A DNA stretch of 64,000 nucleotides, taken from positions 1 through 64,000 of the forward strand of contig CATONX010000002.1 in the NCBI GenBank assembly GCA_951801675.1, read 5' to 3'. The position numbers and the translations under genes were made by a program. Numbering within the stretch: the first letter of the stretch is position 1; every line of letters starts with the position of its first letter. Shown here piece after piece: positions 1 through 64,000 of the stretch. The notes below the pieces were generated by a model. The model saw only the letters and a program-made list of their open reading frames with translations, had not been told where the DNA came from and made no database searches. The DNA comes from an uncultured Eubacteriales bacterium (GTDB taxonomy: Bacteria > Bacillota > Clostridia > Oscillospirales > Acutalibacteraceae).

Positions 1-468
1 GCGGGGATGTCCTCAAAGTTCGCGGTGAGGGAAACCGCCTCGGCGGGCATGTTGAAGGTCAAAGTCTCGGTGGTCAGAGAAGTGCCGCCGGTGGGGGTAA
101 CAGTGCCGGCGTTGACGGTCCAGGAAACGAACCGCTTGCCCTGAGGCACGGTGGCGGTAACGGTGATGGCGGTGCCGGCCTCGGCGTTCGCCGGATTGGC
201 GGTTCCGCCGACTACGGTAACGTCATAGGTGGAAGCGGGGATGTCCTCAAAGTTCGCGGTGAGGGAAACCGCCTCGGCGGGCATGTTGAAGGTCAAAGTC
301 TCGGTGGTCAGGGAAGTGCTGCCGGTGGGGGTAACAGTGCCGGCGTTGACGGTCCAGGAAACGAACCGCTTGCCCTGGGGCACGGTAGCGGTAACGGTGA
401 TGGCGGTGCCGGCCTCGGCGTTCGCCGGATTGGCGGTTCCGCCGACCACGGTGACATCATAGGTTTCC
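1..468 (-). repeat. Two tandem 234-bp (78-aa) coding repeats
   Basis: gcggggatgtcctcaaagttcgcggtgagg... at 1 recurs at 235 with only a handful of substitutions. Confidence 0.93.
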
Positions 469-1220
469 ACCGGAGGAGTGACCGAACCGGTGCCGGAAGC
501 GGAAAGCAGGTCCGCCAGAGCGGTAGGGGCCTTGCCCGCATTATAGATGGCAATGCCGTTTATGTAGCCCTGCACGGCGTTGCCCCAGTTATAGGTCACG
601 TCAAATTCCGGGTCGTAGACATTAATCTGAGCGAGAACCGCTTTCTTTTCCGCCTCGGTAATGCCGCCGACTTGAATGTTCAGCTGCCCATCGGTTACCG
701 TGACAGGATAGGTGATGAAGTAGGGCTGGATGATACCGTCCACCTTGGGCAGCTTGGCAGTCTGAATATGCAGGTACTCGTGCTGCACGCCTTCGATGGT
801 AAAGCGGGTGCCGTTCTTGGTAGCTTTCGCCATATTGCTGGCGTTGTCTCCGTTCATGTCGGCGCAGAAGATGACCACATCATAGGAGCCGTTGGGGATG
901 TCCACAAAGAAGCTCCAGTTGTCACTCCCCAGCCAGGAGGAAGTCATGGGATCGTAGTAGAGTCCGTCCACCGCACCGCGGTTACGGCCGTTGCTGGAAC
1001 TAAAGGTTAAGGCCGGATCCAGGCCGTAACCGCGTTCAGCGTTGTACGAAGTATTTTGATCGACCGGGATCCAATTCTCTTTCTCGGGAACAGTGCTTAC
1101 GCCCAGATTATACCGCGCGATGGGCGCATCGGCGTCCGCTGCTGCAAAGGTTGCCAGCGGGAAGGCGGCAAGAACCATCAGCATGGACAGGACCAAAGCG
1201 AGAATCTTTTTCGGTTTCAT
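1..1220 (-). CDS. Secreted multidomain protein (partial, runs off left edge): signal peptide, carbohydrate-binding-like N-terminal domain, tandem divergent InlB B-repeat-type modules
   Basis: Reverse complement from 1220 reads MKPKKILALVLSMLMVLAAFPLATFAAADADAPIARYNLGVSTVPEKENWIPVDQ..., followed by repeats YDVTVVGGTANPANAEAGTAITVTATVPQGKRFVSWTVNAGTVTPTG.. ; open to position 1. Confidence 0.85.
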   Translation of the reverse strand, partial: MKPKKILALVLSMLMVLAAFPLATFAAADADAPIARYNLGVSTVPEKENWIPVDQNTSYNAERGYGLDPALTFSSSNGRNRGAVDGLYYDPMTSSWLGSDNWSFFVDIPNGSYDVVIFCADMNGDNASNMAKATKNGTRFTIEGVQHEYLHIQTAKLPKVDGIIQPYFITYPVTVTDGQLNIQVGGITEAEKKAVLAQINVYDPEFDVTYNWGNAVQGYINGIAIYNAGKAPTALADLLSASGTGSVTPPVETYDVTVVGGTANPANAEAGTAITVTATVPQGKRFVSWTVNAGTVTPTGSTSLTTETLTFNMPAEAVSLTANFEDIPASTYDVTVVGGTANPANAEAGTAITVTATVPQGKRFVSWTVNAGTVTPTGGTSLTTETLTFNMPAEAVSLTANFEDIP

Positions 1221-1441
1221 ACAGTTTACAGCTCCCTTTTCTAATTTTTATATCCAAAATCACGGATATAGGTATATTATACCGTAGTTTTTAAAATTAT
1301 CAATACAAATTTGGCGGAAAGATGCAAAATTCCGCCAGAATTTTCCGACTTGTACGGCCAATTTTTATTGTTTTTTCCGCCTACTATAACTTATTGTATA
1401 AACAGAATTGTTTATTCCATAATTTGTCCCATGAAACCCTC

Positions 1442-1470
1442 TTGACAAGAGCAGATAAATGGAATATTGT
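1442..1470 (+). promoter_or_regulatory. Sigma-A-type promoter TTGACA-17-TATTGT
   Basis: TTGACA 1442-1447, TATTGT 1465-1470, 17-nt spacer, upstream of the GntR gene. Confidence 0.75.
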
Positions 1471-1492
1471 ATATATACGATATATACAATAT
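1464..1492. promoter_or_regulatory. Perfect palindromic operator candidate (13-bp arms)
   Basis: ATATTGTATATAT-ACG-ATATATACAATAT overlapping the -10 of the GntR/YtrA-type gene. Confidence 0.75.
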
Positions 1493-1511
1493 ATGCAGAA
1501 AGGATAGTTCC

Positions 1512-1886
1512 ATGGATATCCTCATCAGCAATGCGGACGCCCGGCCCATTTATGAACAGATTGCGTCCCAGATCAAATCTCTCATCATGACCGGTGCGCT
1601 GCAGGCGGGGGACGCCCTGCCTTCTATGCGCCTGCTGGCCAAAGAGCTGCGCATCAGCGTCATTACCACCAAGCGGGCTTACGAGGAGCTCGAACAGGAA
1701 GGGTTCATCGAAACGGTAACCGGAAAGGGCAGCTTTGTGGCTGCCCGCAACACTGCCCTCATCCGGGAAAGCCAGCTGCACCTAGCCCAGGAGTACCTGG
1801 AAAAGGCGGTTGCCGTGGCGAAGAGCAGCGGCATTTCCCAGCAGGAGCTAATAGAGATTTTAAAGCTCCTTTATGAAGGCGAGTAA
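1512..1886 (+). CDS. GntR family (YtrA subfamily) transcriptional regulator
   Basis: MDILISNADARPIYEQIASQIKSLIMTGALQAGDALPSMRLLAKELRISVITTKRAYEELEQEGFIETVTGKGSFVA; short effector tail; followed by ABC transporter genes. Confidence 0.9.
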   Translation: MDILISNADARPIYEQIASQIKSLIMTGALQAGDALPSMRLLAKELRISVITTKRAYEELEQEGFIETVTGKGSFVAARNTALIRESQLHLAQEYLEKAVAVAKSSGISQQELIEILKLLYEGE

Positions 1887-1976
1887 ATAGAAACAAGAAC
1901 CGTTGCCGTCCGAATCTGCATCGCGGTGCACAGAAAGCATCCCGGTAGGCTTAGGACAGGACAGAGAGGTGCGCGT

Positions 1977-2837
1977 ATGGAATCGATTTTACAAGTTAAG
2001 GACCTAGTGAAACAGTATCGGGATTTTACTCTGGACCATGTGAGCTTTTCCCTGCCAGGTGGCTGTATCCTGGGGTTCATCGGCGAAAACGGCGCGGGTA
2101 AAACCACCACCCTCAAGCTGATTTTGAACCTGATCCATAAGGATAGCGGAGAAGTGACCTTGTTCGGGATGGACCATGTCAAGGAAGAGCGGCACATCAA
2201 GGAGCAGATCGGCGTCGTGTTTGACGAGAGTTATTTTCACGACACGCTTTCCCCCAAAGACATCGCCAGTGTGCTTAGCCGGGTTTATCCCACCTGGGAC
2301 GATGGGCTGTTCGACCGGTATCTCAACCGGTTTTCCGTTCCCAAAGACAAGGTGCTCAAGGAATTTTCCCGTGGGATGAAGATGAAACTCTCCATTGCGT
2401 CCGCCCTGGCCCATAAACCGAAGCTGCTCATTCTCGACGAAGCCACCAGCGGCCTGGACCCGGTGGTGCGCAACGAAATTCTGGACGTGTTTATGGAGTT
2501 TATCCAGGATGAGACCCATTCCGTTTTGCTGTCCTCCCACATCACCAGCGACCTAGAAAGAATCGCCGACTATATTGTCTTTCTCCATAAGGGGAAAGTG
2601 GTGTTCGAGGAGCCCAAGGACGACCTGCTGGCCCGATATGGGATTTTGCGGTGCGGCACGGAGGTGTTTCGCCGCCTGGACCGGTCCGAGAAGGTGGGCT
2701 ACCGCCAAAGCCAGTTCGGCTACGAGGTGCTGGTGAAGGACCGGGCGGCCATCCGCCGGCGGTATCCCGGCGCTGTGGTGGACGCGGCTACCATTGAGGA
2801 TATTATGCTTTTCTACGTTAGGGGGGAACAGCAATGA
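1977..2837 (+). CDS. ABC transporter ATP-binding protein
   Basis: Walker A GENGAGKTTT, LSIASALAHKPKLLILDEATSGLDP; start at MESILQVKDLVKQY. Confidence 0.92.
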   Translation: MESILQVKDLVKQYRDFTLDHVSFSLPGGCILGFIGENGAGKTTTLKLILNLIHKDSGEVTLFGMDHVKEERHIKEQIGVVFDESYFHDTLSPKDIASVLSRVYPTWDDGLFDRYLNRFSVPKDKVLKEFSRGMKMKLSIASALAHKPKLLILDEATSGLDPVVRNEILDVFMEFIQDETHSVLLSSHITSDLERIADYIVFLHKGKVVFEEPKDDLLARYGILRCGTEVFRRLDRSEKVGYRQSQFGYEVLVKDRAAIRRRYPGAVVDAATIEDIMLFYVRGEQQ

Positions 2838-3460
2838 AAGGCTTATTGGTAAAGGACCTGCTGGTGCTTCGCAAATATGCGCGCACCATGGTGGTGTTCG
2901 TCTTGGTTTATATTGTGATCTTCTCCATGCTTGATTCGGTGGATGTTATCTCCGGCATGGTGACGCTGGTGCTGGCTATGATGTCGGTGGCCACCTTTTC
3001 TTACGACGAGCTGGCGAAATGGGACCGTTTCGGGCTGACCATGCCGGTCAGCCGCAACCAGGTGGTAGCCAGCCGATACCTGGTGTGCCTGCTGTTTACG
3101 CTGATCGGCGGGGTTGTGACCCTGGTGTTCCGCCTGGGATTCGGGTATTTTCGCAATACGGGCGATCCGGCGGAGAGTCTGCTGTCCTCCTATGTCATCC
3201 TGTCCGTAGCAGTGCTGTTTCTTAGCCTGATCCTGCCCTTCCTCTATAAATTTGGGCCGGAACGGGGCAGGCTCTTCATGATCTTGGTGTTTCTCCTGCC
3301 TTCCATGCTGCTGCTCTTTTTCAAGGATTCGGTTTTTGGCCTGTTTCCTTCGGAGGAAACAATAGAGCAAGCCCTAATTTTCATCCTTCCCATCGCCTTG
3401 GCGGCGCTTTTGCTCTCCTTTTACATCTCTTGCCGTATTTACGCAAAAAAAGAGTTCTGA
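2834..3460 (+). CDS. ABC-2 type permease
   Basis: Multi-TM protein overlapping the preceding ATPase gene (ATGA). Confidence 0.85.
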   Translation: MKGLLVKDLLVLRKYARTMVVFVLVYIVIFSMLDSVDVISGMVTLVLAMMSVATFSYDELAKWDRFGLTMPVSRNQVVASRYLVCLLFTLIGGVVTLVFRLGFGYFRNTGDPAESLLSSYVILSVAVLFLSLILPFLYKFGPERGRLFMILVFLLPSMLLLFFKDSVFGLFPSEETIEQALIFILPIALAALLLSFYISCRIYAKKEF

Positions 3461-3470
3461 ACTCGGAAAA

Positions 3471-3511
3471 GAAAGGCCGGACGGTCAGCCGCCCGGCCTT
3501 TCTTTTTTTCG
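3471..3511 (+). terminator. Rho-independent terminator
   Basis: gaaaggccgg..ccggcctttctttttttc. Confidence 0.85.
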
Positions 3512-3632
3512 TATTTATGCTACAATAATGCAAATAAACACCGTTTTTATGAAGAGGCCGGCCGGAGGGGGGAACCGCACCAATCCTTGGCCGCCAGGAA
3601 AACGAAAAATCCACCCACCGGAGGAACCCGCT

Positions 3633-4367
3633 ATGCCGTACTTGACCGCCTTTGTTCCAGAATCCGCCCAGCCCGCCGTGGAGGCTGCCACTCCTGCCGC
3701 CTGTTATGCGCGCTTCGCCGCGGCCGGGTACCTGATGCAGGAGCTGGCCGCCCTTCTCTATCGGGAAGGAAACGTCCCTTTTGACCACATTCTTTTCCCT
3801 TATGCGGACGCGCTGCTCTTATCCCAGACCCAGCCCGCTTTCTGGGGGGATTGCCTGTGCGCGAGGGTGTCACAGCCGCTGGCGGACCGCCTTCCCGCCC
3901 TGCTCGAGGCGCATTTTCGCCCCATCCTGCCCATTCGTTGGGAGATTGCGCCGTCCAGGGGAGAGGGACCGGTACAAACCGGATTACTGGAGGGGGATAC
4001 GCGCGGATACTCCCTCTATACGCAGGAAGGGGCCGGCCCTCTTTTTGCGCCGGATGGAAGCTTGGCCGCGGCGCCGGGCGGTGTCCTGTTGCTGGAATTT
4101 ACCTGTTTTGGCCGGGAAGGGCAGCGTCTGGGCCCTGACTGGCAGGTGCGCCGCAGCGCCCGGCAGTTCTTCTCCTTCTGTGAGGTGGCGGCGCGGCTGG
4201 GCCGGCAAGAGGACGCGGTTGTTACATATGCTTCCAACGGAAGGCTTTCGTTGCTGGTCCCGGAAGAAAAACAGTCGAAAATCCAAAAAATGATGATGAA
4301 TCTTACTGCAACAATTCCGATTACCGGCATATTTTCAGTTGTAATTCGACAGAGATTCATGATATAA
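3633..4367 (+). CDS. Hypothetical protein (244 aa)
   Basis: ORF with ggagga RBS; MPYLTAFVPESAQPAVEAATPAACYARFAAAGYLMQELAALLYREG...; no family recognised. Confidence 0.7.
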   Translation: MPYLTAFVPESAQPAVEAATPAACYARFAAAGYLMQELAALLYREGNVPFDHILFPYADALLLSQTQPAFWGDCLCARVSQPLADRLPALLEAHFRPILPIRWEIAPSRGEGPVQTGLLEGDTRGYSLYTQEGAGPLFAPDGSLAAAPGGVLLLEFTCFGREGQRLGPDWQVRRSARQFFSFCEVAARLGRQEDAVVTYASNGRLSLLVPEEKQSKIQKMMMNLTATIPITGIFSVVIRQRFMI

Positions 4368-4424
4368 TATTCTGACAAATATATGACAGGCGGCGTTTGT
4401 TTGCCTGTTTTGAGGTGATTAAAC

Positions 4425-5537
4425 TTGCCGCAGCTAGATCCCAGCGTACCCAAGCACAAAGCGTTAAGCGAATACATCCGCCAGCAGATTGCAGACGGCG
4501 TTTTCCGCCGGGGCGATAAGCTCACATCGGAGAATACCCTGGCGGAAGAATTTAACATCAGCCGTCAGACGGTGCGCCAGGCCATCGGCACACTGGAGAC
4601 GGAGGGAATTTTGGTTCGCCGGCGGGGAAGCGGAACCTATATCAACGCCTCCCCCGTCAAAAGCCACCGTACCATGACCATTGGCGTCATCATCACCTAT
4701 GTGGACAGCTACATCTTTCCCGATATTATCAAAGGAATCGAGCAGGTGCTCACCAGCAAAGGGTACACCATGTCTCTGGGCGTTACCCACAACCGGGTGG
4801 AGAATGAAACCCGCCTTTTAACCTCCCTTCTGGAAAAAGGAGTGGACGGGATCATCGCGGAGGGAACCAAGACCGCCCTGCCCAATCCCAACCTGCATTT
4901 GTATGAGCAGCTCAACCGTTGCCGGATTCCCTATGTGTTCATGAACGGGTATTACCGGGCGCTTCCCTGCTGCTATGTGGTGACCGATGACCGCGGCACC
5001 GGCTACAAGGCCACCGAGCTTCTGCGCAAAGCGGGACACAGCCATATCGGCGGCATTTTCAAGACGGACGATATGCAGGGCCACGAGCGGTATGCGGGCT
5101 TTATCCAGCAGCTGCACGAGTCGGGCGCGGAGCTCGACGAGGATGCGGTGCTGTGGTACTCCACCGGAGATCTCATCAGCCTGCTCAGCGGAGATTACGA
5201 CAAGCAGGTGATGAAACGCTTGGAACTCTGTACTGGCGTGGTCTGTTACAACGATGATGTGGCCATGCGGCTTATGGAGCTGTTAAAACGCTGCGGGCGG
5301 CGGGTGCCGGAGGACATCTCCATTGTTTCCATTGACAACGCCCGTATGTCCAAGCTGGCCGATCCCCCTCTGACTACGTTTGAGCATCCCAGCGAAGCGA
5401 TGGGACGGGAGGCTGCCCTTCGCCTTTGCAATATGATCGACACTGGTATGCGGGACGCGCCGGTTGTGATGGACATGCCTCTAGTGGAGCGCCAGTCCAT
5501 CGCGCTTTATACCCCGCAATATGGAGAGAACCGATGA
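4425..5537 (+). CDS. AraR-like transcriptional repressor (GntR DNA-binding domain plus LacI/periplasmic-binding-like effector domain)
   Basis: PKHKALSEYIRQQIADGVFRRGDKLTSENTLAEEFNISRQTVRQAIGTLETEGILVRRRGSGTYI... followed by MTIGVIITYVDSYIFPDIIKGIEQVLTSKGYTMSLGVTHNRVENE; TTG start. Confidence 0.88.
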   Translation: MPQLDPSVPKHKALSEYIRQQIADGVFRRGDKLTSENTLAEEFNISRQTVRQAIGTLETEGILVRRRGSGTYINASPVKSHRTMTIGVIITYVDSYIFPDIIKGIEQVLTSKGYTMSLGVTHNRVENETRLLTSLLEKGVDGIIAEGTKTALPNPNLHLYEQLNRCRIPYVFMNGYYRALPCCYVVTDDRGTGYKATELLRKAGHSHIGGIFKTDDMQGHERYAGFIQQLHESGAELDEDAVLWYSTGDLISLLSGDYDKQVMKRLELCTGVVCYNDDVAMRLMELLKRCGRRVPEDISIVSIDNARMSKLADPPLTTFEHPSEAMGREAALRLCNMIDTGMRDAPVVMDMPLVERQSIALYTPQYGENR

Positions 5538-6124
5538 AGCGCAGCCGGCATTTTTTCGCAATGCTTTCCAGGATGAAGTACATCAGCCGGTGGGGCCTGA
5601 TGCGAAACACCCGCAGCGAGAACTTGAGCGAGCACAGCTTGGAAACGGCGGTGCTGGCCCACGGGCTGGCAGTGATCCGAAACCGCAGGTTCGGCGGAGA
5701 GATAGACCCTCAGCGGGCGGCGACCCTGGCGATTTTTCACGACGTACCGGAAATTCTTACCGGGGACCTGCCCACCCCGGTCAAATACTTTAACCCGAAA
5801 ATTCGGGATGCCTACCACACGGTGGAGGAGGAAGCGAGCCGGCGGCTCCTTTCTTCCTTGCCGGAGGACTTGGCGCCGGATTATGAGGATTTGTTTTTTC
5901 ACCGCCCGGATGAGGAGGAACTGTGGCGCATCGTCAAGGCGGCCGACAAGCTTTCCGCCCTTATCAAGTGCATCGAAGAGGAAAAGACGGGAAATCGGGA
6001 GTTTATGGAAGCGTCCCGTTCTCTGCGCCGGTCTCTCGACGAGATGAACCTGCCGGAGGTGCGGTGCTTTTTGGAGGAGTTCCTGCCCTCCTATTCCCTT
6101 TCCTTGGACGAGCAGGATGAATGA
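5534..6124 (+). CDS. HD-domain YfbR-like 5'-deoxynucleotidase
   Basis: HSLETAVLAHGLA..., AIFHDVPEILTGDLPTPVKYFNPKI; ATGA overlap with upstream gene. Confidence 0.85.
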   Translation: MKRSRHFFAMLSRMKYISRWGLMRNTRSENLSEHSLETAVLAHGLAVIRNRRFGGEIDPQRAATLAIFHDVPEILTGDLPTPVKYFNPKIRDAYHTVEEEASRRLLSSLPEDLAPDYEDLFFHRPDEEELWRIVKAADKLSALIKCIEEEKTGNREFMEASRSLRRSLDEMNLPEVRCFLEEFLPSYSLSLDEQDE

Positions 6125-6210
6125 GAATCACAGCTGCGCGGACCGCTTCGGCCCGCGCGGTTTTTTTCCGGAAGGCCGGTATATACTAAGGAGTAGGATG
6201 GGAACCGACA

Positions 6211-6936
6211 ATGCCGAAATTTTTTGTAGACGCCGTGTCCGGAAATACGGTGGAACTGACCGGACCGGACGGGGCGCATATCGCCAAATCCCTGCGCATG
6301 CGGGAAGGGGAAGAGCTGACGGTGTGTGACGCCCAAGGCTACGACCACCGCTGTACGGTCTTAAGCGTGCAGGGGGACCGGGTGGCGCTGCAGGTGCTGG
6401 AAAAGAAACGGTGCGAAGCCGAGCCGTCTCTTGCGGTCACCCTGTTTCAGTGCCTGACCAAAGGGGAGAAGATGGACACCATCGTGCAGAAATCGGTGGA
6501 GCTGGGTGTAGAGCGGATCGTTCCGGTGCTTTCTTGCCGCAGCATTTCCCGGCCGGACGAAAAAGCCGCCGTCAAAAAGCGGGAGCGGTGGCAGAAAATC
6601 GCCCGGGAGGCGGCCATGCAGGCGGGCCGGGGAAAAATTCCGCAGGTAGCGCCGGTGACCGGCTTTAACGAAGCGGTGAAGGCGCTTTCCGCCTTCCCGG
6701 TCGCCGCTGTCTGCTACGAAGGAGGCGGGGAACCGCTCTCTTCGCTCATGCAGCCGTCTCCTTCGTCGGCCGCCTTGTTCATCGGGCCGGAGGGAGGCAT
6801 CGCGCCGGAGGAAATCGCTGCTTTAAAGGAAGCGGGAGGAAGAATCGTTACCCTGGGCCCACGCATCCTGCGCACCGAGACCGCACCCTTGGCCGCCTTG
6901 TGCGCCATCCTTTTCGCCACGGGAAACATGGAATAA
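6211..6936 (+). CDS. rsmE: 16S rRNA (uracil(1498)-N(3))-methyltransferase
   Basis: MPKFFVDAVSGNTVELTGPDGAHIAKSLRMREGEELTVCD...; LFIGPEGGIAPEEIAALKEAGGRIVTLGPRILRTETAPLAAL. Confidence 0.93.
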   Translation: MPKFFVDAVSGNTVELTGPDGAHIAKSLRMREGEELTVCDAQGYDHRCTVLSVQGDRVALQVLEKKRCEAEPSLAVTLFQCLTKGEKMDTIVQKSVELGVERIVPVLSCRSISRPDEKAAVKKRERWQKIAREAAMQAGRGKIPQVAPVTGFNEAVKALSAFPVAAVCYEGGGEPLSSLMQPSPSSAALFIGPEGGIAPEEIAALKEAGGRIVTLGPRILRTETAPLAALCAILFATGNME

Positions 6937-7023
6937 AACAAAGGCTCTGCGAAGAGAGAAAACCCGGCTGCCGGGTAAGGCTGCCGCTCTCTTCACAGGG
7001 ATGGCCTTTTAGGAGGAACCGCT

Positions 7024-7884
7024 ATGCAAAAACAAAAACGGGTCGCTGCCATTCACGATATTTCCGGCTTCGGTCGGTGCTCTCTCACGGTGGCCCTTCC
7101 CATTCTGTCCGCCGCTGGGGTGGAATGCAGCGTCATGCCCACTGCCGTCCTCTCTACCCATACAGGAGGCTTTACCGGCTTTACCTATCGGGACTTGACC
7201 GAGGACCTGCTTCCCATCGCCCGGCACTGGCAGTCTCTTTCCCTTACCTTTGACGCGCTCTATTCGGGGTTTCTGGGTTCTTTTGAGCAGCTTAAGCTGG
7301 TGGGAGAGATTTTTGACTGCTTTCGCACCTCGGACAACCTGATTCTGGTGGATCCGGTGATGGGAGACGAGGGCAAGCTCTATTCGGTTTACTCACCTGA
7401 CATGGCCAAGGGTATGGCCAAGCTCTGCGCCAAGGCGGACGTCATTGTTCCCAACCTGACGGAAGCCGCCTTCCTGCTGGGGGAAGACTACCGCCCCGGC
7501 CCTTATGAGGAAAGCTACATCCGTAAAACCGCGCAGAAGCTTTCGGATTTGGGGCCGAAAAAAGTGGTGCTCACCGGCGTCAGTTTCGACGACCGGCTGT
7601 TAGGCGCTGCCAGCTTTGACCGGGATACCGGCCGGCTTGCATTTTACGGCAGAGAAAGGGTGGAGGGATACTACCATGGAACCGGGGATGTATTCGGCAG
7701 CACGCTGCTGAGCGGCCTGATGAACGGTGCTTCCCTGACCGATGCCGCCCGTCTGGCGGTGGATTTTACCCACGGCTGCATCCTGCGCACCAAGGCTGAG
7801 GACACCGACCGGCGCTGGGGCGTGGACTTTGAGCGGGAGCTGCCCCGCCTCATCGAACGGTTACAGGGAAAAGGCGGGTTATAA
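7024..7884 (+). CDS. pdxK: Pyridoxal/pyridoxamine kinase
   Basis: AIHDISGFGRCSLTVALPILSAAGVECSVMPTAVLSTHTGGF; VDPVMGDEGKLY; YHGTGDVFGSTLLSGL. Confidence 0.88.
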   Translation: MQKQKRVAAIHDISGFGRCSLTVALPILSAAGVECSVMPTAVLSTHTGGFTGFTYRDLTEDLLPIARHWQSLSLTFDALYSGFLGSFEQLKLVGEIFDCFRTSDNLILVDPVMGDEGKLYSVYSPDMAKGMAKLCAKADVIVPNLTEAAFLLGEDYRPGPYEESYIRKTAQKLSDLGPKKVVLTGVSFDDRLLGAASFDRDTGRLAFYGRERVEGYYHGTGDVFGSTLLSGLMNGASLTDAARLAVDFTHGCILRTKAEDTDRRWGVDFERELPRLIERLQGKGGL

Positions 7885-8120
7885 GAAAGAAATTTGCGGT
7901 GTAAAATCTCGAAAAAAACGCTCGCTCTATAAAGATATGGGAATGTTCGAGAAGGAAAATTGATACGGCTGTCTATTTGCGCGCTTTGTTTTCATTGATG
8001 GGCCCTGATGTCTCTGTGCGCTGCCGTTTTCGCCGCCGTCCATAAACGGCGAAGGAGGTATTTGGGCGGCAGTTGGTTTTGCCCGGTACTGAAAACGGGC
8101 GGATAGGATAGGCGCGGGAT

Positions 8121-8174
8121 AAAAGACAAAAAGGCTGTGGCACCGTTTCGGTGCCACAGCCTTTTTGTCCTTTT
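8121..8174. terminator. Bidirectional terminator between pdxK and trxA
   Basis: aaaagacaaaaaggctgtggcaccgtttcggtgccacagcctttttgtcctttt. Confidence 0.85.
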
Positions 8175-8502
8175 AGGAAAGCAGTTCGTTGAGCGCTTCT
8201 TGGTATTCCCCTTCCGACCGGGCGCCCACCAGCGTGTTGACCACCTTGCCATTCTGGAAGAAGAGGAGAGAGGGGATGGTGGATACCCCGTACTGCTGGG
8301 CAAGCTCCATTTCCTCGTCGATGTTGACCTTTCCCACTACCGCTTTGCCTTCGTACTGTTCCGCCAGCCGGTCTACAATAGGACCGACCGCGCGGCAGGG
8401 GCCGCACCAGCTGGCCCAGAAGTCGACCAGTGCCGCTTGGGCGGGCAGGATGCGTTCCTCAAAGTCCTCCTTGGACAGATGCAGCGCTTGCATTTCTGAC
8501 AT
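8173..8502 (-). CDS. trxA: Thioredoxin
   Basis: VDFWASWCGPCRAVGPIVDRLAEQYEGKAVVGKVNIDEE..YGVSTIPSLLFFQNGK. Confidence 0.95.
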   Translation of the reverse strand: MSEMQALHLSKEDFEERILPAQAALVDFWASWCGPCRAVGPIVDRLAEQYEGKAVVGKVNIDEEMELAQQYGVSTIPSLLFFQNGKVVNTLVGARSEGEYQEALNELLS

Positions 8503-8847
8503 CGGCACAATACCTCCCATGAGTTGATGTCACTAGTGTTCTCGGTTTCGCGGAAATCATACGGGAAGAAAGAAAATGCAGCCAAACGCCAAAAAATGGA
8601 AATTGTTCGGAAGGGAATCCGAAAGCTTTTCCGCCTGTTTCCCTGCCTTTTGATAGACTGCCGTAAGCGTTAGAAATGAGATGAAATTTAGAATGAGTAG
8701 ATCAAAAAAAGTAATGTTTTGTATGATTCATAAAGAAAAACAGAAAAATTCAATTCATTTTCAGAATTTTGTCTAGACTGATTCGAAATATATTGTGCAA
8801 TATGTACATACTTATCGAAAATTTGGGAATTATTTCTCTGGTTTTGC

Positions 8848-8876
8848 TTGCAAAATGGAAACAATTGTATTATAAT
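8848..8876 (+). promoter_or_regulatory. Promoter candidate TTGCAA-17-TATAAT upstream of the first PL11 gene
   Basis: TTGCAA 8848-8853, TATAAT 8871-8876. Confidence 0.7.
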
Positions 8877-8905
8877 TGTTCCGTACTTCGAAAATAAGTT
8901 CTTTA

Positions 8906-8921
8906 TTTTGTAAGTACAAAT
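8906..8921. promoter_or_regulatory. AraR-box-like operator
   Basis: TTTTGTAAGTACAAAT: palindrome TTTGTA-AG-TACAAA; 14/16 match to the Bacillus AraR consensus as I recall it (ATTTGTACGTACAAAT). Confidence 0.55.
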
Positions 8922-8951
8922 TACAGCGATGATTAAGAAGGAGGCAACAAA

Positions 8952-11900
8952 ATGTCAAAGCGTAAGCCAATTGTGAAGGCGATTTCACTGCTTGCAGCGG
9001 CGGCGATGATGGCAACCGTCACCACCGGCGCGGTAAGCGCGGCTCCCGGCGATTCCTCTCCGGTACGGCAGATGGAATACCTGGACAGAGGTCTGGTCAC
9101 CATGCAGAAGGCGGACGGTATCTACATGAGCTGGCGCTTTTTGGGAACCGACCCGGACGACGTCAGTTTCAACATTTACCGTGACAACGTCAAGATCGCA
9201 ACCGTAAGCGACTGCACCAATTACACCGATCCGGACGGCGACGAGTATTCTGAGTACGCGGTATCCGCAATCATCGACGGCGTGGAAAGCCCTGCGGAAG
9301 GCTCCAACCTTCCGGTGCTGGCCCAAAATGGTTCCGCAAACGGCAATTTTATCGAGCTCAAACTCGAAAATCCCGGCCCGAGAGCGTCCATCCAGTTCCG
9401 CAACGCGAGAGCGGACCTGTATGCGGCCACCGGCAAGTATTACTATATGCCGGTTGATCTGGACAGACTCAACCAGATGCAGACGGTAGTCAAAAATTAT
9501 AACGAAGGAAGAATTACCAAAGAAGCCTACGATGCGGCGGTCGCACAATTCCGTGATTATACCAATAAGCTGGGCCTCGATGAGACCGGCGGCAACGGTC
9601 CGACCCTGCGTCAGCTCGGCTATACCGAGGAAGGCGTTACGCCTCTTCGCACCGATGCAGAGGGCAAGCTGATGTACCGCACCGCCACTTATACCTCCAA
9701 CGACATGTCCACCGCGGATCTGGACGGCGACGGCCAATACGAGCTGATCGTCAAGTGGGATCCTTCCGATTCCCGCGATTCCATGATCTCCTATGAGACC
9801 TCCGCTCCCTGCGTGATCGACGCATACGACATCGTGGACGGACAAGCTGTCCTGATGTGGAGAATCGACATGGGTTACAACATCCGTGCCGGCGCTCACG
9901 ACACGCAGATGCAGGTCTATGACTTTGACGGCGACGGCAAGGGTGAGATCATCCTGCGCACCGCCGACGGCACCACCTCCGGCACCGTCACCGACGGTGT
10001 TTACACCCCGGCTTATGTGGTGGGCAATCAGGACGCCGCCAACATCGAGCAGTACCTGATTCAGGGTAACGCCGAAAAGGTAAACGCCCTGACCACCAAT
10101 ATTCTGAAGAATTATTCCATCGTCTGGGAAGATCCGGTTTACAACAACAATGCCGGTGAAGCGGGCCAGGACGGCTACATCACCACCGGTTCCTATAAGG
10201 GCAACTTTATGGACCAGACCTGGTGTAAGGTATTCTGCTACGGTCCCTCCTCCGGACCTGGCGACGAATACATCACCGCTTTTGACGGCGAAACCGGTAA
10301 GATCCTCGATGCGGTTCCTTATCAGTTCGCCATTACGGAAGATATGTGGGGCATCACGCCTTACTGCCGCAGAAGCGCAGGCTGCTCGGGTAAAATCCAG
10401 GAATCCGACGCTGCCCATATCAAGGCGGACCCGACGTATGTTCCTCAGTATTTCTGGGTGGAAAACGACAATGCCAACGACATCGGCAACAACTACATGA
10501 TGTTCAACGATTCCACCGGAAACCGGTCCGGTCGTTTCCTCGGCGCGGTTGCGACCCTCGACGGAAAAACTCCCAGCGCGCTGATCGTGCGCGGTTACTA
10601 TGCCAGAACCACCATCGCGGCTTACACCATCAAGGACAACAAGCTGGTGCCCACCGCGACCTTTGATTCCTCCGAGTATGAGAATCATCTGGATTACGAA
10701 TGCCGCGGCAACCATAACATGGGTGCTGCCGACATCGACAACGACGGCATGGACGAGGTGATTTACGGCTCCATGGCGTGGGATCTGGACGGCAACAAGC
10801 TGGTTCCCAAGTATGTGGTCGGTGTCTCGATGCCTGACACGCAAAAGGCTCCGGCTTCCGGAACCGCTATGGATCCGAAGGCAGGCTACAATGAGGACGG
10901 TTCCATTAAGGAAGGCTATCGGTTCTCTTATAACTACCATGGCGACGCCATTCACATCCTTCCGATGGATAAGACCAATCGGATGGTCGTTATGACCCCG
11001 CATGAAGACTCCGGCGACGCGGTGCGCGGCTGGGCGGCTTCTATGGACGTGCATGACGCGGCCACCGGCGAAGTGCTGGCCATGTCCTGGCGCTCTGGCG
11101 ACCAGGGACGCGGCGCGGCCGGCAACGTGGATCCGTGGAATCCGGATACCATCGTTGCGACCGGCAACATCTCCATCAACCTGAAAACCGGTCAAAAGAG
11201 CAGCGTGGGTGCCGGCTCCAACGGCCTCATCTACTGGACTGGTTCTCTGGTTACCCAGATCCTCAACAGCACCATCGATCAGGTTGGCGCCAACAATAGA
11301 ACCGAACGTGTCATGAGCTTCTCCGGCGCGTCCTTCAACAACGGCTCCAAGACCAACACCGGCCTGCAGGCGGACCTGTTCGGTGACTGGCGCGAAGAGC
11401 TGGTTCTGCGCTCCGGCGCCGACACCATCCGTATCTACACCACAAATATGCCCACCCAGTATAAGATCCGTACCCTGATGCATGACCCGGCTTACCGCAA
11501 CGGCGTTGCCTGCGAGAACACCGCTTACAACCAGAGCCCGCATCCGGGCTTCTTCCTGGGTTATGAAGGCGATGTGACCGAGGTCAACAAGGTCAATGGC
11601 TCCATCATTCCCAACTCCGATCCGATCATTGCGACTGGCAAGAGAGACGACATCTCCATTGTTACTCCGGAGAACAAGCTCCCCACTACTGCCACCGCTT
11701 CCGCTCTCGCCTATCAGCCCAACGAGAAGATCACCATTACGGTGAATGCGCCGGCAGGGATGGAAAAGGTTTGGCTGGTCAACGAGTGGGGCGACGGCCT
11801 GGCTGCTGATACCACCGTTGCGAAGGACACCGACCGGGATATCTGGACCTTTGAGTTTACCCTCGGCACCAAGGGCGACCGTACGCTGACGGTTATGGCA

Positions 11901-12263
11901 GACGGCCTGCGTCAGTGCGAGGTAAGCTTCGTTATCACCAACGAGTCGGTCGCGCCTCCCGCCCAGGAAGCCCCCCAGGCAATCTCTGCAAAAGGAAAGA
12001 CGACCGTCAAGGTTAACGAGCCCTTTGCAGTTACCATTCAGACCAACCAGGCGGTTTCCTTTGTCCGTCTCTTCAACGAGAGCGGCATGGGCCTTGCTCC
12101 GATTTCCCTGAGCTATGTGGACAATGCGGACGGCACCCGTACCTGGACGTACACCACCAGTGTCGGTTCCGTTGGCACTCGTACCCTTAACGTGCGCGTA
12201 GCCGGAGCGGATCGTGTGTACGAAGCCACTGATGTCAACTACACGGTGAGAATCACTCGGTAG
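8952..12263 (+). CDS. Secreted rhamnogalacturonan lyase, PL11 family, with two C-terminal accessory modules
   Basis: Signal peptide; RQMEYLDRGLVTMQKADGIYMSWRFLGTDPDDVSFNIYRD..., DLDGDGQYELIVKWDPSDSRD, QADLFGDWREELVLRS, MHDPAYRNGVACENTAYNQSPHPGFFLG. Confidence 0.92.
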   Translation: MSKRKPIVKAISLLAAAAMMATVTTGAVSAAPGDSSPVRQMEYLDRGLVTMQKADGIYMSWRFLGTDPDDVSFNIYRDNVKIATVSDCTNYTDPDGDEYSEYAVSAIIDGVESPAEGSNLPVLAQNGSANGNFIELKLENPGPRASIQFRNARADLYAATGKYYYMPVDLDRLNQMQTVVKNYNEGRITKEAYDAAVAQFRDYTNKLGLDETGGNGPTLRQLGYTEEGVTPLRTDAEGKLMYRTATYTSNDMSTADLDGDGQYELIVKWDPSDSRDSMISYETSAPCVIDAYDIVDGQAVLMWRIDMGYNIRAGAHDTQMQVYDFDGDGKGEIILRTADGTTSGTVTDGVYTPAYVVGNQDAANIEQYLIQGNAEKVNALTTNILKNYSIVWEDPVYNNNAGEAGQDGYITTGSYKGNFMDQTWCKVFCYGPSSGPGDEYITAFDGETGKILDAVPYQFAITEDMWGITPYCRRSAGCSGKIQESDAAHIKADPTYVPQYFWVENDNANDIGNNYMMFNDSTGNRSGRFLGAVATLDGKTPSALIVRGYYARTTIAAYTIKDNKLVPTATFDSSEYENHLDYECRGNHNMGAADIDNDGMDEVIYGSMAWDLDGNKLVPKYVVGVSMPDTQKAPASGTAMDPKAGYNEDGSIKEGYRFSYNYHGDAIHILPMDKTNRMVVMTPHEDSGDAVRGWAASMDVHDAATGEVLAMSWRSGDQGRGAAGNVDPWNPDTIVATGNISINLKTGQKSSVGAGSNGLIYWTGSLVTQILNSTIDQVGANNRTERVMSFSGASFNNGSKTNTGLQADLFGDWREELVLRSGADTIRIYTTNMPTQYKIRTLMHDPAYRNGVACENTAYNQSPHPGFFLGYEGDVTEVNKVNGSIIPNSDPIIATGKRDDISIVTPENKLPTTATASALAYQPNEKITITVNAPAGMEKVWLVNEWGDGLAADTTVAKDTDRDIWTFEFTLGTKGDRTLTVMADGLRQCEVSFVITNESVAPPAQEAPQAISAKGKTTVKVNEPFAVTIQTNQAVSFVRLFNESGMGLAPISLSYVDNADGTRTWTYTTSVGSVGTRTLNVRVAGADRVYEATDVNYTVRITR

Positions 12264-12753
12264 TATTGACGTTAGAACAGCACCCAAAAAAACGATCATA
12301 GCGGCAGCGGCGCAGGGACCGGATGGCACTCCCGGGTTTATACCGTCGTGCAAAGGCGTGCAGACACTGGCTGCGCATTCAAAAATGCCGCTGCGTGCTT
12401 GAAAAACTTGTACTGATAACTGATATAAAAAAATCAATAGACTACCAATCCAAATATTACCTGAAAGGCGGCGAAAAGTTTCTGTTTGATATAAAAAGAG
12501 CAGGAAAAAGAAATGTAATGGCAAGTGATACAAAAAAATTCATATTCTTATACAAAAATATATGTTTTGGTTTGGGATATTTGTCTTAAAGTTTGGTTTA
12601 CAAAAATTTGATGCAAGATTCACAAAAAGGTACAGACAATTCAAGGCATTCTATCAATTGACTAAATTTTTTTATGTTGATAAGATAATTAATGTTCAAC
12701 TGTGTGCCATACACAGAATAAACGAACAAAAAAGAAAAGGAGATGGACAGAGT

Positions 12754-15700
12754 ATGAAAGCAAAGAAACTCTTGGCAGTTCTTCTGAGCCTGGCGATGAT
12801 CGCGACCATGTTCCCGGTTGTTGTCTTTGGTGCGGATGAACCGTCCGACCTGCTGCCGACCTACCAGTTCGACTTTGGTATGACGTCAACGCCGGTTATG
12901 GCGGGATGGACTCCTGTCACCATTAACGCTCAAAAGAATCCCTCAGAGGCGTCGAGTACCATGTACTCGGCAGGAAGCGGGTACGGCTTCATCAGCCCGA
13001 TTAGCAGTCTGATTTCCCGTGACCGCAGCAGCGGCAACACCTATGGCGCCAACCAGATGGAACGGGACTGGGTAGGCTCCAAGGACTGGCAGTTTAAGGC
13101 GGACGTGAAGCCCGGCACCTACAACGTCATCGTGTACTGCACCGATATGCTGGCCGGCACCGCCAACAACGTGGATATCAATATCAACGGCCAGGATTAT
13201 GCCAGCATGAAGGCTGTCAAGGTGGAAACCAATCAGGGCATGACCTATGCGCTGATCGAAAACCTGACCGTGACGGCGGAAAACAGCAGTTTCCTCTTCC
13301 ACTTTACCTCCACCAATTCCGGCTACGTCAACGGCATCGAGATTTTCGATCCCCGTTCCAGCCGTACGCCCTCCCTTGTCAGCGTGACCAACCCCTCTGA
13401 GGCGGTTATCTACAAGGGCGAATCCCTCCCCACTCCTCCCTCCACTGTAAAGGTCAAGCTGAGTGACAACAAGGAATTGGATGCCACCATCGGCGAATGG
13501 AAACTGGACAAGGAATTTGATCCCAATAACTTCACCACTTATACATATACCGGCACCATCCCTGCGGTGGAAGGTGTGTTCACCAACGACGGGAATATGA
13601 CGGCAACCTTCAAGGTCACCTACCTGGAGAAGCCCTATATCTCCACCGTGATGGACACCACACCTATCCTGCTTACCTCCGGTAAGCCGCTGCCCTCCTT
13701 CCCGACGCAGGTGGAGGTTAAGCTCAATAACGGTACCATCGCTACCGTCCAGGTAGGCGAATGGACCTCCGAGAATCCCTTCAATCCGGACGTGTTCGGC
13801 ACCTACACCTACACCGCCGACTTGGTGGTTACGGACGCGTTCAATAACATCAATAACCTCAAAGCAACCCAGAAGGTGAACTATCTGCAGGAAACCCCTG
13901 CCTATAATTCCAAGGACCGTTCCATGGAATGGCTGGACCGCGGCGTGATCGCCATGAAGTCCACCGACGGCATCTTCATCTCCTGGCGCCTGCTCGCTTC
14001 CGAGTATGGCACGGACATTGCGTTCAACATCTACCGCAACGGCGAGAAGATCAACGCAGCGCCCATCACCGATAAGACCAACTACGTCGATGTGGACGGC
14101 AAGGAAGGCGATCTTTACCGTGTAGAAACCATCTTAGAGGGCAAGAGCACCCTTTCGAAGGAAGTCAGCGCCCTCCAGGATAATTATCTCGAGCTCCCGA
14201 TCCAGAACCCGGGCAACCATCCGGTGGTTACCGGTGCCGGTTCCGGTGCTACTTACACCGCCAACGACTGCTCCGCGGCGGATGTGGACGGCGATGGCGA
14301 GTACGAGATTCTGGTGAAATGGTATCCCACCAACCAGTTTGACTCCGCCTCCGGCAAGCTGAGCAGCCCGACCATCTTCGACTGCTATAAGCTCGACGGC
14401 ACCGCCCTGTGGAGAATCAACCTGGGTTACAACATTTCCTCCGGTGCTCACTTCAGCCAGTTCATGTTCTATGATTTCGATCAGGACGGCAAGGCTGAGT
14501 TCGTCGTCAAGACGGCGGACGGCACCAAGGTTTATGCGCCTGACGAAAACGGCAAGCTTCCCACCTATGAGGAAGAAGAAGCCGGTAAGGGCCTCATCGG
14601 CGTCGTGGGTGACCCGACCAAGAACGGCACCTACATCGCTTACGATGCCAACCCTGCCATGCAGGAAGCCATTGCCAATGGCACCATTTCCCGCGGCAAG
14701 ACCGGTCACGCCTGGGGCGGCCCGGAATATCTGACCGCGTTTAACGGCATGACCGGTGAGATCATCGACACCACCAACTACTATCCCGCGGTACAAGGCG
14801 AGGTCACCGGCAACCAGAGCTGGTGGGGCGACGATACCTTCAACCGTGCGGACCGCTTCTGCGGCGCGGTTGGTTACATCCCCAACCCCAACAACAAAGA
14901 GCAGGCCATCCCGGCCGCTATCATGCAGCGCGGTTACTATAAGAGAACTGCCATTGCCGCCTACGTGCTCATCGACGGCAAGCTGCAGCAGGCCTGGAAG
15001 ATTTCCACCGAAGATAATCCCTATGTCTATGGCCGCGGCGTGCATACCTCCGCTGCTGCGGACATCGACGGTGACGGCTTTGACGAGTACATCACCGGCG
15101 CCATGGCCATCGATCAGGACGGCACCCTCCTGTGGGCGCTGGATCCCGATAAGGCAAGCGCCGATCTGCACGGCGACGCTCTGCACATCGCCGCCATGCT
15201 CCCCCAGACCACCAACCTGCAGGTTATGCAGCCCTATGAGAACAAGAGCTCTACCTATGACTTCACTGTAGTGGACGGCGTTTCCGGCTCCATTGTCTTC
15301 GGTGACCGGAAGGTCGGCAGCTACGACACCGGCCGCGGCTGCGCCGGCAACATTACCCCGAACCCGGGCTACGAAGTCTGGGCCCATCGTCCCAACAGTG
15401 AGAACCCCGATCAGGCGAGAACCGGTTCCATTTACTCTGCGGACGGCAAGGTAGTCGTGGAAGAGAAGCCCATGGGCTTCCTGTGCAACTGGACCGCTTA
15501 CTGGGACGGCGACCTGCTCGCCGAACTGCCCGACGGCCAGGATCCGACTGCTGCCAACGGCGATACCGCCCAGACCGTCTATAAGTACAACTGGGAAACC
15601 AATGAAATGGATGTTCTGGATGTCTTCGAAGGCACCTTCACCAACAACGGCACCAAGAACACCCCGAACCTGTCCGCCGACCTGCTGGGCGACTGGCGTG

Positions 15701-16524
15701 AGGAAATCGTCGCGAGAACAGAGGATTCTTCCGCCCTGCGGATCTACTCCACCACCATCCCGACCGATTACATGATCTACACCCTCATGCACGATCCCAC
15801 ATACCGCCTGGCCATCGCCAGACAGAACACTGCGTACAACCAGCCGCCGCACCTGGGTTACTACCTGGGCGAGGACAACAAGGATCAGGTTCTGGCTATG
15901 GAGCTTCCCACCTATGCGATGCATTACACCAATGCACCGATTGAGATTTCTGCCTCTGCGGACAAGGAAGCCTATACGCCCAATGAGACCATTACGGTCA
16001 ATGTCACCACCGATAAGAACGTGAATAAGGCCTACCTGGTCAGCGAGACCGGCATGGGCCTGGCCACCACCCGTTCCTTCGTGGAGAATGAAGACGGTTC
16101 CATCACCTGGACCCTGACCTTCTCTCTGGCCACCAAGGGCGCTCGTACCCTGAGCGTGTACACCGACGGCGTTGATACCGGCGTGGATGTCAGCTTCTAT
16201 GTCGGCGAAGCATCGGTTGCCCCGGGCACCGACGAGGTCAAGCTGATCAGCGCGACGATGGATCCGACCGGCAAGGTCAACGAGCCCATCACCGCTACCA
16301 TCAAGACCTCCACCAACGTTGCCAAGGTTCGCCTCTTCAACGAGAGCGGCATGGGCCTCGCTCCCACCACCTGCACCTATGTGGACGAGGGCGATGTTCG
16401 TACCTGGACCTATACCCTCAGCGTCGGTACTCCTGGCCCCCGTAACTTTACGGTAAAGGCTGCCGGTTCTGACCTTACCTGGGCGGAGAATACTCTGAGC
16501 CTGCAGGTTCGCGTTACCCGGTAA
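12754..16524 (+). CDS. Secreted rhamnogalacturonan lyase, PL11 family, with extra N-terminal malectin/CBM-like domain, two bacterial Ig-like-type segments and two C-terminal modules
   Basis: Start MKAKKLLAVLLSLAMIATMFPVVVFGA after aaaggag; catalytic part RSMEWLDRGVIAMKSTDGIFISWRLLASEYGTDIAFNIYRNG..., LSADLLGDWREEIVART. Confidence 0.92.
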   Translation: MKAKKLLAVLLSLAMIATMFPVVVFGADEPSDLLPTYQFDFGMTSTPVMAGWTPVTINAQKNPSEASSTMYSAGSGYGFISPISSLISRDRSSGNTYGANQMERDWVGSKDWQFKADVKPGTYNVIVYCTDMLAGTANNVDININGQDYASMKAVKVETNQGMTYALIENLTVTAENSSFLFHFTSTNSGYVNGIEIFDPRSSRTPSLVSVTNPSEAVIYKGESLPTPPSTVKVKLSDNKELDATIGEWKLDKEFDPNNFTTYTYTGTIPAVEGVFTNDGNMTATFKVTYLEKPYISTVMDTTPILLTSGKPLPSFPTQVEVKLNNGTIATVQVGEWTSENPFNPDVFGTYTYTADLVVTDAFNNINNLKATQKVNYLQETPAYNSKDRSMEWLDRGVIAMKSTDGIFISWRLLASEYGTDIAFNIYRNGEKINAAPITDKTNYVDVDGKEGDLYRVETILEGKSTLSKEVSALQDNYLELPIQNPGNHPVVTGAGSGATYTANDCSAADVDGDGEYEILVKWYPTNQFDSASGKLSSPTIFDCYKLDGTALWRINLGYNISSGAHFSQFMFYDFDQDGKAEFVVKTADGTKVYAPDENGKLPTYEEEEAGKGLIGVVGDPTKNGTYIAYDANPAMQEAIANGTISRGKTGHAWGGPEYLTAFNGMTGEIIDTTNYYPAVQGEVTGNQSWWGDDTFNRADRFCGAVGYIPNPNNKEQAIPAAIMQRGYYKRTAIAAYVLIDGKLQQAWKISTEDNPYVYGRGVHTSAAADIDGDGFDEYITGAMAIDQDGTLLWALDPDKASADLHGDALHIAAMLPQTTNLQVMQPYENKSSTYDFTVVDGVSGSIVFGDRKVGSYDTGRGCAGNITPNPGYEVWAHRPNSENPDQARTGSIYSADGKVVVEEKPMGFLCNWTAYWDGDLLAELPDGQDPTAANGDTAQTVYKYNWETNEMDVLDVFEGTFTNNGTKNTPNLSADLLGDWREEIVARTEDSSALRIYSTTIPTDYMIYTLMHDPTYRLAIARQNTAYNQPPHLGYYLGEDNKDQVLAMELPTYAMHYTNAPIEISASADKEAYTPNETITVNVTTDKNVNKAYLVSETGMGLATTRSFVENEDGSITWTLTFSLATKGARTLSVYTDGVDTGVDVSFYVGEASVAPGTDEVKLISATMDPTGKVNEPITATIKTSTNVAKVRLFNESGMGLAPTTCTYVDEGDVRTWTYTLSVGTPGPRNFTVKAAGSDLTWAENTLSLQVRVTR

Positions 16525-16553
16525 CGGCACAACATCAATCCCATCGCACAAAG

Positions 16554-16594
16554 AAAGCCCCGCCTGCCCTTTCGGGTATGGCGGGGCTTTTTTG
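16554..16594 (+). terminator. Rho-independent terminator
   Basis: aaagccccgcctgccctttcgggtatggcggggctttttt. Confidence 0.85.
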
Positions 16595-16848
16595 CCTGGC
16601 GGAAGATTTCCGATCAGGAAAACGGGTCCGGAAAAACAGTTTCCATATAAAAGACTTGATAAAAACGCATTGGTTCTGCCTGTATGCAAAGACGACTTCC
16701 TGATGAGGAAAGCAACTGTATAAAAAATTCGTTGCTACTTAAATACATATAGTATTATATAAATTTGATTATGCGTTTTGGAATTAATTTTTGCCCGAAT
16801 AAAGCGCGTTTCCTTCATAGAAAAGCAAAAAGCGGCCCAGGAAAATGA

Positions 16849-16882
16849 TTCAGCCCGGCCTGATCAGACAGGCCGGGCTGAA
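16849..16882 (-). terminator. Hairpin (14-bp perfect arms) downstream of the third PL11 gene
   Basis: TTCAGCCCGGCCTG-ATCAGA-CAGGCCGGGCTGAA; no strong U-tract. Confidence 0.6.
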
Positions 16883-16915
16883 CCGGTAGAAAGGAGAAAA
16901 GAGGAATGAAACTAA

Positions 16916-19900
16916 TTATTTGGTCAGGCTAAACTGGATGGTCTTATCCGAATCGATCCATTTGCCTTCGGCGCCCTGCGCCTTCGCTGTCAGTGTACGC
17001 GAGCCGGGAGAACCCAGCGACAACGTCACCGTCCAGATGCGTTCGCCGCCCTCGTCCACATAAGTGGGAGTGGTAGAAGCGGCAAGGCCTGCGCCGGACT
17101 CGTTGAAGAACGCTACCTTGGTGACTGCGGTGGTAGTCCTGATCTCGAATGTAATCGGGGTATTGACCTTCATCGTTCCCGATACCAGTTTGACCCCATT
17201 GACCTGCGGATTGTCCCCCACCGGAGGTGCAACCGGCTTGCTGCCAACCGCAAACGACACGGCTACGCCGGACGCGGTCAAAACGCCGTCTTCCCCGGCT
17301 GCTAAAACGTTGAGCGTACGGCTGCCAGCGGTACCCAGCGGGAACTGAAGCGTCCATACTTTGTAGTTGCCCACCGTCTCCACGCCCGTAAAGGCCGCCA
17401 GGCCCAGGCCGGCTTCGGTTTGCAGCGCTACCTGGTTGACGTTTGTAGGCGTAGAGATGGTCGCGGTGATGGTTTCGTTGACCAGATACTGATCTTGGTC
17501 GGTGTTTGCGTTATAAACCGTGGAAGAAAGCTTGGGCTGGATGGACTGGAAGTAAACGTCCATACGCATATCCGAGCCATAATAGTAGCCCGTGTATGCC
17601 GGCTGGTTATACTCACCCTGCTGGCGGTTAATTTCCACCCGGTAGCGCCGGTCGGACATCAAAGTTGCCAGCTTGTGGGTGGAATCTTCGGCGTTAAAAT
17701 AGATGCGCAGCTCTGGCCCTGCTTCGTTGGTGGTGCCCAGAACCAGCTCTTCGCGGTAGTCGCCCAGAAGGTCAGCCTTGATGGCGGGCTGGCCCTTGGT
17801 GCCGCCGTGGACCAGGGTATCCTTGGTGCGCAGAATGTTGGTAAACGCGCCGCCCTTTCCATCGGAATCCTGAAGGGTCACGTTGGCTGCGGCGCCTAAG
17901 GTGCCGTTGGTGCCCGCAACTACCTGCGTGGTGAGATTGGGCCGCCAGTTAATGGTGAAATTGGTGCCCACGGAGGGGTTATACGCGGACTTTGTGCCGT
18001 CATACTGACGCAGACCGCCCAAAATGCCGATGGGCGTGGTACGGGTGCGGTTGTTGTTTCCTACCACCTGCCAGCCGGGCTCGTCGGTAAACTTGCCCAT
18101 GGTGGCGCGTCCATGGTAGAGGCTGGAGCCGGACCAGGCTTCGGCGGTGCCGTTTGCGTCAAAGTAGACGATTTCGCCGGTGTTGGCGTTTTGCATAATC
18201 GCGCCGACCCATCCGCCTTCCGCGGTATCCATCCAGGTCATGGGATCGGTCTGGTCGGGATGGAGGTACGCCACCTGAATGGCGTTGCCGTGCTGGATCT
18301 TATCCCAGGTGCCGGGGCCCACGCCCGGTTCGGTAGAGGTGGAACCGTTTGCAAAATGCCAGTAGTATTCCACGTGGCGGATGCTGCCGTCGCTGTTGTA
18401 GGTGACGCCGCCGTGGATGATCTCATCGTACCCGTCGCCGTCCACGTCCATGATGCTCATTTGATGCTGACCCTGTTCGGTGGCCGAGTAGCCCTTGCCG
18501 TTTTCGTCCCGGACCACATCGCGGGGAGTCTTGGGATCAAACACGTTCGGACCTTCACCGCGGCCCGGGCCGCCGTGGGTCCGGCTGTAAGCGACGCGTC
18601 CGCCGCTGTTGTTGTTGGCGCTGTTTTTAAACGGGTTGGGACATACTTCAAAGCCCGTGTCGGCGATGACCTTGCTGGTCAGATTTTCGCCGTCCCAATC
18701 ATAGCGGGTAAAGGTGGTGCGGGAATAGTAGCCGCGTCCCACCAGAGAGCTGGGGTTCTTGCCGGGGCCGTCCAGGTATGCTGCGGAACTCTTGCTGCGC
18801 TCCACCCGGTTCATGGGCTCGACGGTGGCGGTAAAATCGTTCCACAGAATGCCGATGTCCGGATAGTACTTGCCGGTGACGGGGTCTTTCATACCGGCCT
18901 GCACGGCATAGGGAATGGTGTCCATCTCTGCGCCCGTGGTGCCGTTGAACACGGTGTAGAATTCCGGCGCATCGATCACGTGGCCGCTGACAAACCGGTT
19001 TTGGGGATTGCGGTTGGCATAGAAGAGATGTGCCAGGGCCAGGGCTTCTTCGTCGGTAATGACGTGCTTTTTAAACGCAGCGGGATCCTTAGGCATGGCG
19101 TTGAGGATTTCCCACTGCTCCTGAGTCCAGCCGGTGTCGGCCGCACTTTCGACAAAGGTGTTGTAGGTTCCGGCGGTGCCTACCGGACCGGCTTCCTGCC
19201 CGTCCAGGCCCAGGCGCTCATAGTCGGCCGGGTACATGCCCAGCAGCACCTGCGGAGGATAGGCCCACCAGCCGTAGCCGCCGCGGTCTTCGTAGGCGTT
19301 GTATTCCAGGTTGGGGCCGTAATAGGCAGCCCGCACTTCAGGGTGATCCTGCCAGTTCTTAAAGAACTGGACCATCCACTGGAACAGCGTCCCGTTTTCC
19401 CGGGTAGCGGGAGTGGTAGTGCCGTCGTTGGTGCGGAAATCGTCCTCGTGGCTCCAGTTGCTCGTGCCGTCCCACCGGGTTTGGCCGGTTTCCACCATGG
19501 TGATGTAGGTGTAGGGAACGGAGTCGTCGTACACGCCGTTTTCAAAGCTTCTCCACTTGGAGCCGGGAGCGGTCTTGACTAAGAACTCGGCCTTGCCGTC
19601 TCCGTCCAGATCCTCCAGGTTGGGGGCGGAGTAGTGCTGGCCGGCGCGGATGTTGATGCCAAGGTTAATCTCCCACAAGATGGTGCCGTCCAGCTTATAG
19701 CACTGGTAAATAACCGGTGTGGTATAGTCGGGGTTGATCACGTCGGGGTTGTGGCCCTGCCACTTGATGACAAAGGAAAGCTGACCGGAGCCGTCCACAT
19801 CGGCAACCTGCATTTCGTCCATGTAGTAAGGCCAGGTCTGGGTTTCACCGGCAATGGTGCTATGCGGCAGCGTCACGTCGGCAGGACGATGCAGCGGGAA

Positions 19901-20371
19901 CGCCAGATAGCCGGAAATATCGGCTCCATTGCCGTTAGCATCGGCGTAGCCGTCCGTCAGACGGGGGGCAGGCTTGAGCACCTTGGAACGGCTGACGTAT
20001 TCGCCGTTCATAACCGTAACGATCACATACTCGTCGTTGACCGTTCCGGCAGCGTCGAGATAGTCGGTACTGTCGGTGACATCGGCAATCTTTACGCCAT
20101 TTTTGAAAACGGCGAAGTCGGTTCCCGTCAGGCGTTTGGCTGCATCGTCAAACCCGGTTGCTTCCTCGGGAAAGAGACGCCAGGAAAGGAACACACCGTT
20201 GCTCACGGCCGCGCAAAGGAAGCCGCGGTCCATTTCGCTTTCGTAGACATCGAATACGGCCTCCGGCAAGGAGGAAACCGTGCCTTCAGCGGCAGCCGTA
20301 TTGACGGCGAGCGGGGATAGACATAGAGTCAGTGCCAAAATCAGGGATGCTATTTTCTTGCTTTTTGCCAT
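16916..20371 (-). CDS. Secreted rhamnogalacturonan lyase-like protein, PL11 family, with a large internal insertion and two C-terminal modules
   Basis: Signal peptide MAKSKKIASLILALTLCLSPLAVNTAAAE; DRGFLCAAVSNGVFLSWRLFPEEATGFDD..., IKADLLGDYREELVLGT, LMSDRRYRVEINRQQGEYNQPAYTGYYYG. Confidence 0.9.
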   Translation of the reverse strand: MAKSKKIASLILALTLCLSPLAVNTAAAEGTVSSLPEAVFDVYESEMDRGFLCAAVSNGVFLSWRLFPEEATGFDDAAKRLTGTDFAVFKNGVKIADVTDSTDYLDAAGTVNDEYVIVTVMNGEYVSRSKVLKPAPRLTDGYADANGNGADISGYLAFPLHRPADVTLPHSTIAGETQTWPYYMDEMQVADVDGSGQLSFVIKWQGHNPDVINPDYTTPVIYQCYKLDGTILWEINLGINIRAGQHYSAPNLEDLDGDGKAEFLVKTAPGSKWRSFENGVYDDSVPYTYITMVETGQTRWDGTSNWSHEDDFRTNDGTTTPATRENGTLFQWMVQFFKNWQDHPEVRAAYYGPNLEYNAYEDRGGYGWWAYPPQVLLGMYPADYERLGLDGQEAGPVGTAGTYNTFVESAADTGWTQEQWEILNAMPKDPAAFKKHVITDEEALALAHLFYANRNPQNRFVSGHVIDAPEFYTVFNGTTGAEMDTIPYAVQAGMKDPVTGKYYPDIGILWNDFTATVEPMNRVERSKSSAAYLDGPGKNPSSLVGRGYYSRTTFTRYDWDGENLTSKVIADTGFEVCPNPFKNSANNNSGGRVAYSRTHGGPGRGEGPNVFDPKTPRDVVRDENGKGYSATEQGQHQMSIMDVDGDGYDEIIHGGVTYNSDGSIRHVEYYWHFANGSTSTEPGVGPGTWDKIQHGNAIQVAYLHPDQTDPMTWMDTAEGGWVGAIMQNANTGEIVYFDANGTAEAWSGSSLYHGRATMGKFTDEPGWQVVGNNNRTRTTPIGILGGLRQYDGTKSAYNPSVGTNFTINWRPNLTTQVVAGTNGTLGAAANVTLQDSDGKGGAFTNILRTKDTLVHGGTKGQPAIKADLLGDYREELVLGTTNEAGPELRIYFNAEDSTHKLATLMSDRRYRVEINRQQGEYNQPAYTGYYYGSDMRMDVYFQSIQPKLSSTVYNANTDQDQYLVNETITATISTPTNVNQVALQTEAGLGLAAFTGVETVGNYKVWTLQFPLGTAGSRTLNVLAAGEDGVLTASGVAVSFAVGSKPVAPPVGDNPQVNGVKLVSGTMKVNTPITFEIRTTTAVTKVAFFNESGAGLAASTTPTYVDEGGERIWTVTLSLGSPGSRTLTAKAQGAEGKWIDSDKTIQFSLTK

Positions 20372-20825
20372 TTTTCTACGCCTCCATTCTTCTTATGCAT
20401 GGTTTTTTATGTTTTTCCGGCAGTTTTCCCTCCTTTTCATGCCATATATTTGCGGATTTGTGCGTATATGATTCCAGCATCCGCATCAGTCGGGCCGGAA
20501 AGCCGCATGATATCTGCGGCAGCTTGCAGAATATCCTCTTTTTTTGCAGGCTGCCCCCGATCTTTATGGAATACTGCAGATTTTTAAAATTCTCCCTTTT
20601 AATCTGAAAAATCAAGCGTACCGGTTTTATCTTTCTTCCACAACTGGAGAAAATCGCCTTTTATGATCTAGACGCATAAAGTGTACCAGTTTATGGATGT
20701 GAATACTATTGACATATTCCATAATCATAGTGGTAAAAATATATAAGATTTACCAAATATAAACGTTACTTCATGAAATATCTAAGTTTACCGGTACAAT
20801 TAGAACATGCGCTGCGGTATCTCTG

Positions 20826-20887
20826 CCGTCGTATAAAAACGCCCGAATCAGCTGTCATCAGCCGTTTCGGGCGCTTTTATACGACGG
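20826..20887. repeat. Long near-perfect inverted repeat (22-nt arms, one mismatch)
   Basis: ccgtcgtataaaaacgcccgaa ... ttcgggcgcttttatacgacgg. Confidence 0.85.
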
Positions 20888-21121
20888 TTTAAGAAGGCGG
20901 CCGCAGATGAACCAATGCGGTCTTGCGATCGAATTATCATTTGGGAAGAACAGGGTTCCTCGAATTCAATCACATCCAGAGAAAATCACATGTTTGTGAT
21001 AAGCATTCAGACCTACCTCTTGAAGTTTCCGGAAAAAAGGGGAAAGCGGGCGGCAATGAGTTTTGCTTCGGGCCGACGGCAGCGCTATTTGCGCCTGGTA
21101 TGTTGCATTTCCATGTACAAC

Positions 21122-21167
21122 AAAAAAGCCACCCTGTAAACAATCCGTTTACAGGGTGGCTTTTTTT
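21122..21167 (-). terminator. Terminator immediately downstream of tRNA-Lys
   Basis: aaaaaagccaccctgtaaa..tttacagggtggcttttttt. Confidence 0.85.
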
Positions 21168-21242
21168 GGTGACCCATCGGAGATTCGAACTCCGGACACC
21201 TTGATTAAAAGTCAAGTGCTCTGCCAACTGAGCTAATGGGTC
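21167..21242 (-). tRNA. tRNA-Lys (anticodon TTT), CCA encoded
   Basis: Reverse complement GACCCATTAGCTCAGTTGGCAGAGCACTTGACTTTTAATCAAGGTGTCCGGAGTTCGAATCTCCGATGGGTCACCA. Confidence 0.97.
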
Positions 21243-21366
21243 AAATTTCAGTCACAGGCCTTTCCTACCGATCGCTTGGATAAGCCATAAAGTGACTAAA
21301 ATATTATAGCAATGGAAGCATGGCTTGTCAAGTATTTATTCCCAGTCTGGCAGCAAGATATCCGTT

Positions 21367-22980
21367 CTATCCGTGCTTTTTATGGATGAATTTCACAAAT
21401 AACCAAATCAGCATCACCATGGAGGCGCAGTATCCTAAGATTCCAAGGAAGGGAATCCCCAGAATCTGAGGCTGCATCTGCGTGGTGCAGATGAGGCTTG
21501 AGCCAATGAGGAGAGCGGCCGTAATGATGCCGACCACGATTTTATTGACCATTTTGTCCAGCTGGTTCAATGGTTCTTCCGAGCCGGTGATCTCCAGGTT
21601 GAGCTTTCCCTGCCCTTTGATGGCCATTTTCAAGGCGTCGGAAACCTGCGCGGGAATGTCCAGCGATTTGCGGGAGGTGGCCAGAAAGGACCGGCCCGCA
21701 TGGCGGATTTCCCGTTTGAAATCGAACTCTTCCGCTAGGTTGCCGGAGAGATGGTTGGCCATAATCTGAATGAAATTGACCTGGGGACACACCCGGCTGA
21801 GCACTCCCTCAATGGTGACTACGCCCCGGCCCAGCATGGTGATCTCAGCGGGCATGGATATGTTGTGGTCAGCGGCAAGGGTGGTTAGCTCGGTGACGAC
21901 TTTGCCCAAATCCATACTGCCAAGCTCCATACTGCCGTATTTCGTCAGCATGTCGTCGATGTCGGTATAAAGGCGGGCGTGGTTGATGCGGCCGTTGTGG
22001 TTGCCGATGGTCAGCAGGATGGTTTTGAGCTCATAAACGTCGGAGGTGACAATGGCCTTGACCGCGCGGCGAAAAAGCGCCTGGTCCCGAGGAGAAAGGC
22101 GCCCCATCATTCCCAGATCCAGCCAGATGACCTTCCCGCCTCGTACCCGGATGTTGCCCGGATGAGGGTCGGCGTGGAAAAAGGCGTCGTCAAGTATCTG
22201 CTTAACGTAGTTTTGCGCCAGCTTGATCCCGATTTCCTCCATGTCGTACCCGTGCTGCTCCAAGGCCTTCCCGTCGTCGAGCGAATAGCCGTCGATGTAC
22301 TCCATCACCAGCAGCTGCGGCGTGGTCAGCTTCCACACCACCTGAGGCCAGCCGATGTAGGCGATGTCCGCGTTGCACTTGGCGAATTCCCGGATGTGGT
22401 CGGCTTCCACCAGGAAATCCATCTCCTGCTGGGCCACGTTCCACATTTCTCCCAGTACCGCCTTCAGGTCGATCACATCCCCCGCCGGACCGCTGACGAA
22501 ATGCAGAAGGCCCACCGCCTTTTGCATCAGGCGGATGTCCCTTGACATGGTTTCCCGGATACCGGGACGCTGCACCTTGATGACCACGTCCGACCCGTCC
22601 AGAAGGGTCGCCCGGTGCACCTGGGCGATGGAGGCGGACCCCAGAGGCTGCTCGTCAATAAAGGAGAAAATTTCCGCCGCCGGCTTTTCGTACTGCTCCT
22701 CGATAACCGCTTTTACCTGTTCAAACGCAAAGGCCTTTACGTCGGCGCGCAGCTTCGTCAGCTCCAGGCAGTACCGCTCGGGCAGAATGTCGGTGCGCAT
22801 AGACATGATCTGCCCGAGCTTGACATAGGTGGGCCCCAGATCCTCCAGAATCAAGCGCAGCTTTTGAGGGGTCATCCCTTTGACCACGCCGTGTCTAGCC
22901 AGGATCTCCAGCATTTCCTTCAGGCGCTGCCGGGTAGGATTCTCTTTATTCTTCTTCGTCGGTGTCGCACTCGCACTCAT
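21367..22980 (-). CDS. ABC1/UbiB (AarF) family atypical kinase
   Basis: EDLGPTYVKLGQIMSMRTDILPERYCLELTKL..., PLGSASIAQVHRATLLDGSDVVIKVQRPG, FHADPHPGNI; two C-terminal TM helices. Confidence 0.92.
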   Translation of the reverse strand: MSASATPTKKNKENPTRQRLKEMLEILARHGVVKGMTPQKLRLILEDLGPTYVKLGQIMSMRTDILPERYCLELTKLRADVKAFAFEQVKAVIEEQYEKPAAEIFSFIDEQPLGSASIAQVHRATLLDGSDVVIKVQRPGIRETMSRDIRLMQKAVGLLHFVSGPAGDVIDLKAVLGEMWNVAQQEMDFLVEADHIREFAKCNADIAYIGWPQVVWKLTTPQLLVMEYIDGYSLDDGKALEQHGYDMEEIGIKLAQNYVKQILDDAFFHADPHPGNIRVRGGKVIWLDLGMMGRLSPRDQALFRRAVKAIVTSDVYELKTILLTIGNHNGRINHARLYTDIDDMLTKYGSMELGSMDLGKVVTELTTLAADHNISMPAEITMLGRGVVTIEGVLSRVCPQVNFIQIMANHLSGNLAEEFDFKREIRHAGRSFLATSRKSLDIPAQVSDALKMAIKGQGKLNLEITGSEEPLNQLDKMVNKIVVGIITAALLIGSSLICTTQMQPQILGIPFLGILGYCASMVMLIWLFVKFIHKKHG

Positions 22981-23293
22981 TGGTTTTCTCCATCTCGTTG
23001 AGCTTCTTTTTGAGAGCCTCCAGCTCCTCGGGGGTCAGCTTGTCCACGGCGTTTAGAAGATCCTCCGCCTTCGGCTCGGCGGCCTCTTCCTTCACCACCG
23101 TCACATGGACATGCTCCTTCACCGCTTCGTCCACCTTGTGCTTGAGCTCCTCGTTGAGCACCTTGCCCTGCTCCACCGTCAGCTCGCCCTTTTTGACGAA
23201 TTCTTCCACCAAACTGCCGGCCTTTTCCGCCGTGCAGGCTACCGCACCGATGCCGGCCAATAACACGCGTTTCATTTCTTCCGTAAAGTTCAT
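22946..23293 (-). CDS. Phasin-like / coiled-coil small protein
   Basis: MNFTEEMKRVLLAGIGAVACTAEKAGSLVEEFVKKGELTVEQGKVLNEELKHKV...; overlaps UbiB-family start. Confidence 0.75.
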   Translation of the reverse strand: MNFTEEMKRVLLAGIGAVACTAEKAGSLVEEFVKKGELTVEQGKVLNEELKHKVDEAVKEHVHVTVVKEEAAEPKAEDLLNAVDKLTPEELEALKKKLNEMEKTNECECDTDEEE

Positions 23294-23524
23294 GAGAAAT
23301 CCTCCTTATGGCTCATTTTTTGGGAAAGGGACATTCGTCTGTGAATAAACAGAAAGGCGCCCGCGAAATAAGCGGGCGCCTCTTTTGCAATCGACTGGTA
23401 TCAACCCGCTTATGGATGGTTCGCGGTATACCGGTATCTGTGTGTCCCATTATACCTGTGAGCGCCCGCTTTGTCAAACGCCGGGCGAAGGCCCGTTTCT
23501 TAGTGTGCGGCGCGGGCCCCTAAG

Positions 23525-25078
23525 TTATTCGCGGCGCCCGGCAGACGCTTTGAAGATGGACTGGAACCATTTGAGGTCCTCGCCGTTAAAGCAGCCGGTG
23601 ATGGGCAGCAATAGGGCGTAGAGCAGCAGGGTGGCCACGATCTGTTCAATGGCCGTAAACCAGGCGGGCTGGGATAAAAAATGCGGAATCAGCCGGAAGG
23701 ACAGGGAAACCGAAAGGGAAGAGAGGGCCGCGCAGAGGGCGGGCCGCAGAATCCAGCAGGAGACGTTTAATTTGATTTGAGACACCTTTACAAGCCGGCT
23801 GATGCTCAAAAGGGAATTGAGGACATTGCTGAAATACAAAACGATCAGGTATCCTTCCACGCCTTTCATCGGGATCAGCCACCAGATGAGGCCGATGCGG
23901 ATGACCGAGTCGATGGTATTGGTGCGCAGGGTGCTCAGCTGCTCGCCCAGGCCCTTGAGCATGCCGTCCACCACGTTGTCCAGGTACATCAGCGGCACCA
24001 ACGGGGCAAGGAGCTTGAGCAGATGGCCGCAGTCCTTGGAGTTATAAATCGCCAGCCCCAATTCGTCGGAAAAGCAAATGTAAATGCTGGTCATGACGAT
24101 GGAGAACAATAGGGTGATCTGAAAGGCCCGGGAAGCAATGTTGCTGATACGGCGCTTGTTTTTGACGGCGTTTGCTTCCGAAATCTCAGGGATCAGCAGG
24201 CTCGTGAAGGAAGAGAGAAAGGCGGCAGGGAAGAAGAGGATGGGCATGACCATCCCTTTTAACATGCCGAATACCGACAAAGACCCTTCCGTGGAAGCCC
24301 CATGCTTTTTGAGTCCGGCAGGGATCATGGTGTTTTCCAGAGTGATCAGGCCGTTTCGCAGGTAGGAGCTGGCGGACACCGGCAGAATGATGGCAAAAAT
24401 CCGCTTGAAAACCCCGCGCTTGGTGGGCTGGTCGGTCCCGGTCTTACGCTTTTCGAAGCAGTAGAGCACAAACACAAAGAGGCAGGAAAGTACCTCGGAC
24501 GCCACCGACCCGATGACGATGGCACAGCAGGCGTATTCCAGCGAATCGGGCATAAACAGGGTAATGACCAAAATGGTGGCGGCCATTCCGGCGAACTGCT
24601 CGAAAATTTGGGCGGCTGAGGATTTGACCACCCGCCGCTTAGCTAAAAAGTAGCCGTTAAAGCAGGAGGACACTGCCAGAAACGGCAGGGCAAAGGCCAG
24701 CACCCGCAGGGAGAGGACGGTACGCGAATCGGCGAGCCACTGGTTTCCGATAAGTCCCGCCGAACAAAAAAGAACGCTCCCCGCCGTCACGCTTAAGAGC
24801 ATGCTCAAGGCCACGCATTTTCGCATGGCGTAGCGGGCGGTGTTTTCATTGCCCTTGGCCGACTCTTCGGTGGTAAGCCTTGTAACCGCCAAGCTGATGC
24901 CGGAGGTGGACACCGTGATAAACAAACAGTAAACCGACACGATGAGCTGGTAAAGTCCCATGCCCTCCGCGCCGATTTTGTTGGAGATATACACGGTATA
25001 GGAAATGTCCACCGTTTTTAAAAACAGGGCGGTGGCGGTCATAACCAGCCCGCTTAGAAGAAACGCTCGTTTTTTCAT
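23525..25078 (-). CDS. SpoVB-like polysaccharide/oligosaccharide flippase (MATE/MOP superfamily)
   Basis: MKKRAFLLSGLVMTATALFLKTVDISYTVYISNKIGAEGMGLYQLIVSVYCLFITVSTSGISLAVTRL. Confidence 0.85.
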   Translation of the reverse strand: MKKRAFLLSGLVMTATALFLKTVDISYTVYISNKIGAEGMGLYQLIVSVYCLFITVSTSGISLAVTRLTTEESAKGNENTARYAMRKCVALSMLLSVTAGSVLFCSAGLIGNQWLADSRTVLSLRVLAFALPFLAVSSCFNGYFLAKRRVVKSSAAQIFEQFAGMAATILVITLFMPDSLEYACCAIVIGSVASEVLSCLFVFVLYCFEKRKTGTDQPTKRGVFKRIFAIILPVSASSYLRNGLITLENTMIPAGLKKHGASTEGSLSVFGMLKGMVMPILFFPAAFLSSFTSLLIPEISEANAVKNKRRISNIASRAFQITLLFSIVMTSIYICFSDELGLAIYNSKDCGHLLKLLAPLVPLMYLDNVVDGMLKGLGEQLSTLRTNTIDSVIRIGLIWWLIPMKGVEGYLIVLYFSNVLNSLLSISRLVKVSQIKLNVSCWILRPALCAALSSLSVSLSFRLIPHFLSQPAWFTAIEQIVATLLLYALLLPITGCFNGEDLKWFQSIFKASAGRRE

Positions 25079-25185
25079 CGATTCACACCTTCACGATCCC
25101 TAGGGGGATTTTGGTACAAAGGTATCAGTCAATGATATGTCCAAACGTGGCGTCTCATGTCAGTTTTGTTGCGAAGGGAAATAGG

Positions 25186-25488
25186 TTACGGGTTCCAGAG
25201 ATAGATGGAAAGGTCCACCGTGGAGTCCTTTCGCAGTGCGATTCCTTCGGCTAAAAGCCGCCGTTCCTGCTCCCCGGGCAGGCCGAAGGTGCCTTCCGGC
25301 GCCATGCCGCCCAGACGGCTGACCACCCGGTGGCAGGGAACCGCAGGGTCCTTGCAGCGGCACAGGGCACCGCCCACCACCCGGGAGGCCCTGGGACTTC
25401 CGGCCAAGGCGGCGATCTGCCCATAGGTGGCCACTTTGCCCTTTGGAATGCGGCGCACGGCAGCATAAACCGCGTCATAAAAGGTCAT
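25186..25488 (-). CDS. MGMT-family DNA alkyltransferase
   Basis: VRRIPKGKVATYGQIAALAGSPRASRVVGGALCRCKDPAVPCHRVVSRLG (PCHRV active-site motif). Confidence 0.9.
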   Translation of the reverse strand: MTFYDAVYAAVRRIPKGKVATYGQIAALAGSPRASRVVGGALCRCKDPAVPCHRVVSRLGGMAPEGTFGLPGEQERRLLAEGIALRKDSTVDLSIYLWNP

Positions 25489-25600
25489 TCGGCTCGTCCT
25501 TTCTTTCTAAGAAAATTGAAAATCCCGCTTGGGTATGCTACCATGATACCAAAGATCCCCGCCGCCTGCAAAGGGCGGCGGCGAAAGGCGGCAGGTATCT

Positions 25601-26542
25601 ATGGAAAAAATTGCGTCCGATTTGACGAAGCTCATCGGGAACACTCCTTTGCTGGAGCTGTCCCGGTATGGAGCCGCGGTGCAGGCAGGCGCCAGGCTTT
25701 TGGCTAAGCTTGAGTGCTTCAACCCCTGTTCCTCGGCCAAGGACCGGGTGGGCTATGCCATGATTGAGGAAGCACAGCGACAGGGCCTGCTCAAACCCGG
25801 CAGCGTCATCATCGAGCCCACCTCCGGCAACACCGGGGTAGGGCTTGCCTTTGTGGCAGCCATCAAGGGATATCCCCTGATCCTCACCATGCCCGAAACC
25901 ATGTCCCACGAACGCATGGCGCTTCTGGCGGCGCTGGGGGCTAGACTGGTGCTTACCCCGGGAGAGAAGGGAATGAGCGGGTCCATCGAAAAGGCCAGGG
26001 AGCTGGCGAAGGAATATGAGTCGGCCTTCCTTCCCATGCAGTTCGATAACTCAGCCAATCCCGCCGCCCACAAGGCTACCACCGGCCCGGAAATCTGGCG
26101 GGATACCGACGGGAAGGTGGACCTGTTTGTCGCGGGAGTGGGGACCGGCGGCACTCTCACCGGCGTGGGCCAATTCCTGCGCGAGCAAAACCCGGCGGTA
26201 ACGCTCGTAGCGGTGGAGCCGGCCGGATCCCCGGTCCTCTCCGGCGGGAAGGCGGGCCCCCACGGCTTGCAGGGAATCGGCGCAGGTTTCGTACCCAAGG
26301 TGCTCGACACCTCCCTGATCGATGAGACAATCCGGGTGACCGATGAGGAAGCTTATGCCGCCAGCCGGACATTGGCGAAGACGGAAGGGCTTTTGTGCGG
26401 CATTTCCTCCGGCGCGGCGCTTCACGCGGCGGCAGAGCTTTCCCGCCGTGCGCAAAACGCGGGAAAGACCATCGTGGTGCTGCTGCCGGATACGGGCGAG
26501 CGGTACCTATCCACCCCGCTGTTCGAAGAAGAACGCGGATAA
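25601..26542 (+). CDS. cysK: Cysteine synthase (O-acetylserine sulfhydrylase)
   Basis: [54 protein letters not shown]. Confidence 0.94.
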
Positions 26543-26588
26543 AGTAAGCGGAAGGCCCGCGGTACCACGGGCCTTCCGCTTACTTTTG
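26541..26588. terminator. Rho-independent terminator
   Basis: aaagtaagcggaaggcccg..cgggccttccgcttacttt. Confidence 0.85.
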
Positions 26589-26791
26589 TGCAGCCGCAAA
26601 GAAAGAGCCGCACGGCGAGCAGGTTTCTTTGAAGAGGCGCTGCCTTTCTTACGGGAAAGAGGAAGCCCCCTATTTTCTGCTTTTGTATGCCTTGGGATTC
26701 AAAAAAGACGCGTAAGAGCTTAGAAATAGGAAGAGTGGTTTTCATGGAAAGCTCGTTTACAGCGCCCGCCCTCTGGGCGAAGAGACAGAGC

Positions 26792-28570
26792 TCAATAAAT
26801 CCCGTAAAGGATGACCCGCAGCGATTTATTTGCGGAATGATACCAGCCGTTTCTGGAATAGGGATCCGTGAGCGCGTCCCCGTACCGGCGGTAGCCGGGC
26901 GGGTTAAAAAATTCCGAAAAGAGCGCGTCGCTTGCAAAAGAAACGTAAATATAGTCCCGCCCGGAAGCCTTTGCATTTGCCAGGGCCTGATGCCCACGGG
27001 CCAGAAACGTGGAGGAATCGGACACCACCACGTCAAACACGCGCTGCTTGATGGAATTGTCTCCGCTTTCAGGCAGATAGGGGAACACCTGCTCGCTGAT
27101 CGCCTCATAAATGGTGAGCGCTTCGTCGGTAGTCAGGCAGAAGTATTCCCTCGCCGTATATCCATTTGTCGGCAGCCCTTCTTTTTGAAGCCATTCCTGC
27201 AGGTCTTGCCTGTCCACTGCCCCGGAGGATGCGTCCATGTGGTAATACTGGCCGTCGAGCTTTGCCATGTTCCAAACGTGGCCGGCCTCTTCGCCCACGT
27301 CCTCCCCATCGTAATACACCTTGAAGCACTCGATGCCGTTCATCTGCAAAAGAAGCTGCATGGCGGAGGCAAATCCGTCGCAGTTGGTCTTGTTCCGAAG
27401 CAGGGCGGCGTTTAACGTATAATGCTCCGGGTCTGAGGAAAAGTCGTTTCCATATTCGCCGAATTCCTGATAGGTCACGTGGGTGACCAAATAGTCGTAC
27501 AGGTACGCCGCCTTCTCAAACTCCGTTTCAAAGGAAGGCATCTCTTCCACGATGGCCTGGGCCACCGGAATGGATTCCCTGTTTTTGCGGACAGGCCCCA
27601 TCTCAATTTCAGATAGAGCGATTACCGTCCAGTCCATCGAGGGAATCTCAATGGAAACCCCGTCGGCAATCTCCAGAGAATGCGCGCGGACTTGCGAGTC
27701 GATGCTGGAGTAGGAGGCGGTGGAGGAGGGGAATTGGGGATAGTCTGCCTTCATCAGGTTTAAAGCAAGATCTACTTCCTCAATGGTGTAGCTGCCCTTT
27801 AGGTCCAGTACCGATTTCCCCTGTTCAAAGGTGCATCGCAGCGCGTCGTACAATACCCCCATCCGTTCGTCCAACTGGGGGCGGTAATAGGGGGTGATGT
27901 ACGCGTCGAAGGGTCCGGTATGCGCGGCCACCTCTTCCTTGGTCAAAAGCTGTCCGTCCACCGCGGCGGCCGCGTTCTGCCCCTCGCAGATGCACTGGTA
28001 AGCTTGTGCAAGTACCTGAGGGTCTTTTGCCAGATCGGGATGGGACGAAATCTCCTCCCGTGCCGCCTGCAAAATAAAAACCGAATCCGTTATCTCGTCG
28101 AGAGCGGTTTGAGATACGTGCAGGATGGTGACCTCCGGAGAAAGAAAGCGCGGCGCCGGTATGCGAATAGGGCCCGCTATCCGAAGCCATACCACTGGCA
28201 GTTCCCCTGGAGATACCGCAACATTGTCCACGGCGGGCCCCAGATGGGGATAGTCCTCCGCCAGCGCCGTGCAGGCCGCTTGCACCTGCTCAAAGGTGTA
28301 GGTACCCGGCAGGGTTATCTCTTCTTCCTGATGCTCGAGCCCGTAATACAGCGCCTGATACAGGCGGTCCGGCTCGCGGCTGGCGTCCAGCACCTGGGGA
28401 AACGCACCCTCATAGGAAGAAAGCTGTGATGAAGAAAGAACCCCGCCGTCCAGAAAGACGCAGTTTTGCACGTAAAAACTTAACCCTGTAAGACCCGCGC
28501 CTATCGCCAAAAGCGGCAGGATCACCAACAGGGCGATGCGAAGCTTCAAGTGTCCAGTTTTCTCTTTCAT
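26792..28570 (-). CDS. Membrane-anchored transglutaminase-like domain protein
   Basis: N-terminal TM; NCDGFASAMQLLLQMNGI, AGHVWNMAKLDGQYYHMDAS catalytic C-H-D pattern. Confidence 0.85.
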   Translation of the reverse strand: MKEKTGHLKLRIALLVILPLLAIGAGLTGLSFYVQNCVFLDGGVLSSSQLSSYEGAFPQVLDASREPDRLYQALYYGLEHQEEEITLPGTYTFEQVQAACTALAEDYPHLGPAVDNVAVSPGELPVVWLRIAGPIRIPAPRFLSPEVTILHVSQTALDEITDSVFILQAAREEISSHPDLAKDPQVLAQAYQCICEGQNAAAAVDGQLLTKEEVAAHTGPFDAYITPYYRPQLDERMGVLYDALRCTFEQGKSVLDLKGSYTIEEVDLALNLMKADYPQFPSSTASYSSIDSQVRAHSLEIADGVSIEIPSMDWTVIALSEIEMGPVRKNRESIPVAQAIVEEMPSFETEFEKAAYLYDYLVTHVTYQEFGEYGNDFSSDPEHYTLNAALLRNKTNCDGFASAMQLLLQMNGIECFKVYYDGEDVGEEAGHVWNMAKLDGQYYHMDASSGAVDRQDLQEWLQKEGLPTNGYTAREYFCLTTDEALTIYEAISEQVFPYLPESGDNSIKQRVFDVVVSDSSTFLARGHQALANAKASGRDYIYVSFASDALFSEFFNPPGYRRYGDALTDPYSRNGWYHSANKSLRVILYGIY

Positions 28571-28956
28571 TTTGTTCCCTCCTCCAAATCCCGTTTATTA
28601 TATCATATTTTTCAAATCCGTTCGAGCCTTATTGAAAAAGAATAAAGGCAGCCTGGATCGGCCTCCTTTTTCACCTGGTCAGCTTTGGCTGCCTGGCAGA
28701 GGGAAGAAAAGGCCAACCCAAGCCGGCCTTTTGTTTGGCCGGGAAAAACGATTGCGTGCGAACGGACGCAAACCGGCAGGAATTGATTTTCGGCCGGCAA
28801 TCGCTTTTCCATCACGCAATCTGGGGCGAGACGCGGGAAAGGTATGAAAGGTTCTAGTTGCGTCCCCTAAGAAAACGCAGGCAAAGGGGCTTTTGCTGCA
28901 CCGCCGCATCACAGAACGTATAGAAAGGACTCTGCCGGTTTGCTAGCCTTATACGC

Positions 28957-28994
28957 AAAGAAGGTGAAAGCCGATTGCCGCTTTCACCTTCTTT
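28957..28994. terminator. Hairpin/terminator (15-bp perfect arms)
   Basis: AAAGAAGGTGAAAGC-cgattgcc-GCTTTCACCTTCTTT. Confidence 0.7.
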
Positions 28995-29079
28995 GTGTGT
29001 TTAAAAACAAAGATAGAGGACTCTGTCAAGCTGGATAAAGACACGGTTTTCATGGTTATCTGCTGTGATTCTGGTCTTA

Positions 29080-29505
29080 TTATAACAGGGCAAAATGAGC
29101 GCTTTCGAATACGGATTTCATTTCACACAGGCAGAAAGGGTGCCCGGCAGGGTCCAGCATTACTCTCCAGTCCTCTGAAAATTGTTTTTCTGCGACGGTT
29201 GCTCCACAATGGATCGCATGCAGAACGGCATCTTCCAGATGATTTACCGCAAAGTCCAAATGCGCCATTTGCTGCTGCGCTCCGGGCTCCTCCGGCCAGA
29301 CGGGCGGTTCATACGCCGGGTTGCGCTGAAAGGTGATGCCCGGATAAGCGCCCTGACCTGTTCCCGGAGCGCCTACGCACGCAAATTCCTCATTATAAAA
29401 CGGAATTTCCCAGTCGAGCAGATGGGCATAGAAGGTTGCCAACTGGTAGGGGTCTGTGCAATCCAAGGTGAAGGAGTACATTTTGATTTTTGGGTTCCTA
29501 TCCAT
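29080..29505 (-). CDS. VOC (glyoxalase/bleomycin resistance) superfamily protein
   Basis: YSFTLDCTDPYQLATFYAHLLDWEIPFYNEEFACVG..; DWRVMLDPAGHPFCLCE. Confidence 0.88.
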   Translation of the reverse strand: MDRNPKIKMYSFTLDCTDPYQLATFYAHLLDWEIPFYNEEFACVGAPGTGQGAYPGITFQRNPAYEPPVWPEEPGAQQQMAHLDFAVNHLEDAVLHAIHCGATVAEKQFSEDWRVMLDPAGHPFCLCEMKSVFESAHFALL

Positions 29506-29646
29506 TCTACTGTGACCTCCTTACAGCAATCCAATGCGATCCACGACGTTCGTACAATCTGTTTTTCCGTAAGAGGAAGCCAATCCCCTCGCTTGTCGAG
29601 AATCCCCTGCCCAAAAGACGGGGGACAGGGAAAGCGCCAACCCGGC

Positions 29647-30594
29647 TTATTTTTTCAAGAACTGCTCGACAAAATACTTGGGCCGCTGCTTGACCTCACT
29701 GTATATCCGACCGATGTATTCCCCAATAACTCCCAAGCACAGAAGCTGGATACCTCCCAACAGCCAGATGGATACCACGATGGCCGTCCAACCAGACACC
29801 GCCGCGCCACACAGCTTGCTGATGAGCGCGTAAAACAGGGCAATGATGCTGAAAAAGGCGATCAGAAAGCCCAGGGAGGAAATGATGCGGATGGGCTTGA
29901 TGGAAAAGGAAAGAATCCCGTCCGCCGCCAGCGACAGCATTTTGGAAAGCGGGTATTTGGACTTGCCGGCAAGCCGCTCATGCCGCTCGTAATAGACCAC
30001 TGCGCTTTTGTATCCGATCAAGGGGACGATTCCCCGCAAGAAGAGATTGACCTCCTTGTATTCCGACAGGGCTTCCAGCGCCCGGCGGGACATCAGCCGG
30101 TAATCCGCATGGTTGTAGAGCACCTCTACGCCCATCAAGTTTAAAAACTTGTAAAACAGCTGGGCAGACCCCCGTTTGAAGCGGGTATCGGTTTCCCGGC
30201 TTTTGCGCACGCCGTAGACGATGTCGCACCCGTCCTGGTAATTTTCTAGAAATTCGTCGAATACCTCGATGTCGTCCTGCAAATCCGCATCCAGGGAAAT
30301 CGCGCAGTCGCAAAGCTCCCGGGCCGCCATCAGCCCCGCCAGCAGGGCGTACTGATGGCCTCGGTTGCGGGAGAGTTTTAGTCCGCAAACATAGGGAGTG
30401 GACGCGTGCAGCCCGGCGATCAGCTCCCAGGTTTTATCCTTGCTGCCGTCGTCCACAAACAAAATCCGGCTTTCTTCACTGGCAAGCTCTTTTTCCATCA
30501 AACCTTCCAGCTTGGCAATCAGCCGTTTGGACGCTTCAGGCAGCACTTCTTCTTCGTTGTAACAGGGAACGACCAAGTAAACCACAGCCGCCAT
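29647..30594 (-). CDS. Family 2 glycosyltransferase (GtrB/CsbB-like, two C-terminal TMs)
   Basis: VPCYNEEEVLPEASKRLIAKL, ISLDADLQDDIEVFDEFL, GVRKSRETDTRFKRGSAQLFYKFLN. Confidence 0.93.
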   Translation of the reverse strand: MAAVVYLVVPCYNEEEVLPEASKRLIAKLEGLMEKELASEESRILFVDDGSKDKTWELIAGLHASTPYVCGLKLSRNRGHQYALLAGLMAARELCDCAISLDADLQDDIEVFDEFLENYQDGCDIVYGVRKSRETDTRFKRGSAQLFYKFLNLMGVEVLYNHADYRLMSRRALEALSEYKEVNLFLRGIVPLIGYKSAVVYYERHERLAGKSKYPLSKMLSLAADGILSFSIKPIRIISSLGFLIAFFSIIALFYALISKLCGAAVSGWTAIVVSIWLLGGIQLLCLGVIGEYIGRIYSEVKQRPKYFVEQFLKK

Positions 30595-30600
30595 GCCCGA

Positions 30601-33306
30601 TCACGCACCTTCCTTATCAGATGGGTTTTCTTTCTCTTCTTGGGGAGTGGCCGAATCCACGCCGGCACTGGCTTCAGGCGAGGCTCCCTTTTCCGGCAAA
30701 GCCTCGTTTTGGCTCTCCGGCTCTTCGTCTGAAGAAGGCGCATCCTCCGCCTGTGCGGCCAAGTCCACCAGTTCCTCTTCCAGGGAAGGGGACGGATCGT
30801 TTGGCTGCTCCTTGGCGCTGTCTTCCTCAATTTCCGGAAAGACGATGGAAACATCCTTGAGATAATAGTCGTACTGAATGCCATCGGCGCCTTCGCCGTT
30901 TACCGGTAGGTCGCTCAAATAATCGTCGGTCTCCTCGTCTTCCAGCTCGAGCAGGCGCCGGCGCTTGCGCCGGTCAAGAACGCCCATGCCGAAGAAGTAG
31001 AGAAGGAACACCACCACCGCGCCGCAGGTGACGGCAAGGCCGGGAATCAGGCCGGGAGTCATGTAATCAAACCGGATGGTGATGTTTTCCCCGGCCGGGC
31101 AGCGCACCGCCATAAAGCCGATGTTGGCCTTTTCGATCTGCACCGGTTTTCCGTTGACACTAGCCGTCCAGCCTTCCTCCCAGGGAACCGAGAAGAAGAC
31201 CAGGTTTTCTTTGTCCAGGTTGATGGTGGCGGTAAAGCCCCGGTTATCGTAGTCAAAGGTTTTGCAGGTGGTCTTGGCCCGGGCTGCGCAGTAGGTTTCC
31301 AGACCCGCGTCCGACATGGAGAGGGGAGAGGAAGCGTTATAATGGGTCAGAATGTCCTGGTTGCGGGCGACGCCGTCTTCTTCGAGCACCATAGTGGCAA
31401 GGAGTAGGCGCTGCTGGGCGGCGTCGGACCGGTTGGTAAACTCCTCCCGGGTGATATAACTGTCGTAGGTAAAGCCCATGGGGATATAATTGCGGTTTTC
31501 GTAAACGTAATACCCGTTTTCCTGATTGCGCAGGTCGTAATGGTAGTAGTCCTCGTCGTCGGGCCCCATTTCCTGGCGGTTAAACAGGTATTTCACCGAT
31601 AAAAAGCATCTTAGGTCGTAGTACCGTTTTTCCGGGCGGCTTCCCACGTCCCGGGTTACCCCTACCTCCGGGTAGAATTCCATGATGGAGGCGGGAACAA
31701 TGCTGTGGAAGGCCTGAATGGTGGGAATCTGCCAGAACATGGCCTGGTTGTCCATTCCCAGGTTCTTGCCGTCGAGCACGTCGATGCGGTAATTGTCCTC
31801 CCGGGGGATGGTGATGTCCTCTCCGCCGTTGAGGCTGTAGGGAATGATAAAGTCCCGGGAGTCGGCAAGATTCGTTTTCCCCAAAGAGAGCAGGTACACC
31901 GAGTAGATGACGGAGATGGCCACCACCGTGGCGGTCGCCGTGCGGCAGAAGCGTTTGGGATTCTTGCGAAAGCCGTGGACAATCAGCCCCAGAAGGACCA
32001 GGCTGACCACCGCGATGGCAACGTATACCCAGAACCGGTCGGGGTACTTCATCAAGCCGTAGGTCTGCTCCTCGCCCTTCTCCACCGAAGCGGGAAGAAA
32101 TCCGATGAGCAGGGCGATGGCGGCGGTAAACCCGGCGGTGATCTTGATGCCGGTGGAATAGTTTTTCAGGTTCTGCTCCATGGAAATGGCGGTGGCCAGC
32201 GCCATCATCAGCACCAGCATATAAAACCACCGGGCGTAATAGGAGCTGTTAAAGAGGAAGAAGGCACTGTTGAACAGCGGCACCAGCGCCATGATAAAGA
32301 GCGTGCCCAGAATGCGCTTGAGCCAGTGTCCCCGGTGGTAGGACATAAAGGTGAACACGCCGCACATGGAGAAGAGCGGCAGCCACGCCGCCACCGAGCC
32401 CCATTTTGCCTCCGATTCTGGGAAGAAGTTGGGGCGGGCGGGAATGTCCGGCGGGAAGAAGAAGGATTCGATGATAAGCCCGTACCGCTGCACCCAGCCG
32501 TAGAAAAGGGCGGAGAATCCGGTGAAATGCTGGTCGGTGCGGGGGTTGGAAAGCACCACCAGCACCGAAGGCAGCAGCAGCACCGCGCTGAGCGCCACGC
32601 CAAGCACCGCTTCGAACAGCAGCCAGAAGAACTTCTTTAGGTTGATGGACCAGTCCTTACTGGGCAGGCGCAGGAACCAATAGAGAATGACAAAGATCAC
32701 TTCGCCCGCGAAGAAGAAATAGTTGACAAAGCAGTTTAAGAACACGGCCAGGCAGAAAACGCCCCGCTTGCCGTTTTGCATGAATTCTTCCAGCCCGATG
32801 AGCAGGAGCGGGAAGAAGGCGATGGCCTCGTGAAAATGGTTAAAGAACACGTTATAAGTGGTAAAGCCGGAAAAGGCGTAGAGGAGCGCGCCGATGACGG
32901 CGTAATCCTTGTTGCGCACGAAGCGGGCGATGTAGGCGTAAGAGGTCAGGGCGGCCACCGCTGTTTTGAGGACCAGCAGCGGCGCCATCAGATAGGGGAC
33001 CACCTCGCTGGGGAAGGGAAGGGTCAGCCAAAAGAAGGGGCTGCCCAGGTTATAGAAGCTGTAGGAGCCGATGAAGTTGGCCCCCAGGTCGGTGGTGGAG
33101 CTCCAGAAAATGTTCCCTTCCCGGATGGCGTCGTGGGTCATCTGGTAGAAGGGGATTTGCTGAACGTTAAAGTCCCCGTAGTAAATGAAATACCCCTGGT
33201 CGATGAGAACAAACGGCAGAAAAATCACGGCCGCCGTCCCCAGTGCAATCAGAAAGACCCGCAGGTACCGGTTTGGCTCTTTGACAAGAGGGGAACCCTG
33301 CTGCAT
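30601..33306 (-). CDS. YfhO family membrane glycosyltransferase-like protein with acidic C-terminal tail
   Basis: MQQGSPLVKEPNRYLRVFLIALG..; many TMs; C-terminal EDEETDDYLSDLP...EEELVDLAAQAEDAPSSDEEPESQNE. Confidence 0.88.
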   Translation of the reverse strand: MQQGSPLVKEPNRYLRVFLIALGTAAVIFLPFVLIDQGYFIYYGDFNVQQIPFYQMTHDAIREGNIFWSSTTDLGANFIGSYSFYNLGSPFFWLTLPFPSEVVPYLMAPLLVLKTAVAALTSYAYIARFVRNKDYAVIGALLYAFSGFTTYNVFFNHFHEAIAFFPLLLIGLEEFMQNGKRGVFCLAVFLNCFVNYFFFAGEVIFVILYWFLRLPSKDWSINLKKFFWLLFEAVLGVALSAVLLLPSVLVVLSNPRTDQHFTGFSALFYGWVQRYGLIIESFFFPPDIPARPNFFPESEAKWGSVAAWLPLFSMCGVFTFMSYHRGHWLKRILGTLFIMALVPLFNSAFFLFNSSYYARWFYMLVLMMALATAISMEQNLKNYSTGIKITAGFTAAIALLIGFLPASVEKGEEQTYGLMKYPDRFWVYVAIAVVSLVLLGLIVHGFRKNPKRFCRTATATVVAISVIYSVYLLSLGKTNLADSRDFIIPYSLNGGEDITIPREDNYRIDVLDGKNLGMDNQAMFWQIPTIQAFHSIVPASIMEFYPEVGVTRDVGSRPEKRYYDLRCFLSVKYLFNRQEMGPDDEDYYHYDLRNQENGYYVYENRNYIPMGFTYDSYITREEFTNRSDAAQQRLLLATMVLEEDGVARNQDILTHYNASSPLSMSDAGLETYCAARAKTTCKTFDYDNRGFTATINLDKENLVFFSVPWEEGWTASVNGKPVQIEKANIGFMAVRCPAGENITIRFDYMTPGLIPGLAVTCGAVVVFLLYFFGMGVLDRRKRRRLLELEDEETDDYLSDLPVNGEGADGIQYDYYLKDVSIVFPEIEEDSAKEQPNDPSPSLEEELVDLAAQAEDAPSSDEEPESQNEALPEKGASPEASAGVDSATPQEEKENPSDKEGA

Positions 33307-33587
33307 GGTGGTTGACCTCCCTATCCGAACAAAATTTTCCGCAAAATCAGGCGGTATCTGGATAAGAATTGGCAATTTGCCTAAAATTCTTGGTACGATT
33401 GTCCCTATTATACCATGACACACGAAACCCGGCAATTCTTTTTAGCCGGGCAGCAGCAGAAAGACCCGGATCCGTTTGCTTTTTTCGCAGGGATGTGGTA
33501 AAGTGGTGCCGAAAATCCTATGGACCAGGATACCAGAGCGCGGCTGAAAAACCTGCCGAAATGGGCACAGAGAGAGGGAAAAGGCGG

Positions 33588-34130
33588 ATGGACGAACAAG
33601 GGCTTTGCAAAAAGGCGATGGAGCTGGGCGCCACCGGCGCAGGCGTTGTTTCCTTGGCGGACGTAACGCCGGACCCGCAGTTTCGCGACCTGTGCGCTCT
33701 CAACTACTGCGGCCGGTACGGCAAAAGCTGGACCTGCCCGCCTGGCTGCGGTTCTTTGGACCAGTGTGCCGCGCGCCTGCGGGAGTATGCCCGGGCGGTG
33801 GTAGTGCAGCTCATCCACCCGCTGGAGGACAGCCTAGATGTAGACGGCATGAATGAGGGCCAGCAGGCTTTCGATGGGCTGATGCAGCGCATGCAAAAGC
33901 TCGCGGAGAAGGAATGCCCCGGCGCGCTGCTGCTGGGAGCGGGATCGTGTACTTTGTGCAAGACCTGCACCTATCCCCATTCTCCCTGCCGGTATCCGCA
34001 GCTTGCCATTCCTTCGGTGGAAAGCTACGGCCTGGACGTGCAGGCGCTGACCGCACAAGCGGGGCTGCCCTGTTCCTGGAGTGAGCCGAAGGTGTACTTC
34101 TGCGGCCTGATTTGCCTCAGGGAGGAGTAG
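33588..34130 (+). CDS. DUF2284 domain-containing Cys-rich metal-binding protein
   Basis: CALNYCGRYGKSWTCPPGCGSLDQC..., CTLCKTCTYPHSPCRYPQLAIPSVESYGLDV. Confidence 0.85.
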   Translation: MDEQGLCKKAMELGATGAGVVSLADVTPDPQFRDLCALNYCGRYGKSWTCPPGCGSLDQCAARLREYARAVVVQLIHPLEDSLDVDGMNEGQQAFDGLMQRMQKLAEKECPGALLLGAGSCTLCKTCTYPHSPCRYPQLAIPSVESYGLDVQALTAQAGLPCSWSEPKVYFCGLICLREE

Positions 34131-34307
34131 GTGGGCAGAAAAGAGCGGCGGGAAGCAGCTTTGGCGCGCTCGTATGGCCATAGGGACGCAGTGGCACAAG
34201 GACGAAAGAGAAAAAATCGGAAACTTTTTTGAAAAAAAGGCTTGCAATTTGGAAAAGCCTGTGGTATATTAATATGCGTCGCCTCTGATAAGAGAAACGA
34301 CACATCG

Positions 34308-34424
<117 letters not shown>

Positions 34425-34429
34425 CAATA

Positions 34430-34461
34430 AAAAGCCTCATCCGAAAGGATGAGGCTTTTTT
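34430..34461 (+). terminator. Terminator of 5S rRNA
   Basis: aaaaagcctcatccgaaaggatgaggctttttt. Confidence 0.88.
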
Positions 34462-34894
34462 CGTCTTTCGTAAAAGAAGTTCCGGCTTTGGCAGTGGTTC
34501 GAGAAAAACGTTCGCTTTGACCGAAAAAAGGATTCAAGCGAAACAGACAGCCAAGAAAAGAGCAGAGAAATGAATCCCTCATCCCTCCGCAGGCCGTTGC
34601 AACGGCGGCAGGCGCACCATGCAAAAGAATGAAAGGCCGGCTGCGCTGATGGTGATGATCGTCCGGCAAAAATGCGTGCCTGTGTAGGGCGAAGCGTTTG
34701 CGACCCGGCGTGGAATGAAAGGGGACGGCGGGCTTTTGTGCCCGCGAAGCCGCAAGGATGTTCGCAAAGCCGCGCGCAGAGAGGGACAGAGAAGAATCCG
34801 GAACGATACGGGCGGTATCTGGCCCTAGATCGAAGAAATCCCCTGGTACGCAGAAGAAAACCGGGTATCCTAGAAAAGACAGGAGGAGAGGACT

Positions 34895-35893
34895 ATGAAG
34901 CAAATAGCCGTGTTATTTACCGGCGGCACCATCGGCAGCCGTCGTTTGGACGAACACCGGGTCAACTTAGGAACCGCGCCCTATACCTTATTAACCCAAT
35001 ATGAGGAGGAGTGCCCCCAAAGCGGCGTTACCTTCCTGACCGGCGAGCCATTGCACCTGCTCAGCGAGAACATGCACCCACAGCACTGGGTCGCCATGGA
35101 CAGAGCGGTGCGCGCCCTGCCTCTGGATACCCTGTCCGGAGTGGTCCTGACCCACGGGACCGATACGCTGGCCTATTCGGCGGCAGCGCTGTCCCTCTTG
35201 TTAAGCGACCTGTCCATCCCGGTGCTGCTGGTGTCCAGCCATTATCCGCTGGAGGATGCGCGGCAAAACGGCCGGCAGAATTTCCGCGCCGCCGTGGATT
35301 TTATCAAGCAGGCCGGGGTTCCCGGGGTGTACGCCCCCATCTGCCAGCAGGGGGAAACCGCCTACTACGAGGGCGGCACATTGCTCCAGGCCCAGGGGCT
35401 CACCCATGTCTTTCGCAGTGTGGACGGTCCTTTCGGCAGATGGGAGGAAGGCACGGTCCGGCTTACCCGGACCGCAAAAGCGCCCCAAACTCCGGTTTTC
35501 GGCCCAAACCCCAAAGCGAGCGGGGAGATTCTGACCATCCTGCCCCATCCGGGGCTTGACTACCGCCACTTCGACCTTGAGAACCATCCGCCCAAGGCCG
35601 TGCTCCACCTGCTCTATCATTCCGCCACCGCCTGTTTGGACGGGGCGCGCGGCGGGCAATGCGATTCGGCCGTGTTTATCCGGGCCTGCGTAAGTAGGGG
35701 CATTGACGTGTACCTGGCCCCCATCGGCAAAGACGGCGGAGTCTACCCCTCCACCAGCGCCCTTGAACAAGCCGGCGCCATACCGCTGCCGGGCCTAACC
35801 GAAGAAGCGGCCTTCGCCCGTCTTTCTCTTGCCTACGGCACCTTTGAAAAGGACCGAAAAGCCGCCCGGCAGGCCGTTCTTTCCATCCAGTAA
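34895..35893 (+). CDS. Asparaginase family protein
   Basis: KQIAVLFTGGTIGSR..., GVVLTHGTDTLAYSAAALSLLL. Confidence 0.9.
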   Translation: MKQIAVLFTGGTIGSRRLDEHRVNLGTAPYTLLTQYEEECPQSGVTFLTGEPLHLLSENMHPQHWVAMDRAVRALPLDTLSGVVLTHGTDTLAYSAAALSLLLSDLSIPVLLVSSHYPLEDARQNGRQNFRAAVDFIKQAGVPGVYAPICQQGETAYYEGGTLLQAQGLTHVFRSVDGPFGRWEEGTVRLTRTAKAPQTPVFGPNPKASGEILTILPHPGLDYRHFDLENHPPKAVLHLLYHSATACLDGARGGQCDSAVFIRACVSRGIDVYLAPIGKDGGVYPSTSALEQAGAIPLPGLTEEAAFARLSLAYGTFEKDRKAARQAVLSIQ

Positions 35894-36086
35894 AAGCGGG
35901 AAAACCGCCCCCAAATCCACATGCACATTTCCAAGAAGCCCTCCGTATGATGTAGTACAACACATATGGAGGGCTTTTGCTGTGCAAAGGCGCGATTTCC
36001 CCGCTTTGTCCCGGGCCGCGAGGCCGCCGGGAAGCGGCTCCTGTGGGTTGGACTTTTCCGATCATTGGAGGTGTCAATCCATTACG

Positions 36087-36980
36087 ATGCATAACCATAT
36101 AACCGAATCCTGCGCGGTCGTGGGCGGCGACATGCGCATTGCCAAAGCGGCGGGCCTGCTCGCAGAGAGCGGATTTGAGGTAAAGGTGTTTGGACTGGAC
36201 AACGGCATCGAGCTGGGCAGCGCCATCAAGCGTGCCAGCAACCTGGAGGAAGCGGTGGTGGAAAGCCGGTTCGTCCTGCTGCCCATCCCGCTGAGCCAGG
36301 ATTCCCTTACCATTACAGCCCCTCTGTCCTGCCAGCCGGTTTACTTACACGAACTCTTTTCCGCCGCCAGCCCCGGCCAGCTCCTGCTGGGCGGTATGGT
36401 GACCCCCACCCAGGCTCAGAAGGCCCGGGAGAAGGGGCTCAAACTCATTGATTACTATAAGCGCGAAGAGCTCATCGTGCGAAACGCCATCCCCACCGCC
36501 GAGGGCGCCATACAGATTGCCATGGCGGAAACCACCGTCACCCTTCACGGGGCCAGATGCCTGCTCACCGGCTTCGGCCGGGTGTCGAGAGTGCTGGCGG
36601 CGAAGCTTTCTGCGCTGGGCGCTAAGGTAACGGTGGCTTCCCGACGGGTGAGCGACTCCGCCTGGTGCGACGTGTACGGCTACCGGCATGTGAACATCGC
36701 CTATCTGGCCGATGCGGCGGCCAAGGCAGATGTGGTCTTTAATTCCGTCCCGGCGATGATGTTCGACCGGCCCGTGCTCAAGAAGATGAAGCGGGACACG
36801 GTCATCGTGGACTTAGCGTCCAAACCGGGCGGCGTGGATTATCCCGCAGCGGAGGAACTGGGAATCAAGAGCATTCTGGCTTTGTCTCTGCCCGGCAAAG
36901 TCGCTCCCGCCACAGCGGGAGCCATCATCAAGGATGCGGTGATGAATATTTTGGAGGAGGAGACACCATGTCAAAGCTGA
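36087..36980 (+). CDS. dpaA: Dipicolinate synthase subunit A
   Basis: CAVVGGDMRIAKAAGLLAESGFEVKVFGLDN..., CLLTGFGRVSRVLAAKLSALGAKVTVASR. Confidence 0.9.
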   Translation: MHNHITESCAVVGGDMRIAKAAGLLAESGFEVKVFGLDNGIELGSAIKRASNLEEAVVESRFVLLPIPLSQDSLTITAPLSCQPVYLHELFSAASPGQLLLGGMVTPTQAQKAREKGLKLIDYYKREELIVRNAIPTAEGAIQIAMAETTVTLHGARCLLTGFGRVSRVLAAKLSALGAKVTVASRRVSDSAWCDVYGYRHVNIAYLADAAAKADVVFNSVPAMMFDRPVLKKMKRDTVIVDLASKPGGVDYPAAEELGIKSILALSLPGKVAPATAGAIIKDAVMNILEEETPCQS

Positions 36981-37552
36981 AAGTAGGCTTTGCGATGTGC
37001 GGTTCGTTCTGTACGTTCGCCAAAGTCATCCCACAAATGCAGGTGCTGGTGGACGCGGGCTATGAGGTGGTGCCGGTCATGTCCCCCGTGTCCTATTCCA
37101 CCGACACCCGCTTTGGCAAGGCCGAGGACTTCCGCGGCCAAATCGAGGCTATCTGCCAGAACCCCATTGTCCATACCATCCCCCAGGCGGAGCCCTTCGG
37201 CCCGAAAAAGATGGTGGACGCCATGATCGTGGCCCCCTGCACCGGCAATACCCTGGGCAAGCTGGCAAACGGCATCACCGATACGCCGGTGACACTGGCG
37301 GTCAAGTCCACCCTGCGAAACGAGCGGCCGATTCTGATTGCCGTTTCCACCAACGACGCCCTGTCCGGGTCGGCGGCCAACATTGGGACGCTGCTAAACC
37401 GCAAGCATTTCTATTTTGTCCCCATGCGGCAGGACGATTTTGTCAAGAAGCCCACCTCGATTGTGGCGGACTTTACCCAGATTCTTCCCGCCTTCGAGCA
37501 GGCCCTTCTGGGCAAGCAGATTCAGCCTATTCTGGTGCGGGGCGACGCATAA
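36968..37552 (+). CDS. dpaB: Dipicolinate synthase subunit B (flavoprotein)
   Basis: MSKLKVGFAMCGSFCTFAKVIPQMQVLVDAGYEVVPVMSP..., APCTGNTLGKLANGITDTPVTLAVKSTLRN. Confidence 0.93.
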   Translation: MSKLKVGFAMCGSFCTFAKVIPQMQVLVDAGYEVVPVMSPVSYSTDTRFGKAEDFRGQIEAICQNPIVHTIPQAEPFGPKKMVDAMIVAPCTGNTLGKLANGITDTPVTLAVKSTLRNERPILIAVSTNDALSGSAANIGTLLNRKHFYFVPMRQDDFVKKPTSIVADFTQILPAFEQALLGKQIQPILVRGDA

Positions 37553-37560
37553 GGAGAACG

Positions 37561-37595
37561 CAAAAGGCCCTCCGGTTTTCGCCGGAGGGCCTTTT
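37561..37595 (+). terminator. Rho-independent terminator after dpaB
   Basis: caaaaggccctccggttttcgccggagggccttttg. Confidence 0.88.
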
Positions 37596-37732
37596 GATAT
37601 ATTACGGTTGGAATCTTGATGAGCCTGAGAACAGAAAATACTGCTTACGTAGGAACTAACATCAGTATTACTGATATGGGTGGGTTCCTGTTTTTATAAT
37701 TTTTCGTTATAGTTAAGACGAGGTGATAGCGA

Positions 37733-37945
37733 ATGACGTATCGATTACTTGAAGCAAGGAAAGAGGCGGGATTCAGCCAGGAAGAGGTGGCAAAGGCCAT
37801 CGGCGTAACGTTGCGGACCTATCGGCGCTATGAGGAAAAAGGAGCCAATTCCATGCGGCTGCCTGTGCTCGTGAAGCTTGTGGATTTGTATGGATGCACG
37901 GTGGATTGGATGACCGGACGCACCGAGAAGCGAGAGCTTCGATGA
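37733..37945 (+). CDS. XRE-family HTH regulator (70 aa)
   Basis: LLEARKEAGFSQEEVAKAIGVTLRTYRRYEEKGANSMRLPVLVKLVDLYGCTVDWMTGRT. Confidence 0.9.
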   Translation: MTYRLLEARKEAGFSQEEVAKAIGVTLRTYRRYEEKGANSMRLPVLVKLVDLYGCTVDWMTGRTEKRELR

Positions 37946-37955
37946 CTCCCAGGCT

Positions 37956-38289
37956 GCCCCTTTCTTTTGCTCCGCCAAAAGAAAGAGGCGAAAGAAAAGG
38001 CGGTTCAAGGGGGAAAAAGACGCTAGGAACGGGGACACAAATTTTTCCCCCTTGAAAATCCCCCTCTTATCGGAGGAGGGCAGGGGGAAGAAAACAAGAT
38101 TTGGTGAAATAGAATCACCAATCCCAGATGACGAGTAGAGAAGGCGGTGAATTCTTTTCACCAGCCCAGCCGAGCGGACAGAGGGATTCTTAAGGGAGAA
38201 AAACCTTTTCCCCGAACTTTACGCCGTTTTTCTCCCTTAAGTCGCCCTTTCTTTGGTTCGTTTCTTTCGGCGACGCGAAAGAAATGAAC
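37956..38289. repeat. MITE/BIME-like composite hairpin element with ~63-bp terminal inverted repeats
   Basis: 37956-38018 versus reverse complement of 38227-38289: about 46/63 identical by ungapped hand alignment; nested hairpins at both ends. Confidence 0.75.
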
Positions 38290-38437
38290 ACGATGTCAGG
38301 TAGAAACCGGACGGAAGGGACCGACGATCCAGCGTCGTCGAAGAATAACACAGCGATTCCCCAATTCCCGCCTTTTCGCATTGCGTCCGGGCCTCATCGG
38401 TGCTATCATGGCAGTAGAACCGAAGGGAGGAATCGGT

Positions 38438-39160
38438 ATGACCGAACTCGACCAATTGCACGCGCTCCTTGAACAGAGCGACAACATTGTGTTCTTTGGC
38501 GGCGCGGGTGTCTCCACCGAAAGCGGAATCCCGGATTTTCGCAGCGTGGACGGGCTTTATCACACCCATTACCGTTACCCGCCGGAGACCATCCTGAGCC
38601 ATCGCTTTTTTGAAGCCCATCCCGACGAGTTTTACACCTTCTATCGGGACAAGATGCTCTGCCTGGACGCCCAGCCCAATTCTGCCCACAAGGCGCTGGC
38701 CGCGCTGGAGCAGACGGGCAGGCTCAAAGCGGTCATCACGCAGAACATCGACGGCCTTCACCAGAAGGCGGGAAGCCGGAAGGTGCTCGAGCTGCACGGT
38801 TCCATCTACCGAAACTATTGCACCCGCTGCCATGCCTTTTACCCGCCCGAGACGGTCCGGGACAGCGCGGGCGTGCCCATCTGCTCCTGCGGCGGGATCA
38901 TCAAGCCGGACGTGGTGCTTTACGAGGAATGCCTCAACGAAGGGGTTCTGGAGGAAGCGGTGTGGTACATTTCCCGGGCAGACGTGCTGCTGGTGGGCGG
39001 AACTTCGCTGGCCGTCTACCCGGCGGCGGGGCTTTTGCAGTATTATTCCGGCAAGCACCTAGTTCTCATCAACAAATCCCAAACCCCGGCAGACGACAAT
39101 GCCGACCTGCTGCTTCACGAAAGCATCGGCAAGGCGCTTGCGCCGTTTTGCGGCGAATAG
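38438..39160 (+). CDS. Sir2-family NAD-dependent protein deacylase
   Basis: VFFGGAGVSTESGIPDFRS, TQNIDGLHQKAGSRKVLELHGS, CTRC..CSCGG zinc cysteines. Confidence 0.95.
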   Translation: MTELDQLHALLEQSDNIVFFGGAGVSTESGIPDFRSVDGLYHTHYRYPPETILSHRFFEAHPDEFYTFYRDKMLCLDAQPNSAHKALAALEQTGRLKAVITQNIDGLHQKAGSRKVLELHGSIYRNYCTRCHAFYPPETVRDSAGVPICSCGGIIKPDVVLYEECLNEGVLEEAVWYISRADVLLVGGTSLAVYPAAGLLQYYSGKHLVLINKSQTPADDNADLLLHESIGKALAPFCGE

Positions 39161-39171
39161 GAGGAAGAACC

Positions 39172-39423
39172 ATGGAAAAGCTCACCGATCTGCCCAACAT
39201 CGGCGCGGTTTTGGCCCAGCGCCTTTGCGAGGTGGGAATTGATACCCCGGAAAAGCTCCGGGAAACGGGCGTGCAGGAAACGTTTCTGCGCCTGCGGGAG
39301 AAGGACCCGGGCGCCTGCCTGCACGAGCTGAGCGCGCTCCAAGGGGCGGTGCTGGGTGTGCGCAAGCAGGACTTGCCCGACCAGGTGAAGGCCGGGCTGC
39401 GCGCCTTTTTTAGGAGCTTATAA
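39172..39423 (+). CDS. TfoX C-terminal domain-like small protein
   Basis: MEKLTDLPNIGAVLAQRLCEVGIDTPEKLRETGVQETFLRLREKDPGACLHELSALQGAVLGVRKQDL. Confidence 0.88.
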   Translation: MEKLTDLPNIGAVLAQRLCEVGIDTPEKLRETGVQETFLRLREKDPGACLHELSALQGAVLGVRKQDLPDQVKAGLRAFFRSL

Positions 39424-39466
39424 GGTGTAGGGGAATACAAATGGTATAATCAATTAAAATATATAC

Positions 39467-39504
39467 AAAAAGGCCCCGGCTGGTTGCACAGCCGGGGCCT
39501 TTTT
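39467..39504. terminator. Bidirectional terminator
   Basis: aaaaaggccccggctggttgcacagccggggccttttt. Confidence 0.88.
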
Positions 39505-39507
39505 CGG

Positions 39508-40764
39508 TTACTCCGTCAGATAGTCCTTGATCTCGTGGTAGATGCGGATGTCCGCCATTGCCACCAGCAGAAGGCCATCGGGGGTGTACTCCTCATACTC
39601 CACTACCCCGTCTCTGCGGATGAGGGCGGCAAGGCCCGCCTTGTCGAAGGGCAGAAGAAGCTTCACCCGCCGGCGCATGGGCGGAAGGGCGGCTTCAATG
39701 GCGAAAAGCAGGGCGTCGAGCCCCTGGCCGTTCAAAGCGGAGATGCGCACGGCATTACCCACCACCGGCAGTTCGTCGAGCCCTCCCACCTTGTCGCACT
39801 TGTTAAGCACCGGGATGACCGGCGTCTCCCCGCAGCCCAGGGAATCGAGCAGGTCCCGGGTGACCTCCAGGTGCACCGCCGCCTCGGGGCTGGATGCGTC
39901 GCACACGTTTAGAATCACGTCGGCCAGCGCCGCTTCCTCCAGGGTGGAACGGAAAGCATCCACCAGGTGATGAGGCAGGCGGCGGACCAAGCCGACGGTG
40001 TCGATAAGGATGACCGACTGCCCGCCCGGCAGCTTGAGAGCCCGGGCAGTGGGGTCCAGCGTGGCGAAGAGCTTGTCCTCCACCAGGACGCCGGCGTCGG
40101 TAAGGGCGTTCATCAGGGTGGACTTGCCGGCATTTGTATACCCCACCAGCGCCACGGTGGGAGTGCCCGCCTTTTTGCGGTGGGTGCGCAGGTTTTCCCT
40201 GCGGTGCTCCACCTCGCCAAGGCGGCGCCTGAGGCTGTCAATGCGGCGGCGGATGTGGCGTCGGTCGGTTTCCAGCTGGGTTTCGCCCGCGCCGCGGGTG
40301 CGAGTCCCGGCTCCGCCGCCGATGCGGGACATTTCCACGCCCCGCCCGGTCAAACGGGGGAGCATGTAGCGCAGGGTGGCCAGCTCCACCTGCAGCTTTC
40401 CTTCGCTGGTGTGAGCCCGGGCGGCGAAGATGTCCAGAATCAGCATAGTCCGGTCGATGACGCGAAGGCCCGTGTCCTTTTCCAGGTTGCGAAGCTGGGT
40501 GGGCGTGAGCTCACAGTCAAAGAGGATGATCTGCGCCCCGTCCGCCTCACACAGCTGCTTTAACTCCACAAGCCGTCCGCTGCCGATGCAGGTGGCGGTA
40601 TCCGGCGAGGAGCGCTTCTGGATGATGCGGGAAACAGGACAAATGTCCGCGCTTTTGGCAAGCTCGGAAAGCTCGTCGAGGGAGGCGGATACGTCGTAAT
40701 CCCCGCAGTCCACCGCGACCAAAACGGCGGCGGGCGGGGTGAACTCCTGTGTGGTTTCAATCAT
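39508..40764 (-). CDS. hflX: GTPase HflX
   Basis: GRGVEMSRIGGGAGTRTRGAGETQLETDRRHIRRRIDSL..., VALVGYTNAGKSTLMNALTD. Confidence 0.95.
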   Translation of the reverse strand: MIETTQEFTPPAAVLVAVDCGDYDVSASLDELSELAKSADICPVSRIIQKRSSPDTATCIGSGRLVELKQLCEADGAQIILFDCELTPTQLRNLEKDTGLRVIDRTMLILDIFAARAHTSEGKLQVELATLRYMLPRLTGRGVEMSRIGGGAGTRTRGAGETQLETDRRHIRRRIDSLRRRLGEVEHRRENLRTHRKKAGTPTVALVGYTNAGKSTLMNALTDAGVLVEDKLFATLDPTARALKLPGGQSVILIDTVGLVRRLPHHLVDAFRSTLEEAALADVILNVCDASSPEAAVHLEVTRDLLDSLGCGETPVIPVLNKCDKVGGLDELPVVGNAVRISALNGQGLDALLFAIEAALPPMRRRVKLLLPFDKAGLAALIRRDGVVEYEEYTPDGLLLVAMADIRIYHEIKDYLTE

Positions 40765-40982
40765 AGTGGTTCTCCTTTGTGGTTGGCCGCGACAGAAGGC
40801 GGCTAGGAAAGAATCGCGGTGTTTTCCTTATTGTACCCGGATTGCGGCCGTTTTTCAACGAATGGGAGAAAGAACGGACTTTTTTTGCAAAAAAACGCAA
40901 CGAAACCACTTAAAATTACAGTTGAGAGGGGAGAGCGGGTTTGATACAATGGGAGTAACCGAACGCGAAGGAGGAACTTTCG

Positions 40983-42215
40983 ATGATTTCGCAAAAAGAC
41001 CGGGCGCTGCTGCGGGAACTGGCAAAGCAGCAGATGGAATACGCCAACTTGCCGGTGATGACCGAGCGTAAGCAGCGCTGGTACGATTTTAATGACAACA
41101 AACGCCGCGTGACCCCCATGGTCACCTTTGAGCCCTGGACCTTTTATAACGACATCCGTCCCGCCCTTGCCTGCGAAACCGAGGAGGGGCGCCGTATCGA
41201 GGAAGAAGTCCGCAAGCAGATCGTGGTTCATGAGCTCATCGGGGACGACCGGGTGGTGCCGGACTTTTTCCTGATCGAAAACCACGCCGAATTCGTTCCC
41301 TTCGGCCTGCCCTTCAACCGGCAGAAAAGCGAAGAGAGCGTGGGGTACCATGTGATTCCCGTGATCGAGGATTTAGAGGACGATTTTTCGAAGTTCAAAA
41401 AATCCACCTGGACCTTCGGCACCAAGGAAGCGGACGCGTTCAAAGCGCAGGTGGAGGACGTGTTCGGGGATATCCTTCCCGTTCAGGTGCAGACACCGCC
41501 GCCCTACGCGGTGCTGACTCAGTTCTTGCTGCGGTACATGTCCATGGAAACCATGATGTTCTCCATTTACGATTATCCGGAGCTGGTGCACGAAATGATG
41601 GACCGGCTCAGCAGCGATTATCTGGAGTTCCTCATGGACATGGAGAAAAACGGGATGCTCACCGTCAACAACAATAACCTTTGGCTGGGGCAGGGAACCT
41701 GGGCGTTTACCCATGAGCTGTCCGCCGAGCCCGGCAAGGTGACTTTAAAGGACACCTGGGGATTTATGGATTCCCAGGAGACGGTGGCCATCAGCCCGGA
41801 CATGTTCGCGGAATTTTTCTTTCCTTACTATCAGCGCGTTGGAGAGAAGTTCGGCCGGCTCAACTACGGCTGTTGCGAACCGGTGGACCCGGTGTGGGAA
41901 AATTGTGTCAGCAAGCTTGAGAATCTTTGCAAGGTGTCGGTGTCTCCTTGGGCCAACGAGGAGAAAATGGGCGAGTTTTTGCGCGGCGGCAGCGTGGTTT
42001 ACCACCGCAAGCCCAGCCCAAACTTTATCGGGGCGGACGACGTGTTCGACGAGGAGGGCTTCAAAGCCCACATCTTAAAAACCCTCCGCGCGGCCAAAGG
42101 CTGCCGGCTGGAATTCTCCTTTCGGGATATTTATACCCTCAAGGGGGACCTGGGACGGCCCCGCCGGGCGGTAGAGATTATCCACAATTTGCTCGAGGAG
42201 CATTGGGAGGGGTAA
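40983..42215 (+). CDS. Uroporphyrinogen decarboxylase (URO-D)-like protein
   Basis: IYDYPELVHEMMDRLSSDYLEFLMDMEKNG..., GCCEPVDPVWENCVSKLENLCKVSVSPWANEEKM. Confidence 0.75.
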   Translation: MISQKDRALLRELAKQQMEYANLPVMTERKQRWYDFNDNKRRVTPMVTFEPWTFYNDIRPALACETEEGRRIEEEVRKQIVVHELIGDDRVVPDFFLIENHAEFVPFGLPFNRQKSEESVGYHVIPVIEDLEDDFSKFKKSTWTFGTKEADAFKAQVEDVFGDILPVQVQTPPPYAVLTQFLLRYMSMETMMFSIYDYPELVHEMMDRLSSDYLEFLMDMEKNGMLTVNNNNLWLGQGTWAFTHELSAEPGKVTLKDTWGFMDSQETVAISPDMFAEFFFPYYQRVGEKFGRLNYGCCEPVDPVWENCVSKLENLCKVSVSPWANEEKMGEFLRGGSVVYHRKPSPNFIGADDVFDEEGFKAHILKTLRAAKGCRLEFSFRDIYTLKGDLGRPRRAVEIIHNLLEEHWEG

Positions 42216-42335
42216 GCCTCTTTCTTCCAAGCCTCCCCGGTTTGGACGGGGTTCCCCGCCGGTGCGCGGTCCCATTGTAAGGACCCTGGGAGCGGGAAGC
42301 GCAGCTGGTCATACCAGTAAAAGCGAACGAAAAGA

Positions 42336-42372
42336 AGGCCGGAACGTCATTGACGTTCCGGCCTTCTTTTGT
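42336..42372. terminator. Bidirectional terminator
   Basis: aaagaaggccggaacgtcattgacgttccggccttctttt. Confidence 0.85.
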
Positions 42373-42376
42373 TTTA

Positions 42377-43840
42377 TCAGTCGGTGGCGCTGGGAACGAC
42401 GACCTCGCCGTTGAGCGCTTTCTGGGTTTTGTTCAGGAAGGAATCGATGGTTTTGCGCTGCATGACGTAATTGGGCGCGTTTTCGAGGCCGTTGACCTTC
42501 ACGAGAACGGTACGTGCCGTGTCGTAGTAATAGTCCACCGTGATTGGAGCGGTAGACCCATCCGAGAAGCGGTAGGTGACCGTCATCAACCGTTCGCCGG
42601 AAGGCTCCCTGTCCGTAATTTCGTCGGCAGACAGCTTTCCGAGGCTTTCGTACAGCTTCTTGATGCAGTCGGCGGAAACGCCGTTGCCGTTGGCCACGCC
42701 GCCGGTAACGGCTTTCGAGCCGTTTTCCTCGGTGACCACCGGCTCGAACTTCGCCGTTACCTGGGAAGCGTCGATGTCATAGGAAGAAAGAAGCTGGATG
42801 TTGATAAGCACAGGAATCGGGTATAAAAGCTGCCGGTCAGTCAGCTCCATGTAGGATACGTTGTCGGATTTGACCACGTAAACCACCCGTTTGTCCGCAG
42901 TGGTGGCGTAATAGTTGCCTTCGTCGTTCTTTGAGCCGATCCAGAGGCTCCCGCTGTACGTCTGCTCCCCTGACTGGAAGGAGAACGAGAGGGTGGAATA
43001 AGGCTGGTCAAGCCCGTACTGGGCAAGCTCTGAAGGATCGGTAACGACAGCCGCCACGCTGGAAGCCAGAATCTTTATCAGGCTGGAGGGGAAGGCATTG
43101 TCCACACTCACGCTGGCCCCTGCAAAGTAAGGGGAGGTAATGGCCTTGTCCACATAGCCGGCGGGATGGGTTTCCACATTCTTAAAGGGATTTTTTTCAA
43201 TAACGATGGGCGTCGGATGCAGAGTGCCGCCCAGCTCCGCCTTGAGAAGCACCGCCTCGTCCTTTTGTTCTTCCGTCAACCCCGCGTCGAAGATGACGTT
43301 GGAGACGAAGTTGTTCACCCCGTAGAAGAAGGAATCGGTGGTTTCGGTGAGGAGATAGACCTTGGTTTCACCCGGGATGCGGGCATACCGGCCGCCTGAG
43401 GCGGAGGCGCTGCCCAGCTCGATGGAGAAGGTGCTCCCGTCGGTATACGTGACCGAAACCTGCGCCGCCGCCGGATCCAGACCAAAGTCGGCCGGACGGG
43501 AGGGGTTTTCTTCAATAAGGCGCTCGGCGTAGAAACCGGAGGCGGCCACTGCCAGGTTTTCAAGCTCGGTGTTGTTGGTGGTGAGCCCGTCTAACAAAGA
43601 GATGGCCAGGGTATCTTCCCCGCGCTGTGCGGTGAATTCCCCTTTCTCATTCTTAACCGTGACGCTTTGTACGTCGTCGCTGGTCTTATCCACAAAGGTG
43701 GCCGCCAGCTCGTGCTGGGAAGCGGGGGAGGAGCTTTCCCCTCCTCCGTCCGAGCCGAACAGGAAAAGAGCCCCGGTGGCCAATGCCAGCACGACAATGA
43801 CCGCGCCGACGATGATTAAGGTCTTGACTTGTTTCCTCAT
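42377..43840 (-). CDS. DUF4340 domain-containing protein
   Basis: N-terminal TM; repeated TYTDGSTFSIELGS-type segments (YARIPGETKVYLLTETTDSFFYGV); adjacent to GldG-like gene. Confidence 0.82.
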   Translation of the reverse strand: MRKQVKTLIIVGAVIVVLALATGALFLFGSDGGGESSSPASQHELAATFVDKTSDDVQSVTVKNEKGEFTAQRGEDTLAISLLDGLTTNNTELENLAVAASGFYAERLIEENPSRPADFGLDPAAAQVSVTYTDGSTFSIELGSASASGGRYARIPGETKVYLLTETTDSFFYGVNNFVSNVIFDAGLTEEQKDEAVLLKAELGGTLHPTPIVIEKNPFKNVETHPAGYVDKAITSPYFAGASVSVDNAFPSSLIKILASSVAAVVTDPSELAQYGLDQPYSTLSFSFQSGEQTYSGSLWIGSKNDEGNYYATTADKRVVYVVKSDNVSYMELTDRQLLYPIPVLINIQLLSSYDIDASQVTAKFEPVVTEENGSKAVTGGVANGNGVSADCIKKLYESLGKLSADEITDREPSGERLMTVTYRFSDGSTAPITVDYYYDTARTVLVKVNGLENAPNYVMQRKTIDSFLNKTQKALNGEVVVPSATD

Positions 43841-45297
43841 AGATGTCTCCTTCGCAGCCAGATCACGACACCCGCGATTAAGAGGAGAAGCGGAACGGTT
43901 GCCGTAAAGAGCACGATGCCGATCCAGACCGCCTGGGTATTGGTTACGCTGATGGCCGTGTCAGACACGGTGCGGGTGCTGATGGCAACATCCTGGCCTT
44001 CCCGGCCGCTGATGGAATTGTAGATTTTCATGATGACGTCGTCATTGATGCAGGAGAAGATGGACGACGCATTGAAGAAGTCGTTAGAACCCACCGCAAC
44101 CACGTTGGCGTTAAACTCCGTGGTCCCTTCGTACCGGGTGTTCTTGGACACGGTGAGCACGTCGTAGGAACGGGTTCCCGTCTCGTCCGGATTGCCGTCG
44201 GCGTCCACGGTCTGGGCGGTGTTGGAGGTGGTGACCACCGACTCGGTGGTAATATTTCCTTTGCTGGTAAAGAGCAGCTCGATGGGCTTGGAGTTGGCTA
44301 CCACCGGAGGCACCTGGCTGGAGGCAAAGGAAGAGGCGTATTCGCTGGAGCCCAGGTTACCGATGGCGATGTTGGGACTGTTGGTGAAATAGCGGTTTTG
44401 CTGCGTTTCCACCAGCATCCCTTCGCCGGCTTTGATACCCCACTCGGAAAGGAACGCGTCGAAGTTGTTAAGCGGCGCATAGGAAGCGCTGAAGGTGACC
44501 ATCAGAGTAGGATTGTTGGCGTCCTTCGCCAGGAAGGCGTCGAGAACCTTCAGTTCCTCCGCCGTATAGTCGAGCTTAGGCGCCGCAATCACCACAAAGT
44601 TGGTATCTTCCGGAATGCCGTCGGAACCCAGACTGATTTCATTGGTCTCATACCCGTTGTCCGATAAGAGCTGCTTGAAGGCGGCCAGGTTGGCGGTATC
44701 CTCGTTGTGGCCGGTGACAAAGGAAACCTTGGGCACCGTATCCATGGCACAGGAGAGAATTTTCGACACCAGCGTCAGCTCGATTTTTTCCCCTGTGACG
44801 CTTTGGGCGCCGGTGGTAGCGCTGGTCTGGATGTCAAACAGATCGTAGACGCTGATGGTAAAGTGCCGTTTGGCCGATTCGATGATGATGTGCAGCTGGG
44901 TGAGGGACTCTTCGCTGTATTTCTGCGCAAAGGTGGGATTGGCGTCCAGGTCGATGTATTCTACCTTGATGTGGTTGTTGGCCTTGGAAATCTCATCGGC
45001 AATGCGGGGCAGACGGTTGAGCGGAACGCCGCTGCTTTCGTCGTAGGCTTCATAAGAGTCCCGCGGGGAGAGCATGTAGATGACAACATCCTCGTCCACG
45101 TCGGCAAGATACTTGGCCGCGTCCTCGGACAGGGTGAATTTCTGGTCGCTGGTCAGGTCCACCCCAAGGGGGAACCGCTCATACAGAGCGGTGGCCAGCA
45201 CGTTTAACAGCACCACCACTACGATAAAACCCGCGGTGATGGCGGCTGCGATCCCGCCGTACCGGAAGGAACGGCTTTTTGAGAATTTCTGTTTCAT
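43837..45297 (-). CDS. GldG family ABC-associated protein
   Basis: TM-flanked extracytoplasmic protein; NHIKVEYIDLDANPTFAQKYSEESL..., VSFVTGHNEDTANLAAFKQLLSDNGYE. Confidence 0.85.
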   Translation of the reverse strand: MKQKFSKSRSFRYGGIAAAITAGFIVVVVLLNVLATALYERFPLGVDLTSDQKFTLSEDAAKYLADVDEDVVIYMLSPRDSYEAYDESSGVPLNRLPRIADEISKANNHIKVEYIDLDANPTFAQKYSEESLTQLHIIIESAKRHFTISVYDLFDIQTSATTGAQSVTGEKIELTLVSKILSCAMDTVPKVSFVTGHNEDTANLAAFKQLLSDNGYETNEISLGSDGIPEDTNFVVIAAPKLDYTAEELKVLDAFLAKDANNPTLMVTFSASYAPLNNFDAFLSEWGIKAGEGMLVETQQNRYFTNSPNIAIGNLGSSEYASSFASSQVPPVVANSKPIELLFTSKGNITTESVVTTSNTAQTVDADGNPDETGTRSYDVLTVSKNTRYEGTTEFNANVVAVGSNDFFNASSIFSCINDDVIMKIYNSISGREGQDVAISTRTVSDTAISVTNTQAVWIGIVLFTATVPLLLLIAGVVIWLRRRHL

Positions 45298-45312
45298 AAA
45301 AGTCTTCCCTCC

Positions 45313-46017
45313 TTAGCTCCATCTCTTTTTGTCGAGCACGCGGATGGTCAAAAACAGGAAGACCGCCGCGACGCTCAAGAAAAAGACGATGGCCGAATAG
45401 TCGATGACCCCGATGGTAAAGGGGTAGTAGCGGTTGTTGAAGGAAAGCCATTCCACGACCTTGTTCAGGGCGGTGGAAGAGAAAAACGCGGTGACGCCGT
45501 CGAGCAGGATGAGAATGAAAGATACGGCGAAGGTCAATATAGCCGCGATCAGCTGGCTTTCGGTCAGGCTGGAAATAAACAAACCGATGGCGATGAAAGC
45601 CGCTCCCATGAAGAAGGAGCCTAAGAGGTTGCCGATGATCACCATCCATTCCGGGGTGGTGAAGGCGGACAGGACAATGCCGAAAAGGACGTTGATGAGG
45701 ATGGCAAGCCCGTAGACGGCCAGCGCCGCCAGGTATTTGCCCACCACCAGGGAGAAGAGACTCACCGGAGACGTCAGCAGCAGCTGGTCGGTTTTCTGGC
45801 GTTTGTCCTCACTGAGGAGCTTCATGGTCAGAAGCGGGATCACCATCAAAGAAATGGTGAACATGGCGGAAAACACCGGCGTCAGGTCGGCGTTTAACGA
45901 GGCCAGGCAGTACAGGTAGAAAAACAGGCCCGAGAAAAAGCAGAACACCGAGAGAAACACAAAGCCGATGGCCGAATGAAAATAGGAATTGAATTCGCGT
46001 TTAAAAACCGATAGCAT
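45313..46017 (-). CDS. ABC-2 type permease (GldF-like)
   Basis: MLSVFKREFNSYFHSAIGFVFLSVFCFFSGLFFYLY..., LLSEDKRQKTDQLLLTSPVSLFSLVVGKYLAA. Confidence 0.9.
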   Translation of the reverse strand: MLSVFKREFNSYFHSAIGFVFLSVFCFFSGLFFYLYCLASLNADLTPVFSAMFTISLMVIPLLTMKLLSEDKRQKTDQLLLTSPVSLFSLVVGKYLAALAVYGLAILINVLFGIVLSAFTTPEWMVIIGNLLGSFFMGAAFIAIGLFISSLTESQLIAAILTFAVSFILILLDGVTAFFSSTALNKVVEWLSFNNRYYPFTIGVIDYSAIVFFLSVAAVFLFLTIRVLDKKRWS

Positions 46018-46967
46018 CAGCGGCGACCTCCCATCTGTTTTTCTCCCGTCAGCTGCAAGAACACGTCCTCCAGCGTCAGGTCGTTGGTGCGCATGGCCAT
46101 CAGCGGCCAGTGCCGGTCAGAGAGGCGGTTGAAAATTTCCTTGCGGATGTCGGTGCCCGCTTCGGTTTCGATGGAGTATTCGAAGACGCCCGGCTCTTTC
46201 TGTCCATTTCGGGTGATCTCCACCAGATGGGGAAGCTTTGAGAGCATCTTATAAACGTCTTCACTGGGCCCGGCTACCCGGATGATCAGCTTATGATCGG
46301 CGGTCATGGCGGTGGACAGGTCGTCAGGGGTGCCGTCGGCCACGATATGGCCGTTATTGATGACCACCACCCGCTCGCACACCGCCTGCACTTCCGTGAG
46401 AATGTGGGAGCTGAGGATGACCGTGTGGCCTTTGCCCAGGTGCTTGATGAGGTTTCGGATTTCAATGATCTGCTTGGGGTCGAGGCCGACCGTAGGCTCG
46501 TCCAGAATCAGCACGTCCGGGTTCCCAAGCAGAGCCTGGGCTACCCCGACCCTCTGCCGGTAACCTTTTGAAAGGTTGCCGATGAGACGGCCGTACACGT
46601 CCTCGATCTTCACAAGCCCGCAGATTTCCTGGATGTGCGCCCGCTTGGGAAGGGACACCTTCTTGAGCGAATAGGCAAAGTCCAAATAGTCCTTCACCGT
46701 CATATCCAGGTACAGAGGCGGCAGCTCCGGCAGATAGCCGATGTGCTTTTTCGCCTCAATGGGATTTTCCAAAACGTCGATCCCCGCCACCGAGGCCGAT
46801 CCGGACGTGGCCGATATGTACCCGGTGAGCATATTCATGGTAGTGGATTTTCCTGCGCCGTTTGGCCCGAGGAAGCCGAGGATTTCCCCTTCCTTCACGG
46901 AGAAGGAAATGTCCTCAACGGCATAGTTCTTTCCATACCGTTTGGAGAGGTTTTTCACCTCTATCAT
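46017..46967 (-). CDS. ABC transporter ATP-binding protein (GldA-like)
   Basis: GFLGPNGAGKSTTMNMLTGYISATSG, LSKGYRQRVGVAQALLGNPDVLILDEPTVGLDPKQ. Confidence 0.94.
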   Translation of the reverse strand: MIEVKNLSKRYGKNYAVEDISFSVKEGEILGFLGPNGAGKSTTMNMLTGYISATSGSASVAGIDVLENPIEAKKHIGYLPELPPLYLDMTVKDYLDFAYSLKKVSLPKRAHIQEICGLVKIEDVYGRLIGNLSKGYRQRVGVAQALLGNPDVLILDEPTVGLDPKQIIEIRNLIKHLGKGHTVILSSHILTEVQAVCERVVVINNGHIVADGTPDDLSTAMTADHKLIIRVAGPSEDVYKMLSKLPHLVEITRNGQKEPGVFEYSIETEAGTDIRKEIFNRLSDRHWPLMAMRTNDLTLEDVFLQLTGEKQMGGRR

Positions 46968-47155
46968 ATGTATTCCCTCCTATTTGTCTGCGATGGGTCT
47001 TCTTATTCAAAGCGCGAAAAAGCGCTGAAAACCGAGTTTTATGCGGCTGCCCTGCCGCACAAAAAGGGCAATTGCCGGAATAGCAATATTCTATCAGCAA
47101 TTGCCCTAGCATGTGTAAACATTTCATTACGAAAGAATGACCGCCAGGAAATCCC

Positions 47156-47947
47156 TTACCGCCCCGTCAGCCGTTTGGCGTTTTGCGACAGGATCAGATC
47201 GCGCTCTTCCCGAGACAAATCCATTTCTTCCAGATAGGCAAGCTCGTCCTTGGCGTCCCACATGGGAAAATCGGTGCCGAACAGCACATGGTCCGCCCCG
47301 TAGTGGCGGATTAGCTCCTGGGCTCGTTTTACCCCGATGAAAGCGATGGAACTGCAGGTGTCGACATACACCCGGCCTTTGGGCAGAACCGCCTGTGCCT
47401 CGTCCCACCGGCGGTACCCCCCAAAATGGGCCGCCACCGCCGTAAGCGTGGGGAAATCGGACAGCACCCTTGCAAGCCTCGTGGGGCTTGAAAAATCGTA
47501 CCGGTCGTCCCCGGTGTGAAACAGGATCGGCAGTTTACCCGCGATCATTTCGTAAAAGGGGTACATCTTCCGGTCGTCTATGTCGAACTTCTGAAAGTCC
47601 GGGTGCATCTTAACGCCCTTGAGCCCCAGCTCCCTGATCTGGTCGAGGGCCTGTTCGGCCTCAGACGAAGTCAGGTCCGGATGAAAGGCACCGAAGCCGG
47701 TCAATTCCTCGTGTTCAAGACATTGGGAGGCGATGAAGGAATTGATGGAGGGCACCTGCTCGGGCGTGGTGGCCACCGAATGGACCACATAGCTCGTTAT
47801 CCCCGCCCGGCGGCCCACCGCCAGCATCGTGTTCACATTTCCCACGTTGTCCATGGGAATGCCGTAGAAATGGCCCACGTTTTCCGTGGCTTTCTGGGCG
47901 ATTTTATCCGGGTAAATATGGGCATGAAAATCAATGATTTCTTGCAT
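47156..47947 (-). CDS. Amidohydrolase family protein
   Basis: MQEIIDFHAHIYPDKIAQKATENVGHFYG..., LFHTGDDRYDFS, HVLFGTDFPMWD. Confidence 0.9.
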   Translation of the reverse strand: MQEIIDFHAHIYPDKIAQKATENVGHFYGIPMDNVGNVNTMLAVGRRAGITSYVVHSVATTPEQVPSINSFIASQCLEHEELTGFGAFHPDLTSSEAEQALDQIRELGLKGVKMHPDFQKFDIDDRKMYPFYEMIAGKLPILFHTGDDRYDFSSPTRLARVLSDFPTLTAVAAHFGGYRRWDEAQAVLPKGRVYVDTCSSIAFIGVKRAQELIRHYGADHVLFGTDFPMWDAKDELAYLEEMDLSREERDLILSQNAKRLTGR

Positions 47948-48094
47948 ACCGAATCATCTCCGCAAAAGAATGGGCGAGAATCACCAAAAATGACCTTCCG
48001 GATGGAAGGCGGTTTATACTATATTATAACGCCCCAGAACCGCCTTGTCAAAGAAAACTGCGGCTTTGGGGCGCTTTTGCGGGAATTTTCGATT

Positions 48095-49537
48095 TTATTT
48101 CGGCCCTTCCCCGTAGAACCGGTCAATGGCCGCGCGGACCTCCTTTGCCGGCAGGTGCCGGATGACGTAAGAAGTCCCCCGTTCTCCCACCACGGTCACA
48201 CGCAGGTGACAAAGCCCCGCCTGCTTTTGAAAGGGAGTCTGGGTAAGGGCCAGCCGCTGGACTTTTTGTGCCGGTACCTGCACCTCGTGCAGGGATAAGC
48301 GCTTGCGGCAGGTAAACCGGCACACCGGCTTTTCAAGAGCCACGCCCGCTTCATAGTAGGACAGCAGAGAAACCACCATCATCCACAGACACAGGACCGC
48401 CAGAACCGCTGCGAGAAAAGGAACCAGAACGCTGAACGGGGAAAGGAGGATTTGGACCAGATAGGCCCCGGGCGGAATGAGGAGCAGCCCCACGCAAGGA
48501 TAGAGGATATACCGGCGCAGGGTGCCTTTTTGGGGACGCAGGGAAAGTTTCTCCGGCCCTGCGAACTCAGGGAGCATTTCCCCGCAGGCCTCCCGGGCTT
48601 TGCGTTTTCGCACACAGGGAAGAAGCACCGCTTTCTGCCCTTCCTGCTTGCCATACCCCACGCAGATGACGTTGACGCTGGCAAGCCCCATCAGATGAAG
48701 GAGGAGGCCCTGGCGGACATCCACCGCGCAGATGTGCCGGGTTCCCAGTACCGACCGGTACCGGCCCACGGCGCCCGAAGACACCGTCAGCCGTCCCTGG
48801 GTGCGGCGCAGGGAAAAGCGCACATACCGCAGAAAGACCCGGACAAACGCAATGAGCCAGCCCGCCGCCAGAATGGTGGCCAAAAGCGCGGTGGCGGGCG
48901 GAAGGACCGCCACCAGGAAGGTGGCCAGAGTGCCGATGGTACCGAGAATCTGGGCCTCGATTTCCTGCCCGAGCAGCTGGCCGATTCCCTTGACTACGGG
49001 AACCGCAAAGAGAATGCCGCCGGCCGCATTGGAAGCGGAGGCGGCCATCACCGCCACAAAAAACGGATTTGCCCGGTAGCTCGAGGAAATGTCCGTCGCC
49101 CGGCTGTGGCCCTTTACCATGGCCGCGATGGAAAGAGCGCGGCGGGTAGGAAGATAGAGCTCCACATCCGCCTTGCGCCGGCTGCCTGCGGCCGTGTCCA
49201 GCCGCAGACGGGCGCCGCCCAGAATGAGCAGCCATAGGGGGCGTTCCACGTCGGCCGAGGACACGTCCCGAAAACGCAGGGAAATCTGCTTTTGAAGAAA
49301 AATGCCGCTTTCCACCAGGATTTCTCCGTCCTTGACGGTGTACCACAGCCTTGCCCAGCGCCAGACCGCAAGGAGCACCACCGCCGAAGCCGCAAGCAGT
49401 TCCTGCCACAGCAGCAGCGACCAGGCCCAGGGTTCAAAGGGGAGAGTAAGCAGCTGCTGGGCCACCGGCAGCAAAAGTAAAAACACATAGCGTTTGAGCT
49501 CCGTGGCGATTCGAGCCGGATGGGTATGCCTTCTCAT
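48095..49537 (-). CDS. bPH2 domain-containing membrane protein (YdbT-like)
   Basis: Start MRRHTHPARIATELKRYVF; repeated TM plus PH-like blocks (DGEILVESGIFLQKQISLRFRDVSSADVE; QGRLTVSSGAVGRYRSVLGTRHICAVDVRQGLLLHLMGLASVNVICVG). Confidence 0.82.
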   Translation of the reverse strand: MRRHTHPARIATELKRYVFLLLLPVAQQLLTLPFEPWAWSLLLWQELLAASAVVLLAVWRWARLWYTVKDGEILVESGIFLQKQISLRFRDVSSADVERPLWLLILGGARLRLDTAAGSRRKADVELYLPTRRALSIAAMVKGHSRATDISSSYRANPFFVAVMAASASNAAGGILFAVPVVKGIGQLLGQEIEAQILGTIGTLATFLVAVLPPATALLATILAAGWLIAFVRVFLRYVRFSLRRTQGRLTVSSGAVGRYRSVLGTRHICAVDVRQGLLLHLMGLASVNVICVGYGKQEGQKAVLLPCVRKRKAREACGEMLPEFAGPEKLSLRPQKGTLRRYILYPCVGLLLIPPGAYLVQILLSPFSVLVPFLAAVLAVLCLWMMVVSLLSYYEAGVALEKPVCRFTCRKRLSLHEVQVPAQKVQRLALTQTPFQKQAGLCHLRVTVVGERGTSYVIRHLPAKEVRAAIDRFYGEGPK

Positions 49538-49971
49538 GGCCGCCTCCTGTGCTTTTTCCACAGGCGCGACAGCTCCTGCGCGTCGTCCAAAGAAAGGTCG
49601 GGCAGGTGCAGCCGGGAGCCGGGCAGGCACAGCGTCACCGACGCGATTCCCATCAGCCGCTGCAAAGGGGTCTGGTGCAGCTGCAAAAGGAGGACGGCGG
49701 ATAGAGAAGCGCTGTGCTCCAGGTGCAGGAACACCCCTCGGCGAAGAGAAAGGCGGCCTGCTTCCAGCTGAATCTGAAAGGAAGAATAGTACCCCGGGAT
49801 CCAGAAAAAGAAAAACCACAAGGCGATGGCGCCCAGGAAAATCCCCGCCGCTACCGCGCCGTTCCCCAGAAGAGGAAAGAGCGCGTAAAACAAAACGCCG
49901 GTCGCTGCACAGATCAGGATAAGCCAAATCCGCCACAAAAACAGCGCTTTTTTCGCCAGGGAAAGCTTCAT
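49534..49971 (-). CDS. PH domain-containing membrane protein (YdbS-like)
   Basis: RLSLRRGVFLHLEHSASLSAVLLLQLHQTPLQRLMGIASVTLCLPGSRLHLPDLSLDDAQEL; ATGA overlap with downstream gene. Confidence 0.82.
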   Translation of the reverse strand: MKLSLAKKALFLWRIWLILICAATGVLFYALFPLLGNGAVAAGIFLGAIALWFFFFWIPGYYSSFQIQLEAGRLSLRRGVFLHLEHSASLSAVLLLQLHQTPLQRLMGIASVTLCLPGSRLHLPDLSLDDAQELSRLWKKHRRRP

Positions 49972-50115
49972 ACCTTAGCCGCCTCCTTTCTCATGCTACC
50001 TATATGCGTATTCGTTCTATGTCAGGTATATCCATAGGGTTACCGGAAACGAAAAAAATACCACACCGCCATTTTACTTCACAGCGGTGTGGTATTGCAA
50101 CCATTGCACAGAGTT

Positions 50116-50865
50116 TTATTCGATCCAGTTGTCGTTTCCTTCGTCCACATCCACGACGATGGCGTTACGCTTTTCCTTGGCGGCCCGCTTGCGGCGACCG
50201 ACAATGTTGACCTTGGTAAACAAAAGCAGCGCGCCGGAACTGACGATGCCGCACAGAATGACCGCCAGCACCGTGTAAAGCACGAAGCTGTTGTACCCTT
50301 CGGCAGAGGGGAAGAAGCTGTTAGCCATGAGTGCGAGCACCAGAGTGACCACGGCGGTAAAGAGACCCGCGATCATGCTCACGGTGTTGAGGTCCTTGCG
50401 CTTGATTTCCGACATGCGCTTTTTGTGCTCGATGTCGTTTACCTTCGCGTCAATCTCCGCGGCGGTCTTTTTGTCCGTCTGGCGGTTTAAGTCCTCAATA
50501 AAGGTGCGCAGGTCGTTGGAGTAACGTTTCTTTTCCTCCCAGGAGAAGTAGACGTTGGAGGTAATGTCCTTAATCAGCTCCTCGCAGAAGATCTGCACCG
50601 TGTACATGTCGCTCGCCTTGAGCAGGTACTTTCTGGCGGTGGACGCGATCATCGCTTCGATGATCTCCTGGTCGGGCAGGCCCTTGTCCGCAATGTACGG
50701 CTTCAAGGAGAGGAACACCTCGTCATTGGCCTGATAGATTTTCTTAATGTACTCATTGTTTCCCTTGCTGGAGATGGCGCACCGAGTCAGCAGCCAAACG
50801 ATAATGCCGCAGACCACGCCGCCTACAATCCCGATGACCCAGGGGTTTTGGATAAAATCCAACAT
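50116..50865 (-). CDS. Hypothetical membrane protein (N-terminal TM, coiled-coil, two C-terminal TMs)
   Basis: MLDFIQNPWVIGIVGGVVCGIIVWLLTRCAISSKGNNEYIKKIYQANDEVFLSLKPYIADKGLPDQEIIEAMIAS. Confidence 0.75.
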   Translation of the reverse strand: MLDFIQNPWVIGIVGGVVCGIIVWLLTRCAISSKGNNEYIKKIYQANDEVFLSLKPYIADKGLPDQEIIEAMIASTARKYLLKASDMYTVQIFCEELIKDITSNVYFSWEEKKRYSNDLRTFIEDLNRQTDKKTAAEIDAKVNDIEHKKRMSEIKRKDLNTVSMIAGLFTAVVTLVLALMANSFFPSAEGYNSFVLYTVLAVILCGIVSSGALLLFTKVNIVGRRKRAAKEKRNAIVVDVDEGNDNWIE

Positions 50866-50996
50866 GGTTTCACATCCTCACTTTTCACTCGATTTTGAAT
50901 GATGCTGTACAGATTTATATAGCATTAATTATACCGATTCCCTATAACTTTGTCAATTTCTGTCGTGTATTTTTCCATTTCTATCTGTGAACACTA

Positions 50997-51057
50997 TTTA
51001 CAACTGGGAAAATGAGGTTTTACACGATCTTTACACACGGTATATTCCCGCTATACA
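50997..51057 (+). promoter_or_regulatory. PHO-box-like array: TTTACA-type hexamers on an 11-bp phase upstream of pstS
   Basis: TTTACA at 50997, 51019, 51030; TATATT at 51041 (candidate -10); TATACA at 51052. Confidence 0.65.
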
Positions 51058-51105
51058 CGCCCTTTCTATGATTGGTCCTGTAAGAAATACAGTGAGGTGT
51101 GACAA

Positions 51106-52002
51106 ATGAAAAAAATGCTTTCTCTTGCGACTATGGCAATCCTGGCCATCTCCGTTCTGGCCGGCTGCGGCGGCAGCGGCGATTCGAGCACCGGCTCGGG
51201 CACGGCTGGCGGCAGCTTTAACTCCGCTAAGGAAATCACCGTCATCTCCCGGGAAGCGTCCTCGGGCACCCGCGGCGCGTTCGACGAGCTCATGGGCCTG
51301 ATTGAAAAATCCGGCAACAGCGAGGTCAACAAGCTCTTCTCCGAAGCAGTCATCGCCAGCTCCACCGACGAAGTTCCCGCCAAGGTCGAGGTCGACAAGT
51401 ACGCCATCGGCTATACCTCCATCGGCGCGGTCAACGACAGCGTCAAGGCTCTGAAGGTGGACGGCGTGGAAGCCACCGAGGAAAACGTGAAAAACGGCAC
51501 CTATAAGGTATCCCGCCCCTTTATCATCGCCTCCAAAGGAGAAGTGAGCGGTATCGCGGCGGACTTCATCCAGTATGCCACCTCCACCCAGGGCCAGGAA
51601 ATCGTCAAGTCCCTGGGCTTCGTGACCATCGACGGCGCGAAGGAATACACCGCTCCCTCCACCGCCCTGTCCGGCAAGCTGACCCTCAGCGGCTCCACTT
51701 CCACCGAGAAGGTCATTGAGAAGCTCAGAGAAGAATACGTCAAGCTCAACCCCGGCGTGAGCATTGAGGTCACCTACAACGGGTCCGGCGCCGGCATCAA
51801 GGACGCCCAGGAAGGAAAATCCCAGCTGGCTCTCTCCTCCCGTGAGCTGAAAGACGAAGAAAAGGCCGCCCTGACTCCCACCGTTTTCGCCAACGACGGC
51901 ATCGCGGTCATCGTCAACAAAGACAACACCACCACCGAAATGACCACCGATCAGATCAAAAAGATCTTCACCGGCGAAACCCGCACCTGGGACAAGGTGT
52001 AA
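51106..52002 (+). CDS. pstS: Phosphate ABC transporter substrate-binding lipoprotein with permuted lobe order
   Basis: Lipobox LAGC; KEITVISREASSGTRGAFDELMG ... SVKALKVDGVEATEENVKNGTYKVSRPFIIA ... then SGKLTLSGSTSTEKVIEKLREEY..NGSGAGIKDAQEGKSQLALSSRELKDEE..FANDGIAVIVNKDN..IKKIFTGETRTWDKV. Confidence 0.9.
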   Translation: MKKMLSLATMAILAISVLAGCGGSGDSSTGSGTAGGSFNSAKEITVISREASSGTRGAFDELMGLIEKSGNSEVNKLFSEAVIASSTDEVPAKVEVDKYAIGYTSIGAVNDSVKALKVDGVEATEENVKNGTYKVSRPFIIASKGEVSGIAADFIQYATSTQGQEIVKSLGFVTIDGAKEYTAPSTALSGKLTLSGSTSTEKVIEKLREEYVKLNPGVSIEVTYNGSGAGIKDAQEGKSQLALSSRELKDEEKAALTPTVFANDGIAVIVNKDNTTTEMTTDQIKKIFTGETRTWDKV

Positions 52003-52103
52003 ATGACAAACGGTCAACAAACCTTCTGCAAAAATACTCCCAAAGGGACGGACACGCAAGGTGTCCGCCCCTTTGCGGCGGATAGAGACAGGGGATACCA
52101 GAT

Positions 52104-52967
52104 ATGAGAAAAAAGGCAATTCTAGAGAAAGGGTCAAAGCTCTTTTTCTTTCTGTGCGCGCTCTTTTCCATCGGTGCGGTGCTATTTATCTGTTACTTTA
52201 TCTTTGCAAACGCCATTCCCGCCATTCGGCAGGTGGGACTGTGGGAATTTCTTTCCGGCGCTTCCTGGCAGCCCAATAACGTCCCCCAGGAATTCGGCAT
52301 TTTCAATATGATCGTGGGCAGTGTCTACGTGACCGCCGGCGCCATTGTCATCGGTGTGCCCATCGGGCTTCTGGGCGCCATTTACCTGGCAAAATTCTGC
52401 CCGAAAAGGATCTACCCGGTGCTCAAGCAGGCGGTGTCCCTCTTGGCGGGCATCCCCTCCATCATCTACGGCTTTTTCGGCATGATGGTGATCGTCCCCT
52501 TTATTTTGGAGAATTTTGAGGGAAACGGCAACAGCGTGCTGGCGGCCTCCATTGTGCTGGGCATTATGATTCTGCCCACCATCATCTCCATCAGTGAAAC
52601 CTCTCTTCGTGCGGTTCCCAAAAGCTACGAGGAGGGGGCCTTGGCGCTTGGGGCCACCCGGGAAGAGTCTGCCTTCAAGGTCATCCTGCCCGCGGCCAAG
52701 TCCGGCGTGGTGACCTCCATTGTGCTTGGCATCGGCCGGGCCATCGGCGAAACCATGGCGGTGGTCATGGTGGCCGGAAACTCGAACATACTCCCTTCCT
52801 CCATTTTCAAATCGGTGCGTACCCTGACGGCCAACATCGTGCTGGAGATGAGCTATGCGTCGGGCCTGCACTACGACGCCCTCATCGCCACCGGCGCGGT
52901 GCTCTTTGTGTTTATCCTGCTTTTGAACATGGCGCTGGGGCTTTTGACCAGCAAAAAACGGGCGTAG
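52104..52967 (+). CDS. pstC: Phosphate ABC transporter permease PstC
   Basis: AIYLAKFCPKRIYPVLKQAVSLLAGIPSIIYGFFGMMVIVPFI; SYEEGALALGATREESAFKVILPAAKSGVVTSIVLGIGRAIGETMAV. Confidence 0.95.
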   Translation: MRKKAILEKGSKLFFFLCALFSIGAVLFICYFIFANAIPAIRQVGLWEFLSGASWQPNNVPQEFGIFNMIVGSVYVTAGAIVIGVPIGLLGAIYLAKFCPKRIYPVLKQAVSLLAGIPSIIYGFFGMMVIVPFILENFEGNGNSVLAASIVLGIMILPTIISISETSLRAVPKSYEEGALALGATREESAFKVILPAAKSGVVTSIVLGIGRAIGETMAVVMVAGNSNILPSSIFKSVRTLTANIVLEMSYASGLHYDALIATGAVLFVFILLLNMALGLLTSKKRA

Positions 52968-52980
52968 GGGGGACGATTGT

Positions 52981-53865
52981 ATGAAATTGGCCATCAAGCA
53001 TTTGAAAGATCAGCTGCGTATCTACCGCAGAAAGCCCCTTTCGCTGGTGCTTTTCCTGCTTTTGAACCTGGCCATGCTGCTGACCATCGCGTCGCTGATC
53101 TTCGTTATCGGCTATATCTTTGTAAACGGTGTTTCCCATCTTACGCCGGAACTGGTGTTCGGAAAATACTCGTCGGACAATCCGTCCATGTCCTTCGCCA
53201 TCGTCACCACCGTCATCCTGGTCATCGTGGCGCTGCTGCTGGCGGCTCCTTTGAGCATTTTCTGCGCCATTTACCTGACCGAGTACGCCAAGCGGGGCAA
53301 TAAGATCGTCAAGGTCATACGTTTGGCTACCGAGACGTTGGCGGGTATCCCCTCCATCGTTTACGGCCTGTTCGGCTCCATCTTTTTCGGAACGGTACTG
53401 GGCTGGGGCTATTCCATCCTCACGGGCGCTTGTACCGTGGCCATCATGGTGCTGCCGGTCATCATCCGCTCCACCGAGGAGTCCATCCTTTCAGTGCCGG
53501 ACAGTTACCGGGAAGGCAGCTACGGACTGGGCGCCTCCAAGCTGCGCACCGTTTTTAAAATCGTGCTGCCCAGCGCCATGCCGGGCATTCTTTCCGCCGT
53601 CATTTTGAGCGTGGGACGCATCGTGGGCGAGACGGCGGCCCTCATCTTTACCTTGGGATCGGTGGCCAAAATGCCGGGGAGCCTCTTAGACTCCAGCCGT
53701 ACCCTGGCGGTACACATGTATATTTCCACCCGGGACGGCGGCATGGCCGGGCGCAACACCGCCTTTGCCACCGGTGTGATCCTAGTGAGCATTGTGCTGG
53801 TCATCAACCTGCTCGCGTCCTATCTTGCCAAGAAAGTAAGCGGAGGAAAGACAGATGGAGAGTAA
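52981..53865 (+). CDS. pstA: Phosphate ABC transporter permease PstA
   Basis: [84 protein letters not shown]. Confidence 0.95.
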
Positions 53866-54607
53866 AATCAGCATCCGCAATATGGATTTGTATTACGGGG
53901 ACTTCCAGGCATTAAAAAACGTCAACCTGGAAATCCTGCCCAATGAGATCACCGCCTTTATCGGCCCGTCCGGCTGCGGCAAGTCCACGCTGCTCAAGTC
54001 GTTAAACCGTATGAACGACCTGGTGGAGGGCTGCAAAATCACCGGGCAGATCACTTTGGACGGGGAGGACATTTACGGGAACATGGACGTGTCTCTCTTG
54101 CGCAAGCGGGTGGGCATGGTGTTTCAAAAGCCCAATCCCTTTCCCATGAGCGTCTATGACAATATCGCCTTCGGCCCGCGCACCCACGGCATCAAAAAGC
54201 ACCACGTGCTCGATGAGATCGTCGAAGAATCCCTGCGCAACGCCGCCATCTGGGACGAGGTGAAGGACCGGCTCAAAAAGCCCGCCCTGGCTTTGTCGGG
54301 CGGCCAGCAGCAGCGCCTTTGCATCGCCAGAGCCCTGGCCGTGCAGCCCGAAGTGCTCCTGATGGACGAACCCACCAGTGCGCTCGACCCCATCTCTACC
54401 ACCAAAATCGAGGACCTGGCGACGGTTCTCAAGGAGAAGTATACCATCGTCATTGTGACACATAATATGCAGCAGGCAACCCGGATTTCCGACAAGACGG
54501 CTTTCTTCCTGCATGGGGAAATCGTCGAGTCCGGGGATACCATTTCCCTGTTCTCCCATCCCAAGGAGAAGAAAACCGAGGATTACATCACCGGCCGGTT
54601 CGGTTAA
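53855..54607 (+). CDS. pstB: Phosphate ABC transporter ATP-binding protein PstB
   Basis: [65 protein letters not shown]. Confidence 0.97.
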
Positions 54608-54630
54608 GAGAAAAAGCAGGAGGAATTGCA

Positions 54631-55287
54631 TTGAGAAATAAATTCGAGCAGGAATTGGACGAATTAAACCGCGATCTGGTCAAAATGGGCAGCCTGATTG
54701 AAACGGCCATTTCCAAGGCCATGACGGCGCTCAAGGAAAAAAACATTGATCTTGCCAAAGAGGTCATAAGCAGCGACAATGTGGTGGATGAGCTGGAAAG
54801 CGCCATCGAGCGAAAGTCGTTGCGCATCCTCTTGTCCGAGCAGCCGGTGGCCAGAGACCTGCGTTCCATCTCCACGGCGCTCAAGATGATCACCGACATG
54901 GAGCGCATCTGCGACCAGGCAGCGGACATTGCCGAGATCATCGTGCAGTTTGAAAAGCGGGAATATGAGGATATCCCGGCACAAATTTCGCAAATGGCGC
55001 AAAAATGTGTTACAATGGTCTCAAAATGCATCGACGCGTTCATCACCTCCGACCTTAATCTGGCAAACGCTGTCATCGCGTCGGACGACGAGGTGGACGC
55101 CTTGTTCGATTCCTTCAAGGAGCGGCTCATTTCCCTGATCCAGCAGGACGCCAGAAAGGGCGAAGAGGCGGTGGATCTCTTAATGATCGCCAAGTATCTC
55201 GAGCGCATCGGCGACCATGCCACCAACATCGCCGAATGGGTGGTCTTCAACATTACGGGCAAGCACAAGGGCGCGCGCATCCTATGA
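54631..55287 (+). CDS. phoU: Phosphate signalling protein PhoU
   Basis: FEQELDELNRDLVKMGSLIETAISKAMTALKEKN..., ARDLRSISTALKMITDMERICDQAADIAE; TTG start. Confidence 0.95.
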   Translation: MRNKFEQELDELNRDLVKMGSLIETAISKAMTALKEKNIDLAKEVISSDNVVDELESAIERKSLRILLSEQPVARDLRSISTALKMITDMERICDQAADIAEIIVQFEKREYEDIPAQISQMAQKCVTMVSKCIDAFITSDLNLANAVIASDDEVDALFDSFKERLISLIQQDARKGEEAVDLLMIAKYLERIGDHATNIAEWVVFNITGKHKGARIL

Positions 55288-55323
55288 CGCGCGCCTGCAA
55301 CGAAGAAATGCAGGTGAAACGAT

Positions 55324-56040
55324 TTGGCAACGGCAATCTGGGTGGTGGAGGACGACGAGAACATCGCCGAGCTCATTAAAACGGCGCTTTTGTCCGCCAG
55401 CTACGAGGCGCGCGTGTTTGACTCCGGCGCGGCCCTCTTCGAGCGGGGGGATACGCAGGTGCCGGATCTGATTCTGCTGGACATTATGCTGCCCGGCATG
55501 AGTGGGTACGACATCCTCAAAAGGCTGCGTGCCTCCAAGGACATGCCCGATGTCCCGGTCATCTTCCTCACCGCCAAGGGCACCGAGTTCGACAAGGCCA
55601 TGGGGCTGGAGCTGGGGGCGGACGACTATATTCCAAAGCCCTTCGGCGTGCTCGAGCTGCTCGCGCGCATCAAGGCGGTGCTGCGCCGGTACACGAAGGG
55701 CCGGTCGGTATCGGCCGGGCCAAGGGAAAGCGGCGGATGCCGGTATAAGGACCTGGAGATCGACGCGGCAAGCCGGGAAATCCGCAAGGACGGGGTCCCG
55801 GTTAAGTTCACGTTCAAGGAATTTGAGCTATTCTTGTATATGTATCAAAACCGCGGGGTGGTTTTGAGCCGGGACAACCTGCTTGAGAAGGTGTGGGGCT
55901 ACGAATACGCGGGGGACACCACCCGCACGGTGGATATGCACATCAAGTCCATCCGCCAGAAACTCTCGGACAGCCCGGACGCGCCCAGATACATAGAGAC
56001 CATCCGCGGCTACGGATACAAGTTTTTAAAGGAATCGTAA
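55324..56040 (+). CDS. PhoB/PhoP-type response regulator
   Basis: IWVVEDDENIAELIKTALLSASYEARVFD..LILLDIMLPGMSGYDIL; C-terminal winged-helix EFELFLYMYQNRGVVLSRDNLLEKVWGYEYAGDTRTVD-type. Confidence 0.93.
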   Translation: MATAIWVVEDDENIAELIKTALLSASYEARVFDSGAALFERGDTQVPDLILLDIMLPGMSGYDILKRLRASKDMPDVPVIFLTAKGTEFDKAMGLELGADDYIPKPFGVLELLARIKAVLRRYTKGRSVSAGPRESGGCRYKDLEIDAASREIRKDGVPVKFTFKEFELFLYMYQNRGVVLSRDNLLEKVWGYEYAGDTTRTVDMHIKSIRQKLSDSPDAPRYIETIRGYGYKFLKES

Positions 56041-56041
56041 G

Positions 56042-57763
56042 ATGAAGAAACGGCTGCGTGTAATTCTGACTGCGCTCACCCTGCTCGCCATGGTGTGCGT
56101 ACTGGCCATCTGCTTTGTGTGGATGTCCCAGTTTCGCGTGCAGGACCTGCGAAGGGACCTTTCCAATGTGATGAATACCGCCTCCTATCTGACAAACGTG
56201 GGAGACACCAGCGATTACGACGCCTACGCCAAGCGCCTGGCCCGGGACCTGCACGGGGACATCCGCGTGACCATTGTGGCAGCGGACGGGAAGGTGCTGG
56301 GAGACTCGTATGCGGACTATTCGGCCATGGCCAATCACCTGGACCGGCCCGAGGTGACAAAGGCCATACGCGACGGGTACGGAGAAGACGTGCGCAAAAG
56401 CGAGACCACCGGGGAGGACAATTTCTACGCCGCCATGATTTTGACCGACGGGATCTATATCCGGGTATCGGCACCGGTTGCGGTGGCCTATAGCTTTATC
56501 CTCCAGGTGCTCCCGCCCGTGCTCCTTTTGTGCGTGGCGGTCTTTCTGATTATCCTCTTGCTTTCTCACCGCGTATCCGCCCGGTTTACCAGGCCCTTTG
56601 AGGAGCTTTCCGGGGCGGTGGAAGGCCTCATCATTGACGGCAAGCCCGGTGAAATCTCCGCGCCGCCCTATGACGAGCTGGTTCCCATTGTGCGAAACAT
56701 TCGGGATTTAAGCGGCCGGCTGCAAATGTACATTGCGGAAATCAAGCAGAAATCCGCGGAAATTGAGGACATCATTTCCGCTACCGACGACGGGGTGGTG
56801 GTGCTCGACGGGTCGATGCACATCATCACCATCAACGAGCGGGCCAAGGAGCTGTTCGGCGGCGCCGGTGATGCGAAAAGCTTTGAAATGGTCTGCCGGG
56901 ACATGGCGCTTCTGGAAAAAATCAAAAAGACCTTCCGCAGCGGAAAGGAATCCCACGCGGAGCTGGATATGCGCAACAAAAACGGCCGCGTTTACCGCTG
57001 CATCGTCAGCCCTGCCAAAAGCAAGGAAGGGCTGACTACAGGGGCTGTCCTCTTTTTGTCCGACGTGACCGAAATCATCCGCCTCGAGCGAGTGCGCTCC
57101 GACTTTGCCGCCAACGTTTCCCATGAGCTGAAAACCCCTTTGACCGCTATCAAGGGCTTTTCCGAGCTTATAGACGCGGGGCTTGTGACCGATGAGGAGA
57201 AAAAGCGGGAATACATCCGCCTGATTATGAAGGAAAGCGACCGGCTGATGGGGCTCATCAACGACATTCTCAAGCTGGCCGAGCTGGAAAACGCCACCGA
57301 AGAGCCTCAGCGGCTGGAAACCGTGTCTCTGGGGAACATTGTAAGAGAGGTGCAGACGGTCCTGGAAGGAAAGGCGAAGGAGCGGCAGGTGACGCTGTCG
57401 GCCCGTGGAGACGGCTTCATCCGTGCCGACCAGGAGCGTATTCGGGAAATGGTGATCAACCTGGTGGACAACGCCGTCAAATACAACCGCCCCGGCGGGC
57501 GGGTGGACGTATCGGTGGAGCAAACCAAAGACAGCGTGATCCTGACGGTGGCGGACACCGGCATCGGCATCTCTCCCGAGCATCAGGAACGGGTATTCGA
57601 GCGGTTCTACCGGGTGGACAAGGGGCGCAGCCGCAAGTCGGGCGGAACGGGTTTAGGACTCTCCATCGTCCGGCACACCGCCGAGCATTACGGCGGCGTG
57701 GTTGCATTGGAAAGCGAGGAGCAGGTGGGAACCCGGATCACCGTCACCTTCCCTCAGGCCTGA
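56042..57763 (+). CDS. PhoR-type sensor histidine kinase
   Basis: HAMP-like and PAS regions; FAANVSHELKTPLTAIKGFSELI; NLVDNAVKYNRPGG; GTGLGLSIVRHTAEHYGG. Confidence 0.93.
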   Translation: MKKRLRVILTALTLLAMVCVLAICFVWMSQFRVQDLRRDLSNVMNTASYLTNVGDTSDYDAYAKRLARDLHGDIRVTIVAADGKVLGDSYADYSAMANHLDRPEVTKAIRDGYGEDVRKSETTGEDNFYAAMILTDGIYIRVSAPVAVAYSFILQVLPPVLLLCVAVFLIILLLSHRVSARFTRPFEELSGAVEGLIIDGKPGEISAPPYDELVPIVRNIRDLSGRLQMYIAEIKQKSAEIEDIISATDDGVVVLDGSMHIITINERAKELFGGAGDAKSFEMVCRDMALLEKIKKTFRSGKESHAELDMRNKNGRVYRCIVSPAKSKEGLTTGAVLFLSDVTEIIRLERVRSDFAANVSHELKTPLTAIKGFSELIDAGLVTDEEKKREYIRLIMKESDRLMGLINDILKLAELENATEEPQRLETVSLGNIVREVQTVLEGKAKERQVTLSARGDGFIRADQERIREMVINLVDNAVKYNRPGGRVDVSVEQTKDSVILTVADTGIGISPEHQERVFERFYRVDKGRSRKSGGTGLGLSIVRHTAEHYGGVVALESEEQVGTRITVTFPQA

Positions 57764-57776
57764 ATGCAAAGAGGCC

Positions 57777-57820
57777 GCAGCGGATCCCAAGCTGGTTGGG
57801 ATCCGCTGCAGCCCTTTTGT
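57777..57820. terminator. Terminator after the pst-pho operon
   Basis: gcagcggatcccaagctggttgggatccgctgcagcccttttgtttt. Confidence 0.8.
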
Positions 57821-57829
57821 TTTGGCAGG

Positions 57830-58627
57830 TTAGCCCAAGGCTACGTCCAGGATCATCATGACCAGGAATCCCGTCACAATCCCTAAGACGCTTAGGTTCT
57901 TGTTGGAGTTGATAGATTCCGGGATGAGTTCTGCGGAAACGACGCTAATCATGGCGCCGGCCGAGAAGGAGAGAAGGAAGGGCAAGATTTCCCGCATGGC
58001 CATGGCTGCCACCACACCAATGACGCCGGCAATGGGTTCCACCAGACCGGATGCCTGGCCGTACATGAAGCTTTTAATCCGGCTGTATCCCTCTCTTCGC
58101 AGAGGCAGCGCCACGCTGGCGCCTTCGGGGAAGTTCTGCAGCCCGATCCCAACCGCCAGGATGATGGCGCCCATCAGGGTCGAACCTGGCACGCCCATGG
58201 CGGCTCCGCCAAAGGCCACGCCTACCGCCATACCCTCGGGGATGTTGTGCAGGGTGACGGCGCTGACCAGCAGGATGCTGCGCTTGAGGGACGCGCTTTT
58301 ACCGGCAGCAGCGGTGACAAAGCTGGACTTATCCAGCAGCTTGTCGGCCACGATCATAAACAGGCCACCGGTGACAAAGCCCAGGGCCGGCAGAAACCAT
58401 TGGGATTTCCCCAGCTCTCCGCACAGCTCGATGGCCGGCGCCAGAAGCGACCAGAAGCTGGCGGCGATCATTACGCCCGCGCCGAAGCCAAGCATGATGT
58501 TGAGCACCTTTTTGTTTACGTCACGGAAGAAAAAGACGACCGCCGCGCCCAGGGCGGTGATAGCCCAGGTGAAGAGGGTGGCGAGAAGTCCTTGCACCAC
58601 CGGGTTTATGTTTTCAAAGAATTCCAC
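57830..58627 (-). CDS. ZIP family metal transporter
   Basis: LSAVTLHNIPEGMAVGVAFGGAAMG; AIILAVGIGLQNFPEGASVALPLRREG (HN.PEG motifs). Confidence 0.95.
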   Translation of the reverse strand: MEFFENINPVVQGLLATLFTWAITALGAAVVFFFRDVNKKVLNIMLGFGAGVMIAASFWSLLAPAIELCGELGKSQWFLPALGFVTGGLFMIVADKLLDKSSFVTAAAGKSASLKRSILLVSAVTLHNIPEGMAVGVAFGGAAMGVPGSTLMGAIILAVGIGLQNFPEGASVALPLRREGYSRIKSFMYGQASGLVEPIAGVIGVVAAMAMREILPFLLSFSAGAMISVVSAELIPESINSNKNLSVLGIVTGFLVMMILDVALG

Positions 58628-58847
58628 TGTATTCCCCCCGAATCAAATTTATCAGGGTGCCGTCAGGGTGAGCCCTGTGCGGATGACACCCCATATTCAG
58701 GGTATGCGGACAGAGTGAATGGGTGACGGGGGAGCTAACCGCCTGGAAGGAAGAGAGGGGATACGGCGGCGGAAAAACGGAGAAAAGAAAGCAAAACAGC
58801 ACAACTTACCTTGAAAAAGAAATTACAAAGTTTTCCCGAAAAAGTGA

Positions 58848-58876
58848 TTGACAAGGGCAGGAGAATACGATATAAT
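58848..58876 (+). promoter_or_regulatory. Consensus promoter TTGACA-17-TATAAT for tRNA-Ala
   Basis: TTGACA 58848-58853; TATAAT 58871-58876. Confidence 0.92.
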
Positions 58877-58908
58877 AGCTCTCGTTGCAGCAAATGTGAC
58901 AGAAATCC

Positions 58909-58984
58909 GGGGCATTAGCTCAGCTGGGAGAGCGCTACACTGGCAGTGTAGAGGTCAGCGGTTCGATCCCGCTATGCTCCACCA
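58909..58984 (+). tRNA. tRNA-Ala (anticodon GGC), CCA encoded
   Basis: GGGGCATTAGCTCAGCTGGGAGAGCGCTACACTGGCAGTGTAGAGGTCAGCGGTTCGATCCCGCTATGCTCCACCA. Confidence 0.97.
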
Positions 58985-58989
58985 AAAAC

Positions 58990-59026
58990 AGGAACCGAAG
59001 TCGTTTGACTTTGGTTCCTGTTTTTT
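58990..59026 (+). terminator. Terminator of tRNA-Ala
   Basis: aggaaccgaagtcgtttgactttggttcctgttttttt. Confidence 0.85.
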
Positions 59027-59252
59027 TGTCTGGAAGGTAAGAGACCGAGCCATCCCTCTGCGGCTATTTTTTATCCCGTACCTTTTCTACGCCTCCAGCA
59101 TAGGGGGAATGGCGGACCCGCCCTTTTCCTTGAGGCGGGTGGAACCTTTCTGTGCTTATTTGGGATCGTGCTGGTGTCCAAACGGTTCCTTAGCCTTAAG
59201 AACCCGGAAAGTTGATCCGTTGAGCCTTTTAAAGGACTGCTGATCTACAGCT

Positions 59253-59297
59253 AAAAAGCCGGGCTTTGTACTTTTTTGTACAAAGCCCGGCTTTTAT
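59253..59297. terminator. Terminator hairpin
   Basis: aaaaagccgggctttgtacttttttgtacaaagcccggctttta. Confidence 0.85.
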
Positions 59298-59308
59298 ACG
59301 AAAGAAAG

Positions 59309-59704
59309 CTATGATTCCTCCGGCTGGCTTCCCGGCTTTTTTCGTTTGATTTTCGGAAACAGCTCCCGAAAGCCGATGAAGAGAAGGCCCACAGCGAAAA
59401 TTTTCTGTAACACGGCTCCGTCAATCCAGCCGGAGAGAATGGTACCGGCCGCGGCGCCCGCCAGCCCCAGCAAGGCGATGGCAATGGCGTCCTTCCAGGC
59501 GATCAATTTGTTTCGCCCATGAAGGATCAACGCCAGGATCGCGATGGGCAGAAAGAAGATCAGGTTGATTCCTTGTGCCGTCAGCTGGTCTACACCCGCA
59601 AACAGAGTCAGATATAACAAGAGCACCGTTCCGCCGCCCAGTCCCATCGATCCCGCCATTCCCGACAGGATACCGGCCAGCGCGATTCCGAACCACCCGC
59701 TCAT
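59309..59704 (-). CDS. TSUP (TauE/SafE) family half-size permease
   Basis: MSGWFGIALAGILSGMAGSMGLGGGTVLLLYLTLFAGVDQLTAQGINLIFFLPIAILAL. Confidence 0.85.
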   Translation of the reverse strand: MSGWFGIALAGILSGMAGSMGLGGGTVLLLYLTLFAGVDQLTAQGINLIFFLPIAILALILHGRNKLIAWKDAIAIALLGLAGAAAGTILSGWIDGAVLQKIFAVGLLFIGFRELFPKIKRKKPGSQPEES

Positions 59705-60051
59705 CGCAGCAGCAGCCGGATGGCTGCCCACAAAATGAAGATTCCGAACACTCTGCGCAGCAGCCCGGATGGAATGCGGGGAAGAAGCCAGGAGCCCAGC
59801 AATGCGCCGCCCAGCCCCCAGGGAAGGTAAACAGCCGCGTCCCAGAAATTGACGCGTCCGTCCGCCAGATAAAGCGCGGCGGAAAAGGCGGAAAGGGGGA
59901 AGATCACGGCGATGGAGGTGGCGTGGGCTTTCTGGGTGGGAAGGCCGGAGGCGGAGAGAAGGGGGACCGCCAGCATTCCGCCGCCCGCGCCCAGAAGGCC
60001 GTTGATAAACCCGACGATTACGCCACCGATGCGGGAAAACAGCTTTTTCAT
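59701..60051 (-). CDS. TSUP (TauE/SafE) family half-size permease
   Basis: MKKLFSRIGGVIVGFINGLLGAGGGMLAVPLLSASGLPTQKAHATSIAVIFPLSAFSA; ATGA overlap. Confidence 0.87.
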   Translation of the reverse strand: MKKLFSRIGGVIVGFINGLLGAGGGMLAVPLLSASGLPTQKAHATSIAVIFPLSAFSAALYLADGRVNFWDAAVYLPWGLGGALLGSWLLPRIPSGLLRRVFGIFILWAAIRLLLR

Positions 60052-60403
60052 GGTTCCCTTCCTTTCTTTGTGTTCGGCCCGCAGACCGCATGTGTCTAGC
60101 TTTCCACAAAGAAGGGGAAATTATCCGCAAGGCATGAAAACAAGAAAAGGCACTCCAGCCGGTAACTCCGGTCGGAATGCCTTTTTTCTTAAAAGAAAGC
60201 CCCGCTTTGCCGTAATATGATTTGTATAACCTGCCTACGAAAAAGCAGGTGGGTGCCCGCCTGCCGGTTTCACGCTCCCTTCATCCAATCCTGCCCAAAG
60301 GCAGGACCGGGAGGTCTGCAATCCCCCGGCAGAGCCAAGCTCCCGAGAATACAATTGTAGGGTTAAAAAACCATAGTCCGCGAACAAAGCAGGAGAGCCG
60401 TTC

Positions 60404-60727
60404 TTATGCTTCTGCGTCCGTTTCGGGCGTTTCCATTTCTTCGATCTCAAACAGGTCGGCCAAGCGCTCCTCAAAAATTGCCGCGATGTTGTCGAACATC
60501 TCGTCGCTTTCGATGGGAACCAGCGTTTCCTCGCCGTTTTCCTCTCCCACTTCCAGGATAATCAACTCGCCGTCCGATTCGATCATTTCCTCAGGATTGT
60601 CAATCACCGGAAGCAGCGCCACATAACGCCCGTCATCCGTCTCGATTGCGTCAAGGAGCTCAAATTGATGCTCATTGCCGTCGTCATCCAGGACGGTAAT
60701 CAGGTCGGGGCCGTACTCTTCTGCCAT
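60404..60727 (-). CDS. DUF1292 domain-containing protein
   Basis: PDLITVLDDDGNEHQFELLDAIETDDGRYVALLPVID..ELIILEVGEENGEETLVPIE. Confidence 0.92.
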   Translation of the reverse strand: MAEEYGPDLITVLDDDGNEHQFELLDAIETDDGRYVALLPVIDNPEEMIESDGELIILEVGEENGEETLVPIESDEMFDNIAAIFEERLADLFEIEEMETPETDAEA

Positions 60728-60819
60728 CGATACTCACTCCATTTCGTTTTGGTAGCCTATAGCCATTGTACCTGTTACCCCTGCAATAGTCAACAAGATT
60801 TTGTAAACTGTACTTGAAT

Positions 60820-61662
60820 TTATCGAATATTTTCCAGAGTGGGATTGTCCTGGTTTTCGCTCAGAATCTCGTTCATGCTACCCATACGATACCCGGAAAG
60901 ATCGGCGGTTATGTATGTAAATCCCAGGGAGCGCAGGGTGGCAACCACGCCGTTTATCCTGCATGCTTTCGTGAGCCTTGGCAGCTCGTCAAAAGGAACC
61001 TCGATGCGGGCAAGATTTTGATGTGCCCTCACCCGCAGCTGGGAAAACCCGAGAGACCGGAGGAACGCTTCCGCCTGCTCCACCCGGCTGAGGACTTCTA
61101 CGGTCAACGTCTCATGGTAGGGAATGCGGGAGGCAAGGCAGGCGCTGGCCGGTTTCTCCCAGGTGGCAAGGCCGTGCTCTTTGGAAAGAGCGCGAATTTC
61201 GGCTTTGTTAAGTCCCGCTTCCTGCAAAGGGCTTAAAATATGAAGCTCCCGGACCGCTTTTGCGCCGGGCCGGTAGTCGCCCGCGTCGTCGGCGTTGCTG
61301 CCGTCGAGCAGGCAAGAAAAACCTTCCGCTTGGGCGCGTTCCTTCAGCGCGGACAGAAGCCGCTTTTTGCAGTGGTAGCACCGGTCGGGAGAATTTTGGC
61401 GGATGAGGGGGTCCGAAAGCGGGTCCACCGGTACGACCACTTGGCGAATCCCCAAGCGTCCCGCCAAGGCGCAGGCCGCCTTTGCCTCTTCCCGGGGAAA
61501 AAAGACCGAGTCGGCCGTCAGAGCCAGCACATTCTCTGCGCCCAGGGCTTCTTTGGCGGCAAGGAGAAGAAAGGTGGAATCGGTTCCGCCGGAGAAGGCC
61601 ACAGCTGCCCGGGTAAGGGCTTTGAGGCGGGAAAGCAGCCGATCGTAAGCAAGAGCAGACAC
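60820..61662 (-). CDS. larE: ATP-dependent sacrificial sulfur transferase LarE
   Basis: AAVAFSGGTDSTFLLLAAKEALG, SPDRCYHCKKRLLSALKERA, DGSNADDAGDYRPGAKAVRELHILSPLQEAGLNKAEIR, ASACLASRIPYHETLT. Confidence 0.94.
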   Translation of the reverse strand: MSALAYDRLLSRLKALTRAAVAFSGGTDSTFLLLAAKEALGAENVLALTADSVFFPREEAKAACALAGRLGIRQVVVPVDPLSDPLIRQNSPDRCYHCKKRLLSALKERAQAEGFSCLLDGSNADDAGDYRPGAKAVRELHILSPLQEAGLNKAEIRALSKEHGLATWEKPASACLASRIPYHETLTVEVLSRVEQAEAFLRSLGFSQLRVRAHQNLARIEVPFDELPRLTKACRINGVVATLRSLGFTYITADLSGYRMGSMNEILSENQDNPTLENIR

Positions 61663-61674
61663 AGGATTTCCTCC

Positions 61675-62277
61675 TTATTCATCTTCAGTAAAGCAGAAAA
61701 AACGGTCGAGCAGCAGCGCGCGTACCGGCGCGCCGTCCGCCCCGGCGATCTTGACCGGCGGAGCAATGAGAAAATAGGCTCCGTCTTTCACTTGGGAAAG
61801 AGACAGGCCTTCCAAGACCATCACGCCCGCACCCAAGAGCTCCTTGTGGGGAGCGGCCTCGTCATCTTCGGGGCCGATGGAGGACGCATCGGTGCCCACC
61901 AGCCGAACTCCCAGGTCCGCAAGGACAAAGGCGGCGCTCTGGGTCAAAAAGGCTTTTCCAAGCCCCCGCAGCAGCAGACGCTTACAGCCCTTGGGCACCA
62001 GCCGTTCCATATCCGCACCGGACAAAAGCCCCGTTACCGTCACCACTTGACAGGTGCCCAGGAAAGGGCTTAGCGGCAGGGAAGCGATGTCGGCTTCGTC
62101 CTCCAGGAAGTGAAGGGGCGCGTCGGCATGGGTGGCGTTATGCAGACACAGATGAGCGGCCGTTAGGTTGCAGGCGTCTCCCAAAGCGATGCGGGAAAGA
62201 GGTTCCAGAGTAGGAACAGGATCGCCCGGGTAGACGGGCGCCTGAAAAAGCTCCTGAGAAATGTCAATGATCTTCAT
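61675..62277 (-). CDS. Cyclase family protein (kynurenine formamidase-like)
   Basis: MKIIDISQELFQAPVYPGDPVPTLEPLSRIALGDACNLTAAHLCLHNATHADAPLHF. Confidence 0.9.
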   Translation of the reverse strand: MKIIDISQELFQAPVYPGDPVPTLEPLSRIALGDACNLTAAHLCLHNATHADAPLHFLEDEADIASLPLSPFLGTCQVVTVTGLLSGADMERLVPKGCKRLLLRGLGKAFLTQSAAFVLADLGVRLVGTDASSIGPEDDEAAPHKELLGAGVMVLEGLSLSQVKDGAYFLIAPPVKIAGADGAPVRALLLDRFFCFTEDE

Positions 62278-62472
62278 AAAGAATCCCTCCTGTATCATGG
62301 CCGATGCGGGAATTGGAGCGTACAATTTACTGGAAAAATGAAAGCAAAATAAACCAAATTCGAGCGATATTTGTAAAAAATATACACAAAAAAAGAAAGA
62401 ATTTGCTTGACAGAAAAATCGGAATTTGCTATATTGGGATACAGTTCCAATCGATGCAAAACAGGAGGGCGT

Positions 62473-62925
62473 ATGAAAGCAAATCTTGAGATGCAGCCTT
62501 ATTACGACATCTGGTTCGGCCTTCAACATCTGTATGACCGATGGGCCAAACGATATGGTTTAACCGCTCATGCGATGTTTGTCCTCTATTGCATTGCCAA
62601 AGGGGAAGGAAGATGCACCCAGAAGCAGATTTGTGAGCAGCTTATGCTTCCCAAGCAGACGGTGCACACCATCCTTAACGGTTTTGAGCAGAAAGGCTGG
62701 CTTGTCCGCCAAGTGATGGAGTTAGACAAACGAAATAAGCATTTAATGCTTACGGCTGAAGGAGAAGAATATGCCGATGCGGTCCTGGGAGAGCTTGCCA
62801 AGCGGGAGGAAGCCGCCATGCGCCGCATGCATCCTCAGCAGTGCAGGACGATGCTGGAGAATAACCTCCAGCTTTTTGAGAATCTTTCGCAAACCATGAA
62901 GGTGGACGAATCGTCTCAAGAGTAA
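62473..62925 (+). CDS. MarR family transcriptional regulator
   Basis: RYGLTAHAMFVLYCIAKGEGRCTQKQICEQLMLPKQTVHTILNGFEQKGWLVRQVMELDKRNKHLMLTAEGEEYA. Confidence 0.92.
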   Translation: MKANLEMQPYYDIWFGLQHLYDRWAKRYGLTAHAMFVLYCIAKGEGRCTQKQICEQLMLPKQTVHTILNGFEQKGWLVRQVMELDKRNKHLMLTAEGEEYADAVLGELAKREEAAMRRMHPQQCRTMLENNLQLFENLSQTMKVDESSQE

Positions 62926-63108
62926 TCCACTGCTTTCATCATAACACAGTCAAGAAAAAAGGGAAAGCAGTTGTATCCGCAGGACGAGGAAAGCTTTTTC
63001 AGCCGATGTGGGAAATCAATATAAAGTAGCTCTTTGAGTAGTTTTTTGCGCCCGGCCACAGGAGTGGCCGGGCGCAATTATAATGATTGGCCCCGGTCCG
63101 GATGATCG

Positions 63109-63141
63109 TTTTTATAGCGTTGCGCAGCAACGCTATAAAAA
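63109..63141. repeat. Perfect 15-bp-arm palindrome
   Basis: TTTTTATAGCGTTGC-GCA-GCAACGCTATAAAAA. Confidence 0.85.
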
Positions 63142-63240
63142 ATAGGCGCCCGCTGACGCGGTTTTGCGCCTTTCGGCTCAGGTGGGCGGTACATAGCGCC
63201 TCCGCATGAGCAAAATTACTGATTTTGCTCATGCAACTAT

Positions 63241-63284
63241 AAAAAATGCGCGCAAAGCAGATTCTTGCTTTGCGCGCATTTTTT
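63241..63284. terminator. Bidirectional terminator-like hairpin (19-bp perfect arms)
   Basis: AAAAAATGCGCGCAAAGCA-gattct-TGCTTTGCGCGCATTTTTT. Confidence 0.88.
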
Positions 63285-63295
63285 CGGATGCATCC

Positions 63296-63472
63296 TTATT
63301 TCATCATATACTGCACACTGCTGATGACACCGTTTAGCGTCTTAAGCGCTTTGCCGGCCTTCTTTTTGATGTTCTTGTTGTTGCGCATCATGGTGCCGCC
63401 AACCATGCCGGCAACCGCGCCGACCGCCATACCGGTGACCACGCCTTTGACCATACCAGAGCTCGATCTCAT
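63296..63472 (-). CDS. Small glycine-zipper-like protein (58 aa)
   Basis: MRSSSGMVKGVVTGMAVGAVAGMVGGTMMRNNKNIKKKAGKALKTLNGVISSVQYMMK with ggaggtgttaac upstream. Confidence 0.8.
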   Translation of the reverse strand: MRSSSGMVKGVVTGMAVGAVAGMVGGTMMRNNKNIKKKAGKALKTLNGVISSVQYMMK

Positions 63473-63608
63473 GTTAACACCTCCGTTTATTTGTGTGGTC
63501 TTATTTTTTCCACTTGCAATGTCTTTACTCCTGTGATATATTGGTAGCAAATAGTTTGATATTCTAAGTAATTTGTCGTGACTTGGCGGCGAAAGGGGTC
63601 TTATTGCA

Positions 63609-64000
63609 GTGGCTGTCTTGAATATCGTGCTGGTGGAACCGGAAATTCCCCAGAACACGGGGAACATTTCCCGCACCTGCGCGGCTACCGGCGCCCGGCT
63701 GCATCTGGTCAAGCCCTTGGGCTTTGCCATCGATGACCGCAAACTCAAGCGGGCGGGCCTGGATTACTGGCACTTTCTGGACATCACCTATTACGACAAC
63801 CTGGAGGATTTCTTTCAGAAGAATGCCGGCCCGTTTTTTTATTTTACCACCAAGGCCCCGCAGCTTTATACGGATGTATCCTATCCGGACGGGGCGTATC
63901 TGGTGTTTGGCAAGGAAACGGCCGGGCTGCCGGAGGAACTGCTCGTACGCTACCCGCAGAGCTGCGTGCGCCTGCCCATGATTGAGGGGGCGCGCAGCCT
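63609..64000 (+). CDS. trmL: tRNA (cytidine(34)-2'-O)-methyltransferase (partial, runs off right edge)
   Basis: GTG start; AVLNIVLVEPEIPQNTGNISRTCAATGARLHLVKPLGFAIDDRKLKRAGLDYW. Confidence 0.93.
   Translation, partial: MAVLNIVLVEPEIPQNTGNISRTCAATGARLHLVKPLGFAIDDRKLKRAGLDYWHFLDITYYDNLEDFFQKNAGPFFYFTTKAPQLYTDVSYPDGAYLVFGKETAGLPEELLVRYPQSCVRLPMIEGARS

Follow-up and report, generated by a model that had tools for sequence, protein, structure and literature searches.

REP-type repeats are among the commonest repeats of bacterial genomes, and the enzyme studied so far, TnpA-REP/RAYT, acts on GTAG-tagged units. Membership of the MITEs needs both target duplications and a cognate transposase. A REP is defined by the tetranucleotide GTAG (or CGTC) at its hairpin foot (PMC3733652), and the GTAG tag has a role in recognition (PMC8266576). 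The element described here lies in the window, the whole 64,000-nucleotide stretch of DNA that was analysed, and it shares with REP, BIME and REPIN sequences the short palindromic units, the inverted pairs, the mosaics, the lone units, the intergenic dispersal and the non-autonomous nature. As in a REPIN, an inverted pair of units is able to form one long hairpin. Its units, however, are about 100 nt in length as against 20-40, and they combine a covarying loop-to-upstream pseudoknot with the lack of a GTAG/CGTC tag, the foot of every unit listed being TTTCTTTG or TTTCTTTC before the hairpin. Two further differences are that RAYT was not found in two carriers of the element, and that within the genus the element is linked to the exchange of XRE genes. 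Because two defining REP tests failed (GTAG tag and RAYT), we file the element as a BIME/REPIN-like dispersed palindromic repeat and not as a REP.

The 334-bp element (37956-38289) lies in the gap between a small XRE/Cro-type HTH gene (37733-37945, plus strand; 70 aa, HTH_3 in Pfam), the stop codon of which lies 10 nt 5' of the element, and sir2 (PF02146). Upstream of the XRE gene is a flavoprotein gene (PF02441), which from its neighbourhood we take to be dipicolinate synthase B, dpaB. The element is composed of two inverted copies of one unit of about 100 nt, facing outward on both sides of a spacer, and as a whole it is represented among the matches in its own genome and in two other genomes of the genus. 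Within each unit, an inner stem-loop of 15 bp is followed by the segment X of 5 nt, then by a pyrimidine linker of 9 nt and of the TTTCTTTG type (CTTTCTTTG or TTTTCTTTC), and then by the outer hairpin of 14 bp, whose loop contains X', complementary to the bases just 5' of the linker. The left unit (37956-38056, 101 nt, read on the minus strand and aligned with 21 other units) includes the inner stem-loop (38004-38056), the X segment CCGCC (37999-38003) facing GGCGG at the loop in the pseudoknot helix, the linker TTTTCTTTC (37990-37998) and the outer hairpin (37956-37989), with its stem at 37956-37969/37976-37989 and X' within the 6-nt loop at 37970-37975. The right unit (38189-38289, 101 nt, plus strand) includes the inner stem-loop (38189-38241), the X segment TCGCC (38242-38246) facing GGCGA at 38269-38273, the linker CTTTCTTTG (38247-38255) and the outer hairpin GTTCGTTTCTTTCG-GCGACG-CGAAAGAAATGAAC (38256-38289). 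The central spacer (38057-38188), with small stems of the TTGGTGA/TCACCAA type, shows the lowest conservation of the element. Outside the right hairpin follows module H (ACGATGTCAGGTAGAAACCGGACGGAAGGGACCGAC; 38290-38325, plus strand), which is common to many copies.

The first-pass annotation of this DNA had described inverted arms of about 63 bp together with outer hairpins, inner hairpins and spacer stems, and had considered the region to be other than random intergenic DNA. The arms match at 46 of 63 positions; the mean for equally spaced 63-mer pairs from the rest of the window is 15.9 (sd 3.6), and a match of this level was reached by 1 of 20,000 random draws. All the stems named in that annotation are present at the coordinates it gave, and the RNA fold of the region (z = -5.96) was matched in stability by no shuffle. 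It was correct on the inverted repeats but overlooked that both ends are one and the same unit in inverted form (65 of 101 bases identical between the units), and correct on the stems but overlooked the pairing of the loop with upstream bases. The shared sequence beyond 38289, up to about 38325, also escaped it, and the XRE gene was named as a neighbour but its part in the story was not seen.

Each unit is predicted to form an H-type pseudoknot, in which the loop segment X' pairs with X just upstream of the linker, and the loop-to-upstream pairing with covariation by which such a pseudoknot is recognised was indeed observed. All three helices covary. For 22 distinct units of the genus, 97.4% of the cells pair, against 91.0% in shuffles and 63% or less with slid partners, and double-sided changes over the whole structure amount to 68, against 22.9 in shuffles and at most 7 with slid partners, in agreement with the earlier claim of compensatory changes, which thus holds on real homologues. 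Pairing in the pseudoknot helix reaches 98.9% among the genus units, with double-sided changes at two of four pairs, X and X' changing together between TCGCC/GGCGA, CCGCC/GGCGG, CTGCC/GGCAG and TTGCC/GGCAA. Since related sequences easily beat shuffles, the slid control and the cross-phylum test described below weigh more. The crossing pairing implies a single strand, either RNA or single-stranded DNA. The letters of the linker would also permit a triple helix, with TTTCTTT as a third strand running parallel to AAAGAAA.

The element is dispersed and its copies are mosaic. Copies were sought in the window's own genome and in related genomes, as the first-pass annotation had proposed, by sequence searches of draft assemblies, where some repeats may have been collapsed or truncated by the end of a contig; the genus comparison covers three genomes, the window's own (G000, 2.36 Mb), G001 and G002. 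A total of 20 full or partial matches was detected in G000, the window copy and four others spanning most of the element, and 10-18 matches in each of the other two. Elsewhere in the family and order, one of the genomes searched, G008, matched clearly, doing so 15 times and only through the end hairpin. For the exact outer-hairpin pattern, the genus genomes gave 11 (G000), 8 and 3 copies, and the reversed pattern gave none. The copies include whole elements, one-unit elements ending at around window position 38127 and lone hairpins, the last being flanked by recurring modules, namely H and pieces ending in ..CTTTTAGAGT or ..CTTTTGTT. A single-copy region free of homologues and of covariation had been named beforehand as the outcome that would speak against the element; instead it is multicopy, with homologues and with covarying pairs.

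Searches of plasmid and phage collections gave no element match, and viral contigs gave two matches, with the core pattern only. Two other candidates were rejected: sRNA-Xcc1, considered as a possible match, had no Rfam hit, and for spread by reverse transcriptase no RVT_1 was present in any of the three genus genomes. The open-access literature yielded nothing pertinent on the core sequence, on a pseudoknotted repeat or on XRE cassettes. One copy of the element (G000:C17:23723-24790; L065:6723-7790) is interrupted by some 1 kb of DNA with an ORF for an HNH endonuclease (PF01844, L065:7130-7429). About 50 bp of the element is duplicated across the insertion, which resembles one of the homing type.

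Within the genus, the elements are strongly associated with small XRE-type genes. In the window's genome, 14 of the 64 HTH_3 matches among those listed are located less than 1.5 kb from a hairpin, against 0.9 expected, and 7 of 46 HTH clusters lie near a hairpin (P = 3e-6). An HMM count over the genus placed 22 of 30 XRE genes within 300 bp of a hairpin, against 2.0 expected, the HMM having been trained near hairpins and the loci chosen for them. The hairpin-linked XRE genes are diverse (HTH_3, HTH_26) and about 70-90 aa in length, and the outer hairpin is often located 10-90 nt 3' of their stop codon. The same association was sought around the units of G049 and G008 and was absent there, indicating that the XRE link is no inherent property of the unit class. 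Four tandem small XRE genes at G000:C1:61384-62418 (L059:5385-6419) lie directly 5' of an element, and their C-terminal tails are near-identical (DYxLGRTDDPTPPKDA..PY.PEEK).

The XRE genes next to the outer hairpin are present, absent or replaced while the flanks stay. Between the orthologous dpaB-sir2 intervals of the sister species G000 and G001, the promoter region is 82% and the element 87% identical, while the XRE ORF is without similarity: the G001 gene belongs to HTH_26 and that of G000 to HTH_3, with no nucleotide similarity, and their global alignment shows 10 identities. The site in G002 has a third XRE-like frame, of which no more than the 3' end can be read, and a degraded element of 69% identity follows it. 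The element at the dpaB-sir2 site thus looks old and vertically inherited (G001, and G002 at 69%). The window's module of ribosome-binding site, XRE ORF (XRE-A), left outer hairpin, linker and X (37723-38004, plus strand) recurs at a second G000 locus, on C17, in other surroundings, with 93.6% identity from -9 to +272 relative to the ATG. Another gene, XRE-B, is present with its hairpin at two loci in G001, the shared part extending from the ATG to the hairpin end (0 to 264), and a two-gene XRE module is located at different sites in G000 and G002. On C4 of G001 there is XRE-B with the hairpin, and neither is found at the orthologous site on C3 of G000.

Upstream of the XRE start, at window positions 37640-37700, are the palindrome ATCAGTATTACTGAT and GGAACTAA..GGGTTCC, which are kept in G001 despite the unrelated XRE coding sequence, suggesting an operator-like site that is not tied to one XRE protein. 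A further orthologous locus, hypervariable in three species (L063:7150-8250, L067:4450-5800 and L075:7800-9250), varies in how many XRE genes and how many hairpin modules it contains. Several of its XRE genes have their own palindromic operator, and a terminator-like GTGAAAGATCAGAATATTCTGATCTTTCAC is common to them.

Units of similar architecture occur in other phyla. With a pattern in which linker and stem were fixed and X and the loop were left free, more than 116 stretches were found, in Desulfobulbaceae, Mariprofundus, Bacteroidetes, Latescibacterota, Kangiella, Luteimonas, Microgenomates and Clostridia. The longest Watson-Crick run between X and X' averages 4.12 over 52 distinct combinations, against 2.99 when shuffled (maximum of 500 shuffles, 3.42), with such examples as AAGCG/CGCTT, CGTGC/GCACG and GGTGGCC/GGCCACC, and pair counts over 34 sequences gave 14 double-sided cells against 1.8 in shuffles. 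The X/X' pairing is not kept by every relative, as in G155 and in several loops among the 52 combinations. Conservation of the stem in this set is by construction, except at the pattern-free R/Y positions, where the G-U wobble is the commonest state (29 of 34 sequences). A relaxed pattern detected 2 of 149 genomes of the order, as for a patchy class, and this is an undercount because the pattern misses the window's own genome, the hairpins of which read TTTCTTTC/T. No recurring neighbour gene was found in the other phyla, beyond the shared orthologous neighbourhoods of related species.

Desulfobulbaceae and other phyla contain long structured repeats, for which we know of no name, that share with the element the 3'-terminal arrangement of X, TTTCTTTG and a hairpin with X' in its loop, and that likewise occur in many copies per genome. 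In contrast, the Desulfobulbaceae repeats have another body, of about 190 nt with a fairly sharp 5' edge, which the unit closes, and they are single-ended and without XRE neighbours. This type (AAATCCCATTGGC...GAAATGAAC; L112:6040-6270 and about 55 similar loci, L100-L215) is present in many copies per genome and is not in Rfam, and some of its copies lie within a larger inverted repeat, CTGATTACCAAGCAATCTCAG. In G008 and G049 the unit is preceded by a different inner stem, and G049 (L082-L096) and G008 (L077, L097 and L098), which belong to other genera, contain two further multicopy repeat families of like layout and different sequence, in about 20 and 15 copies, respectively. An Rfam search with the window and its relatives gave no family above the gathering threshold for the unit; the sole non-tRNA match, in Kangiella taiwanensis (L116:2533-2658), was a TwoAYGGAY RNA (RF01731, 47.5 bits) located outside a pseudoknot unit, some 25 nt 5' of it.

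The first-pass annotation had offered a MITE/BIME-type element or a structured RNA. The dispersal, the inverted units, the mosaic copies and the covariation agree with its proposal, but classical REP/BIME identity does not stand, given the missing GTAG tag and RAYT. The inverted pairs of short palindromic units, the mosaics, the lone units and a single Y1 transposase in G000 would be expected of a genuine REPIN/BIME mobilised by a RAYT, the tyrosine transposase associated with REPs; the untagged hairpin foot speaks against it, as does the outcome of the proposed search for a matching transposase or RAYT, in which no PF01797 match was obtained in the incomplete drafts of the carriers G001 (about 90% complete, 18 element matches) and G008 (about 96%, 15). 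No element hairpin was found on contig C19, which carries the Y1 gene of G000. We regard movement by RAYT as very unlikely. A classical MITE, with terminal inverted repeats cut by a DDE transposase and a target-site duplication, is very unlikely. The element's length of 334 bp, the imperfect terminal inverted repeats of about 63 bp, the dispersed copies in moderate number and the absence of coding capacity do resemble a MITE, but the ends are variable (GTTC or GCC type) and also occur alone, one-unit, single-ended pieces are common, no target duplication was seen in two filled/empty comparisons, the junctions of which were too rearranged for a clear reading, and no transposase gene was noticed at the copies read.

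The recurrence of an ORF with a structured 3' site as a module resembles integron gene cassettes (ORF plus attC), the site being foldable as a single strand, and at some loci different XRE genes separated by modules form arrays. An integron-like or other dedicated site-specific system, with the pseudoknotted hairpin as attC and the XRE ORFs as cassettes, could draw on the five or six phage-type integrases of each genus genome; however, none of these is linked to units, no integron integrase or platform was identified, the loci are scattered and do not make up one integrase-associated array, the promoter of some XRE genes comes with the gene, and the left border of the module is not fixed. We regard such a system as quite unlikely; the resemblance is one of layout, and ordinary recombination between repeats could produce such modules. 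Action at the RNA level is likelier, though still rather unlikely: the pseudoknot, possibly with TTTCTTT as third strand on AAAGAAA, would control decay, termination or translation from the 3' UTR of XRE and other mRNAs, dispersal being secondary. The outer hairpin following many XRE stops at 10-90 nt, the covarying helices, the strand-specific G-U wobble as the commonest stem state across phyla and the sequence compatibility of TTTCTTT with a parallel position on AAAGAAA are consistent with this, but the units are found in both orientations relative to genes and also 5' of start codons, Rfam gave no match, and a G-T wobble would fit single-stranded DNA equally well. Unlikely, too, is a broader proposal, that an uncatalogued widespread repeat class has a conserved pseudoknot (possibly triplex) as its recombination site and in the genus drives cassette-like XRE exchange, the coding sequence being swapped under a fixed promoter.

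The explanation that we prefer, with a probability of about 0.55, is that the element is a dispersed repeat, BIME-like and non-autonomous, and that it serves as a junction for the exchange of regulator genes. Each of its two inverted units of about 100 nt would end in the predicted H-type pseudoknot, and a putative enzyme acting in trans would bind the folded unit, either as RNA or as the single-stranded DNA that replication exposes. The copies may act as recombination junctions, through which XRE genes would be exchanged as modules that begin at the ribosome-binding site or the start codon and extend to the hairpin, and the regulators may spread by repeat-mediated homologous recombination and not by a dedicated recombinase. 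Against this junction model, the enzyme search yielded no candidate, neither a recurring neighbour gene in other phyla nor an XRE association around the G049 and G008 units was observed, the dpaB-sir2 element appears old and vertically inherited, no target duplication was established, and X/X' pairing is not kept by every relative; homologous recombination or independent losses could also account for part of the XRE replacement.

A second repeat class with a covarying pseudoknot, extending from Clostridia to Desulfobulbaceae, Mariprofundus and Bacteroidetes, some of whose carriers lack a detectable RAYT, would suggest that a further processing enzyme exists. The replacement of the XRE gene between a conserved promoter and a conserved element provides a concrete, testable case of regulator exchange beside such repeats.

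Follow-up and report, generated by a model that had tools for sequence, protein, structure and literature searches.

The Pst phosphate transporters of Streptococcus pneumoniae offer the closest described parallel to the system considered here. The operon pst2, which contains the gene for PstS 2 (SP_2084, PDB 4H1X), is expressed and has no recognised Pho box; its transporter, Pst2, is functional and tied to control by PhoU2, with Pst1 having the primary role at low phosphate (Pi) (PMC4913102). A second parallel comes from Treponema pallidum, whose glucose-binding lipoprotein TpMglB-2 (Tp0684) is naturally permuted and still binds its ligand and closes, with homologues mainly in treponemes and Gram-positives (PMC4990184). 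Further, circular permutations have been described among folds of the glycine betaine-, molybdate- and CysB-type (CPSARST, PMC2395249).

Here, we analyze a pstS gene from a 64-kb stretch of bacterial DNA (hereafter, the window), whose product has its two halves exchanged: it runs A–linker–B, where A is the canonical C-terminal half and B the canonical N-terminal half, as against B–A in canonical PstS. PstS 2 of S. pneumoniae shares this order and the fold, and it too is the binding protein of a pst operon; the permuted topology has been in the PDB since 2012 and is not new as such. However, S. pneumoniae also has a canonical-order PstS1 (PDB 4EXL), whereas the window protein is the sole copy in its genome, and the window gene has a Pho box where none is recognised for pst2. 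The canonical short clostridial PstS proteins (TIGR02136/PF12849; 4GD5, 4Q8R) share homologous halves, the phosphate-site motifs and the type of operon, but their halves stand in the opposite order and their sequential structural match to the window protein is partial. TpMglB-2 is likewise a tethered, naturally permuted substrate-binding lipoprotein of an ABC transporter, but differs in its Type I sugar-binding fold, cut site and ligand, while the glycine betaine-binding permutants have binding-protein-like folds with a very distant sequence and another ligand. Our search of the open-access PMC literature (subscription journals, bioRxiv and permutation databases lay outside it) found neither a permuted PstS nor a paper naming the 4H1X structure or calling the topology of PstS a permutation. 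PstS is a textbook binding protein, and one lineage has it permuted as the sole copy.

Exchanged halves in the PstS chain

The gene (51106–52002, forward strand, as for all window features below unless stated otherwise) begins with ATG and codes for 298 aa in a frame that is open throughout. The N-terminus has the makeup of a bacterial lipoprotein, namely a signal peptide and the lipobox LAGC (51106–51168; residues 18–21, with Cys21), as read from the sequence. Segment HMMs place A at 51232–51630 (residues ~43–175, ITVISREASSGTR...GFV), with the phosphate-loop motif SREASSGTR, and B at 51670–51999 (residues ~189–298, LTLSGSTS...IFTGETRTWDKV up to the stop), with the motifs GSTS, NGSGAGIK, SREL, DGIAVIVN and IFTGETRTW. 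Between them, a new linker of ~13 residues, TIDGAKEYTAPST (51631–51669), joins the old C- and N-termini and is modelled with a pLDDT of 93–97. The residues that an earlier note on this DNA had quoted for 51106–52002 are all found in place in the ORF translation, and it had read the linker, 'DGAKEYTAPSTALS', correctly.

Pfam and NCBIfam put the protein in the PstS group (PF12849, TIGR02136), with Pfam by itself being uninformative on the order of the halves. In a whole-genome scan with the 295-position profile TIGR02136, the N-terminal half (nt 51226–51627) matched positions 161–294 and the C-terminal half (nt 51649–52011) positions 32–161, i.e., both halves are homologous to PstS. In its natural order, the protein scores 174.7 bits in two crossed pieces, and no single collinear match reaches the curated cut-off of 206.6 bits; hence, we file it not as a canonical PstS but as a permuted homologue. 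More generally, as the curated profiles score permuted pstS genes below the cut-off, annotation may misname or miss them. When the sequence is duplicated head to tail, as the earlier note had suggested, the match becomes one stretch covering 32–294 of the 295 positions with a total of 347.7 bits. Against solved structures, the canonical PstS proteins 4gd5, 4q8r and 1twy each match in two crossed stretches. As the E-values of each half with PstS chains of known structure run from 1e-13 to 1e-20, this crossed correspondence is far above chance. The chain of 4h1x aligns as a single stretch that covers residues 41–298 with 43% identity, and its profile match is collinear (325 bits). The halves are thus reversed and each complete, with a single cut between them, as in a circular permutant.

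The AlphaFold2 model (pLDDT 89.4, pTM 0.80; underlying alignment of only 30 sequences), in which the signal peptide is of low confidence and disordered, points the same way. Foldseek matched it to 4h1x over its full length (E 7.2e-34, TM 0.94, 1.7 Å, 257 columns) and to the canonical 1twy over just 90–140 columns; OpuAC was among the longest matches after 4H1X, at TM 0.45–0.50. A control model of a canonical clostridial PstS, made by the same procedure, matched ~40 canonical PstS chains over their full length, including E. coli PstSCAB, with 4h1x absent from its top 50 matches. As modelled, then, the window protein has the PstS fold with a non-sequential correspondence to the canonical chain. 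The earlier note had claimed a circular permutation and had asked for a predicted structure; the crossed matches, the collinear duplicate and the predicted fold agree on that claim.

The pst locus and its promoter

The gene is followed by those for the permeases PstC (52104–52967) and PstA (52981–53865; both PF00528), the ATPase PstB (53855–54607; PF00005), PhoU (54631–55287; two PF01895 repeats), a PhoB/PhoP-type response regulator (55324–56040; PF00072, PF00486) and a PhoR-type histidine kinase (56042–57763; PF00512, PF02518, PAS). The intact pstCAB–phoU genes reported earlier are thus present, as is typical of a PstS-encoding locus, and phoB/phoR-type genes come after them. Across the loci compared, pstC lies directly 3' of pstS in 150 of 168 permuted cases versus 47 of 54 canonical ones.

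Upstream, a predicted site for a PhoB/PnpR-type regulator, the Pho box TTTACACGATCTTTACA (51019–51035), overlaps a −35/−10 pair, in which the −10-like TATATT (51041–51046; consensus match only) lies 16 nt past TTTACA in the −35 region. The Pho-box pattern has this single match in the window, with 0 mismatches, as against 0 in shuffles, and the site is one base off the pneumococcal Pho box TTTACACAATCTTTACA (PMC4913102). Pho-box-like sites (≤3 mismatches) occur upstream of 51 of 172 permuted pstS genes and 9 of 51 canonical ones (shuffled controls 0). Judged by its promoter sequence, the window gene would belong to the Pho regulon, and the Pho box together with the adjacent two-component genes implies induction on Pi starvation. 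The gap between pstS and pstC holds a strong hairpin (52041–52075) without a T-run on the forward strand (−36.7 kcal/mol, z −4.5 for the fold of the gap), which possibly sets the mRNA ratio in favor of pstS over pstCAB. On the minus strand, a perfect sigma-70 consensus, TTGACA-17-TATAAT (50928–50956), precedes a divergent gene (50116–50865) coding for a 249-aa protein with no Pfam match.

Distribution and descent of permuted PstS

We surveyed genomes with the window PstS as the query, counting full-length collinear matches as permuted and two-piece matches as canonical. Permuted versions were found in approximately 29 of the 150 genomes of the source family (canonical two-piece matches in about 40), 56 of the 291 genomes of the class (roughly a fifth) and 9 of 250 in a wider phylum sample, all of these being approximate counts with totals that include genomes without any match. 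Segment HMMs sort each complete gene unambiguously as A–B or B–A, and the best 80 named relatives are A–B without exception (80/80). Although many of them come from metagenome bins, the labels of which may be in error, these relatives span Clostridia, Tissierellia, Streptococcus hillyeri, S. mitis and Granulicatella, and include [Ruminococcus] torques, Intestinimonas and Chitinispirillia (Fibrobacterota), the last being the closest to the window protein among them (55–56%). Permuted PstS is thus widespread yet patchy. The suspicion voiced earlier, that related Clostridia share the arrangement, holds: the lobe-order survey finds it in that class, though patchily, and it extends to Streptococcus, Granulicatella and Fibrobacterota.

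In a tree of PstS with all rows placed in a common order (halves concatenated; long-branch rows and the divergent L084 excluded), permuted and canonical versions fall on opposite sides of one branch with support of 96/92, and a single permuted branch recurs in 94% of the bootstrap trees for one set and in 98% for another. This is good, though not absolute, support for a single origin of the main permuted clade. The window PstS and that of Chitinispirillia form the deepest branch on the permuted side; by this position, and by its full-length collinear homology to 4H1X, the window protein is a member of the PstS2-type clade. The PstC proteins of permuted operons, including those of the window, Fibrobacterota and Streptococcus, likewise form one clade (100/99). 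As the permuted PstS and its PstC each form a clade, one permutation in one operon lineage, spread together with the permease, is indicated: most likely, the main clade goes back to a single event in an ancestral pst operon of Bacillota, and the permuted gene was then passed on with PstC by both inheritance and transfer. Among the streptococcal versions, L192 clusters not with 4H1X but with class relatives from family f21, which points to streptococci having received it in a separate transfer. Pho-box-like sites are present at L192 and L203 (from S. hillyeri and S. mitis).

A second, divergent family of permuted PstS proteins (L084, L213–L225), from another order of the same class, has a 28-residue linker and its own divergent PstC lineage, and sits apart from the main permuted clade in both the PstS and PstC trees. 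For one origin including this family, the AU test gave p = 0.07 and 0.10 with PstS and 0.11 with PstC, and so neither establishes nor rejects it. We give an even chance to two or more permutations of PstS at one and the same loop, with the window/4H1X clade and the L084 family each going back to an event of its own. The second family also includes L224 (2699–5248, minus strand, G691 contig 82), a 990-aa frame with three A–B units in the order A–B–A–B–A–B, which are 91–93% identical to one another, ahead of pstC, pstA and pstB. Unless it is an assembly artefact, its sequence would specify a multi-domain phosphate-binding lipoprotein.

The permuted gene probably came about by tandem duplication, after which the outer halves were lost. 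Two tandem pstS genes precede pstC in L065, L073, L125 (copies ~1.4 kb apart) and L225, which are permuted, and in L208, which is canonical. A fused B–A–B–A intermediate was sought among the PstS loci and none was found: the 510-aa frame of L045 proved to be merely an upstream extension of the frame, and L208 (G523) two separate canonical genes. These tandem genes and the triple-unit L224 offer material to test the origin of natural permutations; if PstS was indeed permuted twice, the tandem-repeat versions would display, in present-day genes, a way in which permutations can arise.

Alternative readings and proposed mode of action

The phosphate site of PstS is built by loops from both halves. 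The residues invariant in 30 permuted relatives (R49, S53, G54, T55, R56, G196, S197, S227, R246 and D264) include the phosphate-site loops. With SRExxSGTR coming from A, and GSTS, GSGAG and SRE from B, the site uses both segments; accordingly, fold and site can be kept under the exchange. We consider it highly probable that the window gene codes for a working Pst phosphate-binding lipoprotein, a natural circular permutant that has retained the PstS fold and site.

Three other readings were weighed against this. The source genome (2.36 Mb, 99.97% complete) is a draft in 48 contigs, and the permuted order could in principle be that of a rearranged pseudogene or an assembly error, while a canonical pstS at another locus supplies the working protein, as the earlier note had cautioned. 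However, the frame has no stops, and the whole-genome profile scan found the window gene to be the sole PstS-like place, with no second, canonical PstS across this nearly complete sequence. A congener has an intact pstS of the same order with 90% identity over the full length, and the A–B order recurs in complete genomes of a single contig as well as in each of the best 80 named relatives. These independent genomes refute such an origin, to which we give practically no weight; the permuted PstS is real and probably working. A chimera, with halves of different PstS genes fused by recombination, is a more serious yet still unlikely alternative. The halves could in principle have separate histories, and tandem pstS genes do exist (L065, L073, L125, L208), but the concatenated halves yield a supported permuted clade, and a tandem duplication of near-identical copies would in effect be the same event as a single-gene permutation.

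The remaining alternative concerns the ligand: the protein might bind another oxyanion or an organophosphate, or act mainly as a Pi sensor. In its favor, the B-segment motif varies among permuted relatives (NGSGAG in the window protein, SDSSxG in most others), and in S. pneumoniae it is Pst1 that is primary at low Pi, with Pst2 linked to PhoU2 regulation (PMC4913102). Set against this are the complete pstSCAB–phoU–phoBR locus with its Pho box, the absence of any other PstS from the genome and the conserved SGTR and GSTS motifs, which together make such a role very unlikely. The window protein may nevertheless differ in phosphate affinity from its SDSSxG relatives.

On the preferred reading, a working permuted phosphate-binding protein, Pi binding, docking on PstCA and regulation are inferred. 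The PstS chain would have been cut in the loop that links '...IFTGEITxW' to 'ITVISREAGSGTR' and the old termini joined via the short linker, with the bilobed fold and the phosphate site kept and the chain order alone changed. The permuted protein would bind Pi in its cleft and close, whereupon the closed form would dock on the permease pair PstCA and let go of Pi, which is then imported at the expense of ATP. We take the cut to lie within the second lobe, so that the lipid anchor would leave from this lobe and not from the first; the permuted and canonical clades thus permit tests of the effect of an anchor on the other lobe on docking and uptake. A longer lipid tether as compensation is not seen in the main permuted clade, where the median distance from the Cys to the domain is 20 aa versus 22 aa in canonical versions; the L084 family has a longer one, with a median of 51 aa.
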